Positions 1-64,000 of a DNA stretch of 64,000 nt are shown here, piece by piece. The notes beneath the pieces are model-generated. The model searched no databases and was not told the origin of the DNA. It saw nothing but the letters and a program-made list of their open reading frames with translations. Each line of letters starts with the position of its first letter. Position 1 is the first letter of the stretch. A program made the position numbers and the translations under genes. This DNA comes from Pelobacter seleniigenes DSM 18267 (lineage in GTDB: Bacteria > Desulfobacterota > Desulfuromonadia > Desulfuromonadales > Geopsychrobacteraceae), in NCBI RefSeq assembly GCF_000711225.1, contig NZ_JOMG01000004.1, positions 124,001 through 188,000 of the forward strand, given 5' to 3'.

Positions 1-1302
1 GCCCTGGTGCGCTTTCTGGCTGAGCGGGGTGCCATGGTTGCCCTGTCCGATCAACGGCGTCACGACCAATTGGCCGGGCTGGAGACGCTGCAGGATCTGC
101 CGGTACGCCTGGACCTGGGTGGTCACGACCTGTCCCTGTTCGAACAGGCCGACCTGGTCGCGGTCAGCCCCGGCGTGCCGCTGACCTGCCCGCCGCTGCA
201 GCGGGCTGCCTCCTGCAATATTCCCCTGCTCGGCGAGGTTGAAATCGCGGCCCGGGAAATCGACGTACCGATTATCGGTGTCACCGGAACCAACGGCAAA
301 TCGACCACCACCAGCCTGCTCGGTGAAATCCTGCAGGCCTGGGGGCAGCGGACTTTTGTCGGCGGTAATCTGGGCACGCCCCTGGTGCAGGCCTGCCGGG
401 ACGATTATGACCGGGTCGTGGTGGAGTTGTCCTCCTTTCAGTTGGAAACAATCGATCACTTTCACCCGGCTATCGGCCTGCTGTTGAATCTGAGCCCCGA
501 TCATCTCGACCGCTATGCGGATCTGGAGAGCTACTACCGGGCCAAGCTGAGGCTGTTCAAGAACATGACAGTGGCCGACTTCGCGGTGCTCAATGCCGAT
601 GATCCGGAGGTCTGCCGGTTGGCTGAGGACATTGCCGCCACCAAGGTCTGGTTTTCGGCCCGTGGACGCATGGTTGACGGGATGGTTCGGTTGGGCGAAC
701 GGCTGGTCTGGAACTGGCAGGGTGCCAGCGTGGAACTGCCCCTGCAGCCGTTGCAGCTGAGCGGCGAACATAACATCGAAAATGCCATGGCCGCCATGGT
801 TGCCGCCCTGCTGCAAGGGTGCCCGGCCGAGGTCGCCTGGCAGGCGGTCTGCGCTTTCCCCGGTCTGGAGCACCGCATGCAGCTGGTGCGGACCCTCAAC
901 GGCGTGCGTTGGATTAATGACTCGAAAGGGACCAATGTTGGCAGCGTGGTCAAAAGCCTGGCCGGTTTACAACCGGGCGCAACGCTGATTGCCGGAGGCA
1001 AGGATAAGGGCGGTTCCTATGCGCCGTTACGACCGCTGCTGGAAGCCAAAATCAAGCATCTGATCCTGATCGGCGAGGCGGCGCGGAAAATGGCGGAGGA
1101 ACTGGTGGGAACCTGCACCATCCGCATGGCCGCGGACCTGCCCACGGCGGTGCGCATGGCCCATGTTTTGACTGAGCCCGGTCATGAAGTGCTGCTGTCG
1201 CCGGCTTGCTCCAGTTATGACATGTTCCACAGCTACGAGGAACGCGGCCACGAGTTTGCGCGGCTGGTCTGCCAGCTGCCGGAAACGGAGACTTTCTCAT
1301 GA
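1..1302 (+). CDS. murD: UDP-N-acetylmuramoylalanine--D-glutamate ligase (5' end outside window)
   Basis: MurD adds D-glutamate to UDP-MurNAc-L-alanine in the cytoplasm, the second amino-acid step of peptidoglycan precursor synthesis. The reading frame is open from base 1, so the first few residues of the nucleotide-binding Rossmann part lie upstream; the GTG at 7 is internal, not a start. The Mur-ligase ATP loop GVTGTNGKSTTTS lies about 90 residues into the visible part, followed by the central-domain motif HNIENAMAA and the MurD-type C-terminal motif NDSKGTN. Visible length (about 433 residues) is close to the family's usual 450. The stop overlaps the ftsW start (ATGA at 1299-1302), so the two are probably translationally coupled. 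Identification is secure. Confidence 0.97.
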   Translation, partial: ALVRFLAERGAMVALSDQRRHDQLAGLETLQDLPVRLDLGGHDLSLFEQADLVAVSPGVPLTCPPLQRAASCNIPLLGEVEIAAREIDVPIIGVTGTNGKSTTTSLLGEILQAWGQRTFVGGNLGTPLVQACRDDYDRVVVELSSFQLETIDHFHPAIGLLLNLSPDHLDRYADLESYYRAKLRLFKNMTVADFAVLNADDPEVCRLAEDIAATKVWFSARGRMVDGMVRLGERLVWNWQGASVELPLQPLQLSGEHNIENAMAAMVAALLQGCPAEVAWQAVCAFPGLEHRMQLVRTLNGVRWINDSKGTNVGSVVKSLAGLQPGATLIAGGKDKGGSYAPLRPLLEAKIKHLILIGEAARKMAEELVGTCTIRMAADLPTAVRMAHVLTEPGHEVLLSPACSSYDMFHSYEERGHEFARLVCQLPETETFS

Positions 1303-2402
1303 TGCTGCGCCGCGATGTCGATACCTCATTGCTGGTTCTGACCGTCGCACTGACCTGCATCGGCGTGGTGATGATCTATTCCTCCTCGGCGATTATGGCT
1401 GAAGAGCGCTTTCATGATGGCTTTTACTTTCTCAAACGGCAGCTGGTTTATACCCTGGTCGGCTTTATCCTGATGGCTGCGGCGACCTATTTCAAATACC
1501 AGAACTGGCGCAAACTGGCGGTGCCGGCGCTGTTGGGGAGCATTTTCCTGCTGCTGTTGCTGTTTATCCCAGGGGTCGGCGTGCGGGTTGGCGGCGCTCT
1601 GCGCTGGCTGCGGATTCCCGGCCTGACCCTGCAGCCTGCGGAATTGGTCAAATTGTCGATGGTGCTGTACCTGGCCCATTCGCTGACCCGGAAAAAAGAA
1701 AAGGTCCGCTCTTTGAGCAAAGGCTATCTGCCTTACATGATCGTCCTTGGACTGCTCTTGGCGATGCTGCTGAAACAGCCGGACCTGGGCAGCGCCATGA
1801 TCATCGCTGGGGTGGCCCTTGGTATGCTGATTGTCGCCGGGGTGCGCTGGCAGTACATCGGGCTGACCGTGCTGATGTCCCTGCCGGTTCTCTACTTCCT
1901 GGTCATGCAGGTCGATTATCGGCGGCGGCGGATTCTGGCTTTCCTCAACCCCTGGGAAGATCCTTTCGACACCGGGTTCCAGATCATTCAGAGCCTGGTC
2001 GCTTTCGGCAATGGCGGGATCTTTGGGCAGGGCCTGGGGATCGGTGAACAGAAGCTGTTTTACCTCCCGGAGGCCCATACCGATTTCATCTTTTCGGTGA
2101 TCGGTGAAGAATTGGGCCTGGTCGGGGTGCTGGTGGTCGCGGCGTTGTTTTTGACGATGGTGCTGTGTGGCATTCGCATCGCGCTGAAATGCACCGATCC
2201 TTTCGGACGCAATCTCGCCTTTGGGCTGACGCTGCTCCTCGGATTGGAGGCGTTTGTTAATCTATCGGTCTGCATGGGCTTGCTGCCGACCAAGGGGTTG
2301 GCCCTGCCGTTTATTTCCTACGGTGGTACCAGCCTGGTGGTCTGCCTGGTTTCGGTCGGCATTTTGTTGAATATCTCTTCGAGCACGGGAGGCCAACCAT
2401 GA
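1299..2402 (+). CDS. ftsW: Septal peptidoglycan glycosyltransferase FtsW (SEDS family)
   Basis: FtsW is the SEDS-family membrane enzyme that polymerises lipid II at the division septum with its partner class B penicillin-binding protein. The 367-residue protein is almost entirely hydrophobic segments, about ten predicted membrane helices. It carries SEDS landmarks: the GVRVGGALRWLRIPGLTLQPAELVK-type stretch around residues 85-110, the KQPDLGSAM segment, and near the C-terminus LPFISYGGTS. It overlaps murD by four bases at its start and murG by four bases at its end (ATGA at 2399-2402). RodA is the close relative, but the position between murD and murG settles it as FtsW. Confidence 0.96.
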   Translation: MMLRRDVDTSLLVLTVALTCIGVVMIYSSSAIMAEERFHDGFYFLKRQLVYTLVGFILMAAATYFKYQNWRKLAVPALLGSIFLLLLLFIPGVGVRVGGALRWLRIPGLTLQPAELVKLSMVLYLAHSLTRKKEKVRSLSKGYLPYMIVLGLLLAMLLKQPDLGSAMIIAGVALGMLIVAGVRWQYIGLTVLMSLPVLYFLVMQVDYRRRRILAFLNPWEDPFDTGFQIIQSLVAFGNGGIFGQGLGIGEQKLFYLPEAHTDFIFSVIGEELGLVGVLVVAALFLTMVLCGIRIALKCTDPFGRNLAFGLTLLLGLEAFVNLSVCMGLLPTKGLALPFISYGGTSLVVCLVSVGILLNISSSTGGQP

Positions 2403-3475
2403 AACTGCTGCTGGCCGGAGGAGGCACCGGGGGGCACTTGTTTCCGGCCGTGGCACTGGCCCAGCACCTGCTCGACCAGGAGCCTGACAGCCAGGTCCTG
2501 TTTGTCGGCACCAGTCAGGGGTTGGAACAGCGGATGCTGCCGAAACTCGGGTTGCCGCTGGCCACCGTTGACATGGTCGGCGTGGTCGGGCGGGGCTGGC
2601 AGGGACGCTTTGAAATGATTCCCAAGTTGCTGAAAAGTTTCCGCCAGGCACGGCGGATTTTGCGGGATTTCAACCCGGATCTGGTGATCGGGGTCGGCGG
2701 CTATGCCTCGGTGCCGGTCCTGCTGGCGGCGAAGACCGGTGGCATTCCCTACCTGATTCATGAGCAGAATGCTTTGCCGGGGCTCAGTAACCGCTTGCTG
2801 GGCAAAGGGGCCAGACGCATTTGCCTGTCGTTTCAGGAAAGTGCGGGCAGCTTTCCGGCCGAGCGCGTGGTGGTGACCGGTAATCCGTTGCGCCAGGGGT
2901 TGGAAGATGTTCCGGCGCTGCTGCCCGAACCCGGCAAGCTGCTGATTTTCGGCGGTAGCCGTGGCGCTCGCGCCATCAATCAGACGGTTATGGCCATGTT
3001 GCCGTTAATGAAGGAGTGGCCGGGTCGCCCGGAGTTTCTGCATCAGACCGGAGAAGAGGATTTTGCCCAGGTTCGCCAGGCCTATCAGGACGCCGGACTT
3101 GATCCGGCTCAGGTGATTCCGTTCATTGACGATATGGCGGCAGCCTATCGGGACGCCAGCCTGGTGGTCTGTCGGGCCGGCGCCACCACGCTGGCCGAAC
3201 TGGCAGCGACCGGCCGTCCGGCGATCCTGATCCCGTTTCCGTTTGCGGCGGCGGATCACCAGACCTCGAATGCCCGCGCTTTTGACCGCAAAGGAGCGGC
3301 CGAGCTGTTGCCCCAGACCGAACTGAACGCCGAAACCCTGGCCATGAGAGTGCAGATTCTGTTTAACGACCGGGAACGTCTGCAGTTGATGGCTGAGAAC
3401 AGCCGTTTGCTCGGCAGCCCGGGGGCGGCACAGCGCATCCTGACGGAATGCCGCAAGTTGTTGGAACGTAAATGA
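2399..3475 (+). CDS. murG: UDP-GlcNAc:undecaprenyl-pyrophosphoryl-MurNAc-pentapeptide transferase
   Basis: MurG converts lipid I to lipid II at the inner face of the cytoplasmic membrane by adding GlcNAc. It is a GT-B fold glycosyltransferase of 358 residues, the family's usual size. The N-terminal glycine loop LLAGGGTGGHLFPA is at residues 3-16. The acceptor-site segment IGVGGYASVPV and the loop IHEQNALPG follow, and the donor-binding half has GGSRGARAIN and RAGATTLAELA. The start overlaps the ftsW stop; murC begins 15 bases after the stop. Nothing is unusual. Confidence 0.97.
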   Translation: MKLLLAGGGTGGHLFPAVALAQHLLDQEPDSQVLFVGTSQGLEQRMLPKLGLPLATVDMVGVVGRGWQGRFEMIPKLLKSFRQARRILRDFNPDLVIGVGGYASVPVLLAAKTGGIPYLIHEQNALPGLSNRLLGKGARRICLSFQESAGSFPAERVVVTGNPLRQGLEDVPALLPEPGKLLIFGGSRGARAINQTVMAMLPLMKEWPGRPEFLHQTGEEDFAQVRQAYQDAGLDPAQVIPFIDDMAAAYRDASLVVCRAGATTLAELAATGRPAILIPFPFAAADHQTSNARAFDRKGAAELLPQTELNAETLAMRVQILFNDRERLQLMAENSRLLGSPGAAQRILTECRKLLERK

Positions 3476-3490
3476 GAAGGAGACCGGTTC

Positions 3491-4879
3491 ATGTACGGAC
3501 GGATTAAAAAAATACATTTTGTCGGCATCGGCGGTATCGGCATGAGCGGAATCGCCGAGTTGCTGCTCAACCAGGGCTATCATGTGTCCGGTTCAGACCT
3601 GCGCGATTCCGATACGACCCGCAGACTTGCCGAACTGGGCGGGGAGATCGTCATCGGCCACCAGGCCGAAAATGTCCATGATGTCGATGTGGTGGTGACC
3701 TCCACCGCGGTCAAGGCCACCAATCCGGAGGTCGTGGAAGCCAACCGGCAGCATGTCGCAGTGATTCCGCGGGCGGAGATGCTGGCGGAACTGATGCGCA
3801 TGAAGTACGGCATCGCCATCGCCGGAACCCACGGCAAGACCACCACCACCAGTATGATGTCGGTGGTGCTGCATCATGCCGGGATCGATCCCACAGCGGT
3901 CATCGGCGGCAAGCTGGATGTGTTCGGCTCCAACGCCAAATTGGGACGGGGCAAGTTCCTGGTTGCGGAGGCGGACGAGTCGGACGGGTCGTTCATGCAC
4001 CTGTCGCCAACCATTGCCGTGGTGACCAATATTGATGCCGATCACCTCGATTTTTATTCGGGAATTGACGAGATTAAGCAGATTTTTATCAATTTCATCA
4101 ACAAGGTGCCGTTTTACGGTCGGGCAGTGTTGTGTCTGGAAGACCGCAACGTGCAGGAGATCCTGCCCGAGGTCAAGAAACGTTACACGACCTACGGATT
4201 TACGCCGCAGGCCGACTTTTACGCCGACGACATCCGTCATCGCCAGGGGCGAACCAGTTTCAACGCTTTTTACAAAGGGCAGGAGTTGGGGCGAATTTCT
4301 TTCCGCATGCCGGGGCGGCACAATGTTCTCAACGCCCTGGCGGTTATCGCCGTTGCCCATGAACTGGAGATCCCTTTTCAGACCGTTATCGGCGGGTTCC
4401 GCAACTTCGGCGGATTGCAGCGGCGGTTTCAGCTGCGCGAAGAAGTCAACGGGGTCATGCTGATCGACGATTACGGCCATCATCCGGCTGAAATCCGCGC
4501 TACCCTCGGGGCGGCCAAGAGTGGCTGGAATAAACGAATCATCGCAGTGTTTCAACCCCATCGCTTCAGTCGAACCGCGGCACTATTCGAAGATTTTCTG
4601 ACCGCGTTCTATCAGGCCGACCATCTGGTGGTCACCGATGTCTATGCGGCCGGGGAGGATCCGATTGAAGGAGCGACCGGCGCTGCCCTGGCCGCCGGCA
4701 TAGCCGACCACGGCCACAAAGAGGTGACCTACCTGGCGTCTCTGGAAGAGGTCAGTGACCATGTCGCCGGACTGGTTGAAGCGGGGGATATGGTGGTGAC
4801 TCTGGGGGCGGGCAACGTCAACCAGGTTTGCGCCCTGGTGGCCGAGCGGCTCAGGAACAAGGAGACCCGTTTTGAATGA
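3491..4879 (+). CDS. murC: UDP-N-acetylmuramate--L-alanine ligase
   Basis: MurC attaches L-alanine to UDP-MurNAc, the first amino-acid step of the precursor pathway. The 462-residue protein has the N-terminal nucleotide-binding motif [15 protein letters not shown], the ATP loop [11 protein letters not shown] around residue 117, the central EADESDGSF and the C-terminal [10 protein letters not shown] motif typical of MurC. An AGAAGGAG ribosome-binding site ends eight bases before the ATG. The gene overlaps the start of ddl by eight bases. In many relatives murB follows murC directly, or the two are fused; here murB is missing and the C-terminus of MurC is of ordinary length, so there is no fusion either. 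Confidence 0.97.
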
Positions 4880-5807
4880 GTTGAACACCGGCCGCATGCG
4901 TGGCAAGAAGATCGGCGTGCTGCTGGGGGGCTTGTCCGCAGAACGCGAAATATCGCTGAAAACCGGAACCGCCGCATTAACTGCGCTGCGTGAATTGGGC
5001 TACGATGCCGTGCCCATCGACGCCGGCACCGACCTGCCCGAACAACTTCGCCAAAGCGGGGTTGAGGTCGCCTTTATCGCTCTGCACGGCCGCTTCGGTG
5101 AAGACGGCCGGGTTCAGGGTCTGCTGGAGATGATGCAGATTCCCTACACGGGGAGCGGGGTCATGGCCTCCAGCATCGCCATTGACAAAGTGGTGACCAA
5201 GCAGCTGTTGCTCTTTCATGAGCTGCCCACGCCGGGGTTTGATTTTATCCGCCCCGGAGATTCGATTGCCGATCTGCAGGCGCGTTGTCAGCAGCTGCCG
5301 TTGATCGTCAAACCTTCACGAGAGGGATCGACCATCGGCATCACCATCGCCCGGACCGCAGACGTGCTTCGGCAGGGGATTGCTGCTGCTGCCGAACTCG
5401 ACGGAACCGTGCTGGTGGAAGATTTCATCGACGGGGATGAGCTGACCGTATCGGTGCTGAATGGCAAAGCCCTGCCGATCATCAAGATCGTTCCCAAGAG
5501 CGGTTTTTATGATTACCAGGCCAAGTATTTCTCCGGCGATACCGCCTATCTGCTGCCCGCACCCATTGATGCGGAAGTTTATCAGCAGGTCCAGCGGGCC
5601 GCCGAAGCCGCTTATCGGGCCCTCGGTTGTCGAGGTGCCGCCCGGGTCGATTTCATGCTGCGGGAGCGTGAATACTATTGCATCGAAGTCAATACCATTC
5701 CGGGGATGACCGAAACCAGCCTGCTGCCCAAGGCCGCTGCGGCCGCGGGGATCGCCTTTCCGCAGCTGGTTGAAATGTTGTTGGACGACGCGGATCTGGA
5801 CAAATAA
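4872..5807 (+). CDS. ddl: D-alanine--D-alanine ligase
   Basis: Ddl joins two D-alanines to give the terminal dipeptide of the peptidoglycan stem. The ATP-grasp protein has the N-terminal [16 protein letters not shown] motif, the [11 protein letters not shown] loop (about residues 151-161) and the C-terminal catalytic block [17 protein letters not shown] chose the TTG at 4872 because GGAG at 4861-4864 is spaced seven bases before it. The alternative ATG at 4896 has no ribosome-binding site but would also leave the whole enzyme intact. It overlaps murC by eight bases and is followed eleven bases later by ftsQ. Confidence 0.95.
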
Positions 5808-5818
5808 GAGTTGAGACC

Positions 5819-6667
5819 ATGCGTGATCTGAAAAGTCATCAACAGAAGACCAGGAAAGTGCGCAGGAATCGCCGCAAGCAGGAGCGCAAGCCCCTCGAAG
5901 TGCGTAAATTCCTGCATCGCGCTTTACGTGTCGGGGTGGCCCTGTTCAGCGCCGCTTTAGTGGTGGTGGGCGGGTTCTTCCTGGTCCAGCTGCTGATGGC
6001 TTCGGACATGTTTCGCATCGACACTATCGATGTGACCGGCAATACCCGGCTGACTCGGGAACAGATCGTGCTGTTGTCGGATATTGAGCCCGGGGTCAAT
6101 ACTTTCAGCCTGGATCTGGGCATGATCGGGCACAAAATCGAGGAAAACCCCTGGGTAAAGCAAGCCCGGGTGCAGCGGATTTTTCCGCGCCAGGTCAAAA
6201 TTACCCTGGTTGAACGTAAGCCGGTGGCGATTATCAACCTCGGCTACCTGTATTACCTTGATGACCATGGCGAGATTTTCAAGGTCCTGGACAGCAGCGA
6301 CCAACTGGATTTTCCGGTGGTGACGGGATTCGATTATGAGCGTGCCCAGCAGCATGAAACTGAATATGCCCAGTTGCTGAAGCAGATTGTGACGCTGATT
6401 GCCGATCTGAAGCAACGCAAGACCCTCAATCTGGCACAGGTCTCGGAAATTCACCGGACCGCTGAAAACGGTCTGACCCTGTTGACCATGAACGGCGGCG
6501 TCGCCATTAAGCTGGGCTGGGACCATTTTGCCAGGAAGATCGATCGCCTGGAACAGATTTATGCCCAGCTGCAGCCCAAGCTGCCGATCCTCGATTACAT
6601 AGATCTCAATGTTGATGAAAAAGTCATTGTTCGAATACAACGGTCGAAAACTTCGGCCAAAAGCTGA
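5819..6667 (+). CDS. ftsQ: Cell division protein FtsQ
   Basis: FtsQ is a bitopic divisome protein linking cytoplasmic and periplasmic components (partners FtsB and FtsL). The 282-residue protein starts with a strongly basic cytoplasmic tail of about 35 residues. One membrane helix follows (roughly residues 38-60), then a POTRA domain beginning near MFRIDTIDVTGNTRLTREQI, and then the FtsQ domain with the LVERKPVAIINL strand. Position between ddl and ftsA is the classical one. The fast-evolving C-terminal half is recognised mainly by context and length. Confidence 0.93.
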   Translation: MRDLKSHQQKTRKVRRNRRKQERKPLEVRKFLHRALRVGVALFSAALVVVGGFFLVQLLMASDMFRIDTIDVTGNTRLTREQIVLLSDIEPGVNTFSLDLGMIGHKIEENPWVKQARVQRIFPRQVKITLVERKPVAIINLGYLYYLDDHGEIFKVLDSSDQLDFPVVTGFDYERAQQHETEYAQLLKQIVTLIADLKQRKTLNLAQVSEIHRTAENGLTLLTMNGGVAIKLGWDHFARKIDRLEQIYAQLQPKLPILDYIDLNVDEKVIVRIQRSKTSAKS

Positions 6668-6682
6668 TACCAAGGGGGTGTC

Positions 6683-7912
6683 ATGAGCAAGAAAACTGAA
6701 AATTTGATCGTCGGCCTGGATATCGGGACCACCAAGATCTGTTGCATTGTCGGCAACATGACGGAGGACGGTCTGGAGATTGTCGGTATCGGTACCAGCC
6801 CGTCAAAGGGATTGCGCAAAGGTGTGGTCATCAATATTGAAAGTACTGTCGCCGCAATCCAGAAAGCGATTCGCGAAGCTGAACTGATGGCCGGCTGCGA
6901 GATCAAATCGGTTTACGCAGGAATTGCCGGCGGTCACATCAAGGGGCTCAATTCCCAAGGGGTGATTGCCATCAAGAACCGCGAGGTCACCACCGAAGAT
7001 TTGCAGCGGGTTATCGATGCGGCAAAAGCGATAGCGATACCGATGGACCGCGAAGTTCTGCATATTCTGCCCCAGGAATTCATCATCGATGATCAGGACG
7101 GCATCCGCGAACCCTTGGGGATGAGCGGGGTCCGCCTGGAAGCCAAGGTCCATATCGTGACCGGTGCGGTGGCCAGCGCCCAGAATATCATTAAGAGCTG
7201 TAACCGGGCCGGGGCGGATGTCGCCGATATCGTTCTGGAGCAACTGGCCAGCAGCGAGGCGGTGCTCTCCCCGGATGAAAAGGAGCTCGGGGTGGCCCTG
7301 GTTGATATCGGCGGCGGAACCGCCGACATCGCCATCTTCTCGGAAGGGGCGATCAAGCATACCTCGGTCCTCTCCATCGGCGGCGACCACCTGACCAATG
7401 ACATCGCCGTCGGCCTGCGCACCCCCATGGCGGAAGCTGAGAAGATCAAACAGGCTTATGGCTGCTGCCTGACCTCCATGGTCGGCAAGGATGAAACCAT
7501 CGAAGTCCCTTCGGTGGGCGGGCGCGAACCACGCATTCTGTCCCGGCAGCTGCTGGCCGAGATCCTTGAGCCGCGGGTGGAAGAAATCTTTTCCCTGGTC
7601 AACCGGGAGATTATCAAGAGCGGTTACGAGGATCTGATCGCTTCCGGCGTGGTCATCACCGGCGGCAGTGCCATTCTGCCGGGGATGCCGGAGCTGGCCG
7701 AACAGGTCTTCAATCTTCCGGTGCGGCGTGGAAAACCCTTGAATATCGGTGGGTTGGTTGATGTTGTTGCCTCGCCCATCTATGCCACCGGAGTCGGCCT
7801 GGTCAAGCATGGCAGCATGAACACCAAGGTGCAGACCTTCAAAGCGGGTGATGCCAACCTGTTTGAGCGGGTTTCACGCCGGATGAAGGAATGGTTCAGT
7901 GAGTTTTTCTGA
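6683..7912 (+). CDS. ftsA: Cell division protein FtsA
   Basis: FtsA is the actin-like ATPase that anchors FtsZ filaments to the inner membrane and recruits later divisome proteins. The 409-residue protein has the actin-fold phosphate-1 loop GLDIGTTKICCIVG near the N-terminus, the phosphate-2 motif VDIGGGTADIAIF around residue 210 and the adenosine motif VITGGSAILPGM near residue 325. Its last dozen residues (RRMKEWFSEFF) form the expected amphipathic membrane-targeting helix. An AAGGGGGTG ribosome-binding site precedes the ATG. Confidence 0.97.
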   Translation: MSKKTENLIVGLDIGTTKICCIVGNMTEDGLEIVGIGTSPSKGLRKGVVINIESTVAAIQKAIREAELMAGCEIKSVYAGIAGGHIKGLNSQGVIAIKNREVTTEDLQRVIDAAKAIAIPMDREVLHILPQEFIIDDQDGIREPLGMSGVRLEAKVHIVTGAVASAQNIIKSCNRAGADVADIVLEQLASSEAVLSPDEKELGVALVDIGGGTADIAIFSEGAIKHTSVLSIGGDHLTNDIAVGLRTPMAEAEKIKQAYGCCLTSMVGKDETIEVPSVGGREPRILSRQLLAEILEPRVEEIFSLVNREIIKSGYEDLIASGVVITGGSAILPGMPELAEQVFNLPVRRGKPLNIGGLVDVVASPIYATGVGLVKHGSMNTKVQTFKAGDANLFERVSRRMKEWFSEFF

Positions 7913-8034
7913 TAAATAATTATTATATAATTACTTGTCTATTTAGTTGAATTTTGGTAACTTATAGTAACTTGTATATAACCAGTTTTCGGGGTCGCGG
8001 AGAAACCGGAAACACAGCAACAGGGGAGGGCATT
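7913..8034 (+). promoter_or_regulatory. AT-rich leader between ftsA and ftsZ, probable ftsZ promoter
   Basis: This 122-base stretch is far more AT-rich than its surroundings and is the largest gap inside the division cluster, so an ftsZ-proximal promoter is plausible. A TTGTCT and a TAACTT separated by 17 bases, and a TATATA at about 7974-7979, resemble sigma-70 elements, but none matches the consensus well. The leader ends in a GGGGAGGG ribosome-binding site just before the chosen ftsZ start. Confidence 0.35.
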
Positions 8035-9240
8035 ATGCCTAATCAAGAGGGAGTCATGTTTCAGTTTGAAGAGAATCTCGATCAGGTTGCGAGAATCAAA
8101 GTGATCGGCGTCGGTGGTGGCGGAGGCAATGCCGTTAACACCATGATCCGCTGCAAGGTCGACGGGGTCGAATTTCTTGCGGCCAACACCGATGCACAAG
8201 CGCTCCGCAAAAGCGAAGCGTCCATGAAAATTCAGCTTGGTTCCGGACTGACCAAAGGGCTCGGAGCGGGCGCCAATCCGGAAATCGGTCGTCAGGCTGC
8301 GGAGGAGGACCTGTCCCGCCTGGTCGAATTGTTCACCGGTGCCGATATGATCTTTGTTGCTGCCGGGATGGGCGGTGGGACCGGAACCGGTGCCGCACCG
8401 GTCATTGCCAAGGCTGCCAAAGAGGCCGGGGCGCTGACCGTTGGGGTGGTGACCAAACCCTTCTCCCGGGAAGGTCGGCAACGCATGCAGCGCGCCGATG
8501 AAGGGATCGCCCAATTGCGTGAGGTGGTTGATTCGCTGGTGGTGATTCCCAACGATCGCCTGCTCGGCCTGGCTGGTAAAAACATGAGCATCCTGGATGC
8601 CTTCAAGCCCGCCGACGATGTGCTGCGGCAGGCGGTGCAGGGGATTTCAGATCTGATTACCACCGAAGGCCTGATCAACGTCGACTTTGCCGACGTGCGC
8701 ACCGTCATGAGTAACCGCGGTATGGCCATGATGGGGATCGGTATGGCCGAAGGCGAACGCCGCGCTGCCGAAGCCGCCCACAGTGCCATCAGCAGCCCGT
8801 TGTTGGAAGAGGTCGATATCTCCGGCGCCATGGGTGTGCTGGTCAATATCTCCGGTTCGTCCAACATGACCATGGAAGAATTTGAAGAAGCCTCCACCAT
8901 CATTCATGAAAAAGTCCACGAAGACGCCAATATCATTGTCGGTCTGGTCATCGACGAAAGCCTTGGCGATAACATCAAGATCACCGCGATAGCGACCGGT
9001 TTCGGCGACCCTCAGGAAGAAAAGAAGAAGGTCTCCGACATCATTGATCAACGTGCCCAGATGTTGGCCCAGGCCAGCAGCAAGATCGATCTTGACATCC
9101 CGACCCATATTCGTAATCAACAACCGACCGGCGTCCCTTACGGCCGCAGGACCCGCGATCTGCCCAGCCAGCCGCGTGATCTGTTTGTTGACGACGAGCA
9201 GTTTGATATCCCGACCTTTCTCAGACGTCGGGTTGATTGA
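8035..9240 (+). CDS. ftsZ: Cell division protein FtsZ
   Basis: FtsZ is the tubulin-like GTPase that assembles the Z ring. The GTP-binding signature [13 protein letters not shown] is clear, as are [15 protein letters not shown] near the N-terminus and the [12 protein letters not shown]7-loop region. The C-terminal linker is short and ends in DIPTFLRRR, the conserved peptide that binds FtsA and other anchors. I chose the ATG at 8035 because AGGGGAGG is spaced five bases upstream. The ATG at 8056, which starts MFQFEEN as in many relatives and has its own AAGAGG, is equally possible; the open frame reaches back to 7954 but that part looks like leader. Last gene of the cluster, followed by a strong terminator. 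Confidence 0.97.
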
Positions 9241-9344
9241 TTCGTCCCGTTTTTTACATCGATCCTGTTATTTTCTGCACTGCCTTGCAGATGCATTGAA
9301 AGAGTATTGCCTCTGTCATGAACGCCGGTTCTCCGCCCGGCAGA

Positions 9345-9362
9345 TGTACAGCAGTCTGTACA
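9345..9362. repeat. Perfect 18-bp palindrome downstream of ftsZ
   Basis: TGTACAG and CTGTACA flank a four-base centre (CAGT). The site sits about 105 bases after the ftsZ stop and before the terminator hairpin. Its symmetry fits a dimeric regulator's operator, but no promoter is evident beside it, so its function is unknown. Confidence 0.4.
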
Positions 9363-9393
9363 TTGTTATGTACTCCCGACGACTCCCTCGTCC

Positions 9394-9424
9394 AAGGGGC
9401 CATTGTGGCCCCTTTTCTTTTTTT
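9394..9424 (+). terminator. Rho-independent terminator of the division cluster
   Basis: A perfect nine-base-pair stem (AAGGGGCCA / TGGCCCCTT) with a three-base loop is followed directly by a T-rich run. It lies about 155 bases after the ftsZ stop and should end the long dcw transcript before the kinase gene. Confidence 0.9.
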
Positions 9425-9571
9425 CTGTGCAATGGTTTAATATAAGCGTCTTGTCTGCTCGATGCCCACTTGGCCGTTCTCCAGGTGAGAGGAACGGATG
9501 TTCCACGGCGATCTGTTGCTACGCCCTGATCATTCAAGGGAAGCTCTTATATTGTTCTGATGGGAGGGAAC

Positions 9572-12190
9572 ATGGCGTTTCAGTTTCAACGACGAAACGA
9601 CGACCCATGGATCAAACGGTTTGCGATGATTTGGGGGGTGTGCCTGGTTCTGATCGGCTTGGGCACCTGGGGATTATACAATTCCCTCTATCGCCAGGAG
9701 CTGATCCAACTCAAGGCCGAGTTGACCCGGAATCTTGATCTCAGTGAATTTTACCTCAAAAAAGAGTTGCACGACTTAACCGGTGACCTTGCGTTGCTTT
9801 CGTCCAGCAGCGTTTTAAGGACCTATCTCGATAGCCCCTCCTTCGTTGCCCGCCACAATCTGGAAACCCGTTTCAGCGATTTTGTCAACCTGCGCCACCA
9901 TTACGACCAGATCCGTTTGTTAGCCCCGGACGGTATGGAAGTGATCAGGGTGAACGCCCTGCCGGGGAAGGCGGTCATTGTTGGGGATGAAGAACTGCAG
10001 GACAAATCGCAACGCTATTACTTCCGGCAGGCCATCGCCTTACCCCCGGGGGTTTTCTATGCTTCCCCCCTGGACTTGAGCGTAGAAAATGGAGCGATCG
10101 AACTCCCCTACAAGCCGATGATCCGGGTGGCTATGAAGCTCATCGACACCCGCAATCAGGTTGCCGGAGTGCTGGTGTTAAACTACCTGGCTGAAAACCT
10201 GCTGCAAGGGCTGAACGATATTTTTCCGACCAGTCAGGGGCAGGTTCAGCTCATTAACGGAGAAGGCTTCTATCTCAAGGGGCCCACTCAGGAAAAAGAG
10301 TGGGGCTTCATGCTGCCGACACGGCGGGAGTTCAATTTGGCCACAGAAGAACCGGACCTGTGGGCACAGATTAATGCCTCACCCCGCGGCTACTTTTTCA
10401 GTGAGCAGAGGCTCTCCGCCTTTCTGTCAGTCAATAGCGCCCAATTCCTCTTTAACCCCCGCATTGAAGAAGTCGCGCCGCAATCAGTTGAGCAACGCTG
10501 GACTCTGCTGGAGCGGCTGCCGCCTGGAACCATGCCCCGACTGATGGCTTCCCATGTCCATTCATTGAGGCTCGGCGTGGCAATTCTGGCCGCCATCAGC
10601 CTGCTGGGAGCTTATCTCTATGCCCGGGCGGCCCGGTTGCGCGATCAGTTCAATCGCCAATCCGGGCAACTGGTCGCGGCTCTCGATGAATGCCCTCTCG
10701 GTCTTGCCATTGCAGGGAAAAACGGCACTATCGATTATGTCAATCAGGGGCTGATGAGTCTGACCGGAAAATCGTCTGCAGAGCTGTTGGGGAAAGGGAT
10801 ATTTGAGCTTGGGGACGCAATTCTCCCCAACGATCAGGCCTCTTCCATTCGGGCGGCCATTGACAACGAGCTGTCCTGGACCGGTCGGTTCAGCGCTACG
10901 GGAACGGATCAGGCGACCCTGGAGAAAGAATTGATCTTGTCCCCCCTGGCCCGTGACAAGAAGGATGCCGGCCGGCTGATTCTGATTTTGCGGGATGTGA
11001 CCCGTGAGGCCGAACTGGAATTCCAGCTGCGGCAGTCGCAGAAGATGGAAACCATCGGCACTATGGCTGGTGGAATTGCTCACAATTTCAATAATAATCT
11101 GGCGATTATCCTCGGCAACCTGGAATTGGCTCAACTCAAGATGCAGCGGAATACTGTCGGCACGGAGCATCTGCGCAATGCGTTCATCGCGGCTCAGAGA
11201 GCCAGTGACCTGGTCAGAAAAATCATGACCTACAGCCGCAAGGAGCCGCCCCGCTTCCTTCCGGTCCAGTTTTCCAAATGTCTTGCCGAGACGCTGCAGC
11301 TGTTAAGATCAACCCTTCCTTCCTCGGTGAAGATTGATACCCACATCGAACTCAAGGATCAGACAATCTATGTGAACGCTGATGCCAATCAACTTCAGGA
11401 AGCGATTATCAATATCTGCACCAATGCCGTTTATGCCATGGGGGAAAAAGGCACCCTGACAATTTCATTTAAACGGATTGAACTGCAGCAGGAACAGATT
11501 CCGGACCGGTTTAACGCGACCCCGGGGCATTTTGTGCGGCTTGGGATCGAAGATACCGGTTGCGGGATGTCCGCCGCAACAATCGAAAAAATATTTGATC
11601 CGTTCTTTACCACCAAAGGAGCGGCAGATGGGACCGGCCTCGGCTTGTCGACGGTTCTCGGCACCGTTAAAAAACATCGCGGATTCATCCAGGTGAAAAG
11701 CCGGCCCGGACATGGGACCAGGTTTGAGCTGTTTTTCCCGACCGGCCCAACACCGTTGGAGCAAACAGAAGTGGTGGAAGAAGAATTGCTCGGGGGGACG
11801 GAATCCATCCTGATCGTCGATGATGAGGAACTGCTGGTGCAGACTTTTTCCATGACCTTGGGGGCCATGGGCTACCAGGTGGCGGCGGAGACCGATAGCA
11901 TTGCCGCCTTGGACCGGGTCAGCCGGGAGCGGGATAAATATTCCCTGGTGATTACCGACCAGACCATGCCCAAGTTGACCGGGGTGGAGTTACTTGCCGA
12001 ATTTCATAAAATCAAGCCCGATCTTCCCATCCTGCTGCTGACCGGCTACAGTTCCAAGCTCACCGAAGCAGAAGCACTGAAGCTGGGCTTCGCCGGCTAT
12101 CTGACCAAACCTTTGCCCTTGCCAAGGCTGTTGCAGGCGATCCGGGAGGTTTTGGACCGGAAACCCGTGGCCAATTTGGCCGAACCGTAG
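9572..12190 (+). CDS. Membrane hybrid sensor histidine kinase with receiver domain
   Basis: A 872-residue hybrid kinase. One membrane helix lies near residues 19-40, then a large periplasmic sensing region of about 290 residues, a second helix near residues 330-350, a PAS domain, the phosphoacceptor motif GGIAHNFNNN (His about residue 504), an ATPase domain with DTGCGM and GTGLGLSTV, and a C-terminal receiver domain (acidic DDEE, phosphoacceptor Asp in ITDQTMP near residue 796, Lys in LTKP). I chose the ATG at 9572 because the GGGAGGG at 9562-9568 is positioned for it; the ATG at 9560 overlaps that site. No partner regulator is adjacent and the signal cannot be read from the sequence. The HNFNNN version of the H-box differs slightly from the HDFNN of the two other hybrid kinases here. 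Confidence 0.9.
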   Translation: MAFQFQRRNDDPWIKRFAMIWGVCLVLIGLGTWGLYNSLYRQELIQLKAELTRNLDLSEFYLKKELHDLTGDLALLSSSSVLRTYLDSPSFVARHNLETRFSDFVNLRHHYDQIRLLAPDGMEVIRVNALPGKAVIVGDEELQDKSQRYYFRQAIALPPGVFYASPLDLSVENGAIELPYKPMIRVAMKLIDTRNQVAGVLVLNYLAENLLQGLNDIFPTSQGQVQLINGEGFYLKGPTQEKEWGFMLPTRREFNLATEEPDLWAQINASPRGYFFSEQRLSAFLSVNSAQFLFNPRIEEVAPQSVEQRWTLLERLPPGTMPRLMASHVHSLRLGVAILAAISLLGAYLYARAARLRDQFNRQSGQLVAALDECPLGLAIAGKNGTIDYVNQGLMSLTGKSSAELLGKGIFELGDAILPNDQASSIRAAIDNELSWTGRFSATGTDQATLEKELILSPLARDKKDAGRLILILRDVTREAELEFQLRQSQKMETIGTMAGGIAHNFNNNLAIILGNLELAQLKMQRNTVGTEHLRNAFIAAQRASDLVRKIMTYSRKEPPRFLPVQFSKCLAETLQLLRSTLPSSVKIDTHIELKDQTIYVNADANQLQEAIINICTNAVYAMGEKGTLTISFKRIELQQEQIPDRFNATPGHFVRLGIEDTGCGMSAATIEKIFDPFFTTKGAADGTGLGLSTVLGTVKKHRGFIQVKSRPGHGTRFELFFPTGPTPLEQTEVVEEELLGGTESILIVDDEELLVQTFSMTLGAMGYQVAAETDSIAALDRVSRERDKYSLVITDQTMPKLTGVELLAEFHKIKPDLPILLLTGYSSKLTEAEALKLGFAGYLTKPLPLPRLLQAIREVLDRKPVANLAEP

Positions 12191-12196
12191 AGCGTT

Positions 12197-12817
12197 TCAG
12201 GGTGCCAGGCGCTCGATCACCCAACCGTTAGGTTTGAAGCGGCGATAGCGCAGCCGGTCATGCAGGCGATGGGCACCCTGTTGCCAGAATTCCAGAATCT
12301 GCGGAACCACTCGGTAGCCGCCCCAGTGCTGCGGACGAGGGACGTCCCGCCCCGCAAATTGCTGTTCCACTATGCTGAATTCCTGCTCTAAATATTGCCG
12401 GCTGGCAATGACCTGACTTTGCGCTGAGGCATGGGCTTCGAGCTGATGACCCCTGGGCCGGCTGGCAAAGTAATGGTCCGACTCGGCCAGGCTGAGTAGT
12501 TCCACGGTCCCTTCAATACGCACTTGTCGGGCCAACTCCGGCCAGTAAAAGACCAGCGCGGCAAACGGGTTTTCACCCAGCTGCTGCCCCTTACGGCTGT
12601 GATAATTGCTGAAAAAGGCAAACCCGCGCTCGTCGAGCCCCCGCAGCAGAACAATTCGCGCCGCAGGTTTTCCGTCACGGTCCGCCGTTGCCAAAGTCAT
12701 CGCATTGGCCAGTTCAATACCGGCCTGCTCTGCGTCCGTCAGCCAGCGGCGAAACTGTTGAAACGGATCAGCATCTAGCCGCTGGCGGTGCAGAGGAGAG
12801 GATAGTTGTTCGGTCAT
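12197..12817 (-). CDS. pdxH: Pyridoxine/pyridoxamine 5'-phosphate oxidase
   Basis: PdxH oxidises pyridoxine or pyridoxamine phosphate to the active cofactor pyridoxal phosphate, using FMN and oxygen. The 206-residue length is typical. FMN and substrate motifs are all present: RIVLLRGLDERGFAFFSNY, SRKGQQL, ALVFYWPELARQVRIEG, and the C-terminal signature with WGGYRVVP, the segment RLHDRLRYRR and final ERLAP. A GAGG lies eight bases before the ATG. It converges on the hybrid kinase gene with only six bases between the stops. Its need for oxygen fits the aerobic oxidase operon at the window's end. Confidence 0.96.
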   Translation of the reverse strand: MTEQLSSPLHRQRLDADPFQQFRRWLTDAEQAGIELANAMTLATADRDGKPAARIVLLRGLDERGFAFFSNYHSRKGQQLGENPFAALVFYWPELARQVRIEGTVELLSLAESDHYFASRPRGHQLEAHASAQSQVIASRQYLEQEFSIVEQQFAGRDVPRPQHWGGYRVVPQILEFWQQGAHRLHDRLRYRRFKPNGWVIERLAP

Positions 12818-13020
12818 GATATTGCCTCAGCTTCCTGATTGGGATGTGTGTTTACCAGTATAAACCAAGAGGACGGCGGGCGGCGCCACTGTCTTGGCTT
12901 TGGTTGTAGGGTTTTGAAGATTTTTGGCATGGCCGGATACGATCGTTGGGCAACAAGAAAAATCGGCGGGTCTCGTCCCAGCATCCTTTCTTTGATCGCG
13001 AAATTGACTATGGGATTGTC

Positions 13021-13059
13021 TCACCCCCATCCCGACCTTCCCCCATCAAGGGGGAAGGA
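13021..13059 (+). repeat. Dispersed 39-bp intergenic repeat, copy 1
   Basis: The sequence from TCACCCCCATCC through CCCCCATCAAGGGGGAAGGA occurs again, inverted, at 32211-32250 with about 37 of 39 bases identical. It contains the self-complementary core CTTCCCCCatCAAGGGGGAAG, so it can fold into a hairpin. Both copies are in gene-free DNA. Confidence 0.75.
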
Positions 13060-13105
13060 GAACAACCTGCTTCAGTTAATAAAAAAGAAATGCTTGCCGG
13101 TTTTT

Positions 13106-13137
13106 TCCCCCTTAGCAAAGGGGGACTAAGGGGGATT
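13106..13137 (+). repeat. CCCCCTTAGCAAAGGGGG-type palindromic repeat
   Basis: The hairpin CCCCCTTagcAAAGGGGG is followed by a direct echo GACTAAGGGGGATTT. Motifs of this kind are common as dispersed intergenic repeats in many bacterial genomes. Only one copy is visible in this window, so repeat status rests on its structure. Confidence 0.5.
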
Positions 13138-13214
13138 TGGATTTTGCTGTGAGACCGAAACCCCAACGTTAATCAACGAAAGAAACCGGCCTTGTCCCGC
13201 CAAATATCCCCCCC

Positions 13215-13565
13215 TTACGCTACCTTCTTCCTGAACATGGTCAGCAGCATCTTGAACTTTTTCACCGCTTTGACCGCATGAGGGACTCCGCCGGGCATCA
13301 GCACGATTTCTCCAGTTTTGACCTGACAGACCTTGCCGCCGATGGTGATCTCCGCTGCTCCGTCCAGCACCTGAATGAACGCGTTGTAAGGGACGGTATG
13401 CTCGGAGAGGGCTTGCCCCTCGTCAAAGCTGAATATGGTCAGGGTGCCGCTGTCGTTCTGCAGCAGGGTCCGGCTGACCACGGATCCTTTTTGATATTCG
13501 GTCATTGACACCAGCAGTTCCGGGTTGGCTCCGTCGATGGTGAGTTTGTCGGCATCATTGCTCAT
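13215..13565 (-). CDS. Small single-domain cupin protein
   Basis: A 116-residue cupin-fold protein of unknown substrate. The barrel is visible as GQALSEHTVPYNAFIQVLDG (motif 1; a metal-binding His-rich HxH is reduced to a single His) and GEIVLMPGGVPHAV (motif 2, with the usual PGGVPH). The start at 13565 is preceded by AAGGAG at six-base spacing; the open frame extends upstream, but that extension has no ribosome-binding site. Relatives are often annotated simply as cupin domain-containing protein. It is transcribed alone, divergently from the next gene. Confidence 0.85.
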   Translation of the reverse strand: MSNDADKLTIDGANPELLVSMTEYQKGSVVSRTLLQNDSGTLTIFSFDEGQALSEHTVPYNAFIQVLDGAAEITIGGKVCQVKTGEIVLMPGGVPHAVKAVKKFKMLLTMFRKKVA

Positions 13566-13809
13566 GGTTAGCTCCTTTGCTTGGGGATCAGGATTTCTGT
13601 AACTATAACAAGTTTTGTCATCTTTGGCAGCGCAGGTTAGTGTCAAACTCGGCGGCAAGCATATTTGCCGCCCGGAACATGACGCGGGCTTCGCTGACTT
13701 TCAATTTAGCTAAAAAACTTCATCCTTCCTGCCGATAGAGAGGAAGGCATGGATAGCGGTTTTTCGTCATGAACTGACAAGGCCGGCCGTACAGGAAAGG
13801 AAACAGGTC

Positions 13810-14538
13810 ATGAATATTCAATCCACCACCGGTTATGGTCTCTACAATTCGGTCAGCACTCTGTCGGGCAGGTCAGCGGACGCGTACGCCGCTGGCAACA
13901 GCGCCGCGGCCGCACCCAAGGGGACGGATAGCACCTCCATTTCACCGGAGGCCCGTAAGTTGCTTGCGGCTCAGGAGGCGGCGGAAGAGGGCGCTGTTGC
14001 TGCCGACGCAACGACCATGAATACCGACCGGGGCTGGGTCGGGGTTGATCTCAATGATTATTTTTCGGGGATGGACAGTATCAGTTTTAAAGACTCGGAA
14101 CTGCCCCCGTTGTTGCTGCCGACCCAGAAAAACGTCGCTGCTTTGAGCGAACATATCTCCAGCGGCATGTCAGGGTTACTGGCAAAATACCAAATCCCTT
14201 CCGCACCGGACAGTATCAGCTACGATTCGCAAGGAGCCATGGAGCTGCCTGACGACTATCCTTATAGCTCACAATTCCAGCAGATGCTCGACGACAATCC
14301 CGCCATGGAGAAAGAACTCCGTACCGTCAATGCCCTGGCCTCCCACCTGGCAGGAATGAGAGATTCGCTGGCCTTCCAGGATGAATACCGGGCTGCTTCA
14401 GGGCAGGCGGAGATCGACGCCGTCATCGCCAAATACAGCTACCTGTTTTCCAGCCAACGTTCTGACAGCGATATCTCCCTGGAATTCTCGGCCGATGGAC
14501 GATTGGCCGTGAAGGCCGATGGTGAGGCCCTGGTCTGA
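13810..14538 (+). CDS. Hypothetical protein with N-terminal DSTSISPEAR motif
   Basis: A 242-residue soluble protein I do not recognise. There is no signal peptide or membrane helix. The first 40 residues are low-complexity (Ser/Ala/Gly-rich) and contain SISPEAR, a short motif of the type seen at the start of assorted uncharacterised proteins and flagellum-linked regulators. The middle and C-terminal parts look globular, with helices around residues 160-200 and an acidic tail. AGGAAAGGA lies upstream of the ATG. It converges on the HD-GYP gene with only nine bases between the stops. Base composition matches the neighbours. Confidence 0.75.
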   Translation: MNIQSTTGYGLYNSVSTLSGRSADAYAAGNSAAAAPKGTDSTSISPEARKLLAAQEAAEEGAVAADATTMNTDRGWVGVDLNDYFSGMDSISFKDSELPPLLLPTQKNVAALSEHISSGMSGLLAKYQIPSAPDSISYDSQGAMELPDDYPYSSQFQQMLDDNPAMEKELRTVNALASHLAGMRDSLAFQDEYRAASGQAEIDAVIAKYSYLFSSQRSDSDISLEFSADGRLAVKADGEALV

Positions 14539-14547
14539 CGATCGGTT

Positions 14548-16539
14548 TTAATACTGTGGCATTGATGTCCGTTTCAGGTGCAGGGCGTTGATATCCACCG
14601 TTTCCTTGTAGCGTTGGGCAATATCCCGGAATTGTTCCTTCAGTTCCATGAAGGCGGCAATGATCTGGGGATCAAAATGTTTTTCGCTGTCGGCCAGGAT
14701 GATCTTTTCGGCTTTTTCAAAGGGGAGGGGCTCTTTGTAGCAGCGCCGGCTGATCAACGCATCATAGACGTCGGCCAGCGCCATCATCCGTCCCTCCAAA
14801 GGGATATTCTCACCTTTTAACCCTAACGGGTATCCGCTTCCATCCCACTTTTCATGATGACTGTAGGCGATGTTTGAAGCGATCGCCAGGAATTCATTGG
14901 TTTTGTTGTAGCTGTTGATGGCATTTTCAATGATTGTTCGGCCGATCTCAACATGGCTGCGCATGATTTCCGCTTCCTGTTCAGTCAGGCGTTCCGGTTT
15001 TTGCAGGATCACGTCAGGGATGCCAACCTTGCCGATATCATGCAGCGGCGCAGCCCGATAGAGCAAGTCAAGGATATGCGGGGTCAGGTAACTTTTATAG
15101 GCCGGGATATGACTCAGGTATTCGGCCAGGAGACGGATGTATTCTTTGGTTCTGATAATGTGGGAACCGGTTTCGACATCGCGGCTCTCGGCGACCATGG
15201 TCATGCTGTCGATGGTTGCGGAATGGGCTTCCCCGAGGTCCTCAAGAAAGCGTTTGCGCTCCACATAATGGAGCACGGCAAAAAACAGGGAGATGAAAAA
15301 AAACAGGATGGAGAAGGGCGTGAGAAAATAGCCGATCGAGAGATAGACACCATTCTGTAACTGATCCCAGGCGACAATAAGTGCGGCGGTGGCAGTGGCC
15401 AGATAGATTATCCAGGAAGTCAGATAATGCCGTTCAACGACCAGCCCGACCACGAACAGGGAACAGAAAAAGGAGAGTAGCAGGGAGAACATCTTTGACC
15501 GTTCGGGCTGATAAAGAATCTGCTCGTGGAGCAGGTTCTCCAACAGTGCGGCGTGGACAAAGACCCCGGGGATGATATCTCCCCGTGGAGTCATATACTG
15601 GTCGAACAGCCCGGCAGCCGTTGCCCCGATGAAAACGAATTTTCCGCTCAGCAGCGATGGGGCCAGCTTACCGGCCAACAGATCGGCAAAGGAGACCCTG
15701 GTAAAGGCCTGTTGCGGGTAGAGCAGGTTGAACACCTCGCCGTTGCGGCTTAAGGGGATGTCCCGGTCGGCGAAGGCGATGGAGGCCGCGGCCCAGCGGT
15801 GCCGAGGCGGCTGAATCTGCAACTCCGGCTCGACCTGGCGGAGCATGGCCAGAGCCAGGTTGGGCAGCGCCCGTCCCTGATAGGCCATGAGCAGGGGTTG
15901 CCGCCTGAACACCCCGTCCATATCGATCGTCGCGTTGATATAGCCGAACCCGGCTGCGGACTGCTGCAGCACCGGCGTGTTCAGCAGTAATCCTTTGATT
16001 CGGGGGAGCTCCAGGGTGGCGGGAAGGCGCAGAAAAATGTCTTGCCGGAGCGGCCTGGGCGGATTGGTCGGCGTTGTCACCGCGGCCGCAAAAAGAGGCA
16101 GTACGACCGGTCCGCTGGCCAGGACATGGGCAAGAATCCGGTCGTGGTCGAACAGTGCCTCGGGGAGCCCGTCGATGCCAATGGCAAGGCCCATGCGTTG
16201 CTGGTAAAAGCGAATGATCTGCTCCGGCGATGTTCGATCCGGCTCTGGAAAAATAATGTCCAGGCCGACGGCGGCGGGGCGTTGTTCGAGGATCTCTTCG
16301 AGCCCTTTCGCCAGCAGGATGCGCGGCCAGGGCCATTGCCCGAGCTGCCGGAGACTGGCTTCATCGATTTCTACCACCACCGTGGCATTGGTGGTCTGAT
16401 CAAAGGGGGCGGTACGGCCGGCCGAGAGCAGGTCAAACAGCCGAAAATCAAAAAACGGAATGCTGCCGCTGGAATAGATCAGCAGGTGCATGCCGAGGGT
16501 GATAAGCAGGATCGTGGAGGTTTTGGCAAAAACACTCAT
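14548..16539 (-). CDS. CHASE2 sensor / HD-GYP domain protein (probable cyclic-di-GMP phosphodiesterase)
   Basis: A 663-residue membrane signalling protein. An N-terminal helix is followed by a periplasmic CHASE2 domain (about residues 25-340, with the FDFRLFDLL and VVVEIDEASL segments), then three closely spaced membrane helices (about 345-420) and a C-terminal HD-GYP domain. The HD pair is at about residues 500-501 (LHDIGKVGIPD) and the GYP motif at about 569-571 (HHEKWDGSGYPLGL), both intact, so hydrolysis of cyclic di-GMP is expected. It is the last gene of a three-gene unit with the OmpA-like lipoprotein and FecR-like protein. CHASE2 is more familiar attached to adenylate cyclases or kinases. 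Confidence 0.93.
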   Translation of the reverse strand: MSVFAKTSTILLITLGMHLLIYSSGSIPFFDFRLFDLLSAGRTAPFDQTTNATVVVEIDEASLRQLGQWPWPRILLAKGLEEILEQRPAAVGLDIIFPEPDRTSPEQIIRFYQQRMGLAIGIDGLPEALFDHDRILAHVLASGPVVLPLFAAAVTTPTNPPRPLRQDIFLRLPATLELPRIKGLLLNTPVLQQSAAGFGYINATIDMDGVFRRQPLLMAYQGRALPNLALAMLRQVEPELQIQPPRHRWAAASIAFADRDIPLSRNGEVFNLLYPQQAFTRVSFADLLAGKLAPSLLSGKFVFIGATAAGLFDQYMTPRGDIIPGVFVHAALLENLLHEQILYQPERSKMFSLLLSFFCSLFVVGLVVERHYLTSWIIYLATATAALIVAWDQLQNGVYLSIGYFLTPFSILFFFISLFFAVLHYVERKRFLEDLGEAHSATIDSMTMVAESRDVETGSHIIRTKEYIRLLAEYLSHIPAYKSYLTPHILDLLYRAAPLHDIGKVGIPDVILQKPERLTEQEAEIMRSHVEIGRTIIENAINSYNKTNEFLAIASNIAYSHHEKWDGSGYPLGLKGENIPLEGRMMALADVYDALISRRCYKEPLPFEKAEKIILADSEKHFDPQIIAAFMELKEQFRDIAQRYKETVDINALHLKRTSMPQY

Positions 16540-16549
16540 CTACGCCACC

Positions 16550-17137
16550 TTAACGGATCAGAATTTCGACCCTGCGATTGCGCGGTTCCGGAACGTCGTC
16601 AGCGGTCGGAATAAGGGGATCCTCCTCGCCGTAAGATTCGACAATGATCGTTGAAATATCCAGCTTCTGGGTGTAGAGCCAGTCCCGGATCTGGCGGGCT
16701 CTGCGCAATGACAGGTCGATGTTGTAGGCTTTTGTGCCGGTTCGGTCGGCATGCCCGATCACATTGACGTCACAGGGGATTCGCTCCTTGATGGCGCTGC
16801 TGATGGCCGGCAGTTGGCGTTGCGAGGCGGCGGTCAGGCTGGTGGAGTCGGTTTCAAAGTAGAGCAGGAAGGAGATCGGCGCTTTTGGGGCGGCGGCTAG
16901 CAGGGTGCCGTAGGTCTGTTGCACCTGTTGCGGGCTGATGGGCTTGACCGCCGAGGATCCGGTTGCCGAAATATCCAGGTAGGTGTTTTTTTTATCCAGA
17001 ACCTGCTGCCCCTGCTTGGTGATGATCACCACCGCGTTTTGGGCTTTGCCGTTGTCCAGTAAAATCACGCGACTGCTGGAACAGGCAGTCAAGCTCAGGG
17101 TGGCAAACAGGATAGACGCATAAAAAAGAATTTTCAT
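16550..17137 (-). CDS. OmpA-family peptidoglycan-binding lipoprotein
   Basis: A 195-residue predicted outer-membrane lipoprotein. The signal peptide ends in the lipobox LTAC (Cys19). The C-terminal 110 residues form an OmpA-like domain: LLYFETDSTSLT, then NVIGHADRTGTKAYNIDLSLRRARQIRDWL, and the final RNRRVEILIR. Such domains bind meso-diaminopimelate in peptidoglycan. It lies ten bases upstream of the CHASE2/HD-GYP gene and eight bases downstream of the FecR-like gene, so the three are one operon, and it may help pass an envelope state to the sensor. Confidence 0.92.
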   Translation of the reverse strand: MKILFYASILFATLSLTACSSSRVILLDNGKAQNAVVIITKQGQQVLDKKNTYLDISATGSSAVKPISPQQVQQTYGTLLAAAPKAPISFLLYFETDSTSLTAASQRQLPAISSAIKERIPCDVNVIGHADRTGTKAYNIDLSLRRARQIRDWLYTQKLDISTIIVESYGEEDPLIPTADDVPEPRNRRVEILIR

Positions 17138-17145
17138 GACGTTGT

Positions 17146-17577
17146 CTACCTCACTTCAACCAGGAATCTGGTGCCGCGGATACCGATGGACCCGCCGGGG
17201 ACCTCCAGGCTGAATTTGTCCGGCGCAAGGGTGCCGATCTTCCCGGTTTCAAACAGGGTTGTTCCTTTGCTCAGGTCTAAATTGAATTTGAACTTGCTTT
17301 CAATGGGCTTGAACTCAAAGGCGGTGATGCGGAGCAGGCTGTTCTCTTCCAGCGTGAGCACGCTGCCGTCATGAAAGATCACGCCGATTCGGCTGCCTGC
17401 GGCCGTGATCAGGATATCGCCGGCTTCCAGGTTGTTGCTTGGCTGGGCCGGCAGCAGCTGGCCGGCGCGCTTGATGGAGACGGAACCCTGAACATGTTTG
17501 ATGATGGCGATATCTTCAGCTGTCGCCTGACCGGAAAAAAACAACAGACCGATCAGGACCATGAACCAACGTGCCAT
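17146..17577 (-). CDS. FecR-domain periplasmic protein
   Basis: A 143-residue exported protein with a Sec signal peptide (MARWFMVLIGLLFFSGQATA) and a FecR-type domain. The family's core features are present: VQGSVSIKRAGQLLPA, LEAGDILITAAGSRIGVIFHDGSVLTLEENS, and the closing VPGGSIGIRGTRFLVEV. I placed the start at 17577, where AGGAGGGGG stands three bases before the ATG; the longer open frame is not supported. Single-domain FecR proteins of this kind frequently accompany CHASE2 cyclases and OmpA-like lipoproteins; here the output partner is an HD-GYP protein. Confidence 0.9.
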   Translation of the reverse strand: MARWFMVLIGLLFFSGQATAEDIAIIKHVQGSVSIKRAGQLLPAQPSNNLEAGDILITAAGSRIGVIFHDGSVLTLEENSLLRITAFEFKPIESKFKFNLDLSKGTTLFETGKIGTLAPDKFSLEVPGGSIGIRGTRFLVEVR

Positions 17578-17912
17578 TTTCCCCCTCCTGCCGATATGAG
17601 TGGAATGATCCTGGAGGTAGCGGAGCCTCTTTGCTGTGGAGATCTGCCAGTTCGCGGTGAGCAGCGCCGTGGAGTTGTGGTGAGCCGGTTGTGGAGCTGG
17701 CCGTTGTTTATGTCGGGGCTGCCGTTCCTGGCAGCGGATCGTCATTGATCCCGAGCACGCCCAGCCATAAGTTCAACAGGCTATTTTACAACAGCCCGGC
17801 AGCGGATGCTTTTTGCTTTCAATTTATTCAGTTTACCATGCCCTGCTCCAACGCCAACCCCGGCGCGGGAAATTTCCCGATCGGCCAGCTGCTCCACGGC
17901 CGGTGTGTCGAA
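17578..17912. other. Gene-free interval between two minus-strand units
   Basis: About 335 bases lie between the FecR-like start and the RNase H-like stop. The promoter of the FecR/OmpA/HD-GYP operon should be here. I see no clear hairpin terminator and no coding sequence. Confidence 0.5.
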
Positions 17913-18389
17913 TCAATCGGCCCGGCGCAGGGCCAGCCTGGCGGCCCGGTCGACCAGGCTGAAGAGTTGGTCAAGCAGGTTCCGCTGGGCGGCGGGGGGA
18001 TGGCCGGGTTGTTTAATAAAGGTACAGTCCCGCGCAGAAATGAGTGGATAAAGCTCCCGATAAAGCTGGGCGTTGTTGAGGGGCCTGCCGCTTCTGGCGC
18101 AGAAATCCCGCTTGCGCAGGCGGTCCTCTCTTGCTAACAGTCCGGCCACATTCCGGGAATCGGTATGGATGAATAAGGGGCAGGTGGTGACGGGCAACTC
18201 CTGCAGGGCCCAGAGCAAGGTTTGCAGCTCCAGCCGGGTGGAAGAGGTCTCGGAGAAGCGTCTGGTCCGCACCCGGTCCTGCAGCCCGGCGCTGGTCAGC
18301 GGCAGGCTGGTCAGAAGCAGGCAGGCTCCAAAGCCGATTTTGCTGCGGGGATCGACACTGCCGTCGATAAACAGGTGCAGTGCAGACAC
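17913..18389 (-). CDS. RNase H-like protein
   Basis: A 158-residue RNase HI-fold protein expected to cut the RNA strand of RNA-DNA hybrids. The catalytic carboxylates can be placed: FIDGSVD (first Asp), SSTRLELQTLLWAL (Glu) and FIHTDSRNVAGLL (Asp). The C-terminal LVDRAARLAL block corresponds to the fourth acidic site. The region between strands is divergent from textbook RnhA, so a specialised or second copy is likely. Its ATG lies three bases after the stop of the upstream VF530-type gene, so they form an operon. Confidence 0.82.
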   Translation of the reverse strand: MSALHLFIDGSVDPRSKIGFGACLLLTSLPLTSAGLQDRVRTRRFSETSSTRLELQTLLWALQELPVTTCPLFIHTDSRNVAGLLAREDRLRKRDFCARSGRPLNNAQLYRELYPLISARDCTFIKQPGHPPAAQRNLLDQLFSLVDRAARLALRRAD

Positions 18390-18392
18390 GGC

Positions 18393-18755
18393 CTACTCAG
18401 TGGTCAAAAGCGAGTCATCCCGGCAGGCCAAGTAGAGATCCTCCACTTGCTTGCGTGCCCAAGGGGTACGGCGGAGGAATTTGAGGCTTGATTTGACCGA
18501 GGGATCGTTATTGAAACAGCGGATACTGATTAACTGTCCCAACTCTTCCCAACCGTAATAACCGACCAGACGAAGAACGATCTGTTCCAGGGTGATGCCG
18601 TGCAAGGGGTCGTTGCTTTGCTGTTTAGCTGGATTCACTGGTCTATCTTTCTGGGTTAAAAGGAGCCGCGAGTGTATGTCGGTTGCCCCGGAGGACGCAA
18701 GCCTTATTGCTGAAAATTCAAGTCGTTGTGAATTTTTTGCTGTATTCTTTCCCAT
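18393..18755 (-). CDS. VF530-family (DUF2132) DNA-binding protein
   Basis: The C-terminal 70 residues ([25 protein letters not shown], then [24 protein letters not shown]) match the VF530 family of small proteins with a DNA-binding fold. Family members are only about 70-80 residues, so the first 39 residues from the ATG at 18755 may be untranslated; a GTG at 18638 would give 81 residues. Neither start has a good ribosome-binding site. It is transcribed just upstream of the RNase H-like gene. Confidence 0.82.
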
Positions 18756-18847
18756 TCCCTGTTAAATTTCCCCATATATAATGTATTGCTGATATTTCCT
18801 CAAGGCACCTGTCATCCTCGTTAAGCCAGATCGATAAGGAGGCCTGA

Positions 18848-20794
18848 ATGGAACGGAAATTCCCCCATCTTTGTCAACCTCTGATCCTTGGCAAAGTGAC
18901 TTTGCGCAACCGCATGTTTTCTGCTCCCATGGGGGGCACGGATATCACGGCCGACTGCTGTATCGGTCGTGGCTCCACAGCTTTTTACGAACTCAGGGCC
19001 AAAGGCGGAGCGGCGGCGGTGACGGTCAGCGAGCTGATGGTGCATCCGCAAACCGACGGCTCCCATGCCTTCCATATCGACCTGGCCACCCCGGGTTCCC
19101 TGGCAGGCTTCGCCTATACGGCAGACGCCATCCGCCGCCATGGGGCCATCCCCAGTGTGGAACTCTCTCATTCCGGTCAGTTCGCGGGAACCTACCTGAT
19201 CGATAAGGGGCGTAAGGGTTCGCTGGTCCAGTATGGACCGAGCGACGGGGTCAGGGCCGACGGCATCCCGGTCAAAGCGCTGAGCCACGAACTGATCGCG
19301 GCCATTGTCGAGGCGTACGGCGAAGCAGCGGCCCTGGTCAAACGGGCCGGATTCGAAATGGTCATGGTCCACGGCGGCCACGGCTGGCTGATCAACCAGT
19401 TTCTTTCCCCCTATTTCAATAAGCGCAATGATGAATATGGCGGCTCCCTCGAAAACCGGGTACGCTTCGCCGGTGAGGTCCTCGACAGCGTCCGCGCGCG
19501 GGTCGGGGTGGGTTTTCCCATTGAGTTCCGGATGAGCGGTTCGGAACTGTTCCCCGGCGGCTATACCATTGCCGACGGCATCGAAATCGCCAAACTCCTC
19601 GAAACGAAAATCGATCTGCTCCATGTCTCCGCCGGGACCTACCAGCGCGGTTTTGCCCAAACCCACCCCTCCATGTTCCTGCCCCACGGCAGCAATGTTC
19701 ACTTGGCGGCGGCCATTAAACCCCATGTCCGGGTGCCGGTCGCGACCATCGGCGGGCTGAACGATCCGGCCATGATGGAAGAGATCATCGCCAGCGGAAA
19801 AGCCGATGTGGTGGAAATGGCCCGGGCACTGCTGGCCGATCATGAATTGCCCAGAAAGGTCATGCTCAATCAGGATGAGCGGATTGTCCATTGTCTGCGC
19901 TGTTTTACCTGCATGGCTGAACGGGCGGTCACCGCCACCCGCCGCTGCGCCGTCAATCCGCTCATCGGCCGCGAGTTGGATGGGATCGAGCTTCACCCCA
20001 GCCCGCGGCCGCGCAAGGTGCTGGTGGCCGGGGGTGGTCCCGGCGGCCTGGAAGCGGCGCTCACCGCGGCCCGGCGCGGCCACCGGACCATCCTCTGTGA
20101 AAAGACCGCCAGGGTCGGCGGCATTCTGAACTGCGAGAGTGCGCTCCCCTTTAAGCGTGAGATGTATGAACTCGGGGCGACCCTTGGCCGGCTGGCGGAA
20201 CTGGCCGGGGTTGAGATCCGCTGCAATACCACGGTGACCCGGGAGTATGTGGAGGCGGAACAGGTGGATGCCCTGATTGTGGCCATCGGTTCCGAGCCGT
20301 TGCTGCCGCCGGTGGTGGGTCTTGCCGCGCCCCAGGTGATGACGGTGAACGAGTATCATCTGCGCCAGGACGAAGTCCGGGATCAGGTCGTGGTTATTGG
20401 CGGCGGCCTGTCGGGGTGCGAACTGGCACTGCATCTGGCCAGGCAGGGGAAACAGGTGACCCTGGTGGAGATGCGGGCCGAGCTGGCCGTTGACAGCAAT
20501 ATCAGGCACCGGCCGATTCTTCTGGCGGAACTGGAGCCGCTGGTGACGATCCACCTGAATATGCGCGCGGTCGAAGTGACCGCGGAAGGTGTTCTCTGCG
20601 CCGATGCCCAGGGGCAGCCGCAACTGATCGCCGCAGCAAGCGTGATCTGTGCGGTCGGCCAGCGGTCCCGCCGGGAAGAGGCCGCAGCCTTGCTGGATGC
20701 CGCTCCCGAGGTGCGGCTGATCGGTGATTGCGTACAGCCGGCTAACATTACCACCGCCATTTACCACGGCTATCATGCCGGGCTTGACCTGTGA
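18848..20794 (+). CDS. NADH:flavin oxidoreductase / 2,4-dienoyl-CoA reductase-like enzyme
   Basis: A 648-residue two-part flavoprotein. Residues 1-340 form an old-yellow-enzyme TIM barrel binding FMN (LGKVTLRNRMFSAPMG, then VELSHSGQF and VHGGHGWLINQFLSP). A [4Fe-4S] ligand set follows at C349, C352, C355 and C367. Residues from about 393 form an FAD/NAD(P)H domain (VLVAGGGPGGLEAALTAARRG, and a second GGGLSGCELALHLA). This layout is that of 2,4-dienoyl-CoA reductase and of BaiCD/BaiH-type enoate reductases, which reduce activated double bonds; the substrate cannot be named. AAGGAGG precedes the ATG. It is monocistronic, 116 bases before the MarR gene. Confidence 0.93.
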   Translation: MERKFPHLCQPLILGKVTLRNRMFSAPMGGTDITADCCIGRGSTAFYELRAKGGAAAVTVSELMVHPQTDGSHAFHIDLATPGSLAGFAYTADAIRRHGAIPSVELSHSGQFAGTYLIDKGRKGSLVQYGPSDGVRADGIPVKALSHELIAAIVEAYGEAAALVKRAGFEMVMVHGGHGWLINQFLSPYFNKRNDEYGGSLENRVRFAGEVLDSVRARVGVGFPIEFRMSGSELFPGGYTIADGIEIAKLLETKIDLLHVSAGTYQRGFAQTHPSMFLPHGSNVHLAAAIKPHVRVPVATIGGLNDPAMMEEIIASGKADVVEMARALLADHELPRKVMLNQDERIVHCLRCFTCMAERAVTATRRCAVNPLIGRELDGIELHPSPRPRKVLVAGGGPGGLEAALTAARRGHRTILCEKTARVGGILNCESALPFKREMYELGATLGRLAELAGVEIRCNTTVTREYVEAEQVDALIVAIGSEPLLPPVVGLAAPQVMTVNEYHLRQDEVRDQVVVIGGGLSGCELALHLARQGKQVTLVEMRAELAVDSNIRHRPILLAELEPLVTIHLNMRAVEVTAEGVLCADAQGQPQLIAAASVICAVGQRSRREEAAALLDAAPEVRLIGDCVQPANITTAIYHGYHAGLDL

Positions 20795-20839
20795 CCGCGG
20801 CACTGTCCTGAACTCAGGCAGGTTTGTTGACGCACCTGC

Positions 20840-20868
20840 TTGACTCCTTCGGAATCGGAGAGTATATT
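20840..20868 (+). promoter_or_regulatory. Sigma-70-type promoter for the MarR/ABC operon
   Basis: TTGACT (20840-20845) and TATATT (20863-20868) are separated by exactly 17 bases, a near-consensus promoter 43 bases before the MarR start. The -10 box lies inside the left arm of the palindrome at 20863-20897. Confidence 0.8.
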
Positions 20869-20897
20869 AGCTAGCTAATTGTTAGTTAGCTAATATA
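20863..20897. promoter_or_regulatory. 35-bp palindrome overlapping the promoter, probable MarR operator
   Basis: Left arm TATATTAGCTAGCTAA and right arm TTAGTTAGCTAATATA around a TTG centre match at 15 of 16 positions. It covers the -10 box and the likely transcription start and lies immediately before the MarR gene, the classical arrangement for a MarR protein repressing its own operon. Confidence 0.8.
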
Positions 20898-20910
20898 TAG
20901 GAAAAGTGCA

Positions 20911-21399
20911 ATGACAACTCCACCCGAAGATTATCAACAAGACGTCACCCTGGGCCAGCTGCTGGGCCGGGTCTGCCGATTGGTCGGCCGCAGCCGGCGC
21001 ATGAAGCTGGAAAGTATCGGCCTCCACCATGCCCAGGGCATGATTCTGGCGCAACTCTGGCATCACCACGATGGCATGTCTCAGCGGGCGCTGGCCCAGG
21101 GGCTGCATATTGCCCCGCCGACGGCCAGCAATACCCTGCAACGGATGGAGCGGGACGGCTGGATCGAACGCCGCCGGGACCAGGACGATCAGCGCGTGGT
21201 CAGGGTTTATCTGACCGATAAGTCCCGCAGCCTGCACCAGGAGGCCCACGCGTCCTTCCGCGAGCTGGATCAGGAAATGAGCTCGGTCCTGAGCGTAGAA
21301 GAACAGGAAATATTCCGGGAATCCCTACTCAAAGTCCATCGTTACCTGAACCAAGCCTTGCCCCAAACGCCGGATAATCCGGGGACGGAGGGGGCATGA
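20911..21399 (+). CDS. MarR-family transcriptional regulator
   Basis: A 162-residue winged helix-turn-helix regulator. The recognition part is GMSQRALAQGLHIAPPTASNTLQRMERDGWIERRRDQDDQR (split by the wing DQDDQRVVRVYLTDK), typical of MarR repressors that release DNA on binding small aromatic or toxic ligands. Its stop overlaps the first ABC exporter gene (ATGA at 21396-21399). The palindrome in front of it makes autorepression and control of the exporter very likely; the ligand is unknown. Confidence 0.93.
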   Translation: MTTPPEDYQQDVTLGQLLGRVCRLVGRSRRMKLESIGLHHAQGMILAQLWHHHDGMSQRALAQGLHIAPPTASNTLQRMERDGWIERRRDQDDQRVVRVYLTDKSRSLHQEAHASFRELDQEMSSVLSVEEQEIFRESLLKVHRYLNQALPQTPDNPGTEGA

Positions 21400-23165
21400 A
21401 ATCCCTGTTAAGGTTATATGGATTTTTGCGCCCTTATCGGCGTGCGTCCTATGCGGCTCTGCTGCTGTTGTTTGCCATGGTAGCGGCGGATCTGCTCATT
21501 CCTCATCTGACCCAGCGCATCATTGACCAGGGGATCGCCGCCGGCAACCTGCAGGTGGTCATTTCCACGGCCCTGCTCATGACCGGTGCCGCGCTGGCAT
21601 CGGCCTGTTTCGCCATCGCCAACAACTATCTTTCTGTCAGCGTGGCCATGAACTTTGGTGCCGACCTGCGCAGCGCCTTGCTCCGTCGGGTCCAGACCTT
21701 TTCTTTCGCCACTCTGGACACCCTGCAGACCGGCAAGCTGATCGTCCGTTCGACCAGCGATGTCAATGCCGTGCAGATGATCGTCATGCTCTCCCTGAGG
21801 ATTTTGACCCGCGCGCCGATCTGGGCGGTTGGCGCAATTATCCTGCTGATTGTCACCAGCCCCCAGCTGTCCTTGATCATGGCCCTGTTCGTGCCGCTGA
21901 TCATGGTCCTGGTCTGGCTCTTTGCCCGACGCAGTCAGCCCATGTTTCTGCGCGTCCAGCAGTTGCTCGATCGGCTCAATGTGGTTCTGCAGGAGAATCT
22001 GGCCGGGGTCCGGGTGGTTAAGGCTTTTGTGCGCAGCAGCCATGAATCGAAGCGCTTCGATGCCGCCAATGAGGCCCTCACCGAAGGGACCATCGGGGTC
22101 GCCCGGCTGATGGCGGTGTTTTCCCCGCTGATGCTGCTGATCCTCAACCTGGCGATTGTCGGCGCGGTCTGGCTCGGCGGCAAAACCGCCATTGCCGGCG
22201 GGATGACGGTCGGGGAAGTGGTCGCCTCCATCAATTACCTGTCCTTTGCCCTGTTCCCGATCCTCATGCTCACCGCCATGCTCGGGCCGGTCTCAGCGGC
22301 CGACGCTTCGGCGCGGCGGATTCTCGAAGTCCTCGATGCCGAGGCCCAGCCGCGGGCCACCACCTCGGCCGTGTTAGCGGCGCAACCCCGTGGGCGGATT
22401 GCCTTTGAGCAGGTCAGCTTCTGTTATCCCGGGGAGCATGCAGAACCGGCTTTGACCGACATCTCCTTTGTGGCAGAAGCGGGCGAGACCCTGGCCATTG
22501 TCGGCGCTACCGGAGCGGGAAAATCGACCCTGATTCACTTGATCCCGCGTTTTTACGATGTCAGTGCCGGGCGGGTGACTTTTGACGGTGTCGATGTCCG
22601 CGACCTTGAACTGACCACTTTGCGCCGTGCCATCGGCATCGCTCTGCAGGAATCCGTTCTGTTCAGCGGCACCATTGCCGACAATATCCGCTATGGCAAC
22701 CGGGCGGCCAGTGACGCAGAGGTGCAAGCCGCGGCCGAGGCGGCCCAGGCCGCCGAATTCATCGACGAACTCCCGGACGGCTACCAGACTCTGGTCGGTC
22801 AGCGTGGCGTGACCCTGTCCGGCGGCCAGCGCCAGCGCCTCGCCATTGCCCGGGCGCTGCTGGTCAAGCCGCAGGTCCTGATCCTGGACGATTCCACCAG
22901 CGCCCTTGATGTCGAGACCGAAGTGCGGCTGCAGGATGCACTCGATCGCCTGATCGCCGAGACGAACCATGCCACCACCCGGATCATCGTGGCCCAGCGC
23001 ATCAGCACCGTGCTGCTGGCGGACAAGATCGTGGTCCTTGACCAGGGACGGGTCAGCGCCATCGGTAATCACCAACAACTGCTTGCCAGCAGTGAGGTCT
23101 ATCGGGATATCTATCGGTCCCAGCTGGGTGAGCCGGCGGCCGTAACAGGAGGTGCCAATGGCTGA
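21396..23165 (+). CDS. ABC exporter half-transporter with degenerate ATP site
   Basis: A 589-residue type IV ABC exporter subunit: six membrane helices in the first 310 residues, then a nucleotide-binding domain with Walker A GATGAGKST (about residue 370), signature LSGGQRQR (about 474) and Walker B LILDD (about 497). The residue after the Walker B aspartate is Asp, not the catalytic Glu, and the switch-loop His is Gln (IIVAQR). Those two changes are the hallmark of the inactive ATP site in heterodimeric exporters such as TM287/288 and BmrCD. The partner is the next gene, which overlaps by eight bases. Probable drug or lipid exporter under MarR control. Confidence 0.93.
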   Translation: MKSLLRLYGFLRPYRRASYAALLLLFAMVAADLLIPHLTQRIIDQGIAAGNLQVVISTALLMTGAALASACFAIANNYLSVSVAMNFGADLRSALLRRVQTFSFATLDTLQTGKLIVRSTSDVNAVQMIVMLSLRILTRAPIWAVGAIILLIVTSPQLSLIMALFVPLIMVLVWLFARRSQPMFLRVQQLLDRLNVVLQENLAGVRVVKAFVRSSHESKRFDAANEALTEGTIGVARLMAVFSPLMLLILNLAIVGAVWLGGKTAIAGGMTVGEVVASINYLSFALFPILMLTAMLGPVSAADASARRILEVLDAEAQPRATTSAVLAAQPRGRIAFEQVSFCYPGEHAEPALTDISFVAEAGETLAIVGATGAGKSTLIHLIPRFYDVSAGRVTFDGVDVRDLELTTLRRAIGIALQESVLFSGTIADNIRYGNRAASDAEVQAAAEAAQAAEFIDELPDGYQTLVGQRGVTLSGGQRQRLAIARALLVKPQVLILDDSTSALDVETEVRLQDALDRLIAETNHATTRIIVAQRISTVLLADKIVVLDQGRVSAIGNHQQLLASSEVYRDIYRSQLGEPAAVTGGANG

Positions 23166-25026
23166 ACAACGCACCGCATCAGTACGAATGAGCGGCATGC
23201 CCGGCCCGGGCGGCCGCGGCCCCGGCCGCCATAACATCGAACGGGCCAAAGACACCCGCCAGACCCTGCGGCGCCTGATGAACTACCTGCAACCCGAACG
23301 CGGCGCCATTATTCTGGTCGCGCTGATCGCCTTTTGCGGAACCGTCCTGGCGTTGACCGGTCCCTATCTGATGGGGCGGGCCATCGACCAGCTGCCGGGG
23401 CGTAATCTTCCCGCCTTGCTGCAGATGACCCTGTTCATGCTGGCCGCCTATGCTCTGGCGTCCGGCGCGCAGGCGGTGCAGGGGCTGCTGCTGGCCGGCA
23501 TCTCCCAGCGGGCCATGCGCAAATTGCGCGCCGAGCTCTTCGACCGGCTGCAGACTTTTTCCCTGCGCTTCTTCGATACCCGTCAGCAGGGGGACCTGAT
23601 GAGCAGGCTGACCAATGACATGGATGCCATCAGCCGGGTCCTCACCGACAACGCCGCGCAGTTCTTTACCGGGCTGCTGACCCTGGTCGGGATCCTCGGC
23701 ATCATTTTCGTACTCAGCCCCTGGCTGGCCCTCGGTTCGATGATCGCCTTTCCGCTGATGATCGGCCTGGTCGGCACGGTCGGCAGCAAGACCCGTGCGG
23801 CGTTTCGCAGTTATCAGGAACGTCTCGGCGGACTCAATGCGGTCCTTGAAGAAACCTATAGCGGTCAGCGGGTGGTGCTCGCCTTCGGCCAGGAAGACTA
23901 TGTTTTGAACCGTTTTGACCAGGCCAATGAAGAGGTGCGTACGGTTGGCGTCAAGGCCATGACCCTGGCCCTGCTGGTCATGCCGATGATGGGCATCCTC
24001 TCCAATCTGAATGTCGCCATCCTCTGCGGACTGGGCGGCTGGCTGGCCATCAAGGGGCTGGTCAGTATTGGCACCATCGCAGCTTTCATCACCTATTCGC
24101 GGCGGTTTGCCGAACCTCTGCGCCAGCTTGGCAACCTTTATAACCAGGTGCAGGGAGCTTTGGCCGGGGCCGAACGGATTTTCAACCTGCTCGATACTGC
24201 TTCGGAACAGGGGGATGCTCCGACTGCACCGGAGCTACCACGGGTGGCCGGAGAGGTCGAGTTCGACCATCTCAGCTTCGCCTACCAGCCCGACACACCG
24301 GTGCTGCAGGATATCTCCCTCCATGCACGGCCCGGTCAGCGCATCGCCCTGGTCGGGCATACCGGGGCCGGCAAGACCACCATCGTCAACCTGCTGTCGC
24401 GTTTTTACGACCCCCAGCAGGGGACGATCCGCATCGACGGGATCGATATCAGTACGGTTTCGCGTGACAGCCTGCGCCGCCAGCTCGGCGTGGTCCTGCA
24501 ACAGTCCTTTTTGTTCAGCGAATCGGTGCTGGAAAACATCCGCTACGGCCGTCTCGACGCCAGCGACGAAGAGGTCATGACCGCGGCCCGGTTGGCCCAT
24601 GCCGACGGTTTTATCCGCCGCTTGCCGCAAGGCTACGACACGCTGCTCTCCGAACGCGGCGGCAATCTTTCCGAAGGGCAGCGCCAGCTGGTCACCATCG
24701 CCCGCGCAATCCTTGCCGACCCGGCTATCCTGATCCTCGACGAAGCGACCAGTTCGGTCGATACCCGCACCGAAGCACGGATTCAAAAAGCTTTGCAGGA
24801 ACTGATGACGGGGCGCACCAGCTTTGTGATCGCCCACCGCCTGTCGACCATCGCCACGGCCGACCAGGTGATCGTCATCGACCAGGGGCGGATCATCGAG
24901 CAAGGGACCCACGATACGCTGCTCGCCCGGCAGGGGACTTATCATCGTTTGTATGTCAGTCAGTTCCGGGGGCAGACGGCAGGGGCAGGGAAGGGCACGG
25001 AGCGGAGTGTCCAGGCCGGCCGCTAG
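23158..25026 (+). CDS. ABC exporter half-transporter, catalytic partner
   Basis: A 622-residue type IV ABC exporter subunit with a basic, Gly/Pro-rich N-terminal tail, six membrane helices and a nucleotide-binding domain with Walker A GHTGAGKTT (about residue 399), Walker B LILDE with the catalytic Glu, and switch His in VIAHR. Its signature is LSEGQ instead of LSGGQ, which pairs with the degenerate Walker site of the other subunit, so the heterodimer has one active and one weakened ATP site. The ATG at 23158 is preceded by AGGAGG at five bases; a GTG six bases earlier is unlikely. The stop overlaps the convergent small membrane protein gene by four bases. Confidence 0.93.
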   Translation: MAEQRTASVRMSGMPGPGGRGPGRHNIERAKDTRQTLRRLMNYLQPERGAIILVALIAFCGTVLALTGPYLMGRAIDQLPGRNLPALLQMTLFMLAAYALASGAQAVQGLLLAGISQRAMRKLRAELFDRLQTFSLRFFDTRQQGDLMSRLTNDMDAISRVLTDNAAQFFTGLLTLVGILGIIFVLSPWLALGSMIAFPLMIGLVGTVGSKTRAAFRSYQERLGGLNAVLEETYSGQRVVLAFGQEDYVLNRFDQANEEVRTVGVKAMTLALLVMPMMGILSNLNVAILCGLGGWLAIKGLVSIGTIAAFITYSRRFAEPLRQLGNLYNQVQGALAGAERIFNLLDTASEQGDAPTAPELPRVAGEVEFDHLSFAYQPDTPVLQDISLHARPGQRIALVGHTGAGKTTIVNLLSRFYDPQQGTIRIDGIDISTVSRDSLRRQLGVVLQQSFLFSESVLENIRYGRLDASDEEVMTAARLAHADGFIRRLPQGYDTLLSERGGNLSEGQRQLVTIARAILADPAILILDEATSSVDTRTEARIQKALQELMTGRTSFVIAHRLSTIATADQVIVIDQGRIIEQGTHDTLLARQGTYHRLYVSQFRGQTAGAGKGTERSVQAGR

Positions 25027-25295
25027 CTTTGGCTTTTGGTTTTCTGCGTCAACCCAGGGGGATCAGCGGTCGGTGTGGGGCAGGTTTTGTGCACTGCCAA
25101 CACCGCCCTGATGGTGGTGGCCAACAGCCGCAAGGCGACCAGCAGTTGCGCGATAACCAGCAAAAAGCAAAAGCCGATAAACAGCAACAGCAGGATATGG
25201 TCTGAGGTGTGGGCCTCGCCGGGAACGGCAGCTACAGGGGTGAGCAACATGAGGTGGAGGAGCAGCGACGATGGATCTGACAGGATTGGAAACAT
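25023..25295 (-). CDS. Small membrane protein, unknown function
   Basis: A 90-residue protein I do not recognise. A hydrophobic N-terminal segment ending VAAVPGEA may be a signal peptide, and a second long hydrophobic stretch around residues 32-60 is a clear membrane helix, followed by a basic, Pro/Thr-rich tail. The ATG at 25295 has AAGGATAAGG upstream; the longer open frame has no support. It faces the ABC operon tail to tail. Confidence 0.6.
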   Translation of the reverse strand: MFPILSDPSSLLLHLMLLTPVAAVPGEAHTSDHILLLLFIGFCFLLVIAQLLVALRLLATTIRAVLAVHKTCPTPTADPPGLTQKTKSQS

Positions 25296-26045
25296 GGCCT
25301 TATCCTTTTGGTTCCGGGTTGCTTCAAGTCCGTTATCATCCCTCCTGCAATAAGCGGAATACTCTTTGAAACATCCCTTTTCCCAGGATTCTTGCAACGG
25401 ATCAGGCGGCAGTTTTTCGGCAGACCACAGGGGCTTCATGCCAGGCATTGCATATTTTCAACAACCGCACCGCTTCGTTGGCTGTTAGCGTCAGGGGCAG
25501 CCTGTTCAATAACGGTCGTAATCTCTTCAGCAGTGAGTCGTCCACAGGTTTTCTCTTCTTGATAAAGCATTCCCCGTGCCATATCCGGTAAAAATCAATT
25601 AAAAGATCTAAGTGTATTGATATTGTTACAGAATGATCCGTCATTGAGCTGTGATCGGCCCTGTTGCCGCTGTCTCTTTTTGAGTCTGCAGAACATTTTC
25701 GGCCAGCCCGGCGAATCGGCAAAAGATCGCTGCAGGGGAATGCAACTTATGAGGATGACACGCAGTTTCCAGGCAGGCAAGAGAACTGGGCGCAGCAAGA
25801 ACTTACCCGGGATGCCGTCAGGATTCTTTAACCGGTTGTTTTTATTGCGGAGCCGGGGCGGAGAACGGTGCTGTATTAGGATGCTATTGATGATTGTCAA
25901 AATGAGACAAATTCGGGAAGGATTCGCCGGGGCGGCTGTCTCCCCGGCTTGAGGTCGTGAGCGTCCGGCTCCTTGTGTCACGGCGACGACAGGGGCGGTG
26001 CAAGCTGATCTTCCCCTGCCGTCGGTCCGTGAACGGTGCAAGCGA
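25296..26045. other. 750-base interval with no secure gene
   Basis: Two overlapping small minus-strand frames occur near 25402-25644 and 25436-25582 (80 and 48 residues). The 48-residue one has protein-like composition, but neither has a convincing ribosome-binding site, so I do not call them. The right half (25650-26045) shows nothing recognisable. Confidence 0.45.
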
Positions 26046-26393
26046 TTACTTATAGGGATATGCCGTGGCCACGAGCCTGGTGGTGTAAACCGTGCCGACC
26101 AGGGCATAGGTCCAGGATTCTTCGACCTTGACGTCGCTGATGTAATCTCCCCCGGCCTGGGCGCGCAGTTGCTGCAGGGCCCGTTCGTGACGGTCGTTGA
26201 TGCTGATGGGGATGAACAGCAGCAATTGCAAGCCACTGGCCGAAGCTGAGATAGCGCGGCCACGGGTCATATCGACACTGTCCAGGCTGACCTGATGGTT
26301 GGCTGCGGTCAAGGGGGCCGGCCTGCCCGTACAGCCGGCCAGCGCCAGGCTGGTCAGTAATACCGCAAAGATAAGGGATCGTTTCATCATCAT
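26046..26393 (-). CDS. Lipoprotein, paralogue of the upstream gene product
   Basis: A 115-residue predicted lipoprotein with signal MKRSLIFAVLLTSLALAGC. The mature part carries a pattern (LLLFIPISINDRHERALQQL, then GGDYISDVKVEESW, then LVGTVYTTRL) that recurs in the neighbouring gene product, so the two are paralogues. Three ATGs stand in tandem at 26393, 26390 and 26387; the first overlaps the stop of the upstream gene (ATGA), indicating coupling. The pattern loosely resembles TRL-type small lipoproteins, but I cannot assign a function. Confidence 0.82.
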   Translation of the reverse strand: MMMKRSLIFAVLLTSLALAGCTGRPAPLTAANHQVSLDSVDMTRGRAISASASGLQLLLFIPISINDRHERALQQLRAQAGGDYISDVKVEESWTYALVGTVYTTRLVATAYPYK

Positions 26394-26749
26394 GGGGTGA
26401 CTTCCTTTATGGCATCGCCGGTCAGGGTTACTTTTCGTGCAGTTCCGATCAGCCACCAGTACCAATCTTCCTGGTAGGTGACATTGATCAGCCCGGTCGC
26501 GCCCGGGGCTTTGCTCAGGGCATCCTGATAAGCGCGTTCAACCCGCGAATTGATCCCCATGGGGACAAAGTAATAGGCGGTACTCAGAATGCCGAGAGAA
26601 CCGGTTGCCGTGCCGCTGACCGGTCCCAGGTTTTCATAATGGGCCGGTGGGGTGGGGCTGACCGTGACCAGGTGGGACGAACAGCCGGTCAGGGCAAGTA
26701 CTCCCGCGAGCAGGAACAGGAGCCAGGTGTAGACTTTGTTTTTCTTCAT
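26390..26749 (-). CDS. Lipoprotein, first of a paralogous pair
   Basis: A 119-residue predicted lipoprotein with lipobox LTGC. The mature part has YYFVPMGINSRVERAYQDAL, GLINVTYQEDWYWWLIGT and a threonine-rich end, matching the downstream gene's pattern. The start at 26749 is placed by the GGAGGG four bases before it; that site overlaps an upstream in-frame ATG at 26761, which is therefore less likely. Envelope location is inferred from the signal; function unknown. Confidence 0.82.
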   Translation of the reverse strand: MKKNKVYTWLLFLLAGVLALTGCSSHLVTVSPTPPAHYENLGPVSGTATGSLGILSTAYYFVPMGINSRVERAYQDALSKAPGATGLINVTYQEDWYWWLIGTARKVTLTGDAIKEVTP

Positions 26750-26944
26750 GAAACCCTCCATTGGTGTGACCGACAGGGATTGGTTAAGCTGCCGGGTGAT
26801 GAAAGAATTATAGCTGATTTTCAGGGGCCTGAAACAACGCCGGGCCTAAATAAATAGAGTCGGCAAAGCTACCGTTGCGACCCCGGGTCCCCGCATTTTG
26901 CGAGCTCCGGCGAGGCGATCATGATTGTAAGCTGAATCTTAATT

Positions 26945-27796
26945 CTATTGATTTTTCAGAGTCGCGAAGAAGTCCTTGATGCGGTGGCTGCCGTATTCCG
27001 GGGCGAGCATGTCCATGGCCATGACGGTGAGGAAAAATTCCAACGGGCCGTAGGTCTTGGCGGGAGTGAAGATTTTTGCCAGGCGCAGCACCGCGACTCT
27101 GAGCCAGTCGGGGATGCAGGTTATCTTCGGCGGTTTCCCAGCAACGGCAAATGCGCGTAGGGCGATCTCCCGCTGGCTGAGGGTTTCCGGGCCGCCGATT
27201 GCGATCTCCTCTTCACTGCCGTTGATCGCTGCCACGCAGCACCGGGCCAGGTCCGCGCCGTGAATCGGGTTGGCCCGCAGCTCGCCGCTGCCGAACAGGT
27301 AGATGCGCCCTTGCTGCGCCATCCTGAAAAATTCCGCCATGTCAGAGAAAAATCCGTTGGGCCGGACGATGCAATAATCCAACCCCGACTTGCGCAGCTC
27401 GGCGACAAACCGCTCCTTGGCCGCGCAGATCTGCAAATGGCGCAGCTTTTCCCCGTTGAGAACCGAGACATAAATAAACTTTTTAACGCCGTTTTTTTTT
27501 GCTTCCGCGAGCAGATTCAGATTGGCCTGGTAATCGACATCCATATAGCTCAGTCCGTCCTTCTGGCGGGTGATGCCGACCGTGGAAATCACCGTATCCA
27601 TCCCTTGGCAGCAGCCCTGCAAGGTGGCCGGTTCGGTCAGCTCCGCCGCGAAGATGTCATCGACGCTGACCCCTTTGTTTTTAAGTTTGGCCGGGTTACG
27701 GACAATGGCCCGGCAGAAGCAGGAGCTGTGTTGCAGCTCGGCGGCGATATAGCCTCCCAGGTAGCCGGTGGCCCCGGCCAGTAAGACTCTATTCAT
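26945..27796 (-). CDS. NmrA/NDUFA9-like atypical short-chain dehydrogenase
   Basis: A 283-residue NAD(P)-binding protein of the atypical SDR type. The N-terminal dinucleotide loop is VLLAGATGYLGGYIAAEL; VISTVGITR marks strand 4; YVSVLNG stands where classical SDRs have the catalytic Ser/Tyr region, which is reduced here; VRPNGFFSDM follows. Relatives include NmrA-type redox sensors, the complex I subunit NDUFA9 and divinyl chlorophyllide reductases, so the protein may bind NAD(P)H without being a conventional dehydrogenase. It is monocistronic. Confidence 0.88.
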   Translation of the reverse strand: MNRVLLAGATGYLGGYIAAELQHSSCFCRAIVRNPAKLKNKGVSVDDIFAAELTEPATLQGCCQGMDTVISTVGITRQKDGLSYMDVDYQANLNLLAEAKKNGVKKFIYVSVLNGEKLRHLQICAAKERFVAELRKSGLDYCIVRPNGFFSDMAEFFRMAQQGRIYLFGSGELRANPIHGADLARCCVAAINGSEEEIAIGGPETLSQREIALRAFAVAGKPPKITCIPDWLRVAVLRLAKIFTPAKTYGPLEFFLTVMAMDMLAPEYGSHRIKDFFATLKNQ

Positions 27797-28500
27797 GGTA
27801 GATGCTGATCCTTTGTTGCGCAGGCTGCTGGCATAGCGTCTGCTGAACCCGTGGTTGAGCGAGCAGAATCGATGGAAATCTGTTCCTTGTTTTTTGTGAG
27901 ATGGAGACCTGCGCTAATGGCGCTTGTTTAAGCAACTATGTAGTAACCTCGGGACTGTCCCCAGGGCCATCGGGGGCTGTCCCAAGAGTTTGCGAGCCAT
28001 GAAACTGTCGCGGTTAACACTGCAAAGACCTGGGACAGCCCCCGTGCGGGGACAGTCCCGGTTTTGCTGCCATCGCCCCTTAAACTAGCGCAATTCGGGA
28101 CATGGACGTTTTCCCCCCGGGGTTGAAACAGTCTGTGGCTGGATTCCTAAGCAATTTGTCCGGGGCGGCAGGAGTTCGCCAGCAAATGTTCAAAGCCGCT
28201 GTTGTGTCGCGCCGGCTTGTCCCCTGCTCAAGGTGTAGCCCGTCAGTTCCGGTCTGTCAATGCCCGACTGTGTGCCCCCTGGATGGCTGATTCGTAGCTC
28301 GCTGTCGTCCGGGTATTATCCATGACAACAGGTCCGCCCAGGTGGTTATGTCCGGCCCGGTTCATGGCAGTGACTGACCCTGGTTCGCAGGGGGGGCTGC
28401 CTCGACATTAGCGGTATTTATGTTAGGGTAAAAAGAAAGGAGGGGAAAATAACCGCCCCGAAACTTTGAATATGATCACGGAATTTAAGGATTTTTTATC
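27797..28500. other. 700-base intergenic region with a large inverted repeat
   Basis: There is no credible gene in this interval. It contains the inverted repeat annotated at 27951-28058. The ribosome-binding region and promoter of the following permease should lie at the right end (AAAGGAGGGG at about 28436-28445 is too far from the start to be its ribosome-binding site). Confidence 0.6.
27951..28058. repeat. Composite inverted repeat of GGGACTGTCCCC / GGGGGCTGTCCCA blocks
   Basis: The left arm has GGGACTGTCCCC (27951-27962) then GGGGGCTGTCCCA (27972-27984). The right arm has TGGGACAGCCCCC (28031-28043) then GGGGACAGTCCC (28047-28058), the exact reverse complements in reverse order, with different spacers of nine and three bases. 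Each block is also partly self-complementary. The structure resembles a dispersed intergenic palindrome of the REP type or the remnant of a small mobile element. Confidence 0.7.
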
Positions 28501-29703
28501 ATGACAGATAATTTCTGGCAGCTTTATGGAGAGGCGGTCATGACCGCTTTTGGTTTCTTCTGGAAAGCTGGCTGGGCATTTGTCTTCGGTTACTTTGTCA
28601 GCAGTATGATTCAGGTGTTTGTACCCAAAGGCCGCCTGACGCCCTATATGGGAAATCCCGGCTTCAAGAGCCTGTCGCTATCGACCTTCTTCGGGGCGAT
28701 CTCTTCGTCCTGCTCTTTTGCCGCCCTGGCCACCGCGCGCTCACTTCTCCTGAAGGGGGCTCACTTTATCGCCGCGGTCGCCTTCATGTTCGCCTCCACG
28801 AATCTCGTCATCGAACTCGGGATTCTTATCCTGATCTTCCTCGGCTGGCAATTCCTCGCCGCGGAAATCATCGGTGGTCTGTTGTTGATCGCTATCAGCA
28901 GTCTGTTGATTCGGCTGACCTTCCCCAAGAAATGGGTCGAGCAGGCCAAAGAGCGTATTGAAGAGGAGGACGACGAAGAACAGGATTTCGACTGGAAAGA
29001 GCGGATGCGCAGTGCCGAAGGGTGGCGCTTGGTCGGCCACAAGTTTGTCATGGAGTGGCAGATGGTTTGGGAGGAGATCTTGATCGGTTTCACCATTGCC
29101 GGGTTTGTGGCGGTTTTCGTTCCGGATACGCTGTGGGCAAAAATCTTCCTGATGGACGCGGCAAGTTCAGCCCCCGAATGGCTGCGGGCGGTGGAAAATG
29201 CCCTGGTGGCCCCCTTTGTTGCGGCGCTTACTTTTATCGGTTCCATGGGCAATATCCCCCTGGCCACGGTACTCAACGCCAATGGGGTGCTGTTTGCCGG
29301 GATCATGGGTTTTATCTATTCCGATCTGATGGTGCCGCCGCTGGTTGCGGTCAATGCCCGGTATTACGGCTGGCGTCTCGCCCTGTATATCGCCGGCATT
29401 ATGTATGTCGCGATTACCATGACCGCGCTGATCCTCCATTTTCTTTTCCTGGCCCTGCAGATAACCCCGGAGAGTGCGCGCGCTGTGGAGGATGTCGCTC
29501 AGTTCAAGCTTGATTACACATTCTGGCTGAACCTGCTCTTTATCGGCGTGACGGGTTGGCTGATTGCACTGCATCGGAGGCATGTCAAAAAACAGGATAT
29601 GAGCGGCATGGATCACGGCTCTGGTTTTTCGCTGAAACGGGTTCTGGTCTATGGCTGTCTGCTCATTCTGGCGGGAGGCTTGTTCAGTCGGGTTGTCTTC
29701 TGA
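28501..29703 (+). CDS. ArsP-family (PF03773-type) permease
   Basis: A 400-residue membrane protein with about eight helices in two bundles separated by a charged cytoplasmic loop (EERIEEEDDEEQDFDWKER region, residues about 146-165). The first bundle carries the family's conserved stretch SSSCSFAALATARSLLLKGA and AFMFASTNL. The second contains FIGSMGNIPLATVLNANG, the symmetrical counterpart. The best known members (ArsP) export organoarsenicals; others are uncharacterised. A Met/His-rich patch near the C-terminus (KKQDMSGMDHGSG) hints at metal contact. Substrate unknown. It is monocistronic. Confidence 0.88.
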   Translation: MTDNFWQLYGEAVMTAFGFFWKAGWAFVFGYFVSSMIQVFVPKGRLTPYMGNPGFKSLSLSTFFGAISSSCSFAALATARSLLLKGAHFIAAVAFMFASTNLVIELGILILIFLGWQFLAAEIIGGLLLIAISSLLIRLTFPKKWVEQAKERIEEEDDEEQDFDWKERMRSAEGWRLVGHKFVMEWQMVWEEILIGFTIAGFVAVFVPDTLWAKIFLMDAASSAPEWLRAVENALVAPFVAALTFIGSMGNIPLATVLNANGVLFAGIMGFIYSDLMVPPLVAVNARYYGWRLALYIAGIMYVAITMTALILHFLFLALQITPESARAVEDVAQFKLDYTFWLNLLFIGVTGWLIALHRRHVKKQDMSGMDHGSGFSLKRVLVYGCLLILAGGLFSRVVF

Positions 29704-29858
29704 TTCTTGCTCAGCCCAGCTCTTTTTCAACCGTCTGCAGGAAATGATCGCTATATTTCATATATACTGTAACTATGCCTCGACCAAGCCGGGGATAGTC
29801 GATTTTTAGAGAACTTTCGATCCATTGACTTTGATCCCTAAAAGGAAAAGGGACCATC

Positions 29859-32081
29859 ATGGCACAGTCGAAGGACAGGAATAGCGCTCAGCAATGGGGC
29901 GACTCCCTGCTGAAACGTCGCAGTTTTGCCATTACTCCGGGACGGTTCGCGCTGATTTACGCTGCCTGCGGAGTTGCCTGGATTGTCCTTTCCGATCTGT
30001 TGGTATTGTTCGTTGTCATCGATCAGGTCGATGCTTTTATCGTCGAGACGATCAAAGGGCTGGCTTATGTCACTCTGACCGCAGCCCTGGTCTACTGGCT
30101 GGCCGGTCGCGCGCAGCAGCAAATCATCAAGGTCCAGACCGCAGAAGAGCTGAAAAACACCCAACACCTCCTCGGCGTTATCCTGTCCAGTCTTGGCGAA
30201 GCCGTACTCCTGATCAATCCGGACAACCGGACCATTGTCGAGTGCAACCCTGCCGCCGAAAAACTGTTCGGCTATCGGCGCAACGAATTACTCGGCCTGA
30301 ACACCCGCATCCTTCATGAAAACGTTCAGTCTTACGAAGAGTTCAGCCGTGTCGGCGAACCGGAGCTGACCAGACAAGGGGTCTACCAGGCGGAAATCCG
30401 CATGAAACGCAAGGATTCGACTCTGATCGATACGCAAGTCACGGTAACGACGATCAATGAAAAAACGGGTTGGCAGGGCGGGGTCATCAGTATTATTCAT
30501 GATATGACCGAGCAAAAAAGTACCGAACAAAGGTTAAAGGAAAGTCGTAATCAGTATTTGGATATCGTTGAAGGGACACCGGATCTCATCACCAGGGTTG
30601 ATAGCGATGGGCGGGTGCTGTTTGTAAACCATGCCGCAAACAAATTTTTCGGCTTGAACCCGCAGGAGTGTATCGGCCGGTTTGCTTTCGACTTTCTGCA
30701 CCCGGATGACCGGGCCAGGACAATGGCGGCGTTTTCACGCTGGCTTGAAAGCAAGCAGAAAACCTTTTCTTTCGAAAACCGCCTGAAGAGTCTCACCGGC
30801 CAGGTTTATTTCATGGAATGGTCCATTCGGGCCGAGTATGACGATAACGGTCAAGTCTGTGGCTTTGCCAGTACGGCCAGGGATGTCACGGAAAAAAGGT
30901 GTGCGGAGGCAGAGCACGGCAAGCTGCAGGATCAACTTCTGCAGGCTCAGAAAATGGAATCGGTTGGCCAGTTGGCCGGCGGGATCGCCCATGATTTTAA
31001 CAACATGCTCAGTGTCATCATCGGCCATGCCGAAATCGCCCTGCGCCGATCGGATCAGGACAGCCGCATCTATAATAACCTCAAAGAGATCCGGACCGCA
31101 GCCAAACGTTCCGCGGACCTGACCCGGCAGTTGCTGACCTATGCGCGCAAACAGACCATCCAGCCGAAATTGCTGGATGTTAACGCACTGGTGAGCGGGA
31201 TGTTGAACATCCTGCGGCGGCTTATCGGCGAAAATATCGAGGTCATCTGGAACCCAGCCGCAGAGCTCTGGCCGGTCAAAATCGATCCGACTCAGTTCGA
31301 TCAAATCCTCACCAACCTGTGCCTGAACGCCCGGGATGCCATCAGCGGGACCGGGCAAATCATGATTCAGACGAAAAACGTCATCCTCGGCCAAAAGGAT
31401 CAGGACTCCCATCCGGAAATTGTCATTGGAGACTATGTGCGCCTTTCGGTTCAGGATAATGGCTGTGGCATGGATCCCGAAACCTTGGCGCATATTTTCG
31501 AGCCGTTTTTCACGACCAAAGATCCCGGTATCGGCACCGGCTTGGGGCTCGCCACGGTCCTGGGCGCAGTCAAGCAGCATAAAGGGTACGTTTACGCCTC
31601 CAGCGAACCTGGCCAGTGGACCATTTTCAATGTTTATCTGCCCCGCGCAGAAGGTGTCGTGCAGATTGAAACCAGTCCGTTGGATCGCCCGGTCCGCGAG
31701 GGGTCGGAAACCGTTCTGCTGGTTGAAGATGATCCCATGCTGCTCAACCTGCTGAAATCCATCCTGGAAGAGAATGGTTATACCGTCCTCGCCGCAACCA
31801 ATCCGGCTGCCGCCTTGTCGCTGGCCCGCGAATATCAGGGATCGATCCTCCTGCTGCTTTCCGATTTGATCATGCCGGTGATGAACGGCCGGCAATTGTT
31901 CGAGAAACTACATCCCCTGCGGCCTGAGATGAAAGTTCTGTTCATGTCCGGCTATTCCGACGATATTATTTCCAGCCAGGGGGTGATTCATGAACATATC
32001 CATGTCCTGCAAAAACCCATTGAGACCGACTTGCTGATCAGTACCGTGCGCAACATCCTGGACGCTCCGGCCAGCAACTGA
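29859..32081 (+). CDS. Membrane hybrid histidine kinase, PAS-PAS-kinase-receiver
   Basis: A 740-residue hybrid kinase. Two membrane helices (about residues 27-50 and 60-80) enclose almost no periplasmic loop, so sensing is likely cytoplasmic or within the membrane. Two PAS domains follow (about 95-215 and 225-350), then the H-box [10 protein letters not shown] (His about 378), an ATPase domain ([15 protein letters not shown]) and a receiver with its phosphoacceptor Asp in LLSDLIMP (about 669). The kinase and receiver parts resemble those of the soluble hybrid kinase at 57143-59101. AAAGGAAAAGGG precedes the ATG. No partner is adjacent. Confidence 0.92.
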
Positions 32082-32210
32082 GTTGTTTTGAGGCAACGTC
32101 CTGTTTTAGAAAGTTTTTCTTGCCGCTCCGCAGGTGATGATTTATTGTTCCAGTACGCTAGTTTGAAACGAGGGACTTTCAGTCCAAGCTTTTCAAGCTC
32201 TATGAATTGA

Positions 32211-32250
32211 TTCCTTCCCCCTTGATGGGGGAAGGTTAGGATGGGGGTGA
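32211..32250 (-). repeat. Dispersed 39-bp intergenic repeat, copy 2
   Basis: This is the inverted counterpart of the repeat at 13021-13059, differing at about two positions (CCCGACC there, CCTAACC here). Both include the same hairpin core. Confidence 0.75.
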
Positions 32251-32430
32251 AAATGCTGGCCAGTTTCCCCTCACCCCAACCCTCTCCCACGAGGGAAGAG
32301 GGGGCTATCTCAGGGCCTTTCAGCCTCGTCCCTCTGCACATTCAGTACATAGTCGTTTAGTGTCACGACAGGTTTTGCAGCAGTTATTAAGCGGGAGGGG
32401 GATGTATATGGGATCAACTCCTTGGATTCA

Positions 32431-32470
32431 AAACGCCACAGCATATGCCGGGTCAGGTGCTGTGGCGTTT
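32431..32470 (+). terminator. Perfect 12-bp hairpin before the DUF2235 gene
   Basis: AAACGCCACAGC and its exact reverse complement GCTGTGGCGTTT flank a 16-base loop. The A-start and T-end make it a plausible bidirectional terminator, though only a short T run follows. It lies about 350 bases after the kinase stop and 70 before the next gene, so it could also be a 5'-leader structure. Confidence 0.55.
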
Positions 32471-32540
32471 GCTATTTTGAGCAGACAACAAGACAGACGT
32501 TGAGCGAGCGGGCAAGGATCACATATTTAAAGGGGGGACG

Positions 32541-34073
32541 ATGAAGCACCTGATTGTTTGTTGTGACGGCACCTGGAACAATCCTCTGCAGGAAGAGAAC
32601 GGCGTGCCTGCGCCGACCAATGTGTTCAAGTTGTATAACGCCCTGGCCGAAGCCAGCCAGGGCTGCGAGCAGCTGAAATACTACCATCCCGGTGTCGGCG
32701 GGGAGGGCGGGTTGGTCTCGTCCATTGTCGGTGGCGCGTTCGGGGCCGGGATCAGTCGGCATATCTGTAACGCCTATCACTGGCTGGCCGAAAACTACCT
32801 CGAAGGGGATCAGATCTACCTGTTCGGTTTCAGCCGCGGCGCGTTCACCGCCCGCAGTTTGGGTGGTTTTCTGGGCAAAGGGCTGCTCAATCTGGACAAG
32901 ATCGATTCCAAAGAGGGCTGGGAACGCGTTCATACCGCCTATGAAAAAGGTTATCGGAAATGCAAGGAGAACTGGGCCAAAACCGACTGGGCGTTTTTCC
33001 ACGCCGGTCAGCCCGCGCCGATCCGCTTGATCGGGGTCTGGGACACGGTCGGCGCCCTCGGTATTCCCGACGATCTGGAAATCCTTAACTTTTTCGATGA
33101 TAAGGACAAGTGGGAATTCCATGACACGGAGCTGGGCGCCCACGTGCAGATCGCCCGTCATGCCATGGCCATCGATGAAATCCGTTCCAGCTTCAGCGTG
33201 ACCCGCTGGTCCAAAACAGCCCCGACCACAGATGCCAAAGAAATCTGGTTTCCCGGGGTGCATTCTGATGTTGGTGGCGGTTACGCGGACTGCGACCTGT
33301 CCAACGGGGCGCTGTTGTGGATGATGCAGGAAGCGCAGAGCGCCGGGCTGAAATTCCGCTCCGACGCCATCGCCCTGATTAAAGCCGATCCTCTGGGCGT
33401 CATGCACAATTCCTACAAAGGGGCCTTTGCCATGCTGCGCTCCCGTCCGCGCAATATCCCGGCGCTCGATCAGGCCAATGCGACGGCGTTTCATTCCAGT
33501 GCGCTGCTCCGTCAGAAGATTTCGCCTGTCACGTATCCGGCCTATCACCCCACCAAAATCCTCGCCCTCGGTGAATCTGTTGCCATAGACATTTATGCCG
33601 CCGAGCGCTGGAACAACACCGGCCTTTATCTGGAAAAAGGGCACAAATATCAGTTTTCCGCCACCGGGGAATGGAAAGACAGCAAGGATGTCTGCGACTG
33701 GAAAGGCACCCAGAACGACGACCTGACCAAAGGGGATATCGTCCGGTTGGGGTCGTCCTTCCTGGGACTGTTCGAGGGAGCCTTCAAAAAGGTCAGCAAG
33801 AATGATTCCTTCGACATGCTCTGGACCAAGCGGGTTGAAAGCCTCAAATGGTTCGTGATGGTCGGAGCCATTGCCAACGATTCCGGCAAACAGAAGTCCG
33901 TCAAACAAGACGGCAGCCCAACCCCGCATCAGTACGTCGACCTGACCAAATACCAGAACAAACCCCTTGAAATCAGCGCGCCGGGTTATCTCTACTGCTT
34001 CCCCAATGATGTCTGGAGCCTTTATGACAATAACCGGGGGAGTGTGAGGTTGGTGGTTGAGCGGGTGGGGTGA
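32541..34073 (+). CDS. DUF2235 alpha/beta-hydrolase protein
   Basis: A 510-residue protein. Residues 1-300 match the DUF2235 family: MKHLIVCCDGTWNN at the start, the nucleophile elbow GFSRGAFTAR (Ser about residue 98), and VWDTVGALG and GVHSDVGGGYAD further on. The family includes type VI secretion phospholipase effectors (Tle) and many uncharacterised cytoplasmic hydrolases. The last 160 residues form an extra domain (from KILALGESVAIDIYAAERWN) I do not recognise, probably beta-rich. There is no signal peptide and no VgrG, PAAR or immunity-like gene in the window. AAAGGGGGGACG precedes the ATG. Confidence 0.85.
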   Translation: MKHLIVCCDGTWNNPLQEENGVPAPTNVFKLYNALAEASQGCEQLKYYHPGVGGEGGLVSSIVGGAFGAGISRHICNAYHWLAENYLEGDQIYLFGFSRGAFTARSLGGFLGKGLLNLDKIDSKEGWERVHTAYEKGYRKCKENWAKTDWAFFHAGQPAPIRLIGVWDTVGALGIPDDLEILNFFDDKDKWEFHDTELGAHVQIARHAMAIDEIRSSFSVTRWSKTAPTTDAKEIWFPGVHSDVGGGYADCDLSNGALLWMMQEAQSAGLKFRSDAIALIKADPLGVMHNSYKGAFAMLRSRPRNIPALDQANATAFHSSALLRQKISPVTYPAYHPTKILALGESVAIDIYAAERWNNTGLYLEKGHKYQFSATGEWKDSKDVCDWKGTQNDDLTKGDIVRLGSSFLGLFEGAFKKVSKNDSFDMLWTKRVESLKWFVMVGAIANDSGKQKSVKQDGSPTPHQYVDLTKYQNKPLEISAPGYLYCFPNDVWSLYDNNRGSVRLVVERVG

Positions 34074-34105
34074 GCTGCCAGTTCTCAATTTAGTAGGCCT
34101 GCAAT

Positions 34106-34351
34106 ATGGACATTGCCGACCGCAAAGCCGAACTGTCGGAGAATATCCGTGGCGATATTGCCCTGATTTATTTTTATATGAATGATGCCTATCCGGGGCG
34201 GGGGATTATCAGCGGTAAGAACCGCAAACTGTTTGAGGCTTGGGATAAACAGGACCCGGTTGACGCCTGGGAGTGTGAGCGGGAAAGGCGGATTCAGAAA
34301 GTGCAGGGGAATGGGACTCAGTTTGTGATGGATAGATGCTTGAGTAAATGA
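34106..34351 (+). pseudogene. C-terminal fragment of an endonuclease I (EndA-like) gene
   Basis: The 81 residues correspond only to the last third of endonuclease I: RGDIALIYFYMNDAYPG, then NRKLFEAWDKQDPVDAWECERERRIQ, then VQGNGTQFV with the terminal Cys. Full-length enzymes are about 220-250 residues and carry the catalytic His-metal motif in the missing N-terminal half. The 32 bases between the DUF2235 stop and this ATG cannot encode the rest. There is no clear ribosome-binding site. I judge it a decayed remnant; expression as a short protein cannot be excluded. Confidence 0.75.
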
Positions 34352-34455
34352 ACGGGGTTTGCAAGTAATAAGGATGAATTTCTTTATTTATCAAATTTAT
34401 AATATGTGAAATATTAGAGTTTAATATATTTTTTAATATGATTTATGGAGGGGCT

Positions 34456-37317
34456 ATGTCAATTGAGCAATGGCTGATGAGTCCTGAGCGCCGTGAGCTG
34501 CTGGCATGGATAGGCTCTTTTGTTATAGGAGTCCCAACCGCGATTTATTCTATTTATAAATTTCTGAAAAAGTTTAAACTCACCACCTCTGATTCAAAAT
34601 CTTTAGATTCTGGATTTCCTTCGTTCATTATTGATAGCGCGACAATTTACAACATCGTCAACAATAATGTTTCTCCAGAGTCATTTCAGACTTTAGTCGA
34701 AGAGCTCGGTGTTACCAAGGCAGCGCTGAAAAAATTCTTTGAGATCATTCAAGAGGAACATGTTTCTCCCGAGGATCTCAACAGCACCTTGTGCCGGATT
34801 GCTCAGAGTTTTCATGAGCTGAAAATAAAGCTGGCTTCTTTTACCTCAGACGACCCGGAAGTCAACACCCTAAAACAACAAGCATCTAACGCTTTGGAAG
34901 CCGGACAGTTTTTGAAGGCCGAAGATCTTCTAAACCAGGCTAGTGACTGTGACGTTAAAAAAGCAATGGAAATTCAAAAGATTGCTCACAAGAAGTTATT
35001 GTCTGCGGCAGAAAGTAAGGCCGAGAACGCCCAACTGAAGAATTCTCAATTCCAATATGCTGTTGCTGCCGAATATTATCGGCAGGCGGTGGAACTGCTT
35101 CCCTCGGGGGAAGATAAAATTTTGGCCTCTTATCTCAATCTTGAAGGAATGTCTCTCTATAACCTCGGCAATTACGATAGTGCCAACCAGAAGTTGTCTA
35201 AGGCTGTCGACCTAATGAAGGAAGCTTTTGGCGAAGAACATCTATGTTCCCTGACCTGTATGAACAACCTTGCGGAAACATTGCGAGCCCAAGGGGACTT
35301 GAAAGGTGCCCGTACGCTTCAAGAGCAAGTTCTGGAGGTGAGTCGGCGGACCCTGAGCGAGGAGCATCCAGATAGTCTGATCAGTATGAACAACCTGGCG
35401 TTAACACTGCAGGCCTTGGGAGACTTGCGTGGTGCCCGTAAACTTCAGGAGCAGGTACTGGAGGTGAGCCGACGGTTCTTAGGCAGGGAACACCCGGATA
35501 ACCTGAGGAATATTAACAACCTTGCGGAGACATTGCGAGCCCAAGGGGACTTGAGAGGTGCCCGTACGCTTCAAGAGCAAGTGGTGGAGGTGAGCCGGCG
35601 GACCCTGGGCGAGGAGCATCCGGATAGTCTAAGAAATATGAACAACCTGGCGTTAACACTGCAGGCCTTGGGGGACTTGAACGGTGCCCGTAAACTTCAG
35701 GAGCAAGTGTTGGAGGTGAGCCAGCGGACTCTGGGTGAGGAGCATCCGGATACCCTGAGGGATATTAACAACCTTGCGGAGACATTGCGAGCCCAAGGGG
35801 ACTTGAAAGGTGCCCGTACGCTTCAAGAGCAAGTGGTGGAGGTGAGTCGGCGGACCCTGGGTGTGGAACACCCATTCTCTCTGACCGGTATGAACAACCT
35901 GGCGTTAACACTGCAGGCCTTGGGGGACTTGAGAGGTGCCCGTAAACTTCAGGAGCAAGTGCTGGAGGTGAGCCAGAGGACCCTGGGCGAGGAGCATCCG
36001 GATTGCCTGAGAAATATGAACAACCTGGCGTTAACACTGCAGGCCCTAGGAGACTTGAACGGTGCTCGCGAGCTCCAAGAACAGGTGCTGGAGGTGAGTC
36101 GGCGGCTCTTGGGCGAAGTGCACCCGTTCACTCTGACCAGTATGGGCAACCTAACATTAACGTTTAGAGCTCAAGGGGACTTGAACGGTGCTCGCGAGCT
36201 CCAAGAACAGGTGCTGGAGGTGAGTCGGCGGACCCTGGGCGAAGTGCACCCATTCACTCTGAGCGGTATGAACAACCTGGCGTTAACACTGCAGGCCCTG
36301 GGGGACTTGAACGGCGCTCGCGAGCTACAAGAACAGGTGTTGGAGGGAAGTCGGCGGACCTTGGGCGAGGAGCATCCGGATACCCTGGGGCATATGAACA
36401 ACCTGGCATTAACACTGCAAGCCCAAGGGGACTTGAACGGTGCCCATAAGCTTCAAAAGCAGGTACTGGAGGTGAGTCGGCGGACCCTGGGTGTGGAACA
36501 CCCATTCACTCTGACCGGTATGAATAACCTGGCGGAAATGCTTCGGGCACAAGGGGATCTAAATAGTGCTCGCGAGGTTTTTGAGCGGGCGCTGGAGGTG
36601 AGCCAGCGGACCCTGGGCGAGGAGCATCCGGATAGCCTGAGGCTTATGAACAACTTGGCGTTAACACTGCAAGCCCAAGGGGATTTGAACCGTGCCCGTA
36701 AGCTTCAAAAGCAGGGACTAGAAGTGAGTCGACGACTATTGGGTGGGGATCACCCGGATACCCTGAAACATATGAACAACTTGGCGGAAACTCTGCGAGC
36801 CCAGGGGGATTTGAACGGTGCACGGGACCTTCAGGAACAGGTACTGGAGGTGAGTCGGCGGCTCTTGGGCGAAGTGCACCCATTCACTCTGACCGGTATG
36901 AACAACCTGGCGTTGACACTGCATGCCCAATGGGATTTGAACTGTGCTCGCAGTCTCCAGGAAAAGGTGCTAGAGGTGAGTCGGCGACTATTGGGCGGGG
37001 ATCACCCGGATACCCTGAAACATATGAACAACTTGGCGGAAACTTTGCGAGCCCAGGGGCTTTTAAACGGTGCACGGGACCTTCAGGAACACGTATTGGA
37101 AGTGAGCGGGCGGACCCTGGGCGAAGAGCACCCAAGTACCCTCATCAGCATAGGAAACTTGGCAAATTCTCTTTGGGGGTTAGGGGAATGTAACGCTGCT
37201 ATCTCATTGATGGAGCAAACGATGTATGTGTTAGCCAAAAAACTCGGTGATGATCATCCAATCACAAAAAATTCAAAAGAAACTTTAGTCATTTGGAAAA
37301 AAGAACTTAATCAGTAA
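34456..37317 (+). CDS. Membrane-anchored kinesin-light-chain-type TPR repeat protein
   Basis: A 953-residue protein. An N-terminal membrane helix (about residues 16-36) is followed by a basic stop-transfer stretch, a helical linker region (about 50-220) and a divergent TPR. Then come fifteen near-identical 42-residue TPR units of the kinesin-light-chain/TPR_10-12 type (consensus MNNLALTLQAQGDLNGARxL, then QEQVLEVSRRTLGEEHPDTL), and one degenerate unit before a short tail. Such superhelices bind proteins or peptides. In other bacteria this repeat type is often fused to STAND or NB-ARC ATPases or caspase-like effectors; none is fused here. GGAGGGG before 34456 decides the start over the in-frame ATG at 34438. 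The gene and its flanks are more AT-rich than the core regions. Confidence 0.88.
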   Translation: MSIEQWLMSPERRELLAWIGSFVIGVPTAIYSIYKFLKKFKLTTSDSKSLDSGFPSFIIDSATIYNIVNNNVSPESFQTLVEELGVTKAALKKFFEIIQEEHVSPEDLNSTLCRIAQSFHELKIKLASFTSDDPEVNTLKQQASNALEAGQFLKAEDLLNQASDCDVKKAMEIQKIAHKKLLSAAESKAENAQLKNSQFQYAVAAEYYRQAVELLPSGEDKILASYLNLEGMSLYNLGNYDSANQKLSKAVDLMKEAFGEEHLCSLTCMNNLAETLRAQGDLKGARTLQEQVLEVSRRTLSEEHPDSLISMNNLALTLQALGDLRGARKLQEQVLEVSRRFLGREHPDNLRNINNLAETLRAQGDLRGARTLQEQVVEVSRRTLGEEHPDSLRNMNNLALTLQALGDLNGARKLQEQVLEVSQRTLGEEHPDTLRDINNLAETLRAQGDLKGARTLQEQVVEVSRRTLGVEHPFSLTGMNNLALTLQALGDLRGARKLQEQVLEVSQRTLGEEHPDCLRNMNNLALTLQALGDLNGARELQEQVLEVSRRLLGEVHPFTLTSMGNLTLTFRAQGDLNGARELQEQVLEVSRRTLGEVHPFTLSGMNNLALTLQALGDLNGARELQEQVLEGSRRTLGEEHPDTLGHMNNLALTLQAQGDLNGAHKLQKQVLEVSRRTLGVEHPFTLTGMNNLAEMLRAQGDLNSAREVFERALEVSQRTLGEEHPDSLRLMNNLALTLQAQGDLNRARKLQKQGLEVSRRLLGGDHPDTLKHMNNLAETLRAQGDLNGARDLQEQVLEVSRRLLGEVHPFTLTGMNNLALTLHAQWDLNCARSLQEKVLEVSRRLLGGDHPDTLKHMNNLAETLRAQGLLNGARDLQEHVLEVSGRTLGEEHPSTLISIGNLANSLWGLGECNAAISLMEQTMYVLAKKLGDDHPITKNSKETLVIWKKELNQ
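35248..37137 (+). repeat. Fifteen tandem 126-bp coding repeats
   Basis: Fifteen consecutive units, each exactly 126 bp (42 codons), with a sixteenth degenerate unit at 37138-37263. Units 1-6 alternate between an AETLRAQGDL type and an ALTLQALGDL type, giving a 252-bp higher-order dimer; units 12-15 show a second dimer pattern with LLGGDHPDTLKHMNNLAE. The high DNA identity implies recent duplication or gene conversion and predicts copy-number variation between strains. Confidence 0.92.
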
Positions 37318-37830
37318 CCCCTTTTCCTCATTGACCCCTTACTCGGAGCCGTGCGTCATGGCCCTTTGATTCTTTCAAGCCCAGCCCCCGATATCTCTGT
37401 CCCTGCCTGTACTCATCACTGGATCAGGCCGAAAGCCCCAACTCCTCAAAAAGCATAAGGTTCCTACCGTAGAAACTCGAACATAAAGGGAACTTGATCG
37501 GTTCGGTGAGACCGACCCGGAATCGGTAGTATGGATAGGATTCTCCCCTCTTTACAGACCATATTTTGATCGACAGTAGCAGCGCGTATCTGTATGTTTA
37601 TTCAAGTAAGATTTTTGAAAAGTGTGAGGGGGATACCGGGAAGCTGATTCTAGCAGTTTGCCTATTTGCATGTCTGGTTTCTGTGTCGTCGTATTTCCTC
37701 TCCTTTAATTTTTCTGAGTATTTGAGTCCGGCCTTGTTGGTGGCAAGTTTAGCAGGGTGGCTATAGGCCTTATTCTGCGGGCGCAATGTTTGTCCTTTCC
37801 TACTTTCTTCTTCAGAGAGGAGCATCCACG
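37318..37830. other. Intergenic region, no secure gene
   Basis: About 510 bases. A 66-codon frame starting with TTG at 37566 encodes a hydrophobic peptide but has no ribosome-binding site. Nothing else is recognisable apart from GAGAGGAG at about 37815, which is the ribosome-binding site of the following gene. Confidence 0.5.
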
Positions 37831-39180
37831 ATGACAGGAATTTTGCGACGAGTGATTTTAATCGGGATTTTAATCTCCAGTTTCCTGCTGGCCAGTTGCG
37901 GCGAAAACAGCAGCAAAGATAGTGCAGGGCATACTGGATGGGGAACTCCTGCTACGATTACTGATGGCAGTGGGAACGCTAGTTGGCCGAGTATTGTCAT
38001 GGACAGCGCTGGCAACGCCATTGTTGTCTGGCGGCAATATGATGGTTCTGTTAATAGCCTGTGGTCCAACCGCTACGATGCTGCCACCTCGTCCTGGGGA
38101 ACTGCAGAGCTGATAGAAGCCAACAGCGCAAATACCTTCTCTTTCAAGCTTGCCATGGACAGTTCCGGAAACGCCATGGCTGTTTGGCTGCAATATGATG
38201 GCCCTACTTCTTATAGCCTTTGGGCCAATTACTACGATAGGACGGCCTTGTCCTGGGGAACAGCGGTCGAGATTGAGGGGTATAACGCAAGTTGGAGCGC
38301 TCCTAAGTTAGCTATGGATAATGATGACAATGCTCTGGTGGTCTGGGAAGAATATGACGGTTTCAATTATAGCCTTCGTGTCAGTCGTTACGATGCCGCA
38401 ACTGCCTCTTGGGGAGCGATTGAAGTCGGCGGAAGTGGTGTCGGCGAGGTCGACGATCTCAAGATTGCCACAGACGGTGCTGGAAATGCCATTGTGCTGT
38501 GGCGGCAAATTGACGGTTTAGGCAATACAATTTGGAGCAGTCGCTACAATGCCGGAACCCTATCCTGGGGATCGCAGGACAAAGTAGCGACTGACGGCGG
38601 ACCGGTGTGGGACTGCCAGCTGGCGGTTGATGAAGCGGGTAATGCCATTGCGGTCTGGGTGCACAAGGAAACCACTGGTGATTTACTTTGGGTCAGCCAC
38701 TTCGATGTGACGACACTCTCTTGGGGAGGGGCTGAGGAGATAAAGAGTCGCAATAATGAAGGGGTGGAGTATCCGCAGGTTGCCATGGACGATGCTGGAA
38801 ATGGCATTGTTGCCTGGCGGCAATATACCGCAGCAACTGATAGTATCAAAACTCGTTATTACAATGCAGTCACTTCATCCTGGGAAAGGGTCGCAGATAT
38901 AAAAACAAGCAGTACTGAACTTACCGATTTCCCACAGATCGCCTTCAATGCGGGAGGCGGCATTGCCGTCTGGGAGCAGTCGGACGGTGCAGTTTCTACT
39001 CTGTGGACTAATCGCTTTAATACTGCAACTCTGACCTGGGGAGAGGCGGAAGCGATTACAAACGCTAATGACGAGGCCTATTTCCCACAAATTGCTATGG
39101 ATAGCAACGGCAATGCCATCGTTGTCTGGGTTCATTCGGATGGTGCTGTTGATAATATTTGGGTGAGTCACTCGGAATGA
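37831..39180 (+). CDS. Repeat-rich lipoprotein, predicted beta-propeller
   Basis: A 449-residue predicted lipoprotein with lipobox LASC after a 20-residue signal. The mature protein consists of about eight units of roughly 52 residues with the consensus PQIAMDSNGNAIVVWxQxDG, then xxLWxNRYDAATxSWGxAExI, the last unit being partial. The WxxxDG and SWG blocks at fixed spacing suggest blades of a beta-propeller. The start is set by GAGAGGAG nine bases before the ATG; an earlier in-frame start at 37786 would bury the signal peptide. Surface or periplasmic location is inferred; function unknown. Confidence 0.82.
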   Translation: MTGILRRVILIGILISSFLLASCGENSSKDSAGHTGWGTPATITDGSGNASWPSIVMDSAGNAIVVWRQYDGSVNSLWSNRYDAATSSWGTAELIEANSANTFSFKLAMDSSGNAMAVWLQYDGPTSYSLWANYYDRTALSWGTAVEIEGYNASWSAPKLAMDNDDNALVVWEEYDGFNYSLRVSRYDAATASWGAIEVGGSGVGEVDDLKIATDGAGNAIVLWRQIDGLGNTIWSSRYNAGTLSWGSQDKVATDGGPVWDCQLAVDEAGNAIAVWVHKETTGDLLWVSHFDVTTLSWGGAEEIKSRNNEGVEYPQVAMDDAGNGIVAWRQYTAATDSIKTRYYNAVTSSWERVADIKTSSTELTDFPQIAFNAGGGIAVWEQSDGAVSTLWTNRFNTATLTWGEAEAITNANDEAYFPQIAMDSNGNAIVVWVHSDGAVDNIWVSHSE

Positions 39181-39244
39181 TGCTTTTCACGCAGGAGAAA
39201 TAACTCCATTTTTTTTGCAGATGTAGTTTCTTAACAGAAAATAT

Positions 39245-39296
39245 AAAACAGCCGCGACTTGTATGATTTAGAAAACCTGCGAGTCGCGGCTGTTTT
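39245..39296 (+). terminator. Bidirectional terminator after the lipoprotein gene
   Basis: A perfect 15-bp stem (AAAACAGCCGCGACT / AGTCGCGGCTGTTTT) around a 22-base loop, with A at the left foot and T at the right foot. It can end transcription from the lipoprotein gene, and from the opposite strand as well. Confidence 0.85.
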
Positions 39297-39367
39297 GCAT
39301 GCCGTTGGTGGTCAGTTTAAGCTATTTACTACTGTCGCTTGGTGCAAAGCGCAACTCACTGATCCAA

Positions 39368-39395
39368 GTTGCCGAAATCTCCGGCCTGCCCGAAC
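39368..39395 (+). repeat. 28-bp dispersed repeat, copy 1
   Basis: The segment from GTTGCCGAAAT to CGGCCTGCCCGAAC recurs at 46935-46962 with 26 of 28 bases the same and in the same orientation. Both copies are intergenic and bracket the Cpx-like operon and the accessory island. Confidence 0.6.
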
Positions 39396-39687
39396 CCCTG
39401 TGAGCGTACATCTTTCGCATAGGGTTTCCGTTTAACAGAAAGCTGTGGAAGACAGCTGTTTGGATCCCAAACTGGATTTTTAAGGGCTTTCCGGATCAAT
39501 CCTTTGCATAAGGAGGCTTCGCTCTTCAGTCAGCCCAAGCATGCTCCTATTTTTAATTCTCTTTATTGGCACCCAAAAACTCAGAGTAAGCGACATCGTC
39601 AGCTAAAATGTGGCTTACCCACCATTTTTTGAGGTAATCGAAAAGCTTTTGGGTTGTGTTTTCGTTTGAACACGGCCTTGTCTCGCG

Positions 39688-41049
39688 TTAAGCGCTCTTT
39701 GGAATTTTTGCGGCGTGAGATAGCGGAGCTGTAAACTGGAAGCTCAATCCTTTCTCTTTGTTCTTCTTGACGCTTATTTTTCCCCCGTGCGCAATGATAA
39801 TGCGTTTGCAGAGTGCCAGACCGAGGCCTGTCCCGCCACTTTTCCGGCAGCGACTGCGATCAGCCCTGAAAAAGGGCTCGAACAGGCGCTGCAGATCGGC
39901 ATCCTCAACTCCGTCTCCACGGTCTTTTACACAAACGGAAAAATGCGTTGCTGATGCTGAGACATCCATGACGACGGGGTCGTTACGGCTGTTGTATTTT
40001 ACGGCATTATCCAGCAGGTTGTCGCAGACCCGATTCAACAGTTCCGCGTCGATCTCAGCCGTCGGCAAGGATGGCTCCAGTTGGAGCTGAAATTGGGCAT
40101 TCGGGTGATGGCGAAAAAAACGTTCCTCGACTGCATGAAAAAAATCATCAAGAAAAACGTTTCTTAACTTGAGAGGAAAATTGCCCCGATTTTCTCCGAG
40201 ATCAAGTCTGGCACTGGTCAGAACGTTTTCAATCAGAATCTCCAGTTCTGACAGGTCCTCCCCGATGTCGCGCAGCCTCTTCAACATACGCCCGGAGTCG
40301 CCCGGTGATTCTTCGCACAATTCAAGGGCTACCCGCAGACGAGCCAAAGGAGTCCTGATTTCATGGGAAATATTGGCAAACAGCTCTTTTTCACTGTTGA
40401 TGCGTTCCTCCAGGTTTCCCGCCATTTCATCAAGAGCAAGCGCAAGCTCACCAACCTCGTCTTTTCGGCGCAGACCACTACGTGTACTGAGATGACCTGC
40501 TGCAAGAGATCGCGACGTTGCCGTTAGGCGTTCCAGGGGGCGTGTCAATGCCCTTGTCAATAGCCATGACAAGATTGCAACAACCAGCAAAACGGTTGAT
40601 ATGGCAATTAGAAAGCTTAAGCCTCCGGAGCCTCGTCCCTCGATGAGCAGATAACTGGTTCCGTCGTTCAGGGAGACTGACTGTACCCAGCCGTCATCCT
40701 GGTGAATCGGGTGCCAGCCTCCGACTTTCTCCAGTTGTTCGGGTTTTAGGGCAGGCGGAAGCGAGTCTCCAACTGTTGCAATCTGTTGCCCGGCTGATGA
40801 GTAGATGACCAGACTTCGATTGAGAGCTGTGCTTATTCGCTGCAGCGTCCGTTGCAACTTTTGAGGATCATTGAATACTGCTTCGATGTCTGCTTTGAGG
40901 AGTTTTTGCAGTTGTTCGGGGCGACCATGAAACCTTGATTCCGGCTGAACGAAGACGGTCACCAGAGATACCGCAAGGGTGACCAGAACCAGCAAAAGCA
41001 GGCTGTTGAGATAGATTTTCCAGAACATGCGCTTGGGTATGAGAGTCAT
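39688..41049 (-). CDS. Cpx-like sensor histidine kinase
   Basis: A 453-residue classical membrane kinase: first helix about residues 12-35, a periplasmic domain of about 105 residues, a second helix about 143-165, a HAMP domain (LTRPLERLTATSRSLAAGHL), H-box ANISHEIRTPLARLR (His about 229) and an ATPase domain with NLLDNAVKYNSR, DRGDGV and GGTGLGLALCKR. It overlaps the response regulator stop by four bases and is the last gene of a six-gene operon whose first product is CpxP-like. That context points to envelope or metal stress, as for CpxA. Confidence 0.92.
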   Translation of the reverse strand: MTLIPKRMFWKIYLNSLLLLVLVTLAVSLVTVFVQPESRFHGRPEQLQKLLKADIEAVFNDPQKLQRTLQRISTALNRSLVIYSSAGQQIATVGDSLPPALKPEQLEKVGGWHPIHQDDGWVQSVSLNDGTSYLLIEGRGSGGLSFLIAISTVLLVVAILSWLLTRALTRPLERLTATSRSLAAGHLSTRSGLRRKDEVGELALALDEMAGNLEERINSEKELFANISHEIRTPLARLRVALELCEESPGDSGRMLKRLRDIGEDLSELEILIENVLTSARLDLGENRGNFPLKLRNVFLDDFFHAVEERFFRHHPNAQFQLQLEPSLPTAEIDAELLNRVCDNLLDNAVKYNSRNDPVVMDVSASATHFSVCVKDRGDGVEDADLQRLFEPFFRADRSRCRKSGGTGLGLALCKRIIIAHGGKISVKKNKEKGLSFQFTAPLSHAAKIPKSA

Positions 41050-41753
41050 GTCGTTTCCGGAATCATATACTGATAGCCAACGCTTCGCACAGTACGAATG
41101 CGCTGCGGATGACGGGAGTTGTCACCAAGCTTCTGACGCAGCCTTGAAATATGAACATCGATGGAACGGTCGAATGCCTCATCGGCGTTACCCCGGGCCA
41201 GTTCCATCAGCCGGTCCCGTGACAGGACCTGTCCGGCACGTTCGGCCAGTGCCTGCAGCAGGGCGAATTCATAGCTTGTCAAGTCAAGTGGCCGCCCCAA
41301 TAAGCGTGCCGACAATGACCCCGGATCAAGAGTCAGATCTCCAACAGTGACAACGGCGGTGCGCGGCCCACTCTGTCCACGTGCGCGACGCACCGTCGAG
41401 CGGATTCTGGCGAGCAGTTCACGGGGAGAGAAAGGCTTGTGAATATAGTCGTCCGCACCAATCTCCAGGCCAAGAACCCGGTCGGCTTCCTCTCCCCTGG
41501 CGGTAATCATAATAACGGGAACGTCCGAGTGTTCCCGCAACCGCTGGCAGACGGAGATACCGTCCCGGTCAGGAAGCATGAGGTCAAGCAGAATCAGGTC
41601 GAATCGATGCCTGAGGGCCTGTTGTAAGCCCTGCTCGCCATTTTCTTCAAGCGTGACGATGATGCCATGACCTTCAAGGTATTCCCGGGTCAGATCCGCC
41701 AGGCGGGGATCATCTTCAATCAGCAGCAGATCGATAAGCGCATCAGATTTCAT
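41046..41753 (-). CDS. OmpR-family response regulator (CpxR-like)
   Basis: A 235-residue regulator. The receiver domain has the acidic pair EDD near residue 13, the phosphoacceptor Asp at about 57 (LILLDLMLPDRDG) and Lys in HKPFSPRELL. The C-terminal winged helix-turn-helix ends in the usual SIDVHISRLRQKLGD and RSVGYQYM. It overlaps the kinase gene at its stop and the small membrane protein gene by eleven bases at its start, so all three are co-translated. Confidence 0.94.
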   Translation of the reverse strand: MKSDALIDLLLIEDDPRLADLTREYLEGHGIIVTLEENGEQGLQQALRHRFDLILLDLMLPDRDGISVCQRLREHSDVPVIMITARGEEADRVLGLEIGADDYIHKPFSPRELLARIRSTVRRARGQSGPRTAVVTVGDLTLDPGSLSARLLGRPLDLTSYEFALLQALAERAGQVLSRDRLMELARGNADEAFDRSIDVHISRLRQKLGDNSRHPQRIRTVRSVGYQYMIPETT

Positions 41754-42024
41754 AGCCGTTATCCGCCGATTTCCTTTTTGTAAGAGTCTTTATGAGGCCA
41801 CCGAGCAACTGCCCGGTAACCACGCCCATCATAGCAAGGACAGTGAAACCTGTCTCCAGGGGAGATTTTGCCTGAAGATAGAGAATGACCGGCAGCGACA
41901 GTAGCGAATAGTAGAACCAGCCGAATGTGAATGCTTTTTGTCCTCTACGCATATAGCCGAGGGGGATATTCGCGCCGCTGGCGATAAACAGGTAAAAAAA
42001 AGTCGCAACCCCTCCGTCTGGCAT
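41743..42024 (-). CDS. Small membrane protein in the Cpx-like operon
   Basis: A 93-residue protein with about three membrane helices (roughly residues 4-22, 34-52 and 58-78) and a basic C-terminal tail. I do not recognise the family. Its reading frame runs eleven bases into the regulator gene, and the PAS-like gene ends four bases before it, so it belongs to the operon. No clear ribosome-binding site is visible beyond coupling. Confidence 0.7.
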   Translation of the reverse strand: MPDGGVATFFYLFIASGANIPLGYMRRGQKAFTFGWFYYSLLSLPVILYLQAKSPLETGFTVLAMMGVVTGQLLGGLIKTLTKRKSADNGYEI

Positions 42025-42028
42025 TTGA

Positions 42029-42409
42029 TTATTGTCCTTTCATTGATTCCGGGAACATTTTGTCGGAAGCGTAGGGAGTAATATCGATGCCGAAGTGAAT
42101 ATAGAGGTCGGGCTCGCCCGCCAGTGGGATCCAGTAGGTGTCAAGAACCATACCGACCATATTGACATACTCGACTGACCTCTCTGTCCTGTTGCCCTTC
42201 AGGGCAAAATTGGCGAGGCAATTCTGATGAGCCTCTTTCGGGCCCCTGTCACTGCAGCGAGTTCCAGGAATACACCCCATCGGCTCGGCTGCCTTATTCA
42301 CTGCGATAACAGTCCGGTCCTTGTGGACCAGGATAACCGGAGCAGTAAAATTGTCCCAGTAGAGATGAAAATGTTTGATAATATCTTGACTGATCTGGGT
42401 GTGGTCCAT
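42029..42409 (-). CDS. Stand-alone PAS-like protein with conserved cysteines
   Basis: A 126-residue cytoplasmic protein. The central part reads like a PAS fold (APVILVHKDRTVIAVNKAAE, ending DLYIHFGIDITPYA). It carries three cysteines in the central loop (GCIPGTRCSDRG and HQNCLANFAL), which could bind metal or haem or sense redox. It sits between the DUF1499 lipoprotein and the small membrane protein. A sensory or adaptor role in the operon's two-component system is an inference; no kinase domain is attached. Confidence 0.7.
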   Translation of the reverse strand: MDHTQISQDIIKHFHLYWDNFTAPVILVHKDRTVIAVNKAAEPMGCIPGTRCSDRGPKEAHQNCLANFALKGNRTERSVEYVNMVGMVLDTYWIPLAGEPDLYIHFGIDITPYASDKMFPESMKGQ

Positions 42410-42413
42410 CGTG

Positions 42414-42875
42414 TTAATCCTCCTGTTGCTGTTCGTTAAGTAGGTTTCTCAGCCGCTCGATCCTTTTACGGTTCGCCCCGAGGTCACTGTAGCCAAGCCG
42501 GGATGCCGAGCGCACATGAATCATTTTTTTATCCGGGAAATAAAACTCAACATCATCGACAAATCCCATGATCGCAGACTTGAATTCGGCATGGATGTAG
42601 TCTTTGCGCTGTTCGACCACAGTAACCCGAGGGGATGAAGCCAGGATTCTGTCAATGCTGGCCAAAGCCGTTTCTTTTGTGCCGTGGTAAGTCAGGGGGC
42701 CGATATAGTGTTTCTCGTCTTGCTGATCAGCCTGGCTGCTCACGCAATTTGGGGAATCAGGGCAATGTGCTAGACGGCCATTATTTACGCCGAGATTCGA
42801 CGGAATTTTTCCCGAACATCCGAAAATGCTTCCCAAAATCATAAGTTCAATTGCTCCTGCGAGTAGTTTTTTCAT
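42414..42875 (-). CDS. DUF1499 family lipoprotein
   Basis: A 153-residue predicted lipoprotein (signal ending SIFGC). The mature start has the DUF1499 signature RLAHCPDSPNCVSSQ, and the rest follows the family: YHGTKETALASIDRIL, the HAEFKSAIMGFVDDVEFYF strand pair and the end SRLGYSDLGANRKRIERLR. The function of the family is unknown. It is the second gene of the Cpx-like operon, 36 bases after the CpxP-like gene and four bases before the PAS-like gene. Confidence 0.9.
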   Translation of the reverse strand: MKKLLAGAIELMILGSIFGCSGKIPSNLGVNNGRLAHCPDSPNCVSSQADQQDEKHYIGPLTYHGTKETALASIDRILASSPRVTVVEQRKDYIHAEFKSAIMGFVDDVEFYFPDKKMIHVRSASRLGYSDLGANRKRIERLRNLLNEQQQED

Positions 42876-42911
42876 AGGCTATGGATTTCCTGATGATCCG
42901 CTTCCGAAGGC

Positions 42912-43358
42912 TTATTCTAAGTTGTCATGAGCCTTATGATATTTTCGCTTAAGCTCTTTTCGCTGCTCCGGTGACAGGACCGCATTGATCTCAAGCATGT
43001 GGTCAATGGTGCGATGGAAAAAGGCTGTCATTTGCTCTGATTTTTCGTCGATCTGACTGTGTAAGCGGGCTGCATCCGGCTGATCGCTGAACAGACTGTC
43101 CAGGGTTTTGTTATGGTGAAATGAATTATTCCGGTACATTGATTTCGCGTCTTTCTGGATTTCACTTACGATGGCATGGATTTTGTCTTTCTGATCCGCC
43201 GTCGCGTCGATGCTGCTCAGGACATGCTCAACATGTTTTTCCAGTTTTTTCGCTATCCGGTCCGGATCGGGAGCGCGGTGTCGGTGGCATCCTGTCAGCA
43301 GCAGGCTCGAGACAACGATCGTAACGGCAATCAGGTAGCGAACATTTGTCTTTTTCAT
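42912..43358 (-). CDS. Spy/CpxP-like periplasmic lipoprotein
   Basis: A 148-residue helical exported protein with lipobox LTGC. The mature part is His- and Lys-rich and all-helical. It has two LTxxQ-like motifs, ATADQKDKIHAI and LSPEQRKELKRK, as in CpxP and Spy, periplasmic chaperones that also hold down or report to the Cpx sensor. The clustered His residues (CHRHRAPD and SFHHNK) would suit metal binding. First gene of the operon; the promoter should lie in the gap upstream. Confidence 0.85.
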   Translation of the reverse strand: MKKTNVRYLIAVTIVVSSLLLTGCHRHRAPDPDRIAKKLEKHVEHVLSSIDATADQKDKIHAIVSEIQKDAKSMYRNNSFHHNKTLDSLFSDQPDAARLHSQIDEKSEQMTAFFHRTIDHMLEINAVLSPEQRKELKRKYHKAHDNLE

Positions 43359-43727
43359 GAATTCTCTTCTCCTTGGCTAGATGTCGTTTTTTGTCTGTCA
43401 TTTGGTGCTGATTAATCTAGCGATGTTTTATTGCCTGCTTTTGACGGAACTGTGAAGAAGTATGAAGCTGTTGATTATTTCGAAACGTATTTTGTCAGTC
43501 TCTCGGGATGTTTTCTGAAAAGGGGTGGGGGAGAAGTGCGTTGTTTCACGATTGGTCTGGTGATCAAGGGGAGTGAGCGCGTTGCTTGACTAAAAGGCTT
43601 GGCTCGGGCCCCTGTCCAAAGGCCAGGGGCGGATTTGATCCCTATGGATTGCTACAATAAATCGATTTGAAATCCCTCGGCATCAGTGCTGTACGAGTTC
43701 ACGTTTCACTCTGTCGGGTACCATAAT
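43359..43727. other. Upstream region of the Cpx-like operon
   Basis: About 370 bases without a gene. It must hold the operon promoter (minus strand, near 43359-43450). A GCCCCTG/CAGGGGC hairpin at 43608-43630 lacks a T tract and is not called a terminator. Confidence 0.5.
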
Positions 43728-43767
43728 AAAAACGGCTACTTAATTTTATTGTTGAGTAGCCGTTTTT
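43728..43767 (-). terminator. Rho-independent terminator after the HEPN gene
   Basis: A perfect 13-bp stem (AAAAACGGCTACT / AGTAGCCGTTTTT) with a 14-base loop lies 33 bases beyond the stop of the minus-strand HEPN gene and ends in T on that strand. It could work in both directions. Confidence 0.9.
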
Positions 43768-43799
43768 CGTTGATTGTGTGGGTTCAGGTAGACTTTAAA

Positions 43800-44705
43800 C
43801 TAGATATTAACAGGAATAAATCTGCCGTTTTCTTGGATCCTTCTGCAGTTTCTGATGATTTTGAGAGCCGTATTGAGAGCAAAGCCTGCGCTTGGCGCAA
43901 ATGCCCCAGGCCCTTCATAGAACATTCCTGTTTCTTTCCACTGCCGTTCCTTCAATTTTAAATCACTTGGCAGCTGGTTGATATACTCTTTCCCATGAGC
44001 CAGTTTATTGCGGATTTGAACAAATTTTTGGACACTCGAAAAATCTGCCTCCATTATTGATTTTAATTTCTGAGAAAAATGAGCTTCAGTAATTTTGCTC
44101 CATGAATCTGGGCGCCCTTTTGACGGCTCTTGATCCGTTAAATTTTCCAAGAAAAGATCTACAGCATTAAGGGCCATTATCACGGTCAAGTGGGGTGCTT
44201 TGTAAATTGAGAGTTTTGCTCTTAGGAGCATTTCCTTCCATGGCGGAAGTGGTACCTGTCCTGTTGGTTTTCCTTCAATGGTTAGTAACCCATTAATACT
44301 ATTTGTGCTGTTGTCTGGGTTTGGAGCGATAGAAACCATCACATATTTCTGCTGTATGAATTTGGTAGTGATTCCTCCGGCAAGAAACTTAGCTCCATTA
44401 AAAAATCCTGTCTCTATAGAGTAGACCTCATCGAAAGTATCTTTTATGTCAACCAAATTAGTCTGCCCACTATCACATGAAAATGGTTTGCATACTTTTT
44501 TTCCTTCAGCCCATAAGGCAAAGGCACCACTTGTTGACGAGGCAAACATCTCATCTATTGCTGTGGCTATTTCATAGTCTTTTTGGCATGAGAGACAATT
44601 GACCGTTCCCCAATACCCTGCCCTTGTAATTTTTTCGAGCATTAGAGAATCCCCTCCATGACAGTATGGACATGAAATGAGTGGGGTGTCTAATAAGGTT
44701 TGCAT
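43800..44705 (-). CDS. Zinc-ribbon / HEPN-domain protein
   Basis: A 301-residue cytoplasmic protein I cannot match to a named family. The N-terminus has a zinc ribbon with four Cys (C12, C15, C37, C40; CPYC and CLSC). The C-terminal third is helical and contains FVQIRNKLAHGKEY (Arg about 232, His about 237), the R-x4-H motif of HEPN ribonuclease domains found in toxins and anti-phage effectors. The middle part is beta-rich. AAGGAGG eight bases before 44705 decides the start. GC content is lower than in the core regions. Transcribed alone with a strong terminator. No antitoxin-like partner (such as a MNT nucleotidyltransferase) is adjacent. Confidence 0.75.
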   Translation of the reverse strand: MQTLLDTPLISCPYCHGGDSLMLEKITRAGYWGTVNCLSCQKDYEIATAIDEMFASSTSGAFALWAEGKKVCKPFSCDSGQTNLVDIKDTFDEVYSIETGFFNGAKFLAGGITTKFIQQKYVMVSIAPNPDNSTNSINGLLTIEGKPTGQVPLPPWKEMLLRAKLSIYKAPHLTVIMALNAVDLFLENLTDQEPSKGRPDSWSKITEAHFSQKLKSIMEADFSSVQKFVQIRNKLAHGKEYINQLPSDLKLKERQWKETGMFYEGPGAFAPSAGFALNTALKIIRNCRRIQENGRFIPVNI

Positions 44706-44770
44706 TCGAAGCCTCCTTTTTAGCAAATGAAGAGTCCACCCGGACCATCCATCCGCAGGCGGGCAACTGG

Positions 44771-45790
44771 TTAAAGCTGGATATAGTACATTTCCAGCTG
44801 TTGGGTCGCGTTGTTCGGGACCCAGAAAATATTGCTATTGCCAGACCAACCGCCTCTGTTCCCGATGTCGGTTGTTGCTTCGTGGAGGAGACTTTTGTCG
44901 ACTGTATCGACAATATTCGGATAGCCGTTTTTGATGGCTATAAGGACATCTGAGGTGCTATCCCAGTCGAGATCAAGGGTGGAGTTGACCGTTTGCCAAA
45001 GGTCGGGAATGGTATCAACAATATTCCCTGACGTGTCGAAGCTGGACAGGGCTGTTCCGTCTGATGCTCCACTCCATAGATTGATTCCGTCCCAGGCCAG
45101 TCCCTCGCAAATACCCGTGTCGGTTGTTGGGCAGTTGATTCGTTTTGAGGTCAAACCTGTGGCAGGGTCGATCTTGTAGATATAGTGATCGCTTGTTGTC
45201 CAGATCGCCGAACCGACACAAACGATTTCACTGCCACTGTTGATGTCGGTTTGGTTGTTGGGTGCCCTGGACAGAACATCTCCTGTGCCCGGGTCGATTT
45301 CCAGCCATTCGCTCAAGGCGGTATCATCCCCGGCAAGCATGATGAGGGTTTGCTCTGCCTCGTTAAAGCAGACATCGCCGACCGTTGTGATGCCATCAGG
45401 AAAAGCGAGAGTCGTTGCAAGTTTGGTCACCCGATATTTTTCTGAATCAACGCCTGCTTGAGTGACTGTCAGGGTTATTGTTTCGGAATCGCTCCACCTG
45501 TCATTGCTGACCGTGACTGTGATGACATAGCGGCCAGGTTTGTCCGGGGTGAAGGTGGCGACTTTGGAACTTGAATTTTCAATCGTTGCTTCGCTGCCAA
45601 ACGGAGCGCTGTCAATGGTCCACTTGTAGTTTGATGTGCGGTCCAGTTCAGTATCCCTTGCATCAAGTTTGACCTGCTCCCCAACTGTTGCTGTGGTTGG
45701 TATGCTGGTATGGACAACTGGTTTTGGATCACCGCAACTGGCAAGAATGAGAAAAAGCAGTCCGATGAGAAGTGTTTTGAAGAATTGCAT
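44771..45790 (-). CDS. PKD-domain lipoprotein with propeller-like C-terminal part
   Basis: A 339-residue predicted lipoprotein with lipobox LASC. Residues about 25-110 form an Ig-like PKD domain (VGEQVKLDARDTELDRTSNYKWTID split by a loop, then ATFTPDKPGRYVITVTVSND). The remaining 225 residues repeat short WTTSDHYIYKIDPATG and LAWDGINLWSG-type blocks, suggesting a beta-propeller. It is probably anchored facing the periplasm or outside. The function is unknown; it recalls the repeat lipoprotein at 37831-39180 in style but not in sequence. Confidence 0.8.
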   Translation of the reverse strand: MQFFKTLLIGLLFLILASCGDPKPVVHTSIPTTATVGEQVKLDARDTELDRTSNYKWTIDSAPFGSEATIENSSSKVATFTPDKPGRYVITVTVSNDRWSDSETITLTVTQAGVDSEKYRVTKLATTLAFPDGITTVGDVCFNEAEQTLIMLAGDDTALSEWLEIDPGTGDVLSRAPNNQTDINSGSEIVCVGSAIWTTSDHYIYKIDPATGLTSKRINCPTTDTGICEGLAWDGINLWSGASDGTALSSFDTSGNIVDTIPDLWQTVNSTLDLDWDSTSDVLIAIKNGYPNIVDTVDKSLLHEATTDIGNRGGWSGNSNIFWVPNNATQQLEMYYIQL

Positions 45791-45944
45791 TGTCCCCCCT
45801 TTGGGAATTTAAGCCTTTCCGGCAATTGTAATGCTGATAATGCTGACAAGTCCAAGCCCTTTATTGACCTGGTCGGCACGAATTGTTTTGATGTCGCTTT
45901 GGGCTTGGGCTGTGGTTCTGTTATGTGTGTGGCTTTTTGTCAAA

Positions 45945-45998
45945 GTTTGCGCAGCTTACTTTCAAAATTATTTCAAATAACTAACCAAAAGGGACACT
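45945..45998 (-). mobile_element. Solo end of the TGTCCC-type MITE family
   Basis: Read on the minus strand from 45998, AGTGTCCCTTTTGGTTAGTT and roughly the next 30 bases match the right end of the complete 161-bp element at 53782-53942. The other end is not found within the next few hundred bases, so this is a truncated copy or the edge of a deletion. The last codon of the protease gene (TAG) is made partly of its first two bases. Confidence 0.65.
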
Positions 45999-46695
45999 AG
46001 TGGTATCCCGCCCCCGGATAGAGCAAGTTAAGGAATACGGTATGTATTGGGTCAAATATGTACCCGAATACTTCCCAAGCAACAAACAAGCCCATGAATA
46101 ACATAGGAGTATTATGTATAAAGTCCAGGTAGCTTATAGCTTTTTCCTTACTGATGAACAGAGGGATAATGCCACTGCCGTCCAGTGGTGGTAGGGGGAT
46201 AAGATTGAAGATGCAAAGCATGATATTCAAAGTAAATGTTATGCTGAGAAGCACCGCTACTGCGTGGAGAGGTCCGTCTTGGTACGAAGAAGTTACTTGA
46301 GTAAAGTTGATATAATCAGGTGCATAAAACCAATCCAAAGCTATTCCAATGCGGATGGCCAGTCCGGTCATTAATACTAATAAAAGATTTGACAGCGGCC
46401 CGGCCAGTGACGTAACCGCCGAGCGGTCAGGATAGGTTCTTGCCCAGTCACGGTCGTAAGGGGCGCTTGTCCAGCCGATCATCCAGCCACTGACCAAAAA
46501 CGAAAGGATCGGCACGACAATTGTGCCGATTGGCTCCCGCTTGATATGTGGTATTGGGTCAAGGGTCACCTGCCCACCATCATAGGCTGTGTTGTCTCCA
46601 AGCTTTAGAGCAGTAAAAGCATGTGATGCTTCGTGTACAACCATTGAAAAGATAAAGGCCAGATACCATAAAAGGCCTTCTGCTAGATTGCCCAT
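45997..46695 (-). CDS. Site-2 protease family (M50) membrane metalloprotease
   Basis: A 232-residue integral membrane protein with about six helices. The zinc-binding motif HEASH is at residues 21-25 inside the first helix, and the third ligand region is NLIPLPPLDGSG near residue 175; GPLSNLLLV lies between. This is the layout of small M50 proteases close to the SpoIVFB/YwhC-like group. The ATG at 46695 has AGGAGG five bases upstream; a GTG six bases earlier is less likely. The TAG stop lies on the end of a MITE-like element. Substrate unknown. Confidence 0.88.
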   Translation of the reverse strand: MGNLAEGLLWYLAFIFSMVVHEASHAFTALKLGDNTAYDGGQVTLDPIPHIKREPIGTIVVPILSFLVSGWMIGWTSAPYDRDWARTYPDRSAVTSLAGPLSNLLLVLMTGLAIRIGIALDWFYAPDYINFTQVTSSYQDGPLHAVAVLLSITFTLNIMLCIFNLIPLPPLDGSGIIPLFISKEKAISYLDFIHNTPMLFMGLFVAWEVFGYIFDPIHTVFLNLLYPGAGYH

Positions 46696-46742
46696 ACCCA
46701 CCTCCTGGCTACGTCTAATTTATGCTGGAACGGTCTTTACTG

Positions 46743-46895
46743 GCAGGTTGTTGAAAAAGTCCATCCTTAGCCTTTTTCAAGCCCGGTGGAGAAAAGTGCG
46801 ATTTTCTCCACCTTACAAAATCAATGACTTACAAGGCCGCCATTGATTTTGATCGCCCGTCCATGGGCTCATCAGGCTGTTTTTTAACAGCCTGC
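46743..46895. mobile_element. MITE-like element with GCAGG..TGTT..AAAAA ends
   Basis: The left end GCAGGTTGTTGAAAAAGTCC and the inverted right end GCAGGCTGTTAAAAAACAGC are about 75 percent alike. The interior contains an internal hairpin GTGGAGAAAA / ATTTTCTCCAC, and the right end itself folds (AGGCTGTT / AACAGCCT). It has no coding capacity. The size and symmetry suit a small non-autonomous element; target duplications are not clear. Confidence 0.5.
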
Positions 46896-46934
46896 TAGTC
46901 ACGAAATCAGTCAGGTCCGAATTGTCCCATTGGG

Positions 46935-46962
46935 GTTGCCGAAATTTTCGGCCTGCCCGAAC
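46935..46962 (+). repeat. 28-bp dispersed repeat, copy 2
   Basis: Same orientation as the copy at 39368-39395 and identical at 26 of 28 positions. It contains the small palindrome CCGAAATTTTCGG, which is weakened in copy 1. Confidence 0.6.
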
Positions 46963-47081
46963 TCTTTTTTGGGGGACAGGCTGCAACTATTGACTGACGG
47001 GCTGAAAAAAGTCTTCTCTTTCGGCCTATAAACAAAGGCGGTGGCTTGGTCTCTTGCGCTTTCCTGTCAAGTCGTTAAAGA

Positions 47082-47645
47082 CTATTTTTTTTCGACGACT
47101 TTTTCATTCTGCGCGCATATTGATTTAACTGTCGTTGTAAAATCCTCAACTGTATCTTTATTCTCATTGATGAATTTTTCTTGAGAGCTTATGTATCCAA
47201 TAGGCTTATACATTTCTATCGATAAAATTTTGTCATGACTAATATAACGGTAGGATTTTCCTCGTAAGTAGCTGTTAAGATTTTCTTCAAAGATATCTAC
47301 AGAACAAAATCCATTACTTTTTTGATCAATGTAAATATTATCTTTTGTTCTACTTGAATCTGCTCTAGTGAAATAATACCTAATGTCAATGAGCTTTGAT
47401 TTGTTTATATATATAATTATTTTTTTCTCTTTTGATATTAGTTCGTTTGTTGTTGTTTTCTCTTGCTCAAAATAATCAGTTTTTGTTGATTTGTATTCGA
47501 CATTGAAAGGGAAAATAATTTCTGTTCTTGGAATCGTGCTGTCAATATATTTATTGCCATTGATAACTTCAGGTTTTTGAATATTGGCTGCGCACGAGGG
47601 AAGGAAGGGTAGGGTCATTAAAAGAAAAATAGGGAAAAATTTCAC
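47082..47645 (-). CDS. Lipoprotein of unknown function, low GC
   Basis: A 187-residue predicted lipoprotein. The start is a GTG at 47645 with GGAGG five bases before it; this places a short signal (MKFFPIFLLMTLPFLPSC) directly in front of the lipobox. The mature protein is rich in Lys, Asn, Ile and Tyr and reads as beta strands. Its codon use and AT-richness differ sharply from the core genes, so it looks recently acquired. I find no family resemblance. Confidence 0.72.
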   Translation of the reverse strand: MKFFPIFLLMTLPFLPSCAANIQKPEVINGNKYIDSTIPRTEIIFPFNVEYKSTKTDYFEQEKTTTNELISKEKKIIIYINKSKLIDIRYYFTRADSSRTKDNIYIDQKSNGFCSVDIFEENLNSYLRGKSYRYISHDKILSIEMYKPIGYISSQEKFINENKDTVEDFTTTVKSICAQNEKVVEKK

Positions 47646-48147
47646 TGGTTCCTCCGCAGGTAAGGGATTTTCGGTCATGTAAGCTGATACTCGGTGTGTG
47701 ATGAAATATTCTCAGGCCCTGGCTTTTCTATGGAGTCCTCAATTTTGAATGATTGAACGCCACTCAATTCTTGAATTCGATATTTCGGTTGATTGTTGCT
47801 ATGACGGGGTGTGTTGAATAAATCATCAGAAAATCGCCCCCTCAACAATTTAAATGATTTTATACCAAATTTGGATGGCGGAGGAAGCAAATTCTCCTCA
47901 TTGAATTTGCGAGTGATGCTTACGCGTTGGCTGAATGAGGTGTTCAAAAATCGGAAATTTTGTTTAGAAGCGATTCTTCCGACTGATTCCAAAGGTTTTC
48001 ATAACGAGGCCGATTTGCAATAGATTGGCTGAGAATTTTTGCAGGCGTTTCCGCATCAAAAGGTCTGATTCTTGACAACACTGAGGCTGAAATCACTATT
48101 TTACCTTCCAGTGCTGTTCACCATCCGATAAATTCCAGTAACACCGG
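47646..48147. other. 500-base interval, no secure gene
   Basis: A 105-residue minus-strand frame at 47675-47992 begins with TTG, lacks a ribosome-binding site and resembles nothing, so it is not called. The IclR gene ends at 48148. Nothing else is visible. Confidence 0.45.
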
Positions 48148-48960
48148 TCATATTTCCCCCAGACGATAGGATATCTGTTTCGTTGCGTCGGTCAGTTCAT
48201 GACAAAGATTTTCCAACTGATCGTTGGCAAAACGATGTGCCAGGCCGACGATGGCAAGGGATGCTTTGATCTGATTGTTGTGATCGAAGATCGGTGCGCT
48301 GATGGCTGAAATCCCCTGCTCGCGTTCCTGATCATTAATGGCATAGCCATATTCACGCGCAAATACAAGCTCTTCCATGATTTTCTGTGGGTCGGTAATT
48401 GTGGTCGGGGTAAACCGTACCGGTTTTGCTTTGGCCAGAATTTTTTCGGCAAAGGAATCGGGCGAATACGCCATCAGGACTCGTCCGGCTGCTGTCGTAT
48501 AGAGTTCTTCGACATCCCCCTCATTAATAACGTAAGCAAATCGACTGGGTCCAAGCTCACGGGCCAGGCAGATGCAGCGGTGCCTGTCAAGCACATACAG
48601 GGTTGATGATAATTGGGTCCTCATCGACAACTCTGCCATGATTGGTGTGGCAATCGCTTTCAGCGTGTTTGTTTTTTCATAGACCTTGCCAAGAACCATG
48701 ACTTTTGGGCCGAGACGATAATTATTCTGTGCTGTTCGTGCCAGGTAACCAAGAGCGATCAACGTTTTGCAGAGCCGATGAACGCGGCTTTTGAAATACC
48801 CGGTACGCTGACCGATCTGCTGAAGGGTCAGTTCTGTTTCCTGGCCGTTAAAACATTCGAGAATCGCCATTGTGGTGACCACCGTATTGACCAGCTCAGG
48901 TGCTTTGTCCGGTTGTTTCTCTCTCTGTTCCATCTGATTTGTCCCATCACAATTCGACAT
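48148..48960 (-). CDS. IclR-family transcriptional regulator
   Basis: A 270-residue regulator. The N-terminal winged helix-turn-helix reads TTMAILECFNGQETELTLQQIGQRTG (split by a loop), then FKSRVHRLCKTLIALGYL. The C-terminal effector-binding domain contains YTTAAGRVLMAY, REYGYAINDQEREQGISAISAPIFD and the closing helix. IclR proteins usually control the adjacent catabolic operon in response to a pathway metabolite; this one is divergent from the aconitase X cluster with 215 bases between. The start at 48960 has no ribosome-binding site; the ATG at 48933 is a fair alternative. Confidence 0.93.
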   Translation of the reverse strand: MSNCDGTNQMEQREKQPDKAPELVNTVVTTMAILECFNGQETELTLQQIGQRTGYFKSRVHRLCKTLIALGYLARTAQNNYRLGPKVMVLGKVYEKTNTLKAIATPIMAELSMRTQLSSTLYVLDRHRCICLARELGPSRFAYVINEGDVEELYTTAAGRVLMAYSPDSFAEKILAKAKPVRFTPTTITDPQKIMEELVFAREYGYAINDQEREQGISAISAPIFDHNNQIKASLAIVGLAHRFANDQLENLCHELTDATKQISYRLGEI

Positions 48961-49175
48961 CTGATAAAGCGGCTTACCGAAGCGGTCTGTCCTCTGATCG
49001 GATGCACTGCATCGTGATCTCTAAAACAATTAGTAAACTGTGCTGAAAAAAGCAACTGTTCTAATATAGTTAACGCAAAAAATTATATTGGAATGGAAAT
49101 TGTGTTCTTGTAAAAGAGATCAAGCCAACCGGTTACGGTGATTGGTCTGGTCTTTACTGGCAAGGAGATACGCAG
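48961..49175. promoter_or_regulatory. Divergent promoter region between the IclR and aconitase X genes
   Basis: This 215-base divergent gap must contain the promoters of both units and presumably an IclR-type operator. It turns AT-rich between about 49030 and 49115. I see no perfect palindrome. AAGGAG eight bases before 49176 is the ribosome-binding site of the large-subunit gene. Confidence 0.5.
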
Positions 49176-50456
49176 ATGTTGAAATTAAAAGCGGATGAAT
49201 TGGCAATGCTGGAAGGGAAACAAGGCAAGGCGACCCAGAAAGCAATGGAACTGCTGGTGAAGTATGCAGAGGGTCTCGGCGCAGAAGATTTCGTCAATAC
49301 CAACAATGTCACGATCATTCCCGGGTCTGTTCCTGATGTGAAAATCGTTCGGCAAGTGGTTCCTTCGATGGATATCGATGAGATCGCATCGCGCTTCCTG
49401 CTTGACAGTGATGAGCGGGTGGTCGTTGACAAGGTCAAGGCTTTTACGACCACCAATGCCACTTGGCGGGATCAGGATTACCCTGACATTCAAAAAGGCA
49501 GCCGGGATCATTGCAATTTGCTGCAGCAATTGGCCGAGTACTGCAAGCGGGTGGGGATGATTCACCTGGCCACCTGCACGCCCTACCAGGTCGGCAATAT
49601 TCCTGTCCGGGGCGAGCACATCGCCTGGACGGAATCATCGGCGATAGCCTATAGCAACTCGGTGATCGGTTCGCGGACCAATATTGAAGGGCTGCATAGC
49701 ACTTTTGCTGCAGCAATTACCGGAAAAATCCCCAAGTGGGGCCTGCATCTCGATGAAAATCGTTACGGATCAGTGTTGATTGACGTTCAGGTTGATATGG
49801 CCAACCTGCGCGAGTGGTATCTGCTGGGCTATTACGTCGCCAGCAAGGTGGGGCTTGATCTGCCGATTTATCAGAATATCAACGATCGCCCTGACTTGAC
49901 CAAGCTGATGGCATTGTGTGCTGCTGGAATTTCGGGCGGCAGTATCGTCATGCATCACCTGGTTGGTATCACCCCCGAAGCACCGACGGTTGAGACTGCC
50001 AGTGGCGGTCGGAAACTGAAATACGAACTCTGCTTCGGTGAGGCTGAGCGGCGGGAAGCTTACGAAAAACTCAACCGGACCAAGAAGGACGATGTCGAAA
50101 TCGTGGCCTTGGGCTGCCCTCACTGCACTCTTGAGTACCTGCGTAAAATTGCCGAAATGCTCGACGGCAAAAAAATCAACGGCAACACCAAGCTGTACCT
50201 GACGACCAACAGCATGATCAAGGCGATGGCTGACATCCAGGGGTATACCAACTCCATTGAATCTGCGGGCGGGGTCATCATGCAGGATTCCTGCTGCCTG
50301 GAACTGGCCCTTGATCCCGACACGGTCTTTGTCACCAACTCGGCCAAGATGGCGCATTATGCACCGGGCGCAACCGGATTGAAGAATACCTGGTTCGGTA
50401 CCCTGGAGGAATGTATCGACGCGGCGCTAACCGGGAAATGGAGAGGAGAACTGTGA
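49176..50456 (+). CDS. Aconitase X large (catalytic) subunit
   Basis: A 426-residue AcnX-type dehydratase large subunit (formerly DUF521). Visible family features: HLATCTPYQVGNIP, AWTESSAIAYSNSVIGSRTN, a cluster-ligand segment ALGCPHCTLEYL and the C-terminal MQDSCC. These cysteines would hold an Fe-S cluster. Known members dehydrate cis-3-hydroxy-L-proline (bacteria) or mevalonate 5-phosphate (archaea); the actual substrate here is open. Its stop overlaps the small-subunit start by one base. First gene of the cluster, divergent from IclR. Confidence 0.92.
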   Translation: MLKLKADELAMLEGKQGKATQKAMELLVKYAEGLGAEDFVNTNNVTIIPGSVPDVKIVRQVVPSMDIDEIASRFLLDSDERVVVDKVKAFTTTNATWRDQDYPDIQKGSRDHCNLLQQLAEYCKRVGMIHLATCTPYQVGNIPVRGEHIAWTESSAIAYSNSVIGSRTNIEGLHSTFAAAITGKIPKWGLHLDENRYGSVLIDVQVDMANLREWYLLGYYVASKVGLDLPIYQNINDRPDLTKLMALCAAGISGGSIVMHHLVGITPEAPTVETASGGRKLKYELCFGEAERREAYEKLNRTKKDDVEIVALGCPHCTLEYLRKIAEMLDGKKINGNTKLYLTTNSMIKAMADIQGYTNSIESAGGVIMQDSCCLELALDPDTVFVTNSAKMAHYAPGATGLKNTWFGTLEECIDAALTGKWRGEL

Positions 50457-50869
50457 TGGAAAAGATCGTATTGAAGGGGCGCAAGGTTCATGGCGGCAGT
50501 GCCGAAGGGGAAGCTCTGGTGGCCAAGGCCCCCTTGGGTGGGTTCGGAACCTTCAACCTGAATAACGGTGATGTGGTCGACCTGAATCATGAATGGTTCG
50601 GCAAAAATGTCGCCGGGAAAGTGTTGGTATTTACCACTGCTTCCGGTTCTTCAGCCTGGACCATTGCTCATCAGGCGCTGCGTTACACCGGCTGTGCTCC
50701 GGCAGCCTATGTGGTCCGCAACAGCAACCCGCAAACCGCTCTCGGCTCTGTTGTCGCCCGGATTCCCTGTGTTACGGATTTTGATCAGGACCCGACGGAA
50801 GTCATTAAGGATGGTGACAGGGTCAGGGTCGATGCCGAAACCGGGACAGTAGAAATCATTAAAAAGTAG
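50456..50869 (+). CDS. Aconitase X small (swivel) subunit
   Basis: A 137-residue AcnX small subunit (formerly DUF126), equivalent to the swivel domain of aconitases. It has the opening KGRKVHGGSAEGEALV, the strand LGGFGTFNL and the loop TTASGSSAWTIAHQAL that carries the conserved Ser. The ATG at 50456 begins on the last base of the large-subunit stop and has AGGAGA about eight bases upstream. The two subunits form one enzyme. Confidence 0.92.
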   Translation: MEKIVLKGRKVHGGSAEGEALVAKAPLGGFGTFNLNNGDVVDLNHEWFGKNVAGKVLVFTTASGSSAWTIAHQALRYTGCAPAAYVVRNSNPQTALGSVVARIPCVTDFDQDPTEVIKDGDRVRVDAETGTVEIIKK

Positions 50870-50931
50870 CTGGCTGCCTCTTGAGGCGCGGTCAGGTCAT
50901 TTGGGATAAGCCGGGAAGGTGGAAGGGAACG

Positions 50932-51861
50932 ATGAAAAAAATCGCGATTCTGGGCTGTGGCGCCCTGGGGAGCACTTTTGGGGGGCTGTTAACGGAGGCC
51001 GGTTTTGATGTCGCGCTGGTGAACCTGAAAACTGACCACACCGATGCCATGGAAAAAGCCGGATTGATCTTTGTGGAGAATGATCAGCAGCGGACAGTCC
51101 CGGTCAAGGTTTATACCGATGCTGCCAAAGCCGGCCCGGTGGACCTGATTATTGTCCTGGTGAAATCCAACTTTACCAGGGCGGCGATTGAAGGTGCCAG
51201 GGCTCTCATCGGTCCCGACACAGTGGCCATGTCCTTGCAGAACGGCCTCGGCAATGAGGAAGTGCTGGAAGACTTTTTGGGCAAGGGGCGTGTGTTGGGT
51301 GGCAAAACCTATGTCGGTGGCACCCTGTTGGCTCCCGGCAAAGTCAAAATCGGGGTCAAGGGGAAGAAAACCCTGATCGGTGAATTTGATGGGACGATCT
51401 CCGCGCGGGCTGAGCTGATCCGCACCCTGTTTAGCCAAGCCGGGCTTGCCACTGACGTCATCAAGGATATCCGCACCCTGACTTGGCAAAAGCTGCTGGT
51501 CAATGTTGCCACCGGAGCCGTCTGCGGCATTACCCGGTTGACCTACGGTCCGTTGCAGCAGAGTACCGAGGTCATGGACTGTGCGATGGCGGCAGTCGCG
51601 GAAGCGTTGGCGGTGGCCAGGGCCTCCGGAATCATCCTTGAGGTCAATCATCCCCGCGAAGTTCTTGGCCAGGCGGTTGCCGGTCTCCCCGCAGATTTTA
51701 AGACCTCGATTCTTCAGGATGTTGAACGCGGGACCCCATGTGAAGTTGATTTTATTAATGGAGCGGTCGTTCGCGCAGGAGAAAAGCTCGGTATCCCGAC
51801 CCCGGTGAACCGGGCCCTGGTGGCCCTGCTTAAAGGGATTGAGCTGCAACAAAAACAATAA
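50932..51861 (+). CDS. Ketopantoate reductase-like (ApbA/PanE family) enzyme
   Basis: A 309-residue NAD(P)-dependent reductase. The Rossmann loop ILGCGALGSTFGGLL is at the N-terminus, VLVKSNFT holds the conserved Lys near residue 80, and SLQNGLGNEEVL and the helical C-terminal TWQKLLVNVATGAVCGIT follow. The family's model enzyme reduces 2-dehydropantoate, but many cluster-associated members act on other 2-oxo acids. The start at 50932 is chosen because the rest of the open frame upstream is unlike the family and GGAAGGGA lies just before the ATG. Placement in a catabolic operon argues against a housekeeping PanE. Confidence 0.88.
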   Translation: MKKIAILGCGALGSTFGGLLTEAGFDVALVNLKTDHTDAMEKAGLIFVENDQQRTVPVKVYTDAAKAGPVDLIIVLVKSNFTRAAIEGARALIGPDTVAMSLQNGLGNEEVLEDFLGKGRVLGGKTYVGGTLLAPGKVKIGVKGKKTLIGEFDGTISARAELIRTLFSQAGLATDVIKDIRTLTWQKLLVNVATGAVCGITRLTYGPLQQSTEVMDCAMAAVAEALAVARASGIILEVNHPREVLGQAVAGLPADFKTSILQDVERGTPCEVDFINGAVVRAGEKLGIPTPVNRALVALLKGIELQQKQ

Positions 51862-51875
51862 GGAGAAAACGACAA

Positions 51876-52214
51876 GTGAATACCAACAGACTCCGTGACA
51901 ATCAGATTGTCCAGGTTTCTCCGGTGAAAACCCGGCGGATTGTCCATACCGACAACCTGATGATGGCGATCTGGGATTTTTCCGATGGTCCATGGGAAAC
52001 TCCTGAACCATACCATTCCCATCCCCAGGACCAGATTGTTTATCTGGCGGATGGCGAGGTTGAGTTTTTTATCGAGGAGGAATCCTGTCTCCTGTCAGCC
52101 GGAGACACCGTTGCCGTGCCGGGGGGACTGCCACACACCGTAAGACTGCTGACCGAAAAGGTCCGTCTGGTAGATACCTGGACTCCTCTTCGGCAGGAAT
52201 TTCTGGAAAGCTGA
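51876..52214 (+). CDS. Cupin protein in the aconitase X cluster
   Basis: A 112-residue single-domain cupin. Motif 1 is PYHSHPQDQIVYLADGEVEF with the metal-binding HxH and Gln/Asp, motif 2 is GDTVAVPGGLPHTVRLL with the final His. The metal site looks intact, so it could be an isomerase, dioxygenase or binding protein acting on the pathway intermediate. It starts with GTG at 51876, preceded by AAGGAG at about ten bases. It lies 14 bases after the reductase gene. Confidence 0.85.
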   Translation: MNTNRLRDNQIVQVSPVKTRRIVHTDNLMMAIWDFSDGPWETPEPYHSHPQDQIVYLADGEVEFFIEEESCLLSAGDTVAVPGGLPHTVRLLTEKVRLVDTWTPLRQEFLES

Positions 52215-52238
52215 CGTTGATCTTTAAGGGAGGAAACA

Positions 52239-52688
52239 ATGGCAAAAATTTTGTTAATGCACGGTATCAATCACCAGATGTTCGGCAAACGCGACCCCAA
52301 ACATTATGGCACCATTACGCTGCAGGAGATTGAACAAAAAGCGACGGCCTGGGCCAGGGAACTCGGTCATGAACTTGATTGTTTCCAGACCGATCATGAA
52401 GGCGAAATGGCCATCAAAATTCATCAGGCCTTTCTGGGGGATATCGATGCCATTGTTATTAACGCCGGCGCCTGGACCCACTACAGCTATGGCATCCTCG
52501 ACGCCCTGAATATTTTTAAGGACAAAGGTCCGATTATCGAGACCCACATGTCCAATGTTCATTCCCGTGAAGAGTTCCGTCATAAGTCCGTGTTTGCGAC
52601 GGCTGTGGTCGGTCAGATCTGCGGTTTTGGCGTCACCACCTACAAGATGGGGCTGGTCGCCGCAGACAGTATTCTCAAAGGCGAATAG
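52239..52688 (+). CDS. Type II 3-dehydroquinate dehydratase family enzyme
   Basis: A 149-residue type II dehydroquinase. The catalytic set can be aligned: Asn11, Arg18 and Tyr23 in INHQMFGKRDPKHYG, INAGAWTH (Asn75, His81), and ETHMSNVHSREEFR (His103, Arg114). The N-terminal loop differs from the common GPNLNLLG. Biosynthetic AroQ makes 3-dehydroshikimate; located inside a catabolic operon, this copy more likely serves quinate-like or another hydroxy-acid breakdown. Whether the genome has a separate shikimate-pathway aroQ cannot be seen here. I leave the symbol blank for that reason. Confidence 0.88.
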   Translation: MAKILLMHGINHQMFGKRDPKHYGTITLQEIEQKATAWARELGHELDCFQTDHEGEMAIKIHQAFLGDIDAIVINAGAWTHYSYGILDALNIFKDKGPIIETHMSNVHSREEFRHKSVFATAVVGQICGFGVTTYKMGLVAADSILKGE

Positions 52689-52724
52689 CCAGAATCAAGT
52701 ATGTAAAGCTGAAGAGGGCAAACT

Positions 52725-53783
52725 ATGGAAAAGGTCAGGATTGGACTTATAGGTGGCGGCTGGATTTCAGCAAAGCATATCGAGGCCTCCAAACATGTCA
52801 GTAACGGTCAATTGGTGGCGTTGTGTGATATCGATCCGTCACGCAAGGTGCTGGCAGATGCACTTGGCATTCCTTTTTTTACTGATTACCGGGAACTGTT
52901 GTCGCAGGCAGAGGTCGAAGGGGTTATTGATGCCACCCCAAATCCCATGCATTCCATTATCGGCGGCGAATGCGCCGAGCGCGGTATTCATGTCCTGACC
53001 GAGAAGCCGGTGACGGCAACCCTTAAGGAGGGCAAGGCTTTGGTCGAAACCGTCAGGCAGAGCGGGATTCATCTGCTGGTCGGACATCATCGTCGCCATT
53101 TTCCCCTGGTGAAGAGAGCCCGGGAGATTGTCCGTGGCGGCGAACTGGGGCAGTTGGTCGGGGTCTCCATCATCTGGGCCCTCATGAAGGGGGATGCTTA
53201 TTACCTTCCGGAATGGCGCTCATTGCCCGGGGGCGGTCCGGTGATGTGCAACATGATTCATGAAATCGACAACCTGCGTTACATCTGTGGTGATATTTTC
53301 GAATTGACTGCCAGAACCAAGCGCCTTGTGCGTAAGGGCCAGGTTGAAGATACCATTTCCATGAACTTCGAAATGACCTGTGGCGCGCTCGGGGCGGCTG
53401 TGGTTTCCGATACCACCCCGGCCCCCTGGTCTTATGAACTCAGTTCCGGGGAGAACCCGGATTTCTTCAAGAACCAACAGAATTGTTATCATTATCTGGG
53501 GTCCAAAGCCTCCTTGTCGTTCCCTGACCTGCATCTTTACAGTTATGCCCATGGCAGCACGAAAGGCTGGTGGGAGCCCCTGATGGTGCGCTCGGAAACG
53601 GTCCCCTATTTTTGCCCCTACACCGCCCAGCTTGAACATTTCTGTCGGGTTATTCAAGGCCGGGAAGAGCCGATCATCAATGCCGCAGATGCCCTGCTGA
53701 CTCTGGCCACAACCTTGTCCGTTCTCGAATCGAGTGAAACCGGCCGCACGGTATCCCCACGGGAGTTACTTGAAAACAGCTAG
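52725..53783 (+). CDS. Gfo/Idh/MocA family dehydrogenase
   Basis: A 352-residue NAD(P)-dependent oxidoreductase. The Rossmann loop IGLIGGGWISAKHI opens the protein, the EKP motif (VLTEKPVT) is near residue 93, and the C-terminal substrate domain has GGGPVMCNMIHEIDNLRYICG with the usual catalytic His/Asp. Family members oxidise sugars, cyclitols and related hydroxy acids. It begins 36 bases after the dehydroquinase gene. The TAG stop is completed by the first two bases of the MITE that follows, so an earlier, longer C-terminus is possible. Confidence 0.92.
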   Translation: MEKVRIGLIGGGWISAKHIEASKHVSNGQLVALCDIDPSRKVLADALGIPFFTDYRELLSQAEVEGVIDATPNPMHSIIGGECAERGIHVLTEKPVTATLKEGKALVETVRQSGIHLLVGHHRRHFPLVKRAREIVRGGELGQLVGVSIIWALMKGDAYYLPEWRSLPGGGPVMCNMIHEIDNLRYICGDIFELTARTKRLVRKGQVEDTISMNFEMTCGALGAAVVSDTTPAPWSYELSSGENPDFFKNQQNCYHYLGSKASLSFPDLHLYSYAHGSTKGWWEPLMVRSETVPYFCPYTAQLEHFCRVIQGREEPIINAADALLTLATTLSVLESSETGRTVSPRELLENS

Positions 53784-53942
53784 TGTCCCGTACGGTTAGT
53801 TCTATATCCCAATTCTGGCCATTTTTGCCGCTGTCTACGTTCTGCTTTCTCGGCTTAGCTCAAGCTAGGTCTGCGGCAGCACGCCTTGACAGCAACAAAA
53901 ATGACTCAAAATTAATTTAAACAACTAACCAAACGGGACACT
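53782..53942. mobile_element. 161-bp MITE with 20-bp terminal inverted repeats
   Basis: The ends AGTGTCCCGTACGGTTAGTT (53782-53801) and, inverted, AGTGTCCCGTTTGGTTAGTT (53923-53942) differ at two of 20 positions. The 120-base interior encodes nothing, so the element must depend on a transposase elsewhere. A related solo end lies at 45945-45998. It sits between the dehydrogenase gene and the TRAP binding-protein gene and supplies part of the former's stop codon. Confidence 0.85.
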
Positions 53943-54245
53943 CGTTGCCATCCGGAAACTCCGCAGGGCAACGGCTAAGTTTTCAGGTTGGAAACGAGTA
54001 ATTTTTCGTTGTAGCAAGGAAATCAAGGGGGGACGCGGAGGCGTAGTCCTTTACGCCGCACAAGAAGACCCGCGGATTGACACCGCCGCAGCGGAAAAGC
54101 GCCGTTTCCGGATGAAAACCAGCTAGCCATCGCATTACGTGCCATCGAAAGGAGGTTGCCAGAATTGGAGGGTGAGAAGGTTGTATGACCTTCGCAGAAG
54201 GATGAAGTTTTATTATCGTTTTTTAACCGAACCCAGGAGAAAGCA
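53943..54245 (+). other. Leader region of the TRAP binding-protein gene
   Basis: About 300 bases with no gene between the MITE and dctP-like gene. A short GCGGAAAAGCGCCGTTTCCGG-like imperfect hairpin lies near 54090-54115. CCCAGGAG before 54246 is the ribosome-binding site. An own promoter is likely here, since the MITE separates the gene from the operon. Confidence 0.45.
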
Positions 54246-55262
54246 ATGAGAAAGAATATTTTTACCAAGCTGATTGTTTTTGCAGTGGCTGCCGCGCTTT
54301 TGGCTCCAATGACAGCTTTTGCTGCAGATATTAACAAGCATACGTTTAAATTTGCCTTTCAGAACTCCAAAGAGCACCCACAGGGGCAAGGTGTCGCTAA
54401 ATTTGCAGAACTTGTTGAGCAAAAAAGTAACGGTAAAATGACGGTAAAACTATATCCGAGCGGTATGCTCGGCGGCGATCTGCAGACCGTTTCGGCTCTT
54501 CAGGGCGGAACTATTGACTTCACAGTTTTAAATGCCGGTTTGCTGGTCGGAATCGTACCTGGATTCGGTATTTTTGATTTTCCCTTCATGTTCAATGACG
54601 AACAAGAAGCTGATGCGGTTGTTGATGGCAGCTTCGGAAAAATGATGTTTGACAAACTACCGGCCAAAGGCCTGGTGGGACTGGGCTACTGGGAACTTGG
54701 TTTTCGTAACGTGACCAATAACGTTCATCCTATCACCAAACTGGAAGACTTCGCCGGGATCAAGCTGCGCGTTCTTCAATCTCCGGTCTTTATCGATACC
54801 TTCAATACCTTGGGATGCAACACGGTTCCGCTGCCCTGGCCGGAGGTTTACACCGCGCTTGAACAGCACGTTGTCGATGGCCAGGAAAACCCAGTGACGA
54901 ATGTCCAGTTTGCAAGTCTCTTTGAGGTCCAAAAATACTTTTCTTTCACCAAACACATTTACTCTCCCCAATCATCTCTGGTCAGTAAGAAAACCTGGGA
55001 CAAATTGACCGATGCGGAGAGGGCAATCATTGTTGAGGCTGAGCAGGAGGCCAAGCTTTTCCAACGCAAGGCCAATCGGGCTCAAATGGATAAATCGCTT
55101 GAGTTTGTTAAAACTAAAATGGCCGTCAATGAAATCGCTCCTGCCGAGATGGATCGCATCCGTGCCGCAGCTAAACCGGTTATTGAGAAAAACACTCCCA
55201 AAGTCGGACAAGACGTTGTCGATGCTTTCAATGCCGCCATTGCGAAGGTTCGGGGCAAATAA
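54246..55262 (+). CDS. TRAP transporter solute-binding protein (DctP family)
   Basis: A 338-residue periplasmic binding protein with a Sec signal peptide cut after AFA. The DctP fold is clear: FKFAFQNSKEHPQGQGVAKF, LYPSGMLGGDLQTVSALQGG, and the carboxylate-binding Arg in LRVLQSPVF followed by WPEVYTALEQHVVDGQENP, a diagnostic TRAP stretch. It would deliver an organic acid, probably the substrate of the upstream enzymes. The DctQ and DctM membrane subunits normally encoded beside it are absent from this window, and a terminator follows directly. Confidence 0.94.
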   Translation: MRKNIFTKLIVFAVAAALLAPMTAFAADINKHTFKFAFQNSKEHPQGQGVAKFAELVEQKSNGKMTVKLYPSGMLGGDLQTVSALQGGTIDFTVLNAGLLVGIVPGFGIFDFPFMFNDEQEADAVVDGSFGKMMFDKLPAKGLVGLGYWELGFRNVTNNVHPITKLEDFAGIKLRVLQSPVFIDTFNTLGCNTVPLPWPEVYTALEQHVVDGQENPVTNVQFASLFEVQKYFSFTKHIYSPQSSLVSKKTWDKLTDAERAIIVEAEQEAKLFQRKANRAQMDKSLEFVKTKMAVNEIAPAEMDRIRAAAKPVIEKNTPKVGQDVVDAFNAAIAKVRGK

Positions 55263-55283
55263 AATAGCAAGCTAATGCAGGTC

Positions 55284-55315
55284 AAAGAGCGGGGATGTAA
55301 CACCCCCGCTCTTTT
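55284..55315 (+). terminator. Rho-independent terminator after the TRAP binding-protein gene
   Basis: A perfect 11-bp stem (AAAGAGCGGGG / CCCCGCTCTTT) with a nine-base loop and a short T run begins 22 bases after the stop codon. Confidence 0.9.
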
Positions 55316-55687
55316 CAGTTCATGAATTTATTGTCAATAAGCAACATGAATGAATCCATTCATGTTGTCGCGAGTTATGCCTTACAGCAACACACTCTCA
55401 TGAAAAAACCACTATTTATTCATCGGATCAATCGCGAGCCCCGTTCAATTCATGCTGATAACGAGGAGCGGGATGGGAGTGCTCCATGGTCAGGTCACGT
55501 CCTCTCTATGCCCCTTCATATTTCCCGCCTGACAAACGTTGCTGCATTGTTCATTAAAAATTAACTCTTGAGCAACGAACCGCTAACACAAATACATAGA
55601 ATCTACATGTTCAATACCAAGACGTGACAACGCCGTCTTTGGTGATTTTGGACCGCGATGTGAATTCATTTATTTGTGGAGGAAAAG
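55316..55687. other. Intergenic region before the phosphoesterase gene
   Basis: About 370 bases. An 80-codon frame at 55322-55564 has no ribosome-binding site and no family resemblance and is not called. The phosphoesterase promoter should be in the AT-rich right half. Confidence 0.45.
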
Positions 55688-57073
55688 ATGGCTGAAATGC
55701 GCGATTCGATCAAGATAACCAGGCGGGATTTTATTAAAAAGACCACCTCGACAATGATTGTTCTTTCGCTGGGATCTTATCTCACGGGATGTGCCTCGGA
55801 TGATGATTCGGACAAGACGTTTTCTGGTGCTGACTTTGCGGTGATTTCCGATCCCCATGTTTATGACACGGCTTTGGGGACCGAGGGCGAGGCCTGGCAG
55901 CAGTATCTTATGTCAGACCGAAAGCTGCTGGCGGAAAGCGAAGCCATTTTAGCGGCCGCGGTTGAGCAGATTCTTGCCGCGACGCCACGGGTGAAATTTG
56001 TCATCGTGTCCGGGGACCTGACGAAAGATGGTGAAAAGCAGTGTCATGACCTGTTTGCCTCGTACATGGACCGCTTGCGCGACCAGGGGATCAAGGTTCT
56101 GGTCATTCCCGGCAATCACGACATCAACAACCCGCACGCCCACGCCTTTAGCGCTGAAGGGGTGACCGCGGTCGCCAGTGTGACCCCGGAAGAGTTTACC
56201 TCAATCTATTCGGCAATGGGGTATGCCGATGCCGTTGCCAGAGATGACCATTCCTTGAGCTACATTGCCGAGCCGGTCTCCGGGCTGTGGGTGTTCTGCC
56301 TGGACTCCTGTCAATATGCCAGCAATTATGAAAACGGTTATCCGGAAACCAGCGGCGCATTTTCCGCAGAAACTCTTGCCTGGATTGCCGAAAACATCGA
56401 AAAGGCGAAAAACCAGCATAAAACGATCATCGGAACCATGCACCATGGCATTCTTGAACATTTCACAGGCCAATCCCAATTGACCGGGTTAGGGGACGAG
56501 TATGTGGTGAATAACTGGCATACGATTTCGGAAACCTTCGCCATTGCAGGTTTGAGTCTGGTTTTTACCGGACACTATCATGCCCAGGATGCGGTTGAAC
56601 GTAAATTCGAAGATGGGTCTTTCATTTTCGATGTGGAAACCGGGTCCCTGGTCACCTACCCGAATCCGGTCCGGTTTGTCTCGATTGGTGCTGATGACAC
56701 AGTTGCGATTTCCACAGAGGTTGTGACTGAAATCGATTATAATACCGGTGGTGAACCCTTCCCCGATTACGCCCACGATTACCTGGTCAACGGTCTGACT
56801 CTGCAGGCCCCTTACTATTTGGTCAACGGCTTCGGTGTTGCTGAGGCGACGGCAACGGAAATGGCTCCGTACCTGGTTCGAGGCATGGTTGCCCATTATA
56901 GCGGAGATGAATCACCCACGGCGGATGATTTGCTCGCGGTGCAAACCTATATGGCTGATTCCGATCCCACCATTGCGACCGTAGGGAGCATCTTGGGGTC
57001 GCTGTGGGCTGACCTTGAACCATCGGATACCAACTTCAGCTTTAGTCTTGAAGACGGTATGGTCGAAGGCTAG
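55688..57073 (+). CDS. Tat-exported metallophosphoesterase lipoprotein
   Basis: A 461-residue calcineurin-like phosphoesterase. The signal has the twin-arginine motif TRRDFIKK followed by a hydrophobic stretch and lipobox LTGC, so it is folded in the cytoplasm and then anchored as a lipoprotein. Metal-ligand motifs are in order: VISDPHVYD, VSGDLTKDG, IPGNHDINN, GTMHHGILEH and FTGHYHAQD. The C-terminal 120 residues form an additional domain. The ATG at 55688 has GGAGG at five bases; a GTG at 55676 overlaps that site. Substrate unknown; phosphodiesters or phospholipids are plausible. Confidence 0.92.
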   Translation: MAEMRDSIKITRRDFIKKTTSTMIVLSLGSYLTGCASDDDSDKTFSGADFAVISDPHVYDTALGTEGEAWQQYLMSDRKLLAESEAILAAAVEQILAATPRVKFVIVSGDLTKDGEKQCHDLFASYMDRLRDQGIKVLVIPGNHDINNPHAHAFSAEGVTAVASVTPEEFTSIYSAMGYADAVARDDHSLSYIAEPVSGLWVFCLDSCQYASNYENGYPETSGAFSAETLAWIAENIEKAKNQHKTIIGTMHHGILEHFTGQSQLTGLGDEYVVNNWHTISETFAIAGLSLVFTGHYHAQDAVERKFEDGSFIFDVETGSLVTYPNPVRFVSIGADDTVAISTEVVTEIDYNTGGEPFPDYAHDYLVNGLTLQAPYYLVNGFGVAEATATEMAPYLVRGMVAHYSGDESPTADDLLAVQTYMADSDPTIATVGSILGSLWADLEPSDTNFSFSLEDGMVEG

Positions 57074-57142
57074 TGCCTGACCGGGCGGCGTGAATGCTGG
57101 CAAAGGAAATGCCGGCAGTTCAACCTTTACTCTGCGAATCCT

Positions 57143-59101
57143 TTATTCTTCATTCAGGACTTCCCTGATCTTTTTGGTCAGGGAGGCCATGGAGATCGGT
57201 TTCTGCAGAAAATTCAGCCCTTCTTCAATCACTCCCTTGTTGGAAATGATATCTGCTGGATACCCGGATAGAAAAAGGACTTTCATGTCCGGTCTGATGG
57301 CGTGAAGCTTGTGACTTAATTCCCAGCCATTGACTTCCGGCATGATGATATCAGTGATGAGTAAATGAATGGGGCCTCTATGGGCTTGAGCCAGGGAGAT
57401 AGCCTTGTCCGCGGTTTTCGCTTCTAAAACCTGATATCCGCACTGCTCCAACATTGTGGACTCCAGCTTAAGGAGCATTTCTTCATCTTCAACAAGCAGG
57501 ATCGTTTCGCTTCCCCGATAATCAAGTGCTTGGGTATTTCTGATCTCTGCTTCATTGGTTTCAGAACAGCGCGGAAAAAAAATACAGAAGGCTGAGCCAC
57601 GGCCAGGCTCGCTGCGCACGTCGATAAACCCATCATTCTGTTTTACCGCTCCGTACACGGTCGCCAGCCCAAGTCCGGTTCCGGCCCCGATTCCTTTGGT
57701 TGTGAAAAAGGGCTCAAAAATATGTTTCAGGGTCTCTTTGTCCATGCCACAGCCGTCATCGCTGACACAAATTTGAACGTATTCCCCGGCCGGGAGTTTA
57801 AACTCCTTAAACGTTTTCGGATGGTCTCCGGGCGTGAGGTTTTGAGTTGATATGCTGATGCCTCCGGTATCGCTGATGGCATCACGGGCATTGACGCACA
57901 GGTTGGCGAGAATCTGGTCCACCTGGGAGGGGTCCACTTTGATCTGCCATAGGTTTGGCGCGGGCTTCCAGGAGAGCTGGATATTCTCGCCAATAAGCCT
58001 TTGCAGCATTTTGAGGGTGGCGGGGATGACTTCATTTAAGTCAATGATCTGCGGTGTTATGGTTTGCTTGCGGGCAAAGGTGAGCAGTTGCTTGGTCAGG
58101 TCGGCGGAATGGTTGGCGGCTTTCTGGATTTCAGTGAGATTGGCGAGAACCGGTTCAGAGCGGAGGGATTTTTTCATTGCCAGTTCACTGTGGCCAAGAA
58201 TAACCCCCAACATATTGTTGAAGTCGTGGGCGATTCCTCCGGCCAGTTGACCGATCGATTCGATCTTTTGGGTCTGCTGGAGATGGCTTTCCAGCTCATG
58301 GCGTTTTTCTTCGGCGCGTCTTAATTCAGTGATATCGCGGCCAACGCCCAGTACGCCGATGATAATCCCGTTGGCGTCATACATGGGAACTTTGGTGGTT
58401 AACAGCAGGATCCGCTCCCCGGTATCGGCCAGAGTGATCCATTCCTCGTTAGTGGTCGGCTTGCCAGCCTGCATGGCCAGCTTGTCATTGAAACGGAAAA
58501 AATCAGCCAATTCCTTGTCGACAAAGTCATAATCTGTTTTGCCGATGATATCCGCTTCCCTGGCGCCATAGAAGCGTTCAAAGGTGGTATTGCACGACAG
58601 GAAAACACCATCGGCATCTTTGAGCCAAATTAAATCGGGGATAGTATCCAGAAGTGCCCGGAAGCGGTTTTTACTTTCGAGCAGTTCGGCTTCATACGTT
58701 TTGCGGTTGGAGATATCCCGGACAAAAGCTGTATGGAAAATTTGTCCACTTAAGTACACTTGTTTGACGATCACTTCAACCGGGAAGATGATGCCGTCTT
58801 TGCGGCGGTGAGTTGTCTCGATGGTTGCGCTTTGGACCGTTTTCAGGTTTTCCCAGTGCTCATGCCAGCGGTCTCTGGGATAGTCGGGGTCGACTTCCCA
58901 TAAGTGCATGGACAACAGTTCTTCCCGCGAATAACCAAGGGACTCGCAAGCAGCTTTATTCACATAACAGAAATGACCATCCGCAGCCATCCAGAAGACA
59001 GCTTCCGGAGATATCTCTATAGCATGAATGAAAAAATCATGATTGTTTTGAATAAATCCAGATTCCAAAGCGGGAAGGGCATCATTTGTTCTGTTCGGCA
59101 T
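57143..59101 (-). CDS. Soluble hybrid histidine kinase, PAS-PAS-kinase-receiver
   Basis: A 652-residue kinase without membrane helices. Two PAS domains (about residues 20-140 and 145-270), H-box [10 protein letters not shown] (His about 292), ATPase domain with DDGCGM and GTGLGLATV, and a C-terminal receiver with Asp about 584 (LLITDIIMPEVNG) and Lys in FLQKPIS. Kinase and receiver parts resemble those of the membrane kinase at 29859-32081, so the two are paralogues with different sensor ends. It converges on the phosphoesterase gene. Signal and partner unknown. Confidence 0.92.
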   Translation of the reverse strand: MPNRTNDALPALESGFIQNNHDFFIHAIEISPEAVFWMAADGHFCYVNKAACESLGYSREELLSMHLWEVDPDYPRDRWHEHWENLKTVQSATIETTHRRKDGIIFPVEVIVKQVYLSGQIFHTAFVRDISNRKTYEAELLESKNRFRALLDTIPDLIWLKDADGVFLSCNTTFERFYGAREADIIGKTDYDFVDKELADFFRFNDKLAMQAGKPTTNEEWITLADTGERILLLTTKVPMYDANGIIIGVLGVGRDITELRRAEEKRHELESHLQQTQKIESIGQLAGGIAHDFNNMLGVILGHSELAMKKSLRSEPVLANLTEIQKAANHSADLTKQLLTFARKQTITPQIIDLNEVIPATLKMLQRLIGENIQLSWKPAPNLWQIKVDPSQVDQILANLCVNARDAISDTGGISISTQNLTPGDHPKTFKEFKLPAGEYVQICVSDDGCGMDKETLKHIFEPFFTTKGIGAGTGLGLATVYGAVKQNDGFIDVRSEPGRGSAFCIFFPRCSETNEAEIRNTQALDYRGSETILLVEDEEMLLKLESTMLEQCGYQVLEAKTADKAISLAQAHRGPIHLLITDIIMPEVNGWELSHKLHAIRPDMKVLFLSGYPADIISNKGVIEEGLNFLQKPISMASLTKKIREVLNEE

Positions 59102-59725
59102 GTTTAATCCTGGGCGGAAAAATAGCTCTCAATGATTGATGACGCTCTATTTTTCTATGACGACGACGGTCTGTTGCTGCTAGCGTTTCAAATCATCTGT
59201 TTGCAAAACATCCCCCCTGGGTCAATGTGGAATTATTCATCTAAATATATTGTCATAGAAGAAGTCAAGTTTTAGAGAGGTCGGCCGCGGATGAATTAAT
59301 TTCTGAGGCTAACTCAGTAGATTGCTGTTAACGTTTGCCTTATCTTAACTCTGCGGGTTTCTTGACTTGGAAGCCATTGCCGCGTAAGTTGCCAAAGATT
59401 GAAACCGTTGCGAAGGAGGGGGCCTGCGATAATGAGTCACTTGAATTGGTGGATGCCGGTTAAGTGGCTTTTTTTGTGGAACCTCCACACCAAACAAGTG
59501 TTCCCTGGTCTCCCTAACCAAACCGGAGCGCGGCTTAAGGCCGTGGACGCAGGCGTGGAGCAGTGGTCAGATTGACAGTTGTTACTGGTTGGATTGATCC
59601 TGGCGAATATTTTTCCCCACCGCTTTTTTTGACGAGGTCGTGACCAGAGCAGGCCTTGCAAGATGAGCCTGAGCTGGTGACCAATGGCCGTCAGCAGGGG
59701 GCCGGGAACCCCTCGGCAGTCCGGT
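59102..59725. other. 620-base interval with no recognisable gene
   Basis: The stretch separates the hybrid kinase from the respiratory operon. A 74-codon minus-strand frame (59437-59661) is Arg/Ser/Pro-rich, lacks a ribosome-binding site and reads like non-coding GC-rich DNA. The kinase promoter should lie near the left end. No terminator with a clear T tract is seen for the respiratory operon. Confidence 0.5.
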
Positions 59726-61117
59726 TTATTGCCTGCTCTGAAGAAACGCCACGAGGTCCTCGACGTCCTTGGCTTTCAGGATGCCGCCGTAGGCCGGCAT
59801 GTTGTAGCCGCCGTTAAGAATCCGGATTGTCATCTGCTGAGCGGTGAGTCGGTTGCCCACCGTGGTCAGGTTCGGTCCGCGCCGGCCGCCCTGGTCGGAA
59901 ATGGTGTGGCAGTAAAGGCAACCCCGCTTCGAAAAGGCCAGGCCGCCTCTGGCAACAGGGCCACTGCTGGTGCCGATGACCGTTGCGCTCAGTGGTTTGG
60001 CGTTGAAATCAGGGGACCAGTCGGCCTGCAGACCGGCGAGCCAGAGCGCTCCCATGGCGGAAAGAATCAGGAGCAGCGAACAAAGCGCCCAGGGCCGATT
60101 AAGGGGATGTCTGTCGCCGCTGTTGGCGACCAGCGGCAGCAACAGCAGAACCAGGAAGCCGAGCAACGGTGCGAGCAGAATGACGTAGTTTTCGAGCCCG
60201 TGAGGTAACAGGGCAAGGACTGCGAAATACCACATGAAGTACCAATCCGGCCGGGGCTGGGCATGCAGCAGGCTCGGATCTGGCGGTACCCCGATATCTG
60301 GCGGACCAACAGCGAAGGCCAGGCTGATGATTGCGATAATCACCAAAACGCCGAAAACCGCGTCCCGCCAGACCGCTGCCGGCCAGAAGGGTTCGCCGCT
60401 GTTGCTGAGCAGTTCCTGATACCATTGCCGGTAGCTGGCCGGGTCGACCGGGCGATTGCGCTCAGGCGGTTCGGAAATTCCGTTGCGCAGAACCAGGTAA
60501 AGATGAAGTCCGACGACCATGAGCAGCAACCCTGGCAGCACAAAAACATGCAGGGCGAAAAAACGGCTCAGGGTGTCGGCGCCGACGTTTGGTCCCCCCA
60601 ACAGAAAATGGCCGATCTGGCTGCCGATAAGGGGTGTCCGGCCCGCCTGCTCGGCTCCGACCACCAGTGACCAGAGGGCGTTTTGATCCCAACGCAGGAT
60701 CTGCCCGGTGAACCCCATCCCAAGAGTTGCAAAGAGCAGAATCGTGCCGCTGATCCAGTTCATCTCGCGCGGGAATTTATAGGAACCGGTCAAGAATATG
60801 CGGATGGCATGCAATCCCACCAGTAACACCATGGCCGATGCTCCGAAAAAGTGCGCGCCGCGTAAAAAATGACCAAAAGGGGCCTGCTCGGTGATGTATT
60901 GCAGGCTCTGATAAGCCTGCCCCGATGACGGGATATAGATGGTGGCCAATGCGATGCCGGTTACGACTTGAATCATGAAGGCCAACAGGGTAGCGCTGCC
61001 GAAGATGTAACTCCACCCTGTTTTCGGCGGGACGGGATGCAACAGCATGGGCCTGATCATTTGCCAGAGCCCGGTACGGTCCTCAAGCCAGTTAGCGATG
61101 CTCCTCAACAGTTTCAT
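59726..61117 (-). CDS. Cytochrome b fused to a C-terminal cytochrome c domain
   Basis: A 463-residue quinol-oxidising cytochrome b. The N-terminal part has the four-helix haem bundle (His pairs in HFLRGAHFFGASAMVLLVGLH and FFALHVFVLPGLLLMVVGLH). The quinol-site PEWY motif appears as PDWY. After about eight helices a cytochrome c domain follows with CLYCH (Cys about 400 and 403, His about 404) and the axial Met in GGYNMPAYGG. With the adjacent Rieske protein it forms a bc-type complex in which the fused c domain can replace cytochrome c1. Last gene of the operon. Confidence 0.93.
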   Translation of the reverse strand: MKLLRSIANWLEDRTGLWQMIRPMLLHPVPPKTGWSYIFGSATLLAFMIQVVTGIALATIYIPSSGQAYQSLQYITEQAPFGHFLRGAHFFGASAMVLLVGLHAIRIFLTGSYKFPREMNWISGTILLFATLGMGFTGQILRWDQNALWSLVVGAEQAGRTPLIGSQIGHFLLGGPNVGADTLSRFFALHVFVLPGLLLMVVGLHLYLVLRNGISEPPERNRPVDPASYRQWYQELLSNSGEPFWPAAVWRDAVFGVLVIIAIISLAFAVGPPDIGVPPDPSLLHAQPRPDWYFMWYFAVLALLPHGLENYVILLAPLLGFLVLLLLPLVANSGDRHPLNRPWALCSLLLILSAMGALWLAGLQADWSPDFNAKPLSATVIGTSSGPVARGGLAFSKRGCLYCHTISDQGGRRGPNLTTVGNRLTAQQMTIRILNGGYNMPAYGGILKAKDVEDLVAFLQSRQ

Positions 61118-61146
61118 AGTGTCTGACTCCTGGTCCGGTTTCTGTC

Positions 61147-61656
61147 TCAGGTGATGGGCAGGGGGCGGGTCTGGATTTCGACCTGTCCATTTTGAATTCG
61201 GGTCTCGAAGCGTTTTAGCGGCTGCGGTGGCGGCCCGCCGGCAACCTCGCCGTTACCGTAGTAAACGCCACCGTGGCAAGGGCACATGAACAGCTCGGCC
61301 TCCGGTTCCCAGCGGACCGGGCAGCCCAGATGAGAACAGTTGACGTCGAAAGCGACAAATTGCTGTTCGTCTTCCCGGCGCAGCCAGGTGGCTGTTTTGC
61401 CGACCACCCCGGCCCAGGGTAAGGCCTGTGGGTCGTTGAAGGTCACCTTGACGGTCTCTCCAATTCGGAAACTGTCCGGCGCTCCTATCCCAACCCAGCT
61501 GGACGGGCGCTTACGTAGCAGCGGACCGAGCAAGAAGCCGATCACCGGAGTCCCGGCCAGGAGCGCTCCCAAGCCGCCAAGGGCGATCGAGAGAATGCCA
61601 AGGGCTCGCCGTCGCGCTGTCAGATCTTTATTGTCATGGTCAGTTGAGGAGGTCAT
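61147..61656 (-). CDS. Rieske iron-sulfur protein
   Basis: A 169-residue membrane-anchored Rieske protein. An N-terminal helix (about residues 19-45) is preceded by RRRALG, compatible with Tat export. The [2Fe-2S] ligands are C107/H109 (CSHLGC) and C125/H128 (CPCHGG), with C112 and C127 available for the usual disulfide. Start at 61656: AGGAG eight bases upstream. It overlaps the small membrane protein gene by four bases and precedes the cytochrome b-c gene by 29 bases. Confidence 0.94.
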   Translation of the reverse strand: MTSSTDHDNKDLTARRRALGILSIALGGLGALLAGTPVIGFLLGPLLRKRPSSWVGIGAPDSFRIGETVKVTFNDPQALPWAGVVGKTATWLRREDEQQFVAFDVNCSHLGCPVRWEPEAELFMCPCHGGVYYGNGEVAGGPPPQPLKRFETRIQNGQVEIQTRPLPIT

Positions 61657-61901
61657 TTGCGCAGCTCCTGGATCCATTGGAAGATGCTCAAAGCACATAA
61701 CAACAAGCCGACAACGACAAAGACCCAGGACGTTAGAATCCCCCACAGGCCGATGGTGGCGGCCAGGGCCAAGACCATTGGCCAAGCGGTTGGAGGTGGA
61801 ATAACCGCAGGTTTGGCATCGCACCATTCCGGTACAGGTTCGGCGCTGCCGTCTTGCCGGCTCTTTTGACCAGACTCGTGTTTATTCCTCTTGGACAGCA
61901 T
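61653..61901 (-). CDS. Small membrane protein of the oxidase operon
   Basis: An 82-residue protein with a polar, basic N-terminal third and two adjacent membrane helices (about residues 40-75). Its size and place between ctaG and the Rieske gene resemble the small accessory or subunit-IV-like proteins of cytochrome oxidase operons, but the sequence itself is not diagnostic. Its stop overlaps the Rieske start (ATGA). Confidence 0.72.
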   Translation of the reverse strand: MLSKRNKHESGQKSRQDGSAEPVPEWCDAKPAVIPPPTAWPMVLALAATIGLWGILTSWVFVVVGLLLCALSIFQWIQELRK

Positions 61902-61919
61902 AACGCTTGATCCTCCTTT

Positions 61920-62729
61920 TCAGAAAGAAGCCTGCCTGTTCACTCCGCTGCGCTCCTCCCCGGCGGCGTACCAGCGCGTCAGCACCCCGAGGATGGCAGT
62001 GAGGAAGATAAGACTGCCCCCGACCCACATGAGTACGCCCCCCAATTGCTGGTCGGCGAGAGGAGAAAGTCCCCAGCTGTTTCGCAGCAAAGGCAGAATG
62101 CCGAGGGTATCATCGGGATGTTGATAGCCGAGGTAGATCAGCTGCGGGGCAAAGGTGAGGATAATGCCCAGCAGGCTGTTTGCCAGTGCGCCGGTAAAAA
62201 GATAGACCAGAGCATAAAACGTATTCAGTGCCCGGGACGCCGCCGGTCCGAACACCGGCCACCAGAAGATGGTGCCGGTTACCAAGAAACACAGGTGCTC
62301 AAATATATGGACATGCTCGTTGCTCAGGGTCGCGGCATAGAGGATCGGCAGGTGCCAGATCCACAAGGTTGCAATCCCCAGCAGCCAAGCGACCGGCGGT
62401 CGGCCGAGAATCCCCTCGATTCGGGCCGGCAAAGCTTTTTGGAGGAAGTGCCGGGTCGGATCCGCAGGAAGGCCGAGCAGCAGCAGCGGCGGAACAATCA
62501 GGTCGAGCAGCAGATGCTGGATCATGTGCGCGCTGAACAGATAATCGTCGCTGAGAATGTCCAGTGGCGACATGAGCGCGACCACGGTAGCGAGCGTCCC
62601 GAGCAGGAACCAGATGAATCGGCGTGGCGGATGCAGCCTGGTCAGTGCCAGATAGAGGATCCCCAGCCCCAGCGAACCGATCAGAACCGAGGGGTAAAAA
62701 GACCAGGCGCTGAGGAGTCGTGCCATCAT
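61920..62729 (-). CDS. ctaG: Cytochrome c oxidase assembly factor CtaG (caa3 type)
   Basis: A 269-residue membrane protein with seven or so helices of the CtaG_caa3 family, needed for copper-site assembly of caa3-type oxidases. Typical features are SPLDILSDDYLFSAHMIQHLLLDLIVPPLLLLG (interrupted into loops and helices), LWIWHLPILYAATL and EHLCFLVTGTIFWWPVFGP; the repeated His residues could bind copper. Tandem ATGs at 62729 and 62726 overlap the subunit III stop, so translation is coupled. Confidence 0.9.
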   Translation of the reverse strand: MMARLLSAWSFYPSVLIGSLGLGILYLALTRLHPPRRFIWFLLGTLATVVALMSPLDILSDDYLFSAHMIQHLLLDLIVPPLLLLGLPADPTRHFLQKALPARIEGILGRPPVAWLLGIATLWIWHLPILYAATLSNEHVHIFEHLCFLVTGTIFWWPVFGPAASRALNTFYALVYLFTGALANSLLGIILTFAPQLIYLGYQHPDDTLGILPLLRNSWGLSPLADQQLGGVLMWVGGSLIFLTAILGVLTRWYAAGEERSGVNRQASF

Positions 62730-63280
62730 AAAGCGGCCCAAAGGTAGACCACGGCAAAGATCACCACCCAGACGACATCGACGAAGTGCCAATACAGCGA
62801 GATAGACTCCGTGGCGGTTGGCGCTGGTTCCGTCTCCCGGCCAAAAACGGCCAGGCACCAGAGGATGGTCAGTAACAGCAGGCCGATGAAGACATGCAGC
62901 CCGTGGAACCCGGTCAGCGTGAAAAAGGTCGTCCCGAACAGGCTCCGCCCGATGGTGATGTGCTGCAGCAGCAGGTCTTTATATTCCAGCCCCTGGCCAA
63001 CCAGGAAGATCGCGCCCAGGACAATCGTGAGCAGTAACCAGAACGCGCCGCGCCGTCGGTTTTGCGGCAGGCTGCGCCCGGCCCGCCAGACACTGAAACT
63101 GCTGGCAAACAGGAAGATCGAGTAGACGGAGGTTTTGCCGATGTGCAGTTGTCCGACACCTGCAGCCCCGCCGGCGGTTCCTTTGCTGTGGAAGAAAGCG
63201 TAGGCAATCACCAGCATCAGGAAGAAAATCACCTCCGAGGCGATGAAGAGCAGCATGGCCATTTTGTTCTTGTCCATCAT
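62726..63280 (-). CDS. Cytochrome c oxidase subunit III
   Basis: A 184-residue subunit III with five membrane helices, short like those of bacterial caa3-type oxidases. Landmarks: [50 protein letters not shown] and the closing [22 protein letters not shown] lies seven bases before the ATG. It overlaps subunit I and ctaG by four bases each. Confidence 0.95.
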
Positions 63281-64000
63281 CGGCTTGCTCCTCCCGCTTC
63301 ATGTTCGGCTTCCAGCCGGGCTTCGGGTAAATCGGGATGCAGCTGATCCCAGAGCGGCCGGCGGTTGCGGATATAGGGAACCTTGTCAAAGTTGTGCGGC
63401 GGCGGGGGAGAGGAGGTTGCCCATTCCAGGGTCCAGCCTTCCCAGGGGTTGTCACTGGCTTGTTCCCCGCGATACAGGCTCACTATGAGGTTGGCAAAGA
63501 AGATCAGCAGGGACAGCATCAGGACTGCCGCCGAGCAGGAGGAGAGCATATTCATCGGGGCCAGGTAAGGGATGTCTGCCGGATAGGTGAAGACCCGGCG
63601 CGGCATGCCGAACAGCCCCATCAGGTGCATGACGAAGAAGGTGCCGTTAAAGCCGATGATCATCAGCCAGAAGTGCGCCCGCCCCAGCTTTTCGGAGAGG
63701 AAATGTCCGGTCATTTTCGGATACCAGTAATAGATGCCGGAAATGATTCCGAACAGCATCCCGCCCAACAGCACATAATGAAAATGGGCGACGACAAAAT
63801 AACTGTCGGTCAGCTGCCAGTCGATGGGGACCGCGGCGAAGGCAACACCGCTTAAGCCGCCGATGGTGAACTGAATCAGGAAGGCGGTCGCGAACAGCAT
63901 CGACGTGGTGAAGCGAATCGAGCCGCCCCACATGGTCGCGATCCAGTTGAAAATTTTGATGCCCGTCGGCACTGCAATCAACATGCTGGCCCCGGCAAAG
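63277..64000 (-). CDS. Cytochrome c oxidase subunit I (5' end outside window)
   Basis: The C-terminal 241 residues of the haem-copper oxidase catalytic subunit; the reading frame is open to the window edge ([19 protein letters not shown] spans it), so the methionine at 63984 is internal. The conserved [12 protein letters not shown] carries the haem a3 and haem a ligands. The cytoplasmic tail is Glu/Ala-rich. Subunit II, needed to accept electrons from cytochrome c, is expected just outside the window. The gene overlaps subunit III by four bases. Confidence 0.95.

Follow-up and report, generated by a model that had tools for sequence, protein, structure and literature searches.

An orphan protein of Pelobacter seleniigenes with a putative zinc ribbon and a probable HEPN domain

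The gene and its neighbourhood

The window analysed here is a stretch of 64,000 nucleotides from Pelobacter seleniigenes DSM 18267, and all coordinates refer to it. The locus comprises the following features:

43800..44705, minus strand: coding sequence of an orphan protein with a putative zinc ribbon and a probable HEPN domain, here called the ribbon-HEPN protein (301 aa, stop codon included), defined by the open reading frame, the start signal and a shuffle test
44712..44718, minus strand: ribosome-binding site AAGGAGG, 6 nt before the ATG, read from the sequence 5' of the start
43728..43767, minus strand: terminator hairpin 3' of the ribbon-HEPN stop codon, with a 17-pair stem and a U-rich tail
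44771..45790, minus strand: co-directional upstream gene of a PKD-domain lipoprotein (Pfam PKD), ending 65 nt before the ribbon-HEPN start
46740..46898, no strand assigned: MITE-like repeat of ~158 bp with terminal inverted repeats, a neighbour and not part of the gene

The minus-strand open reading frame at 43800-44705 starts with an ATG at 44705 and comprises 301 codons. The gene is genuine: in 2000 base shuffles the longest stop-free run was 179 codons, compared to 301 in the real gene. A longer, TTG-started frame of 308 codons is unlikely, because a near-perfect AAGGAGG sits 6 nt 5' of the ATG. The gene has a GC content of 0.41 and a GC3 of 0.38, compared to a GC3 of ~0.5-0.75 for most genes of the window. 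Among the listed open reading frames of the window, only 47082-47678 lies clearly lower in GC and GC3; Pfam gave no match for the putative lipoprotein encoded by this very AT-rich gene (GC 0.31, GC3 0.29).

The hairpin at 43728-43767 has a z-score of -4.6, none of 200 shuffled sequences folding equally well, and it may serve both strands, with A/T runs on either side. Between the lipoprotein gene and the ribbon-HEPN gene we found no convincing promoter or terminator, and the two are possibly co-transcribed. As the co-directional gene ends only 65 nt upstream, with nothing convincing in between, the hairpin may be the terminator of an operon.

Going outward, the PKD lipoprotein is followed by an M50 peptidase on one flank, whereas the other flank encodes an LTXXQ protein, a DUF1499 protein, a PAS-like protein and a two-component system. 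The upstream product, a PKD lipoprotein of 339 aa, has a signal sequence and shows no sign of being an antitoxin, and the downstream neighbour, beyond the terminator, is an LTXXQ/metal-resistance-like protein. No adjacent MNT or RnlB-like open reading frame and no antitoxin were found among the neighbouring genes, and PADLOC reported no defence gene near the ribbon-HEPN gene. Elsewhere in the window, the gene at 34438-37317 encodes a 959-aa protein with ~16 similar tetratricopeptide repeats (TPR_10/TPR_12) and a membrane-like N-terminus, for which PADLOC gave a good match to a generic TPR model only.

The GC content is 0.41-0.48 over most of 42-48 kb, compared to ~0.5-0.6 elsewhere in the window. 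Just one other genome (G058) contains a good match to the downstream LTXXQ gene, and all matches to the upstream lipoprotein but a slightly longer one are confined to its PKD part. With matches this sparse for flanking synteny, no empty site could be defined. The sparse distribution of both genes, together with the low GC, gives the 42-48 kb region the look of an accessory patch. The LTXXQ-type gene itself (42912-43358) has a second, 43% identical copy at G000:C1:128865-129302, and nearly all searched relatives lack a close match to it.

The only mobile DNA found near the ribbon-HEPN gene is the MITE-like repeat, which ends in the inverted repeats GGCAGGTTGTTGAAAAA / AGCAGGCTGTTAAAAAA and has no Rfam match. 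In its own genome, 42 matches are listed (41 besides itself), with 73-100% identity, in both orientations and on four contigs. It lies ~2.0 kb upstream of the ribbon-HEPN start codon and does not occur as a pair flanking the gene. The original prediction, made from the bare sequence, was thus right about the 301-residue protein and its low GC. It was right in part about the gene having its own terminator: the strong hairpin exists downstream, but is possibly shared with the gene 65 nt upstream. The mobile-element remnants placed about 1.3 kb away were not borne out; what was found instead is the repeat with inverted ends 2.0 kb upstream.

Domain organization of the protein

The protein can be divided into three parts, the last of which contains the predicted catalytic motif:

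44586..44672, minus strand: putative zinc ribbon, residues 12-40 (C12-P-Y-C15 ... C37-L-S-C40), with weak profile matches
44253..44585, minus strand: central part, residues 41-151, without a family match
43830..44252, minus strand: probable HEPN domain, residues 152-292, indicated by four Pfam models and low-confidence helices
43995..44012, minus strand: predicted catalytic R232-x4-H237 (RNKLAH), read from the sequence; its in-silico mutation abolishes the HEPN matches

Cysteines 12, 15, 37 and 40 form two CxxC knuckles with the spacing of a ribbon (C12-x2-C15-x21-C37-x2-C40), and a zinc ribbon, as predicted at the N-terminus, is plausible. Residues 11-65 weakly match Lar_restr_allev (PF14354, E=0.0035) and Zn_ribbon_Elf1 (E=0.03), both below the cut-off. 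PF14354 (Lar) is the best ribbon model, with 18 bits against a cut-off of 28.6, and no curated ribbon family scored above its cut-off. The central part (residues 41-151) has no match in the Pfam, NCBIfam or PADLOC models, and its sequence suggests that it is probably strand-rich.

The segment R232-N-K-L-A-H237 fits the Rx4-6H motif with a polar residue after the arginine, an asparagine being typical at that position in HEPN domains (PMC3710099). Profile search of the whole protein revealed a match to PF18737 (MAE_28990-like HEPN), with an E-value of 0.0019 and 18.9 bits, and the C-terminal half alone scored 20.7 bits (E=5e-4) in a search against 24,736 models; neither reached the gathering cut-off of 26.8 bits. 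The match aligns residues 165-241 to model positions 102-176, leaving model positions 1-101 unmatched. Weaker matches to the same segment were found for PF18735 (RiboL-PSP-HEPN, E=0.045), PF06479 (Ribonuclease 2-5A, E=0.087) and PF18739 (ApeA-like HEPN, E=0.15). All four models are assigned to the HEPN superfamily by Pfam or in PMC3710099, and all four matches lie below the curated cut-offs. The PADLOC model RTasHEPN (reverse-transcriptase-associated HEPN) also matches this segment, with E=0.006.

In five control shuffles, in which everything but QIRNKLAHGKE was scrambled, no match at all was left, and replacing the motif residues in the true domain removed every HEPN match. Since both the motif-preserving shuffles and the motif mutant lose the matches, the signal needs the motif together with its surroundings. 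Profile comparison by hhalign with three PF18737 proteins of other genomes aligned 24 columns around the motif, with a probability of 17. A CRISPR-effector reading was rejected, as no partner genes were found. The PADLOC CARF-PDDEXK match (E=0.002) covers only ~50 residues around the HEPN motif.

Two single-sequence AlphaFold2 models gave pLDDT values of 31 and 40, too poor for a fold or a dimer; a fold search with a 153-residue model returned 19 matches, meaningless for the same reason. The low-confidence model predicts helices at residues 155-167, 171-190, 202-219, 222-236 and 270-286, and the second model is similar. By this assignment the motif closes the third helix, and in HEPN domains the motif sits at the end of helix 3 (PMC3710099). 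Many HEPN domains have an acidic residue in helix 2, often as Ex3[KR]; predicted helix 2 (171-190 in the low-confidence model) contains D183 and E187, neither with a lysine or arginine four residues on.

Altogether, the sequence makes it likely, and we are fairly confident, that the protein belongs to the HEPN superfamily. The profile searches proposed at the outset did return matches to both HEPN and ribbon models, but all below curated cut-offs. The HEPN domain itself gains from four Pfam models that agree on one segment and are lost in both controls, though each falls short of its cut-off. The RNKLAH motif with R232 and H237 is present, but can be called C-terminal only loosely, as 64 of the 301 residues follow it.

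Search for relatives

No homologue was found in 98 relatives, in 395 genomes of the phylum, in the 277 genomes returned for the class, in 348 genomes of a neighbouring class and five of another class, or in a plasmid collection. Within the phylum the total amounts to ~1,100 genome searches, counting repeats and including the 277 class genomes. A tblastn search against 50,697 phage records gave no match at E<=0.1. Neither exact peptide patterns in genome contigs nor peptide patterns taken from the full-length protein and from its two halves in viral contigs revealed a relative. Across all phyla, only a single DNA pattern was searched in genome contigs besides the exact peptide patterns, so distant relatives may exist outside the phylum. 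Three further scans used patterns built from artificial versions of the protein with part of the sequence randomised (A1-A4), which served as search patterns only and never as evidence, and found nothing. That the gene is low in GC and missing from every related genome searched is in keeping with a mobile accessory gene.

Weak matches (L002, L014-L029 and L102) were considered as homologues and judged to be chance. On translation, L002, L016-L018, L020, L021, L023-L025, L028, L029 and L102 turned out to be non-coding or unrelated frames, a CxxCH protein resembling multihaem cytochromes and a ribbon-bearing, methyltransferase-like protein; the remaining ones were judged on scores and match lengths alone. 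The DNA pattern W..xL ... RN[KR]xAHG retrieved unrelated HEPN proteins and chance frames, and none of those read has the ribbon architecture. At one locus (L043, G114:C5), a PF18737 match with one TAG inside directly follows a DUF262/ParB-like open reading frame, recognised by eye; an association with ParB has been described for the PF18737 family (PMC3710099) and would predict this arrangement.

Possible function and comparison with known systems

We propose, with about an even chance of being right, that the protein is a solitary HEPN endoribonuclease with an N-terminal sensor or targeting part, released under stress such as phage infection. The gene would be horizontally acquired or fast-evolving, and its product a solitary member of the HEPN superfamily. 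Two copies of its C-terminal helical domain (residues ~152-292) would pair as a homodimer, with R232 and H237 from each chain facing a common cleft, where RNA would be cut independently of metal to yield a 2',3'-cyclic phosphate. We infer the fold, the dimer and the catalysis from the superfamily, in which proteins with an intact R-x4-H are expected to cut RNA metal-free, typically as dimers (PMC3710099). Activity would be held in check by the zinc ribbon and the central part, which would also bind either the trigger or the substrate RNA; a stress such as phage infection would then free the ribonuclease, and growth or phage production would stop. That the gene is solitary, without an antitoxin, suggests an enzyme held inactive until triggered. 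The trigger and the defence role, by analogy only, are tentative and somewhat below an even chance. Nothing among the surrounding genes lends support to the role in toxin or anti-phage systems raised in the original prediction. It appears unlikely that the protein represents a one-gene defence belonging to a new HEPN family, whose ribbon and family-specific central domain would directly sense a signal from phage or stress and unleash the RNase, with too few relatives to have entered the existing defence catalogues.

Zinc ribbons often bind nucleic acid, and the protein might instead be an HEPN-fold housekeeping or regulatory factor for RNA processing or RNA binding, its ribbon binding RNA and its dimer trimming or merely binding it. 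There is no defence context, the neighbours being ordinary envelope and signalling genes, and no antitoxin accompanies the gene, though an unregulated gene would be harmful. However, its absence from all relatives searched is unlike a housekeeping RNA-processing factor, its GC is low, and the canonical RNxxAH motif predicts activity (PMC3710099); we regard this explanation as somewhat unlikely. An unrelated helical protein with a ribbon and a chance RNKLAH is unlikely, too. It would account for matches that stay below threshold, for a motif as short as R-x4-H and for an HHalign alignment confined to that motif. Yet shuffles that keep the motif have no match, four HEPN-superfamily models agree, with E-values down to 5e-4 against 24,736 models, and the helices predicted at low confidence fit HEPN.

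A two-gene toxin-antitoxin pair, with the antitoxin in a neighbouring gene or lost, would have precedents in the MNT- and RnlA-type HEPN toxins, which are neutralised by adjacent genes (PMC3710099, PMC4621449), and a same-direction gene does lie 65 nt upstream. But the product of that gene, 339 aa long, is a PKD lipoprotein carrying a signal sequence, the LTXXQ/metal-resistance-like gene downstream is separated by the terminator, and none of the neighbours (PKD lipoprotein, LTXXQ, DUF1499, M50 peptidase) is an MNT or RnlB-like open reading frame, which makes such a pair very unlikely.

At present the solitary endoribonuclease that we propose is a single orphan sequence, which no genomic association links to a function, and chiefly a candidate for assays of toxicity and phage challenge. 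If active and self-contained, it would join Tha and other single-gene HEPN defences, whose number is growing, and would offer a ribbon-based sensing part. Tha-1 of Staphylococcus phages is a 301-residue stand-alone HEPN RNase with a C-terminal HEPN domain (R265NSIMH270); phage tail proteins activate this non-specific enzyme, the H270A exchange inactivates it, and it demonstrates that a stand-alone HEPN protein of such a layout can by itself make up an anti-phage system (PMC11087260). Similar to Tha-1/Tha-2, the gene described here stands alone and encodes 301 aa with a probable C-terminal HEPN domain bearing RNxxxH and an unclassified N-terminal half, and it may work in the same way, with the ribbon and the central part sensing or targeting. 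However, the phage-record tblastn gave no sequence match to Tha, which is prophage-borne and has a demonstrated activity and trigger, whereas the ribbon-HEPN protein is known from its sequence.

Its best profile match is to the HEPN MAE_28990/MAE_18760-like family (PF18737), with which it has RN-x-[LI]-A-H-G in common, but the members L041, L042 and L045 lack the two-knuckle ribbon. ApeA (PF18739; weak match, E=0.15, not significant) likewise has its HEPN domain behind a large, mostly strand N-terminal part, though one of ~300 residues and with no ribbon reported (PMC3710099). CoCoNuT systems likewise use both zinc-ribbon and HEPN domain types (PMC11090510). Fusions of a zinc ribbon and an HEPN domain are tabulated for the DUF4145, Swt1-like (Npun_R5629, Plim_2023) and EC042_2821 families (PMC3710099, Table 1), which likewise carry both on one polypeptide; compared at the family level, they differ in that their Pfam HEPN models gave no match here. 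The original prediction, which knew no characterised system of this architecture, therefore overstated its novelty, since such pairings were already tabulated, and the protein is probably a divergent orphan member of the already known ribbon-HEPN type.
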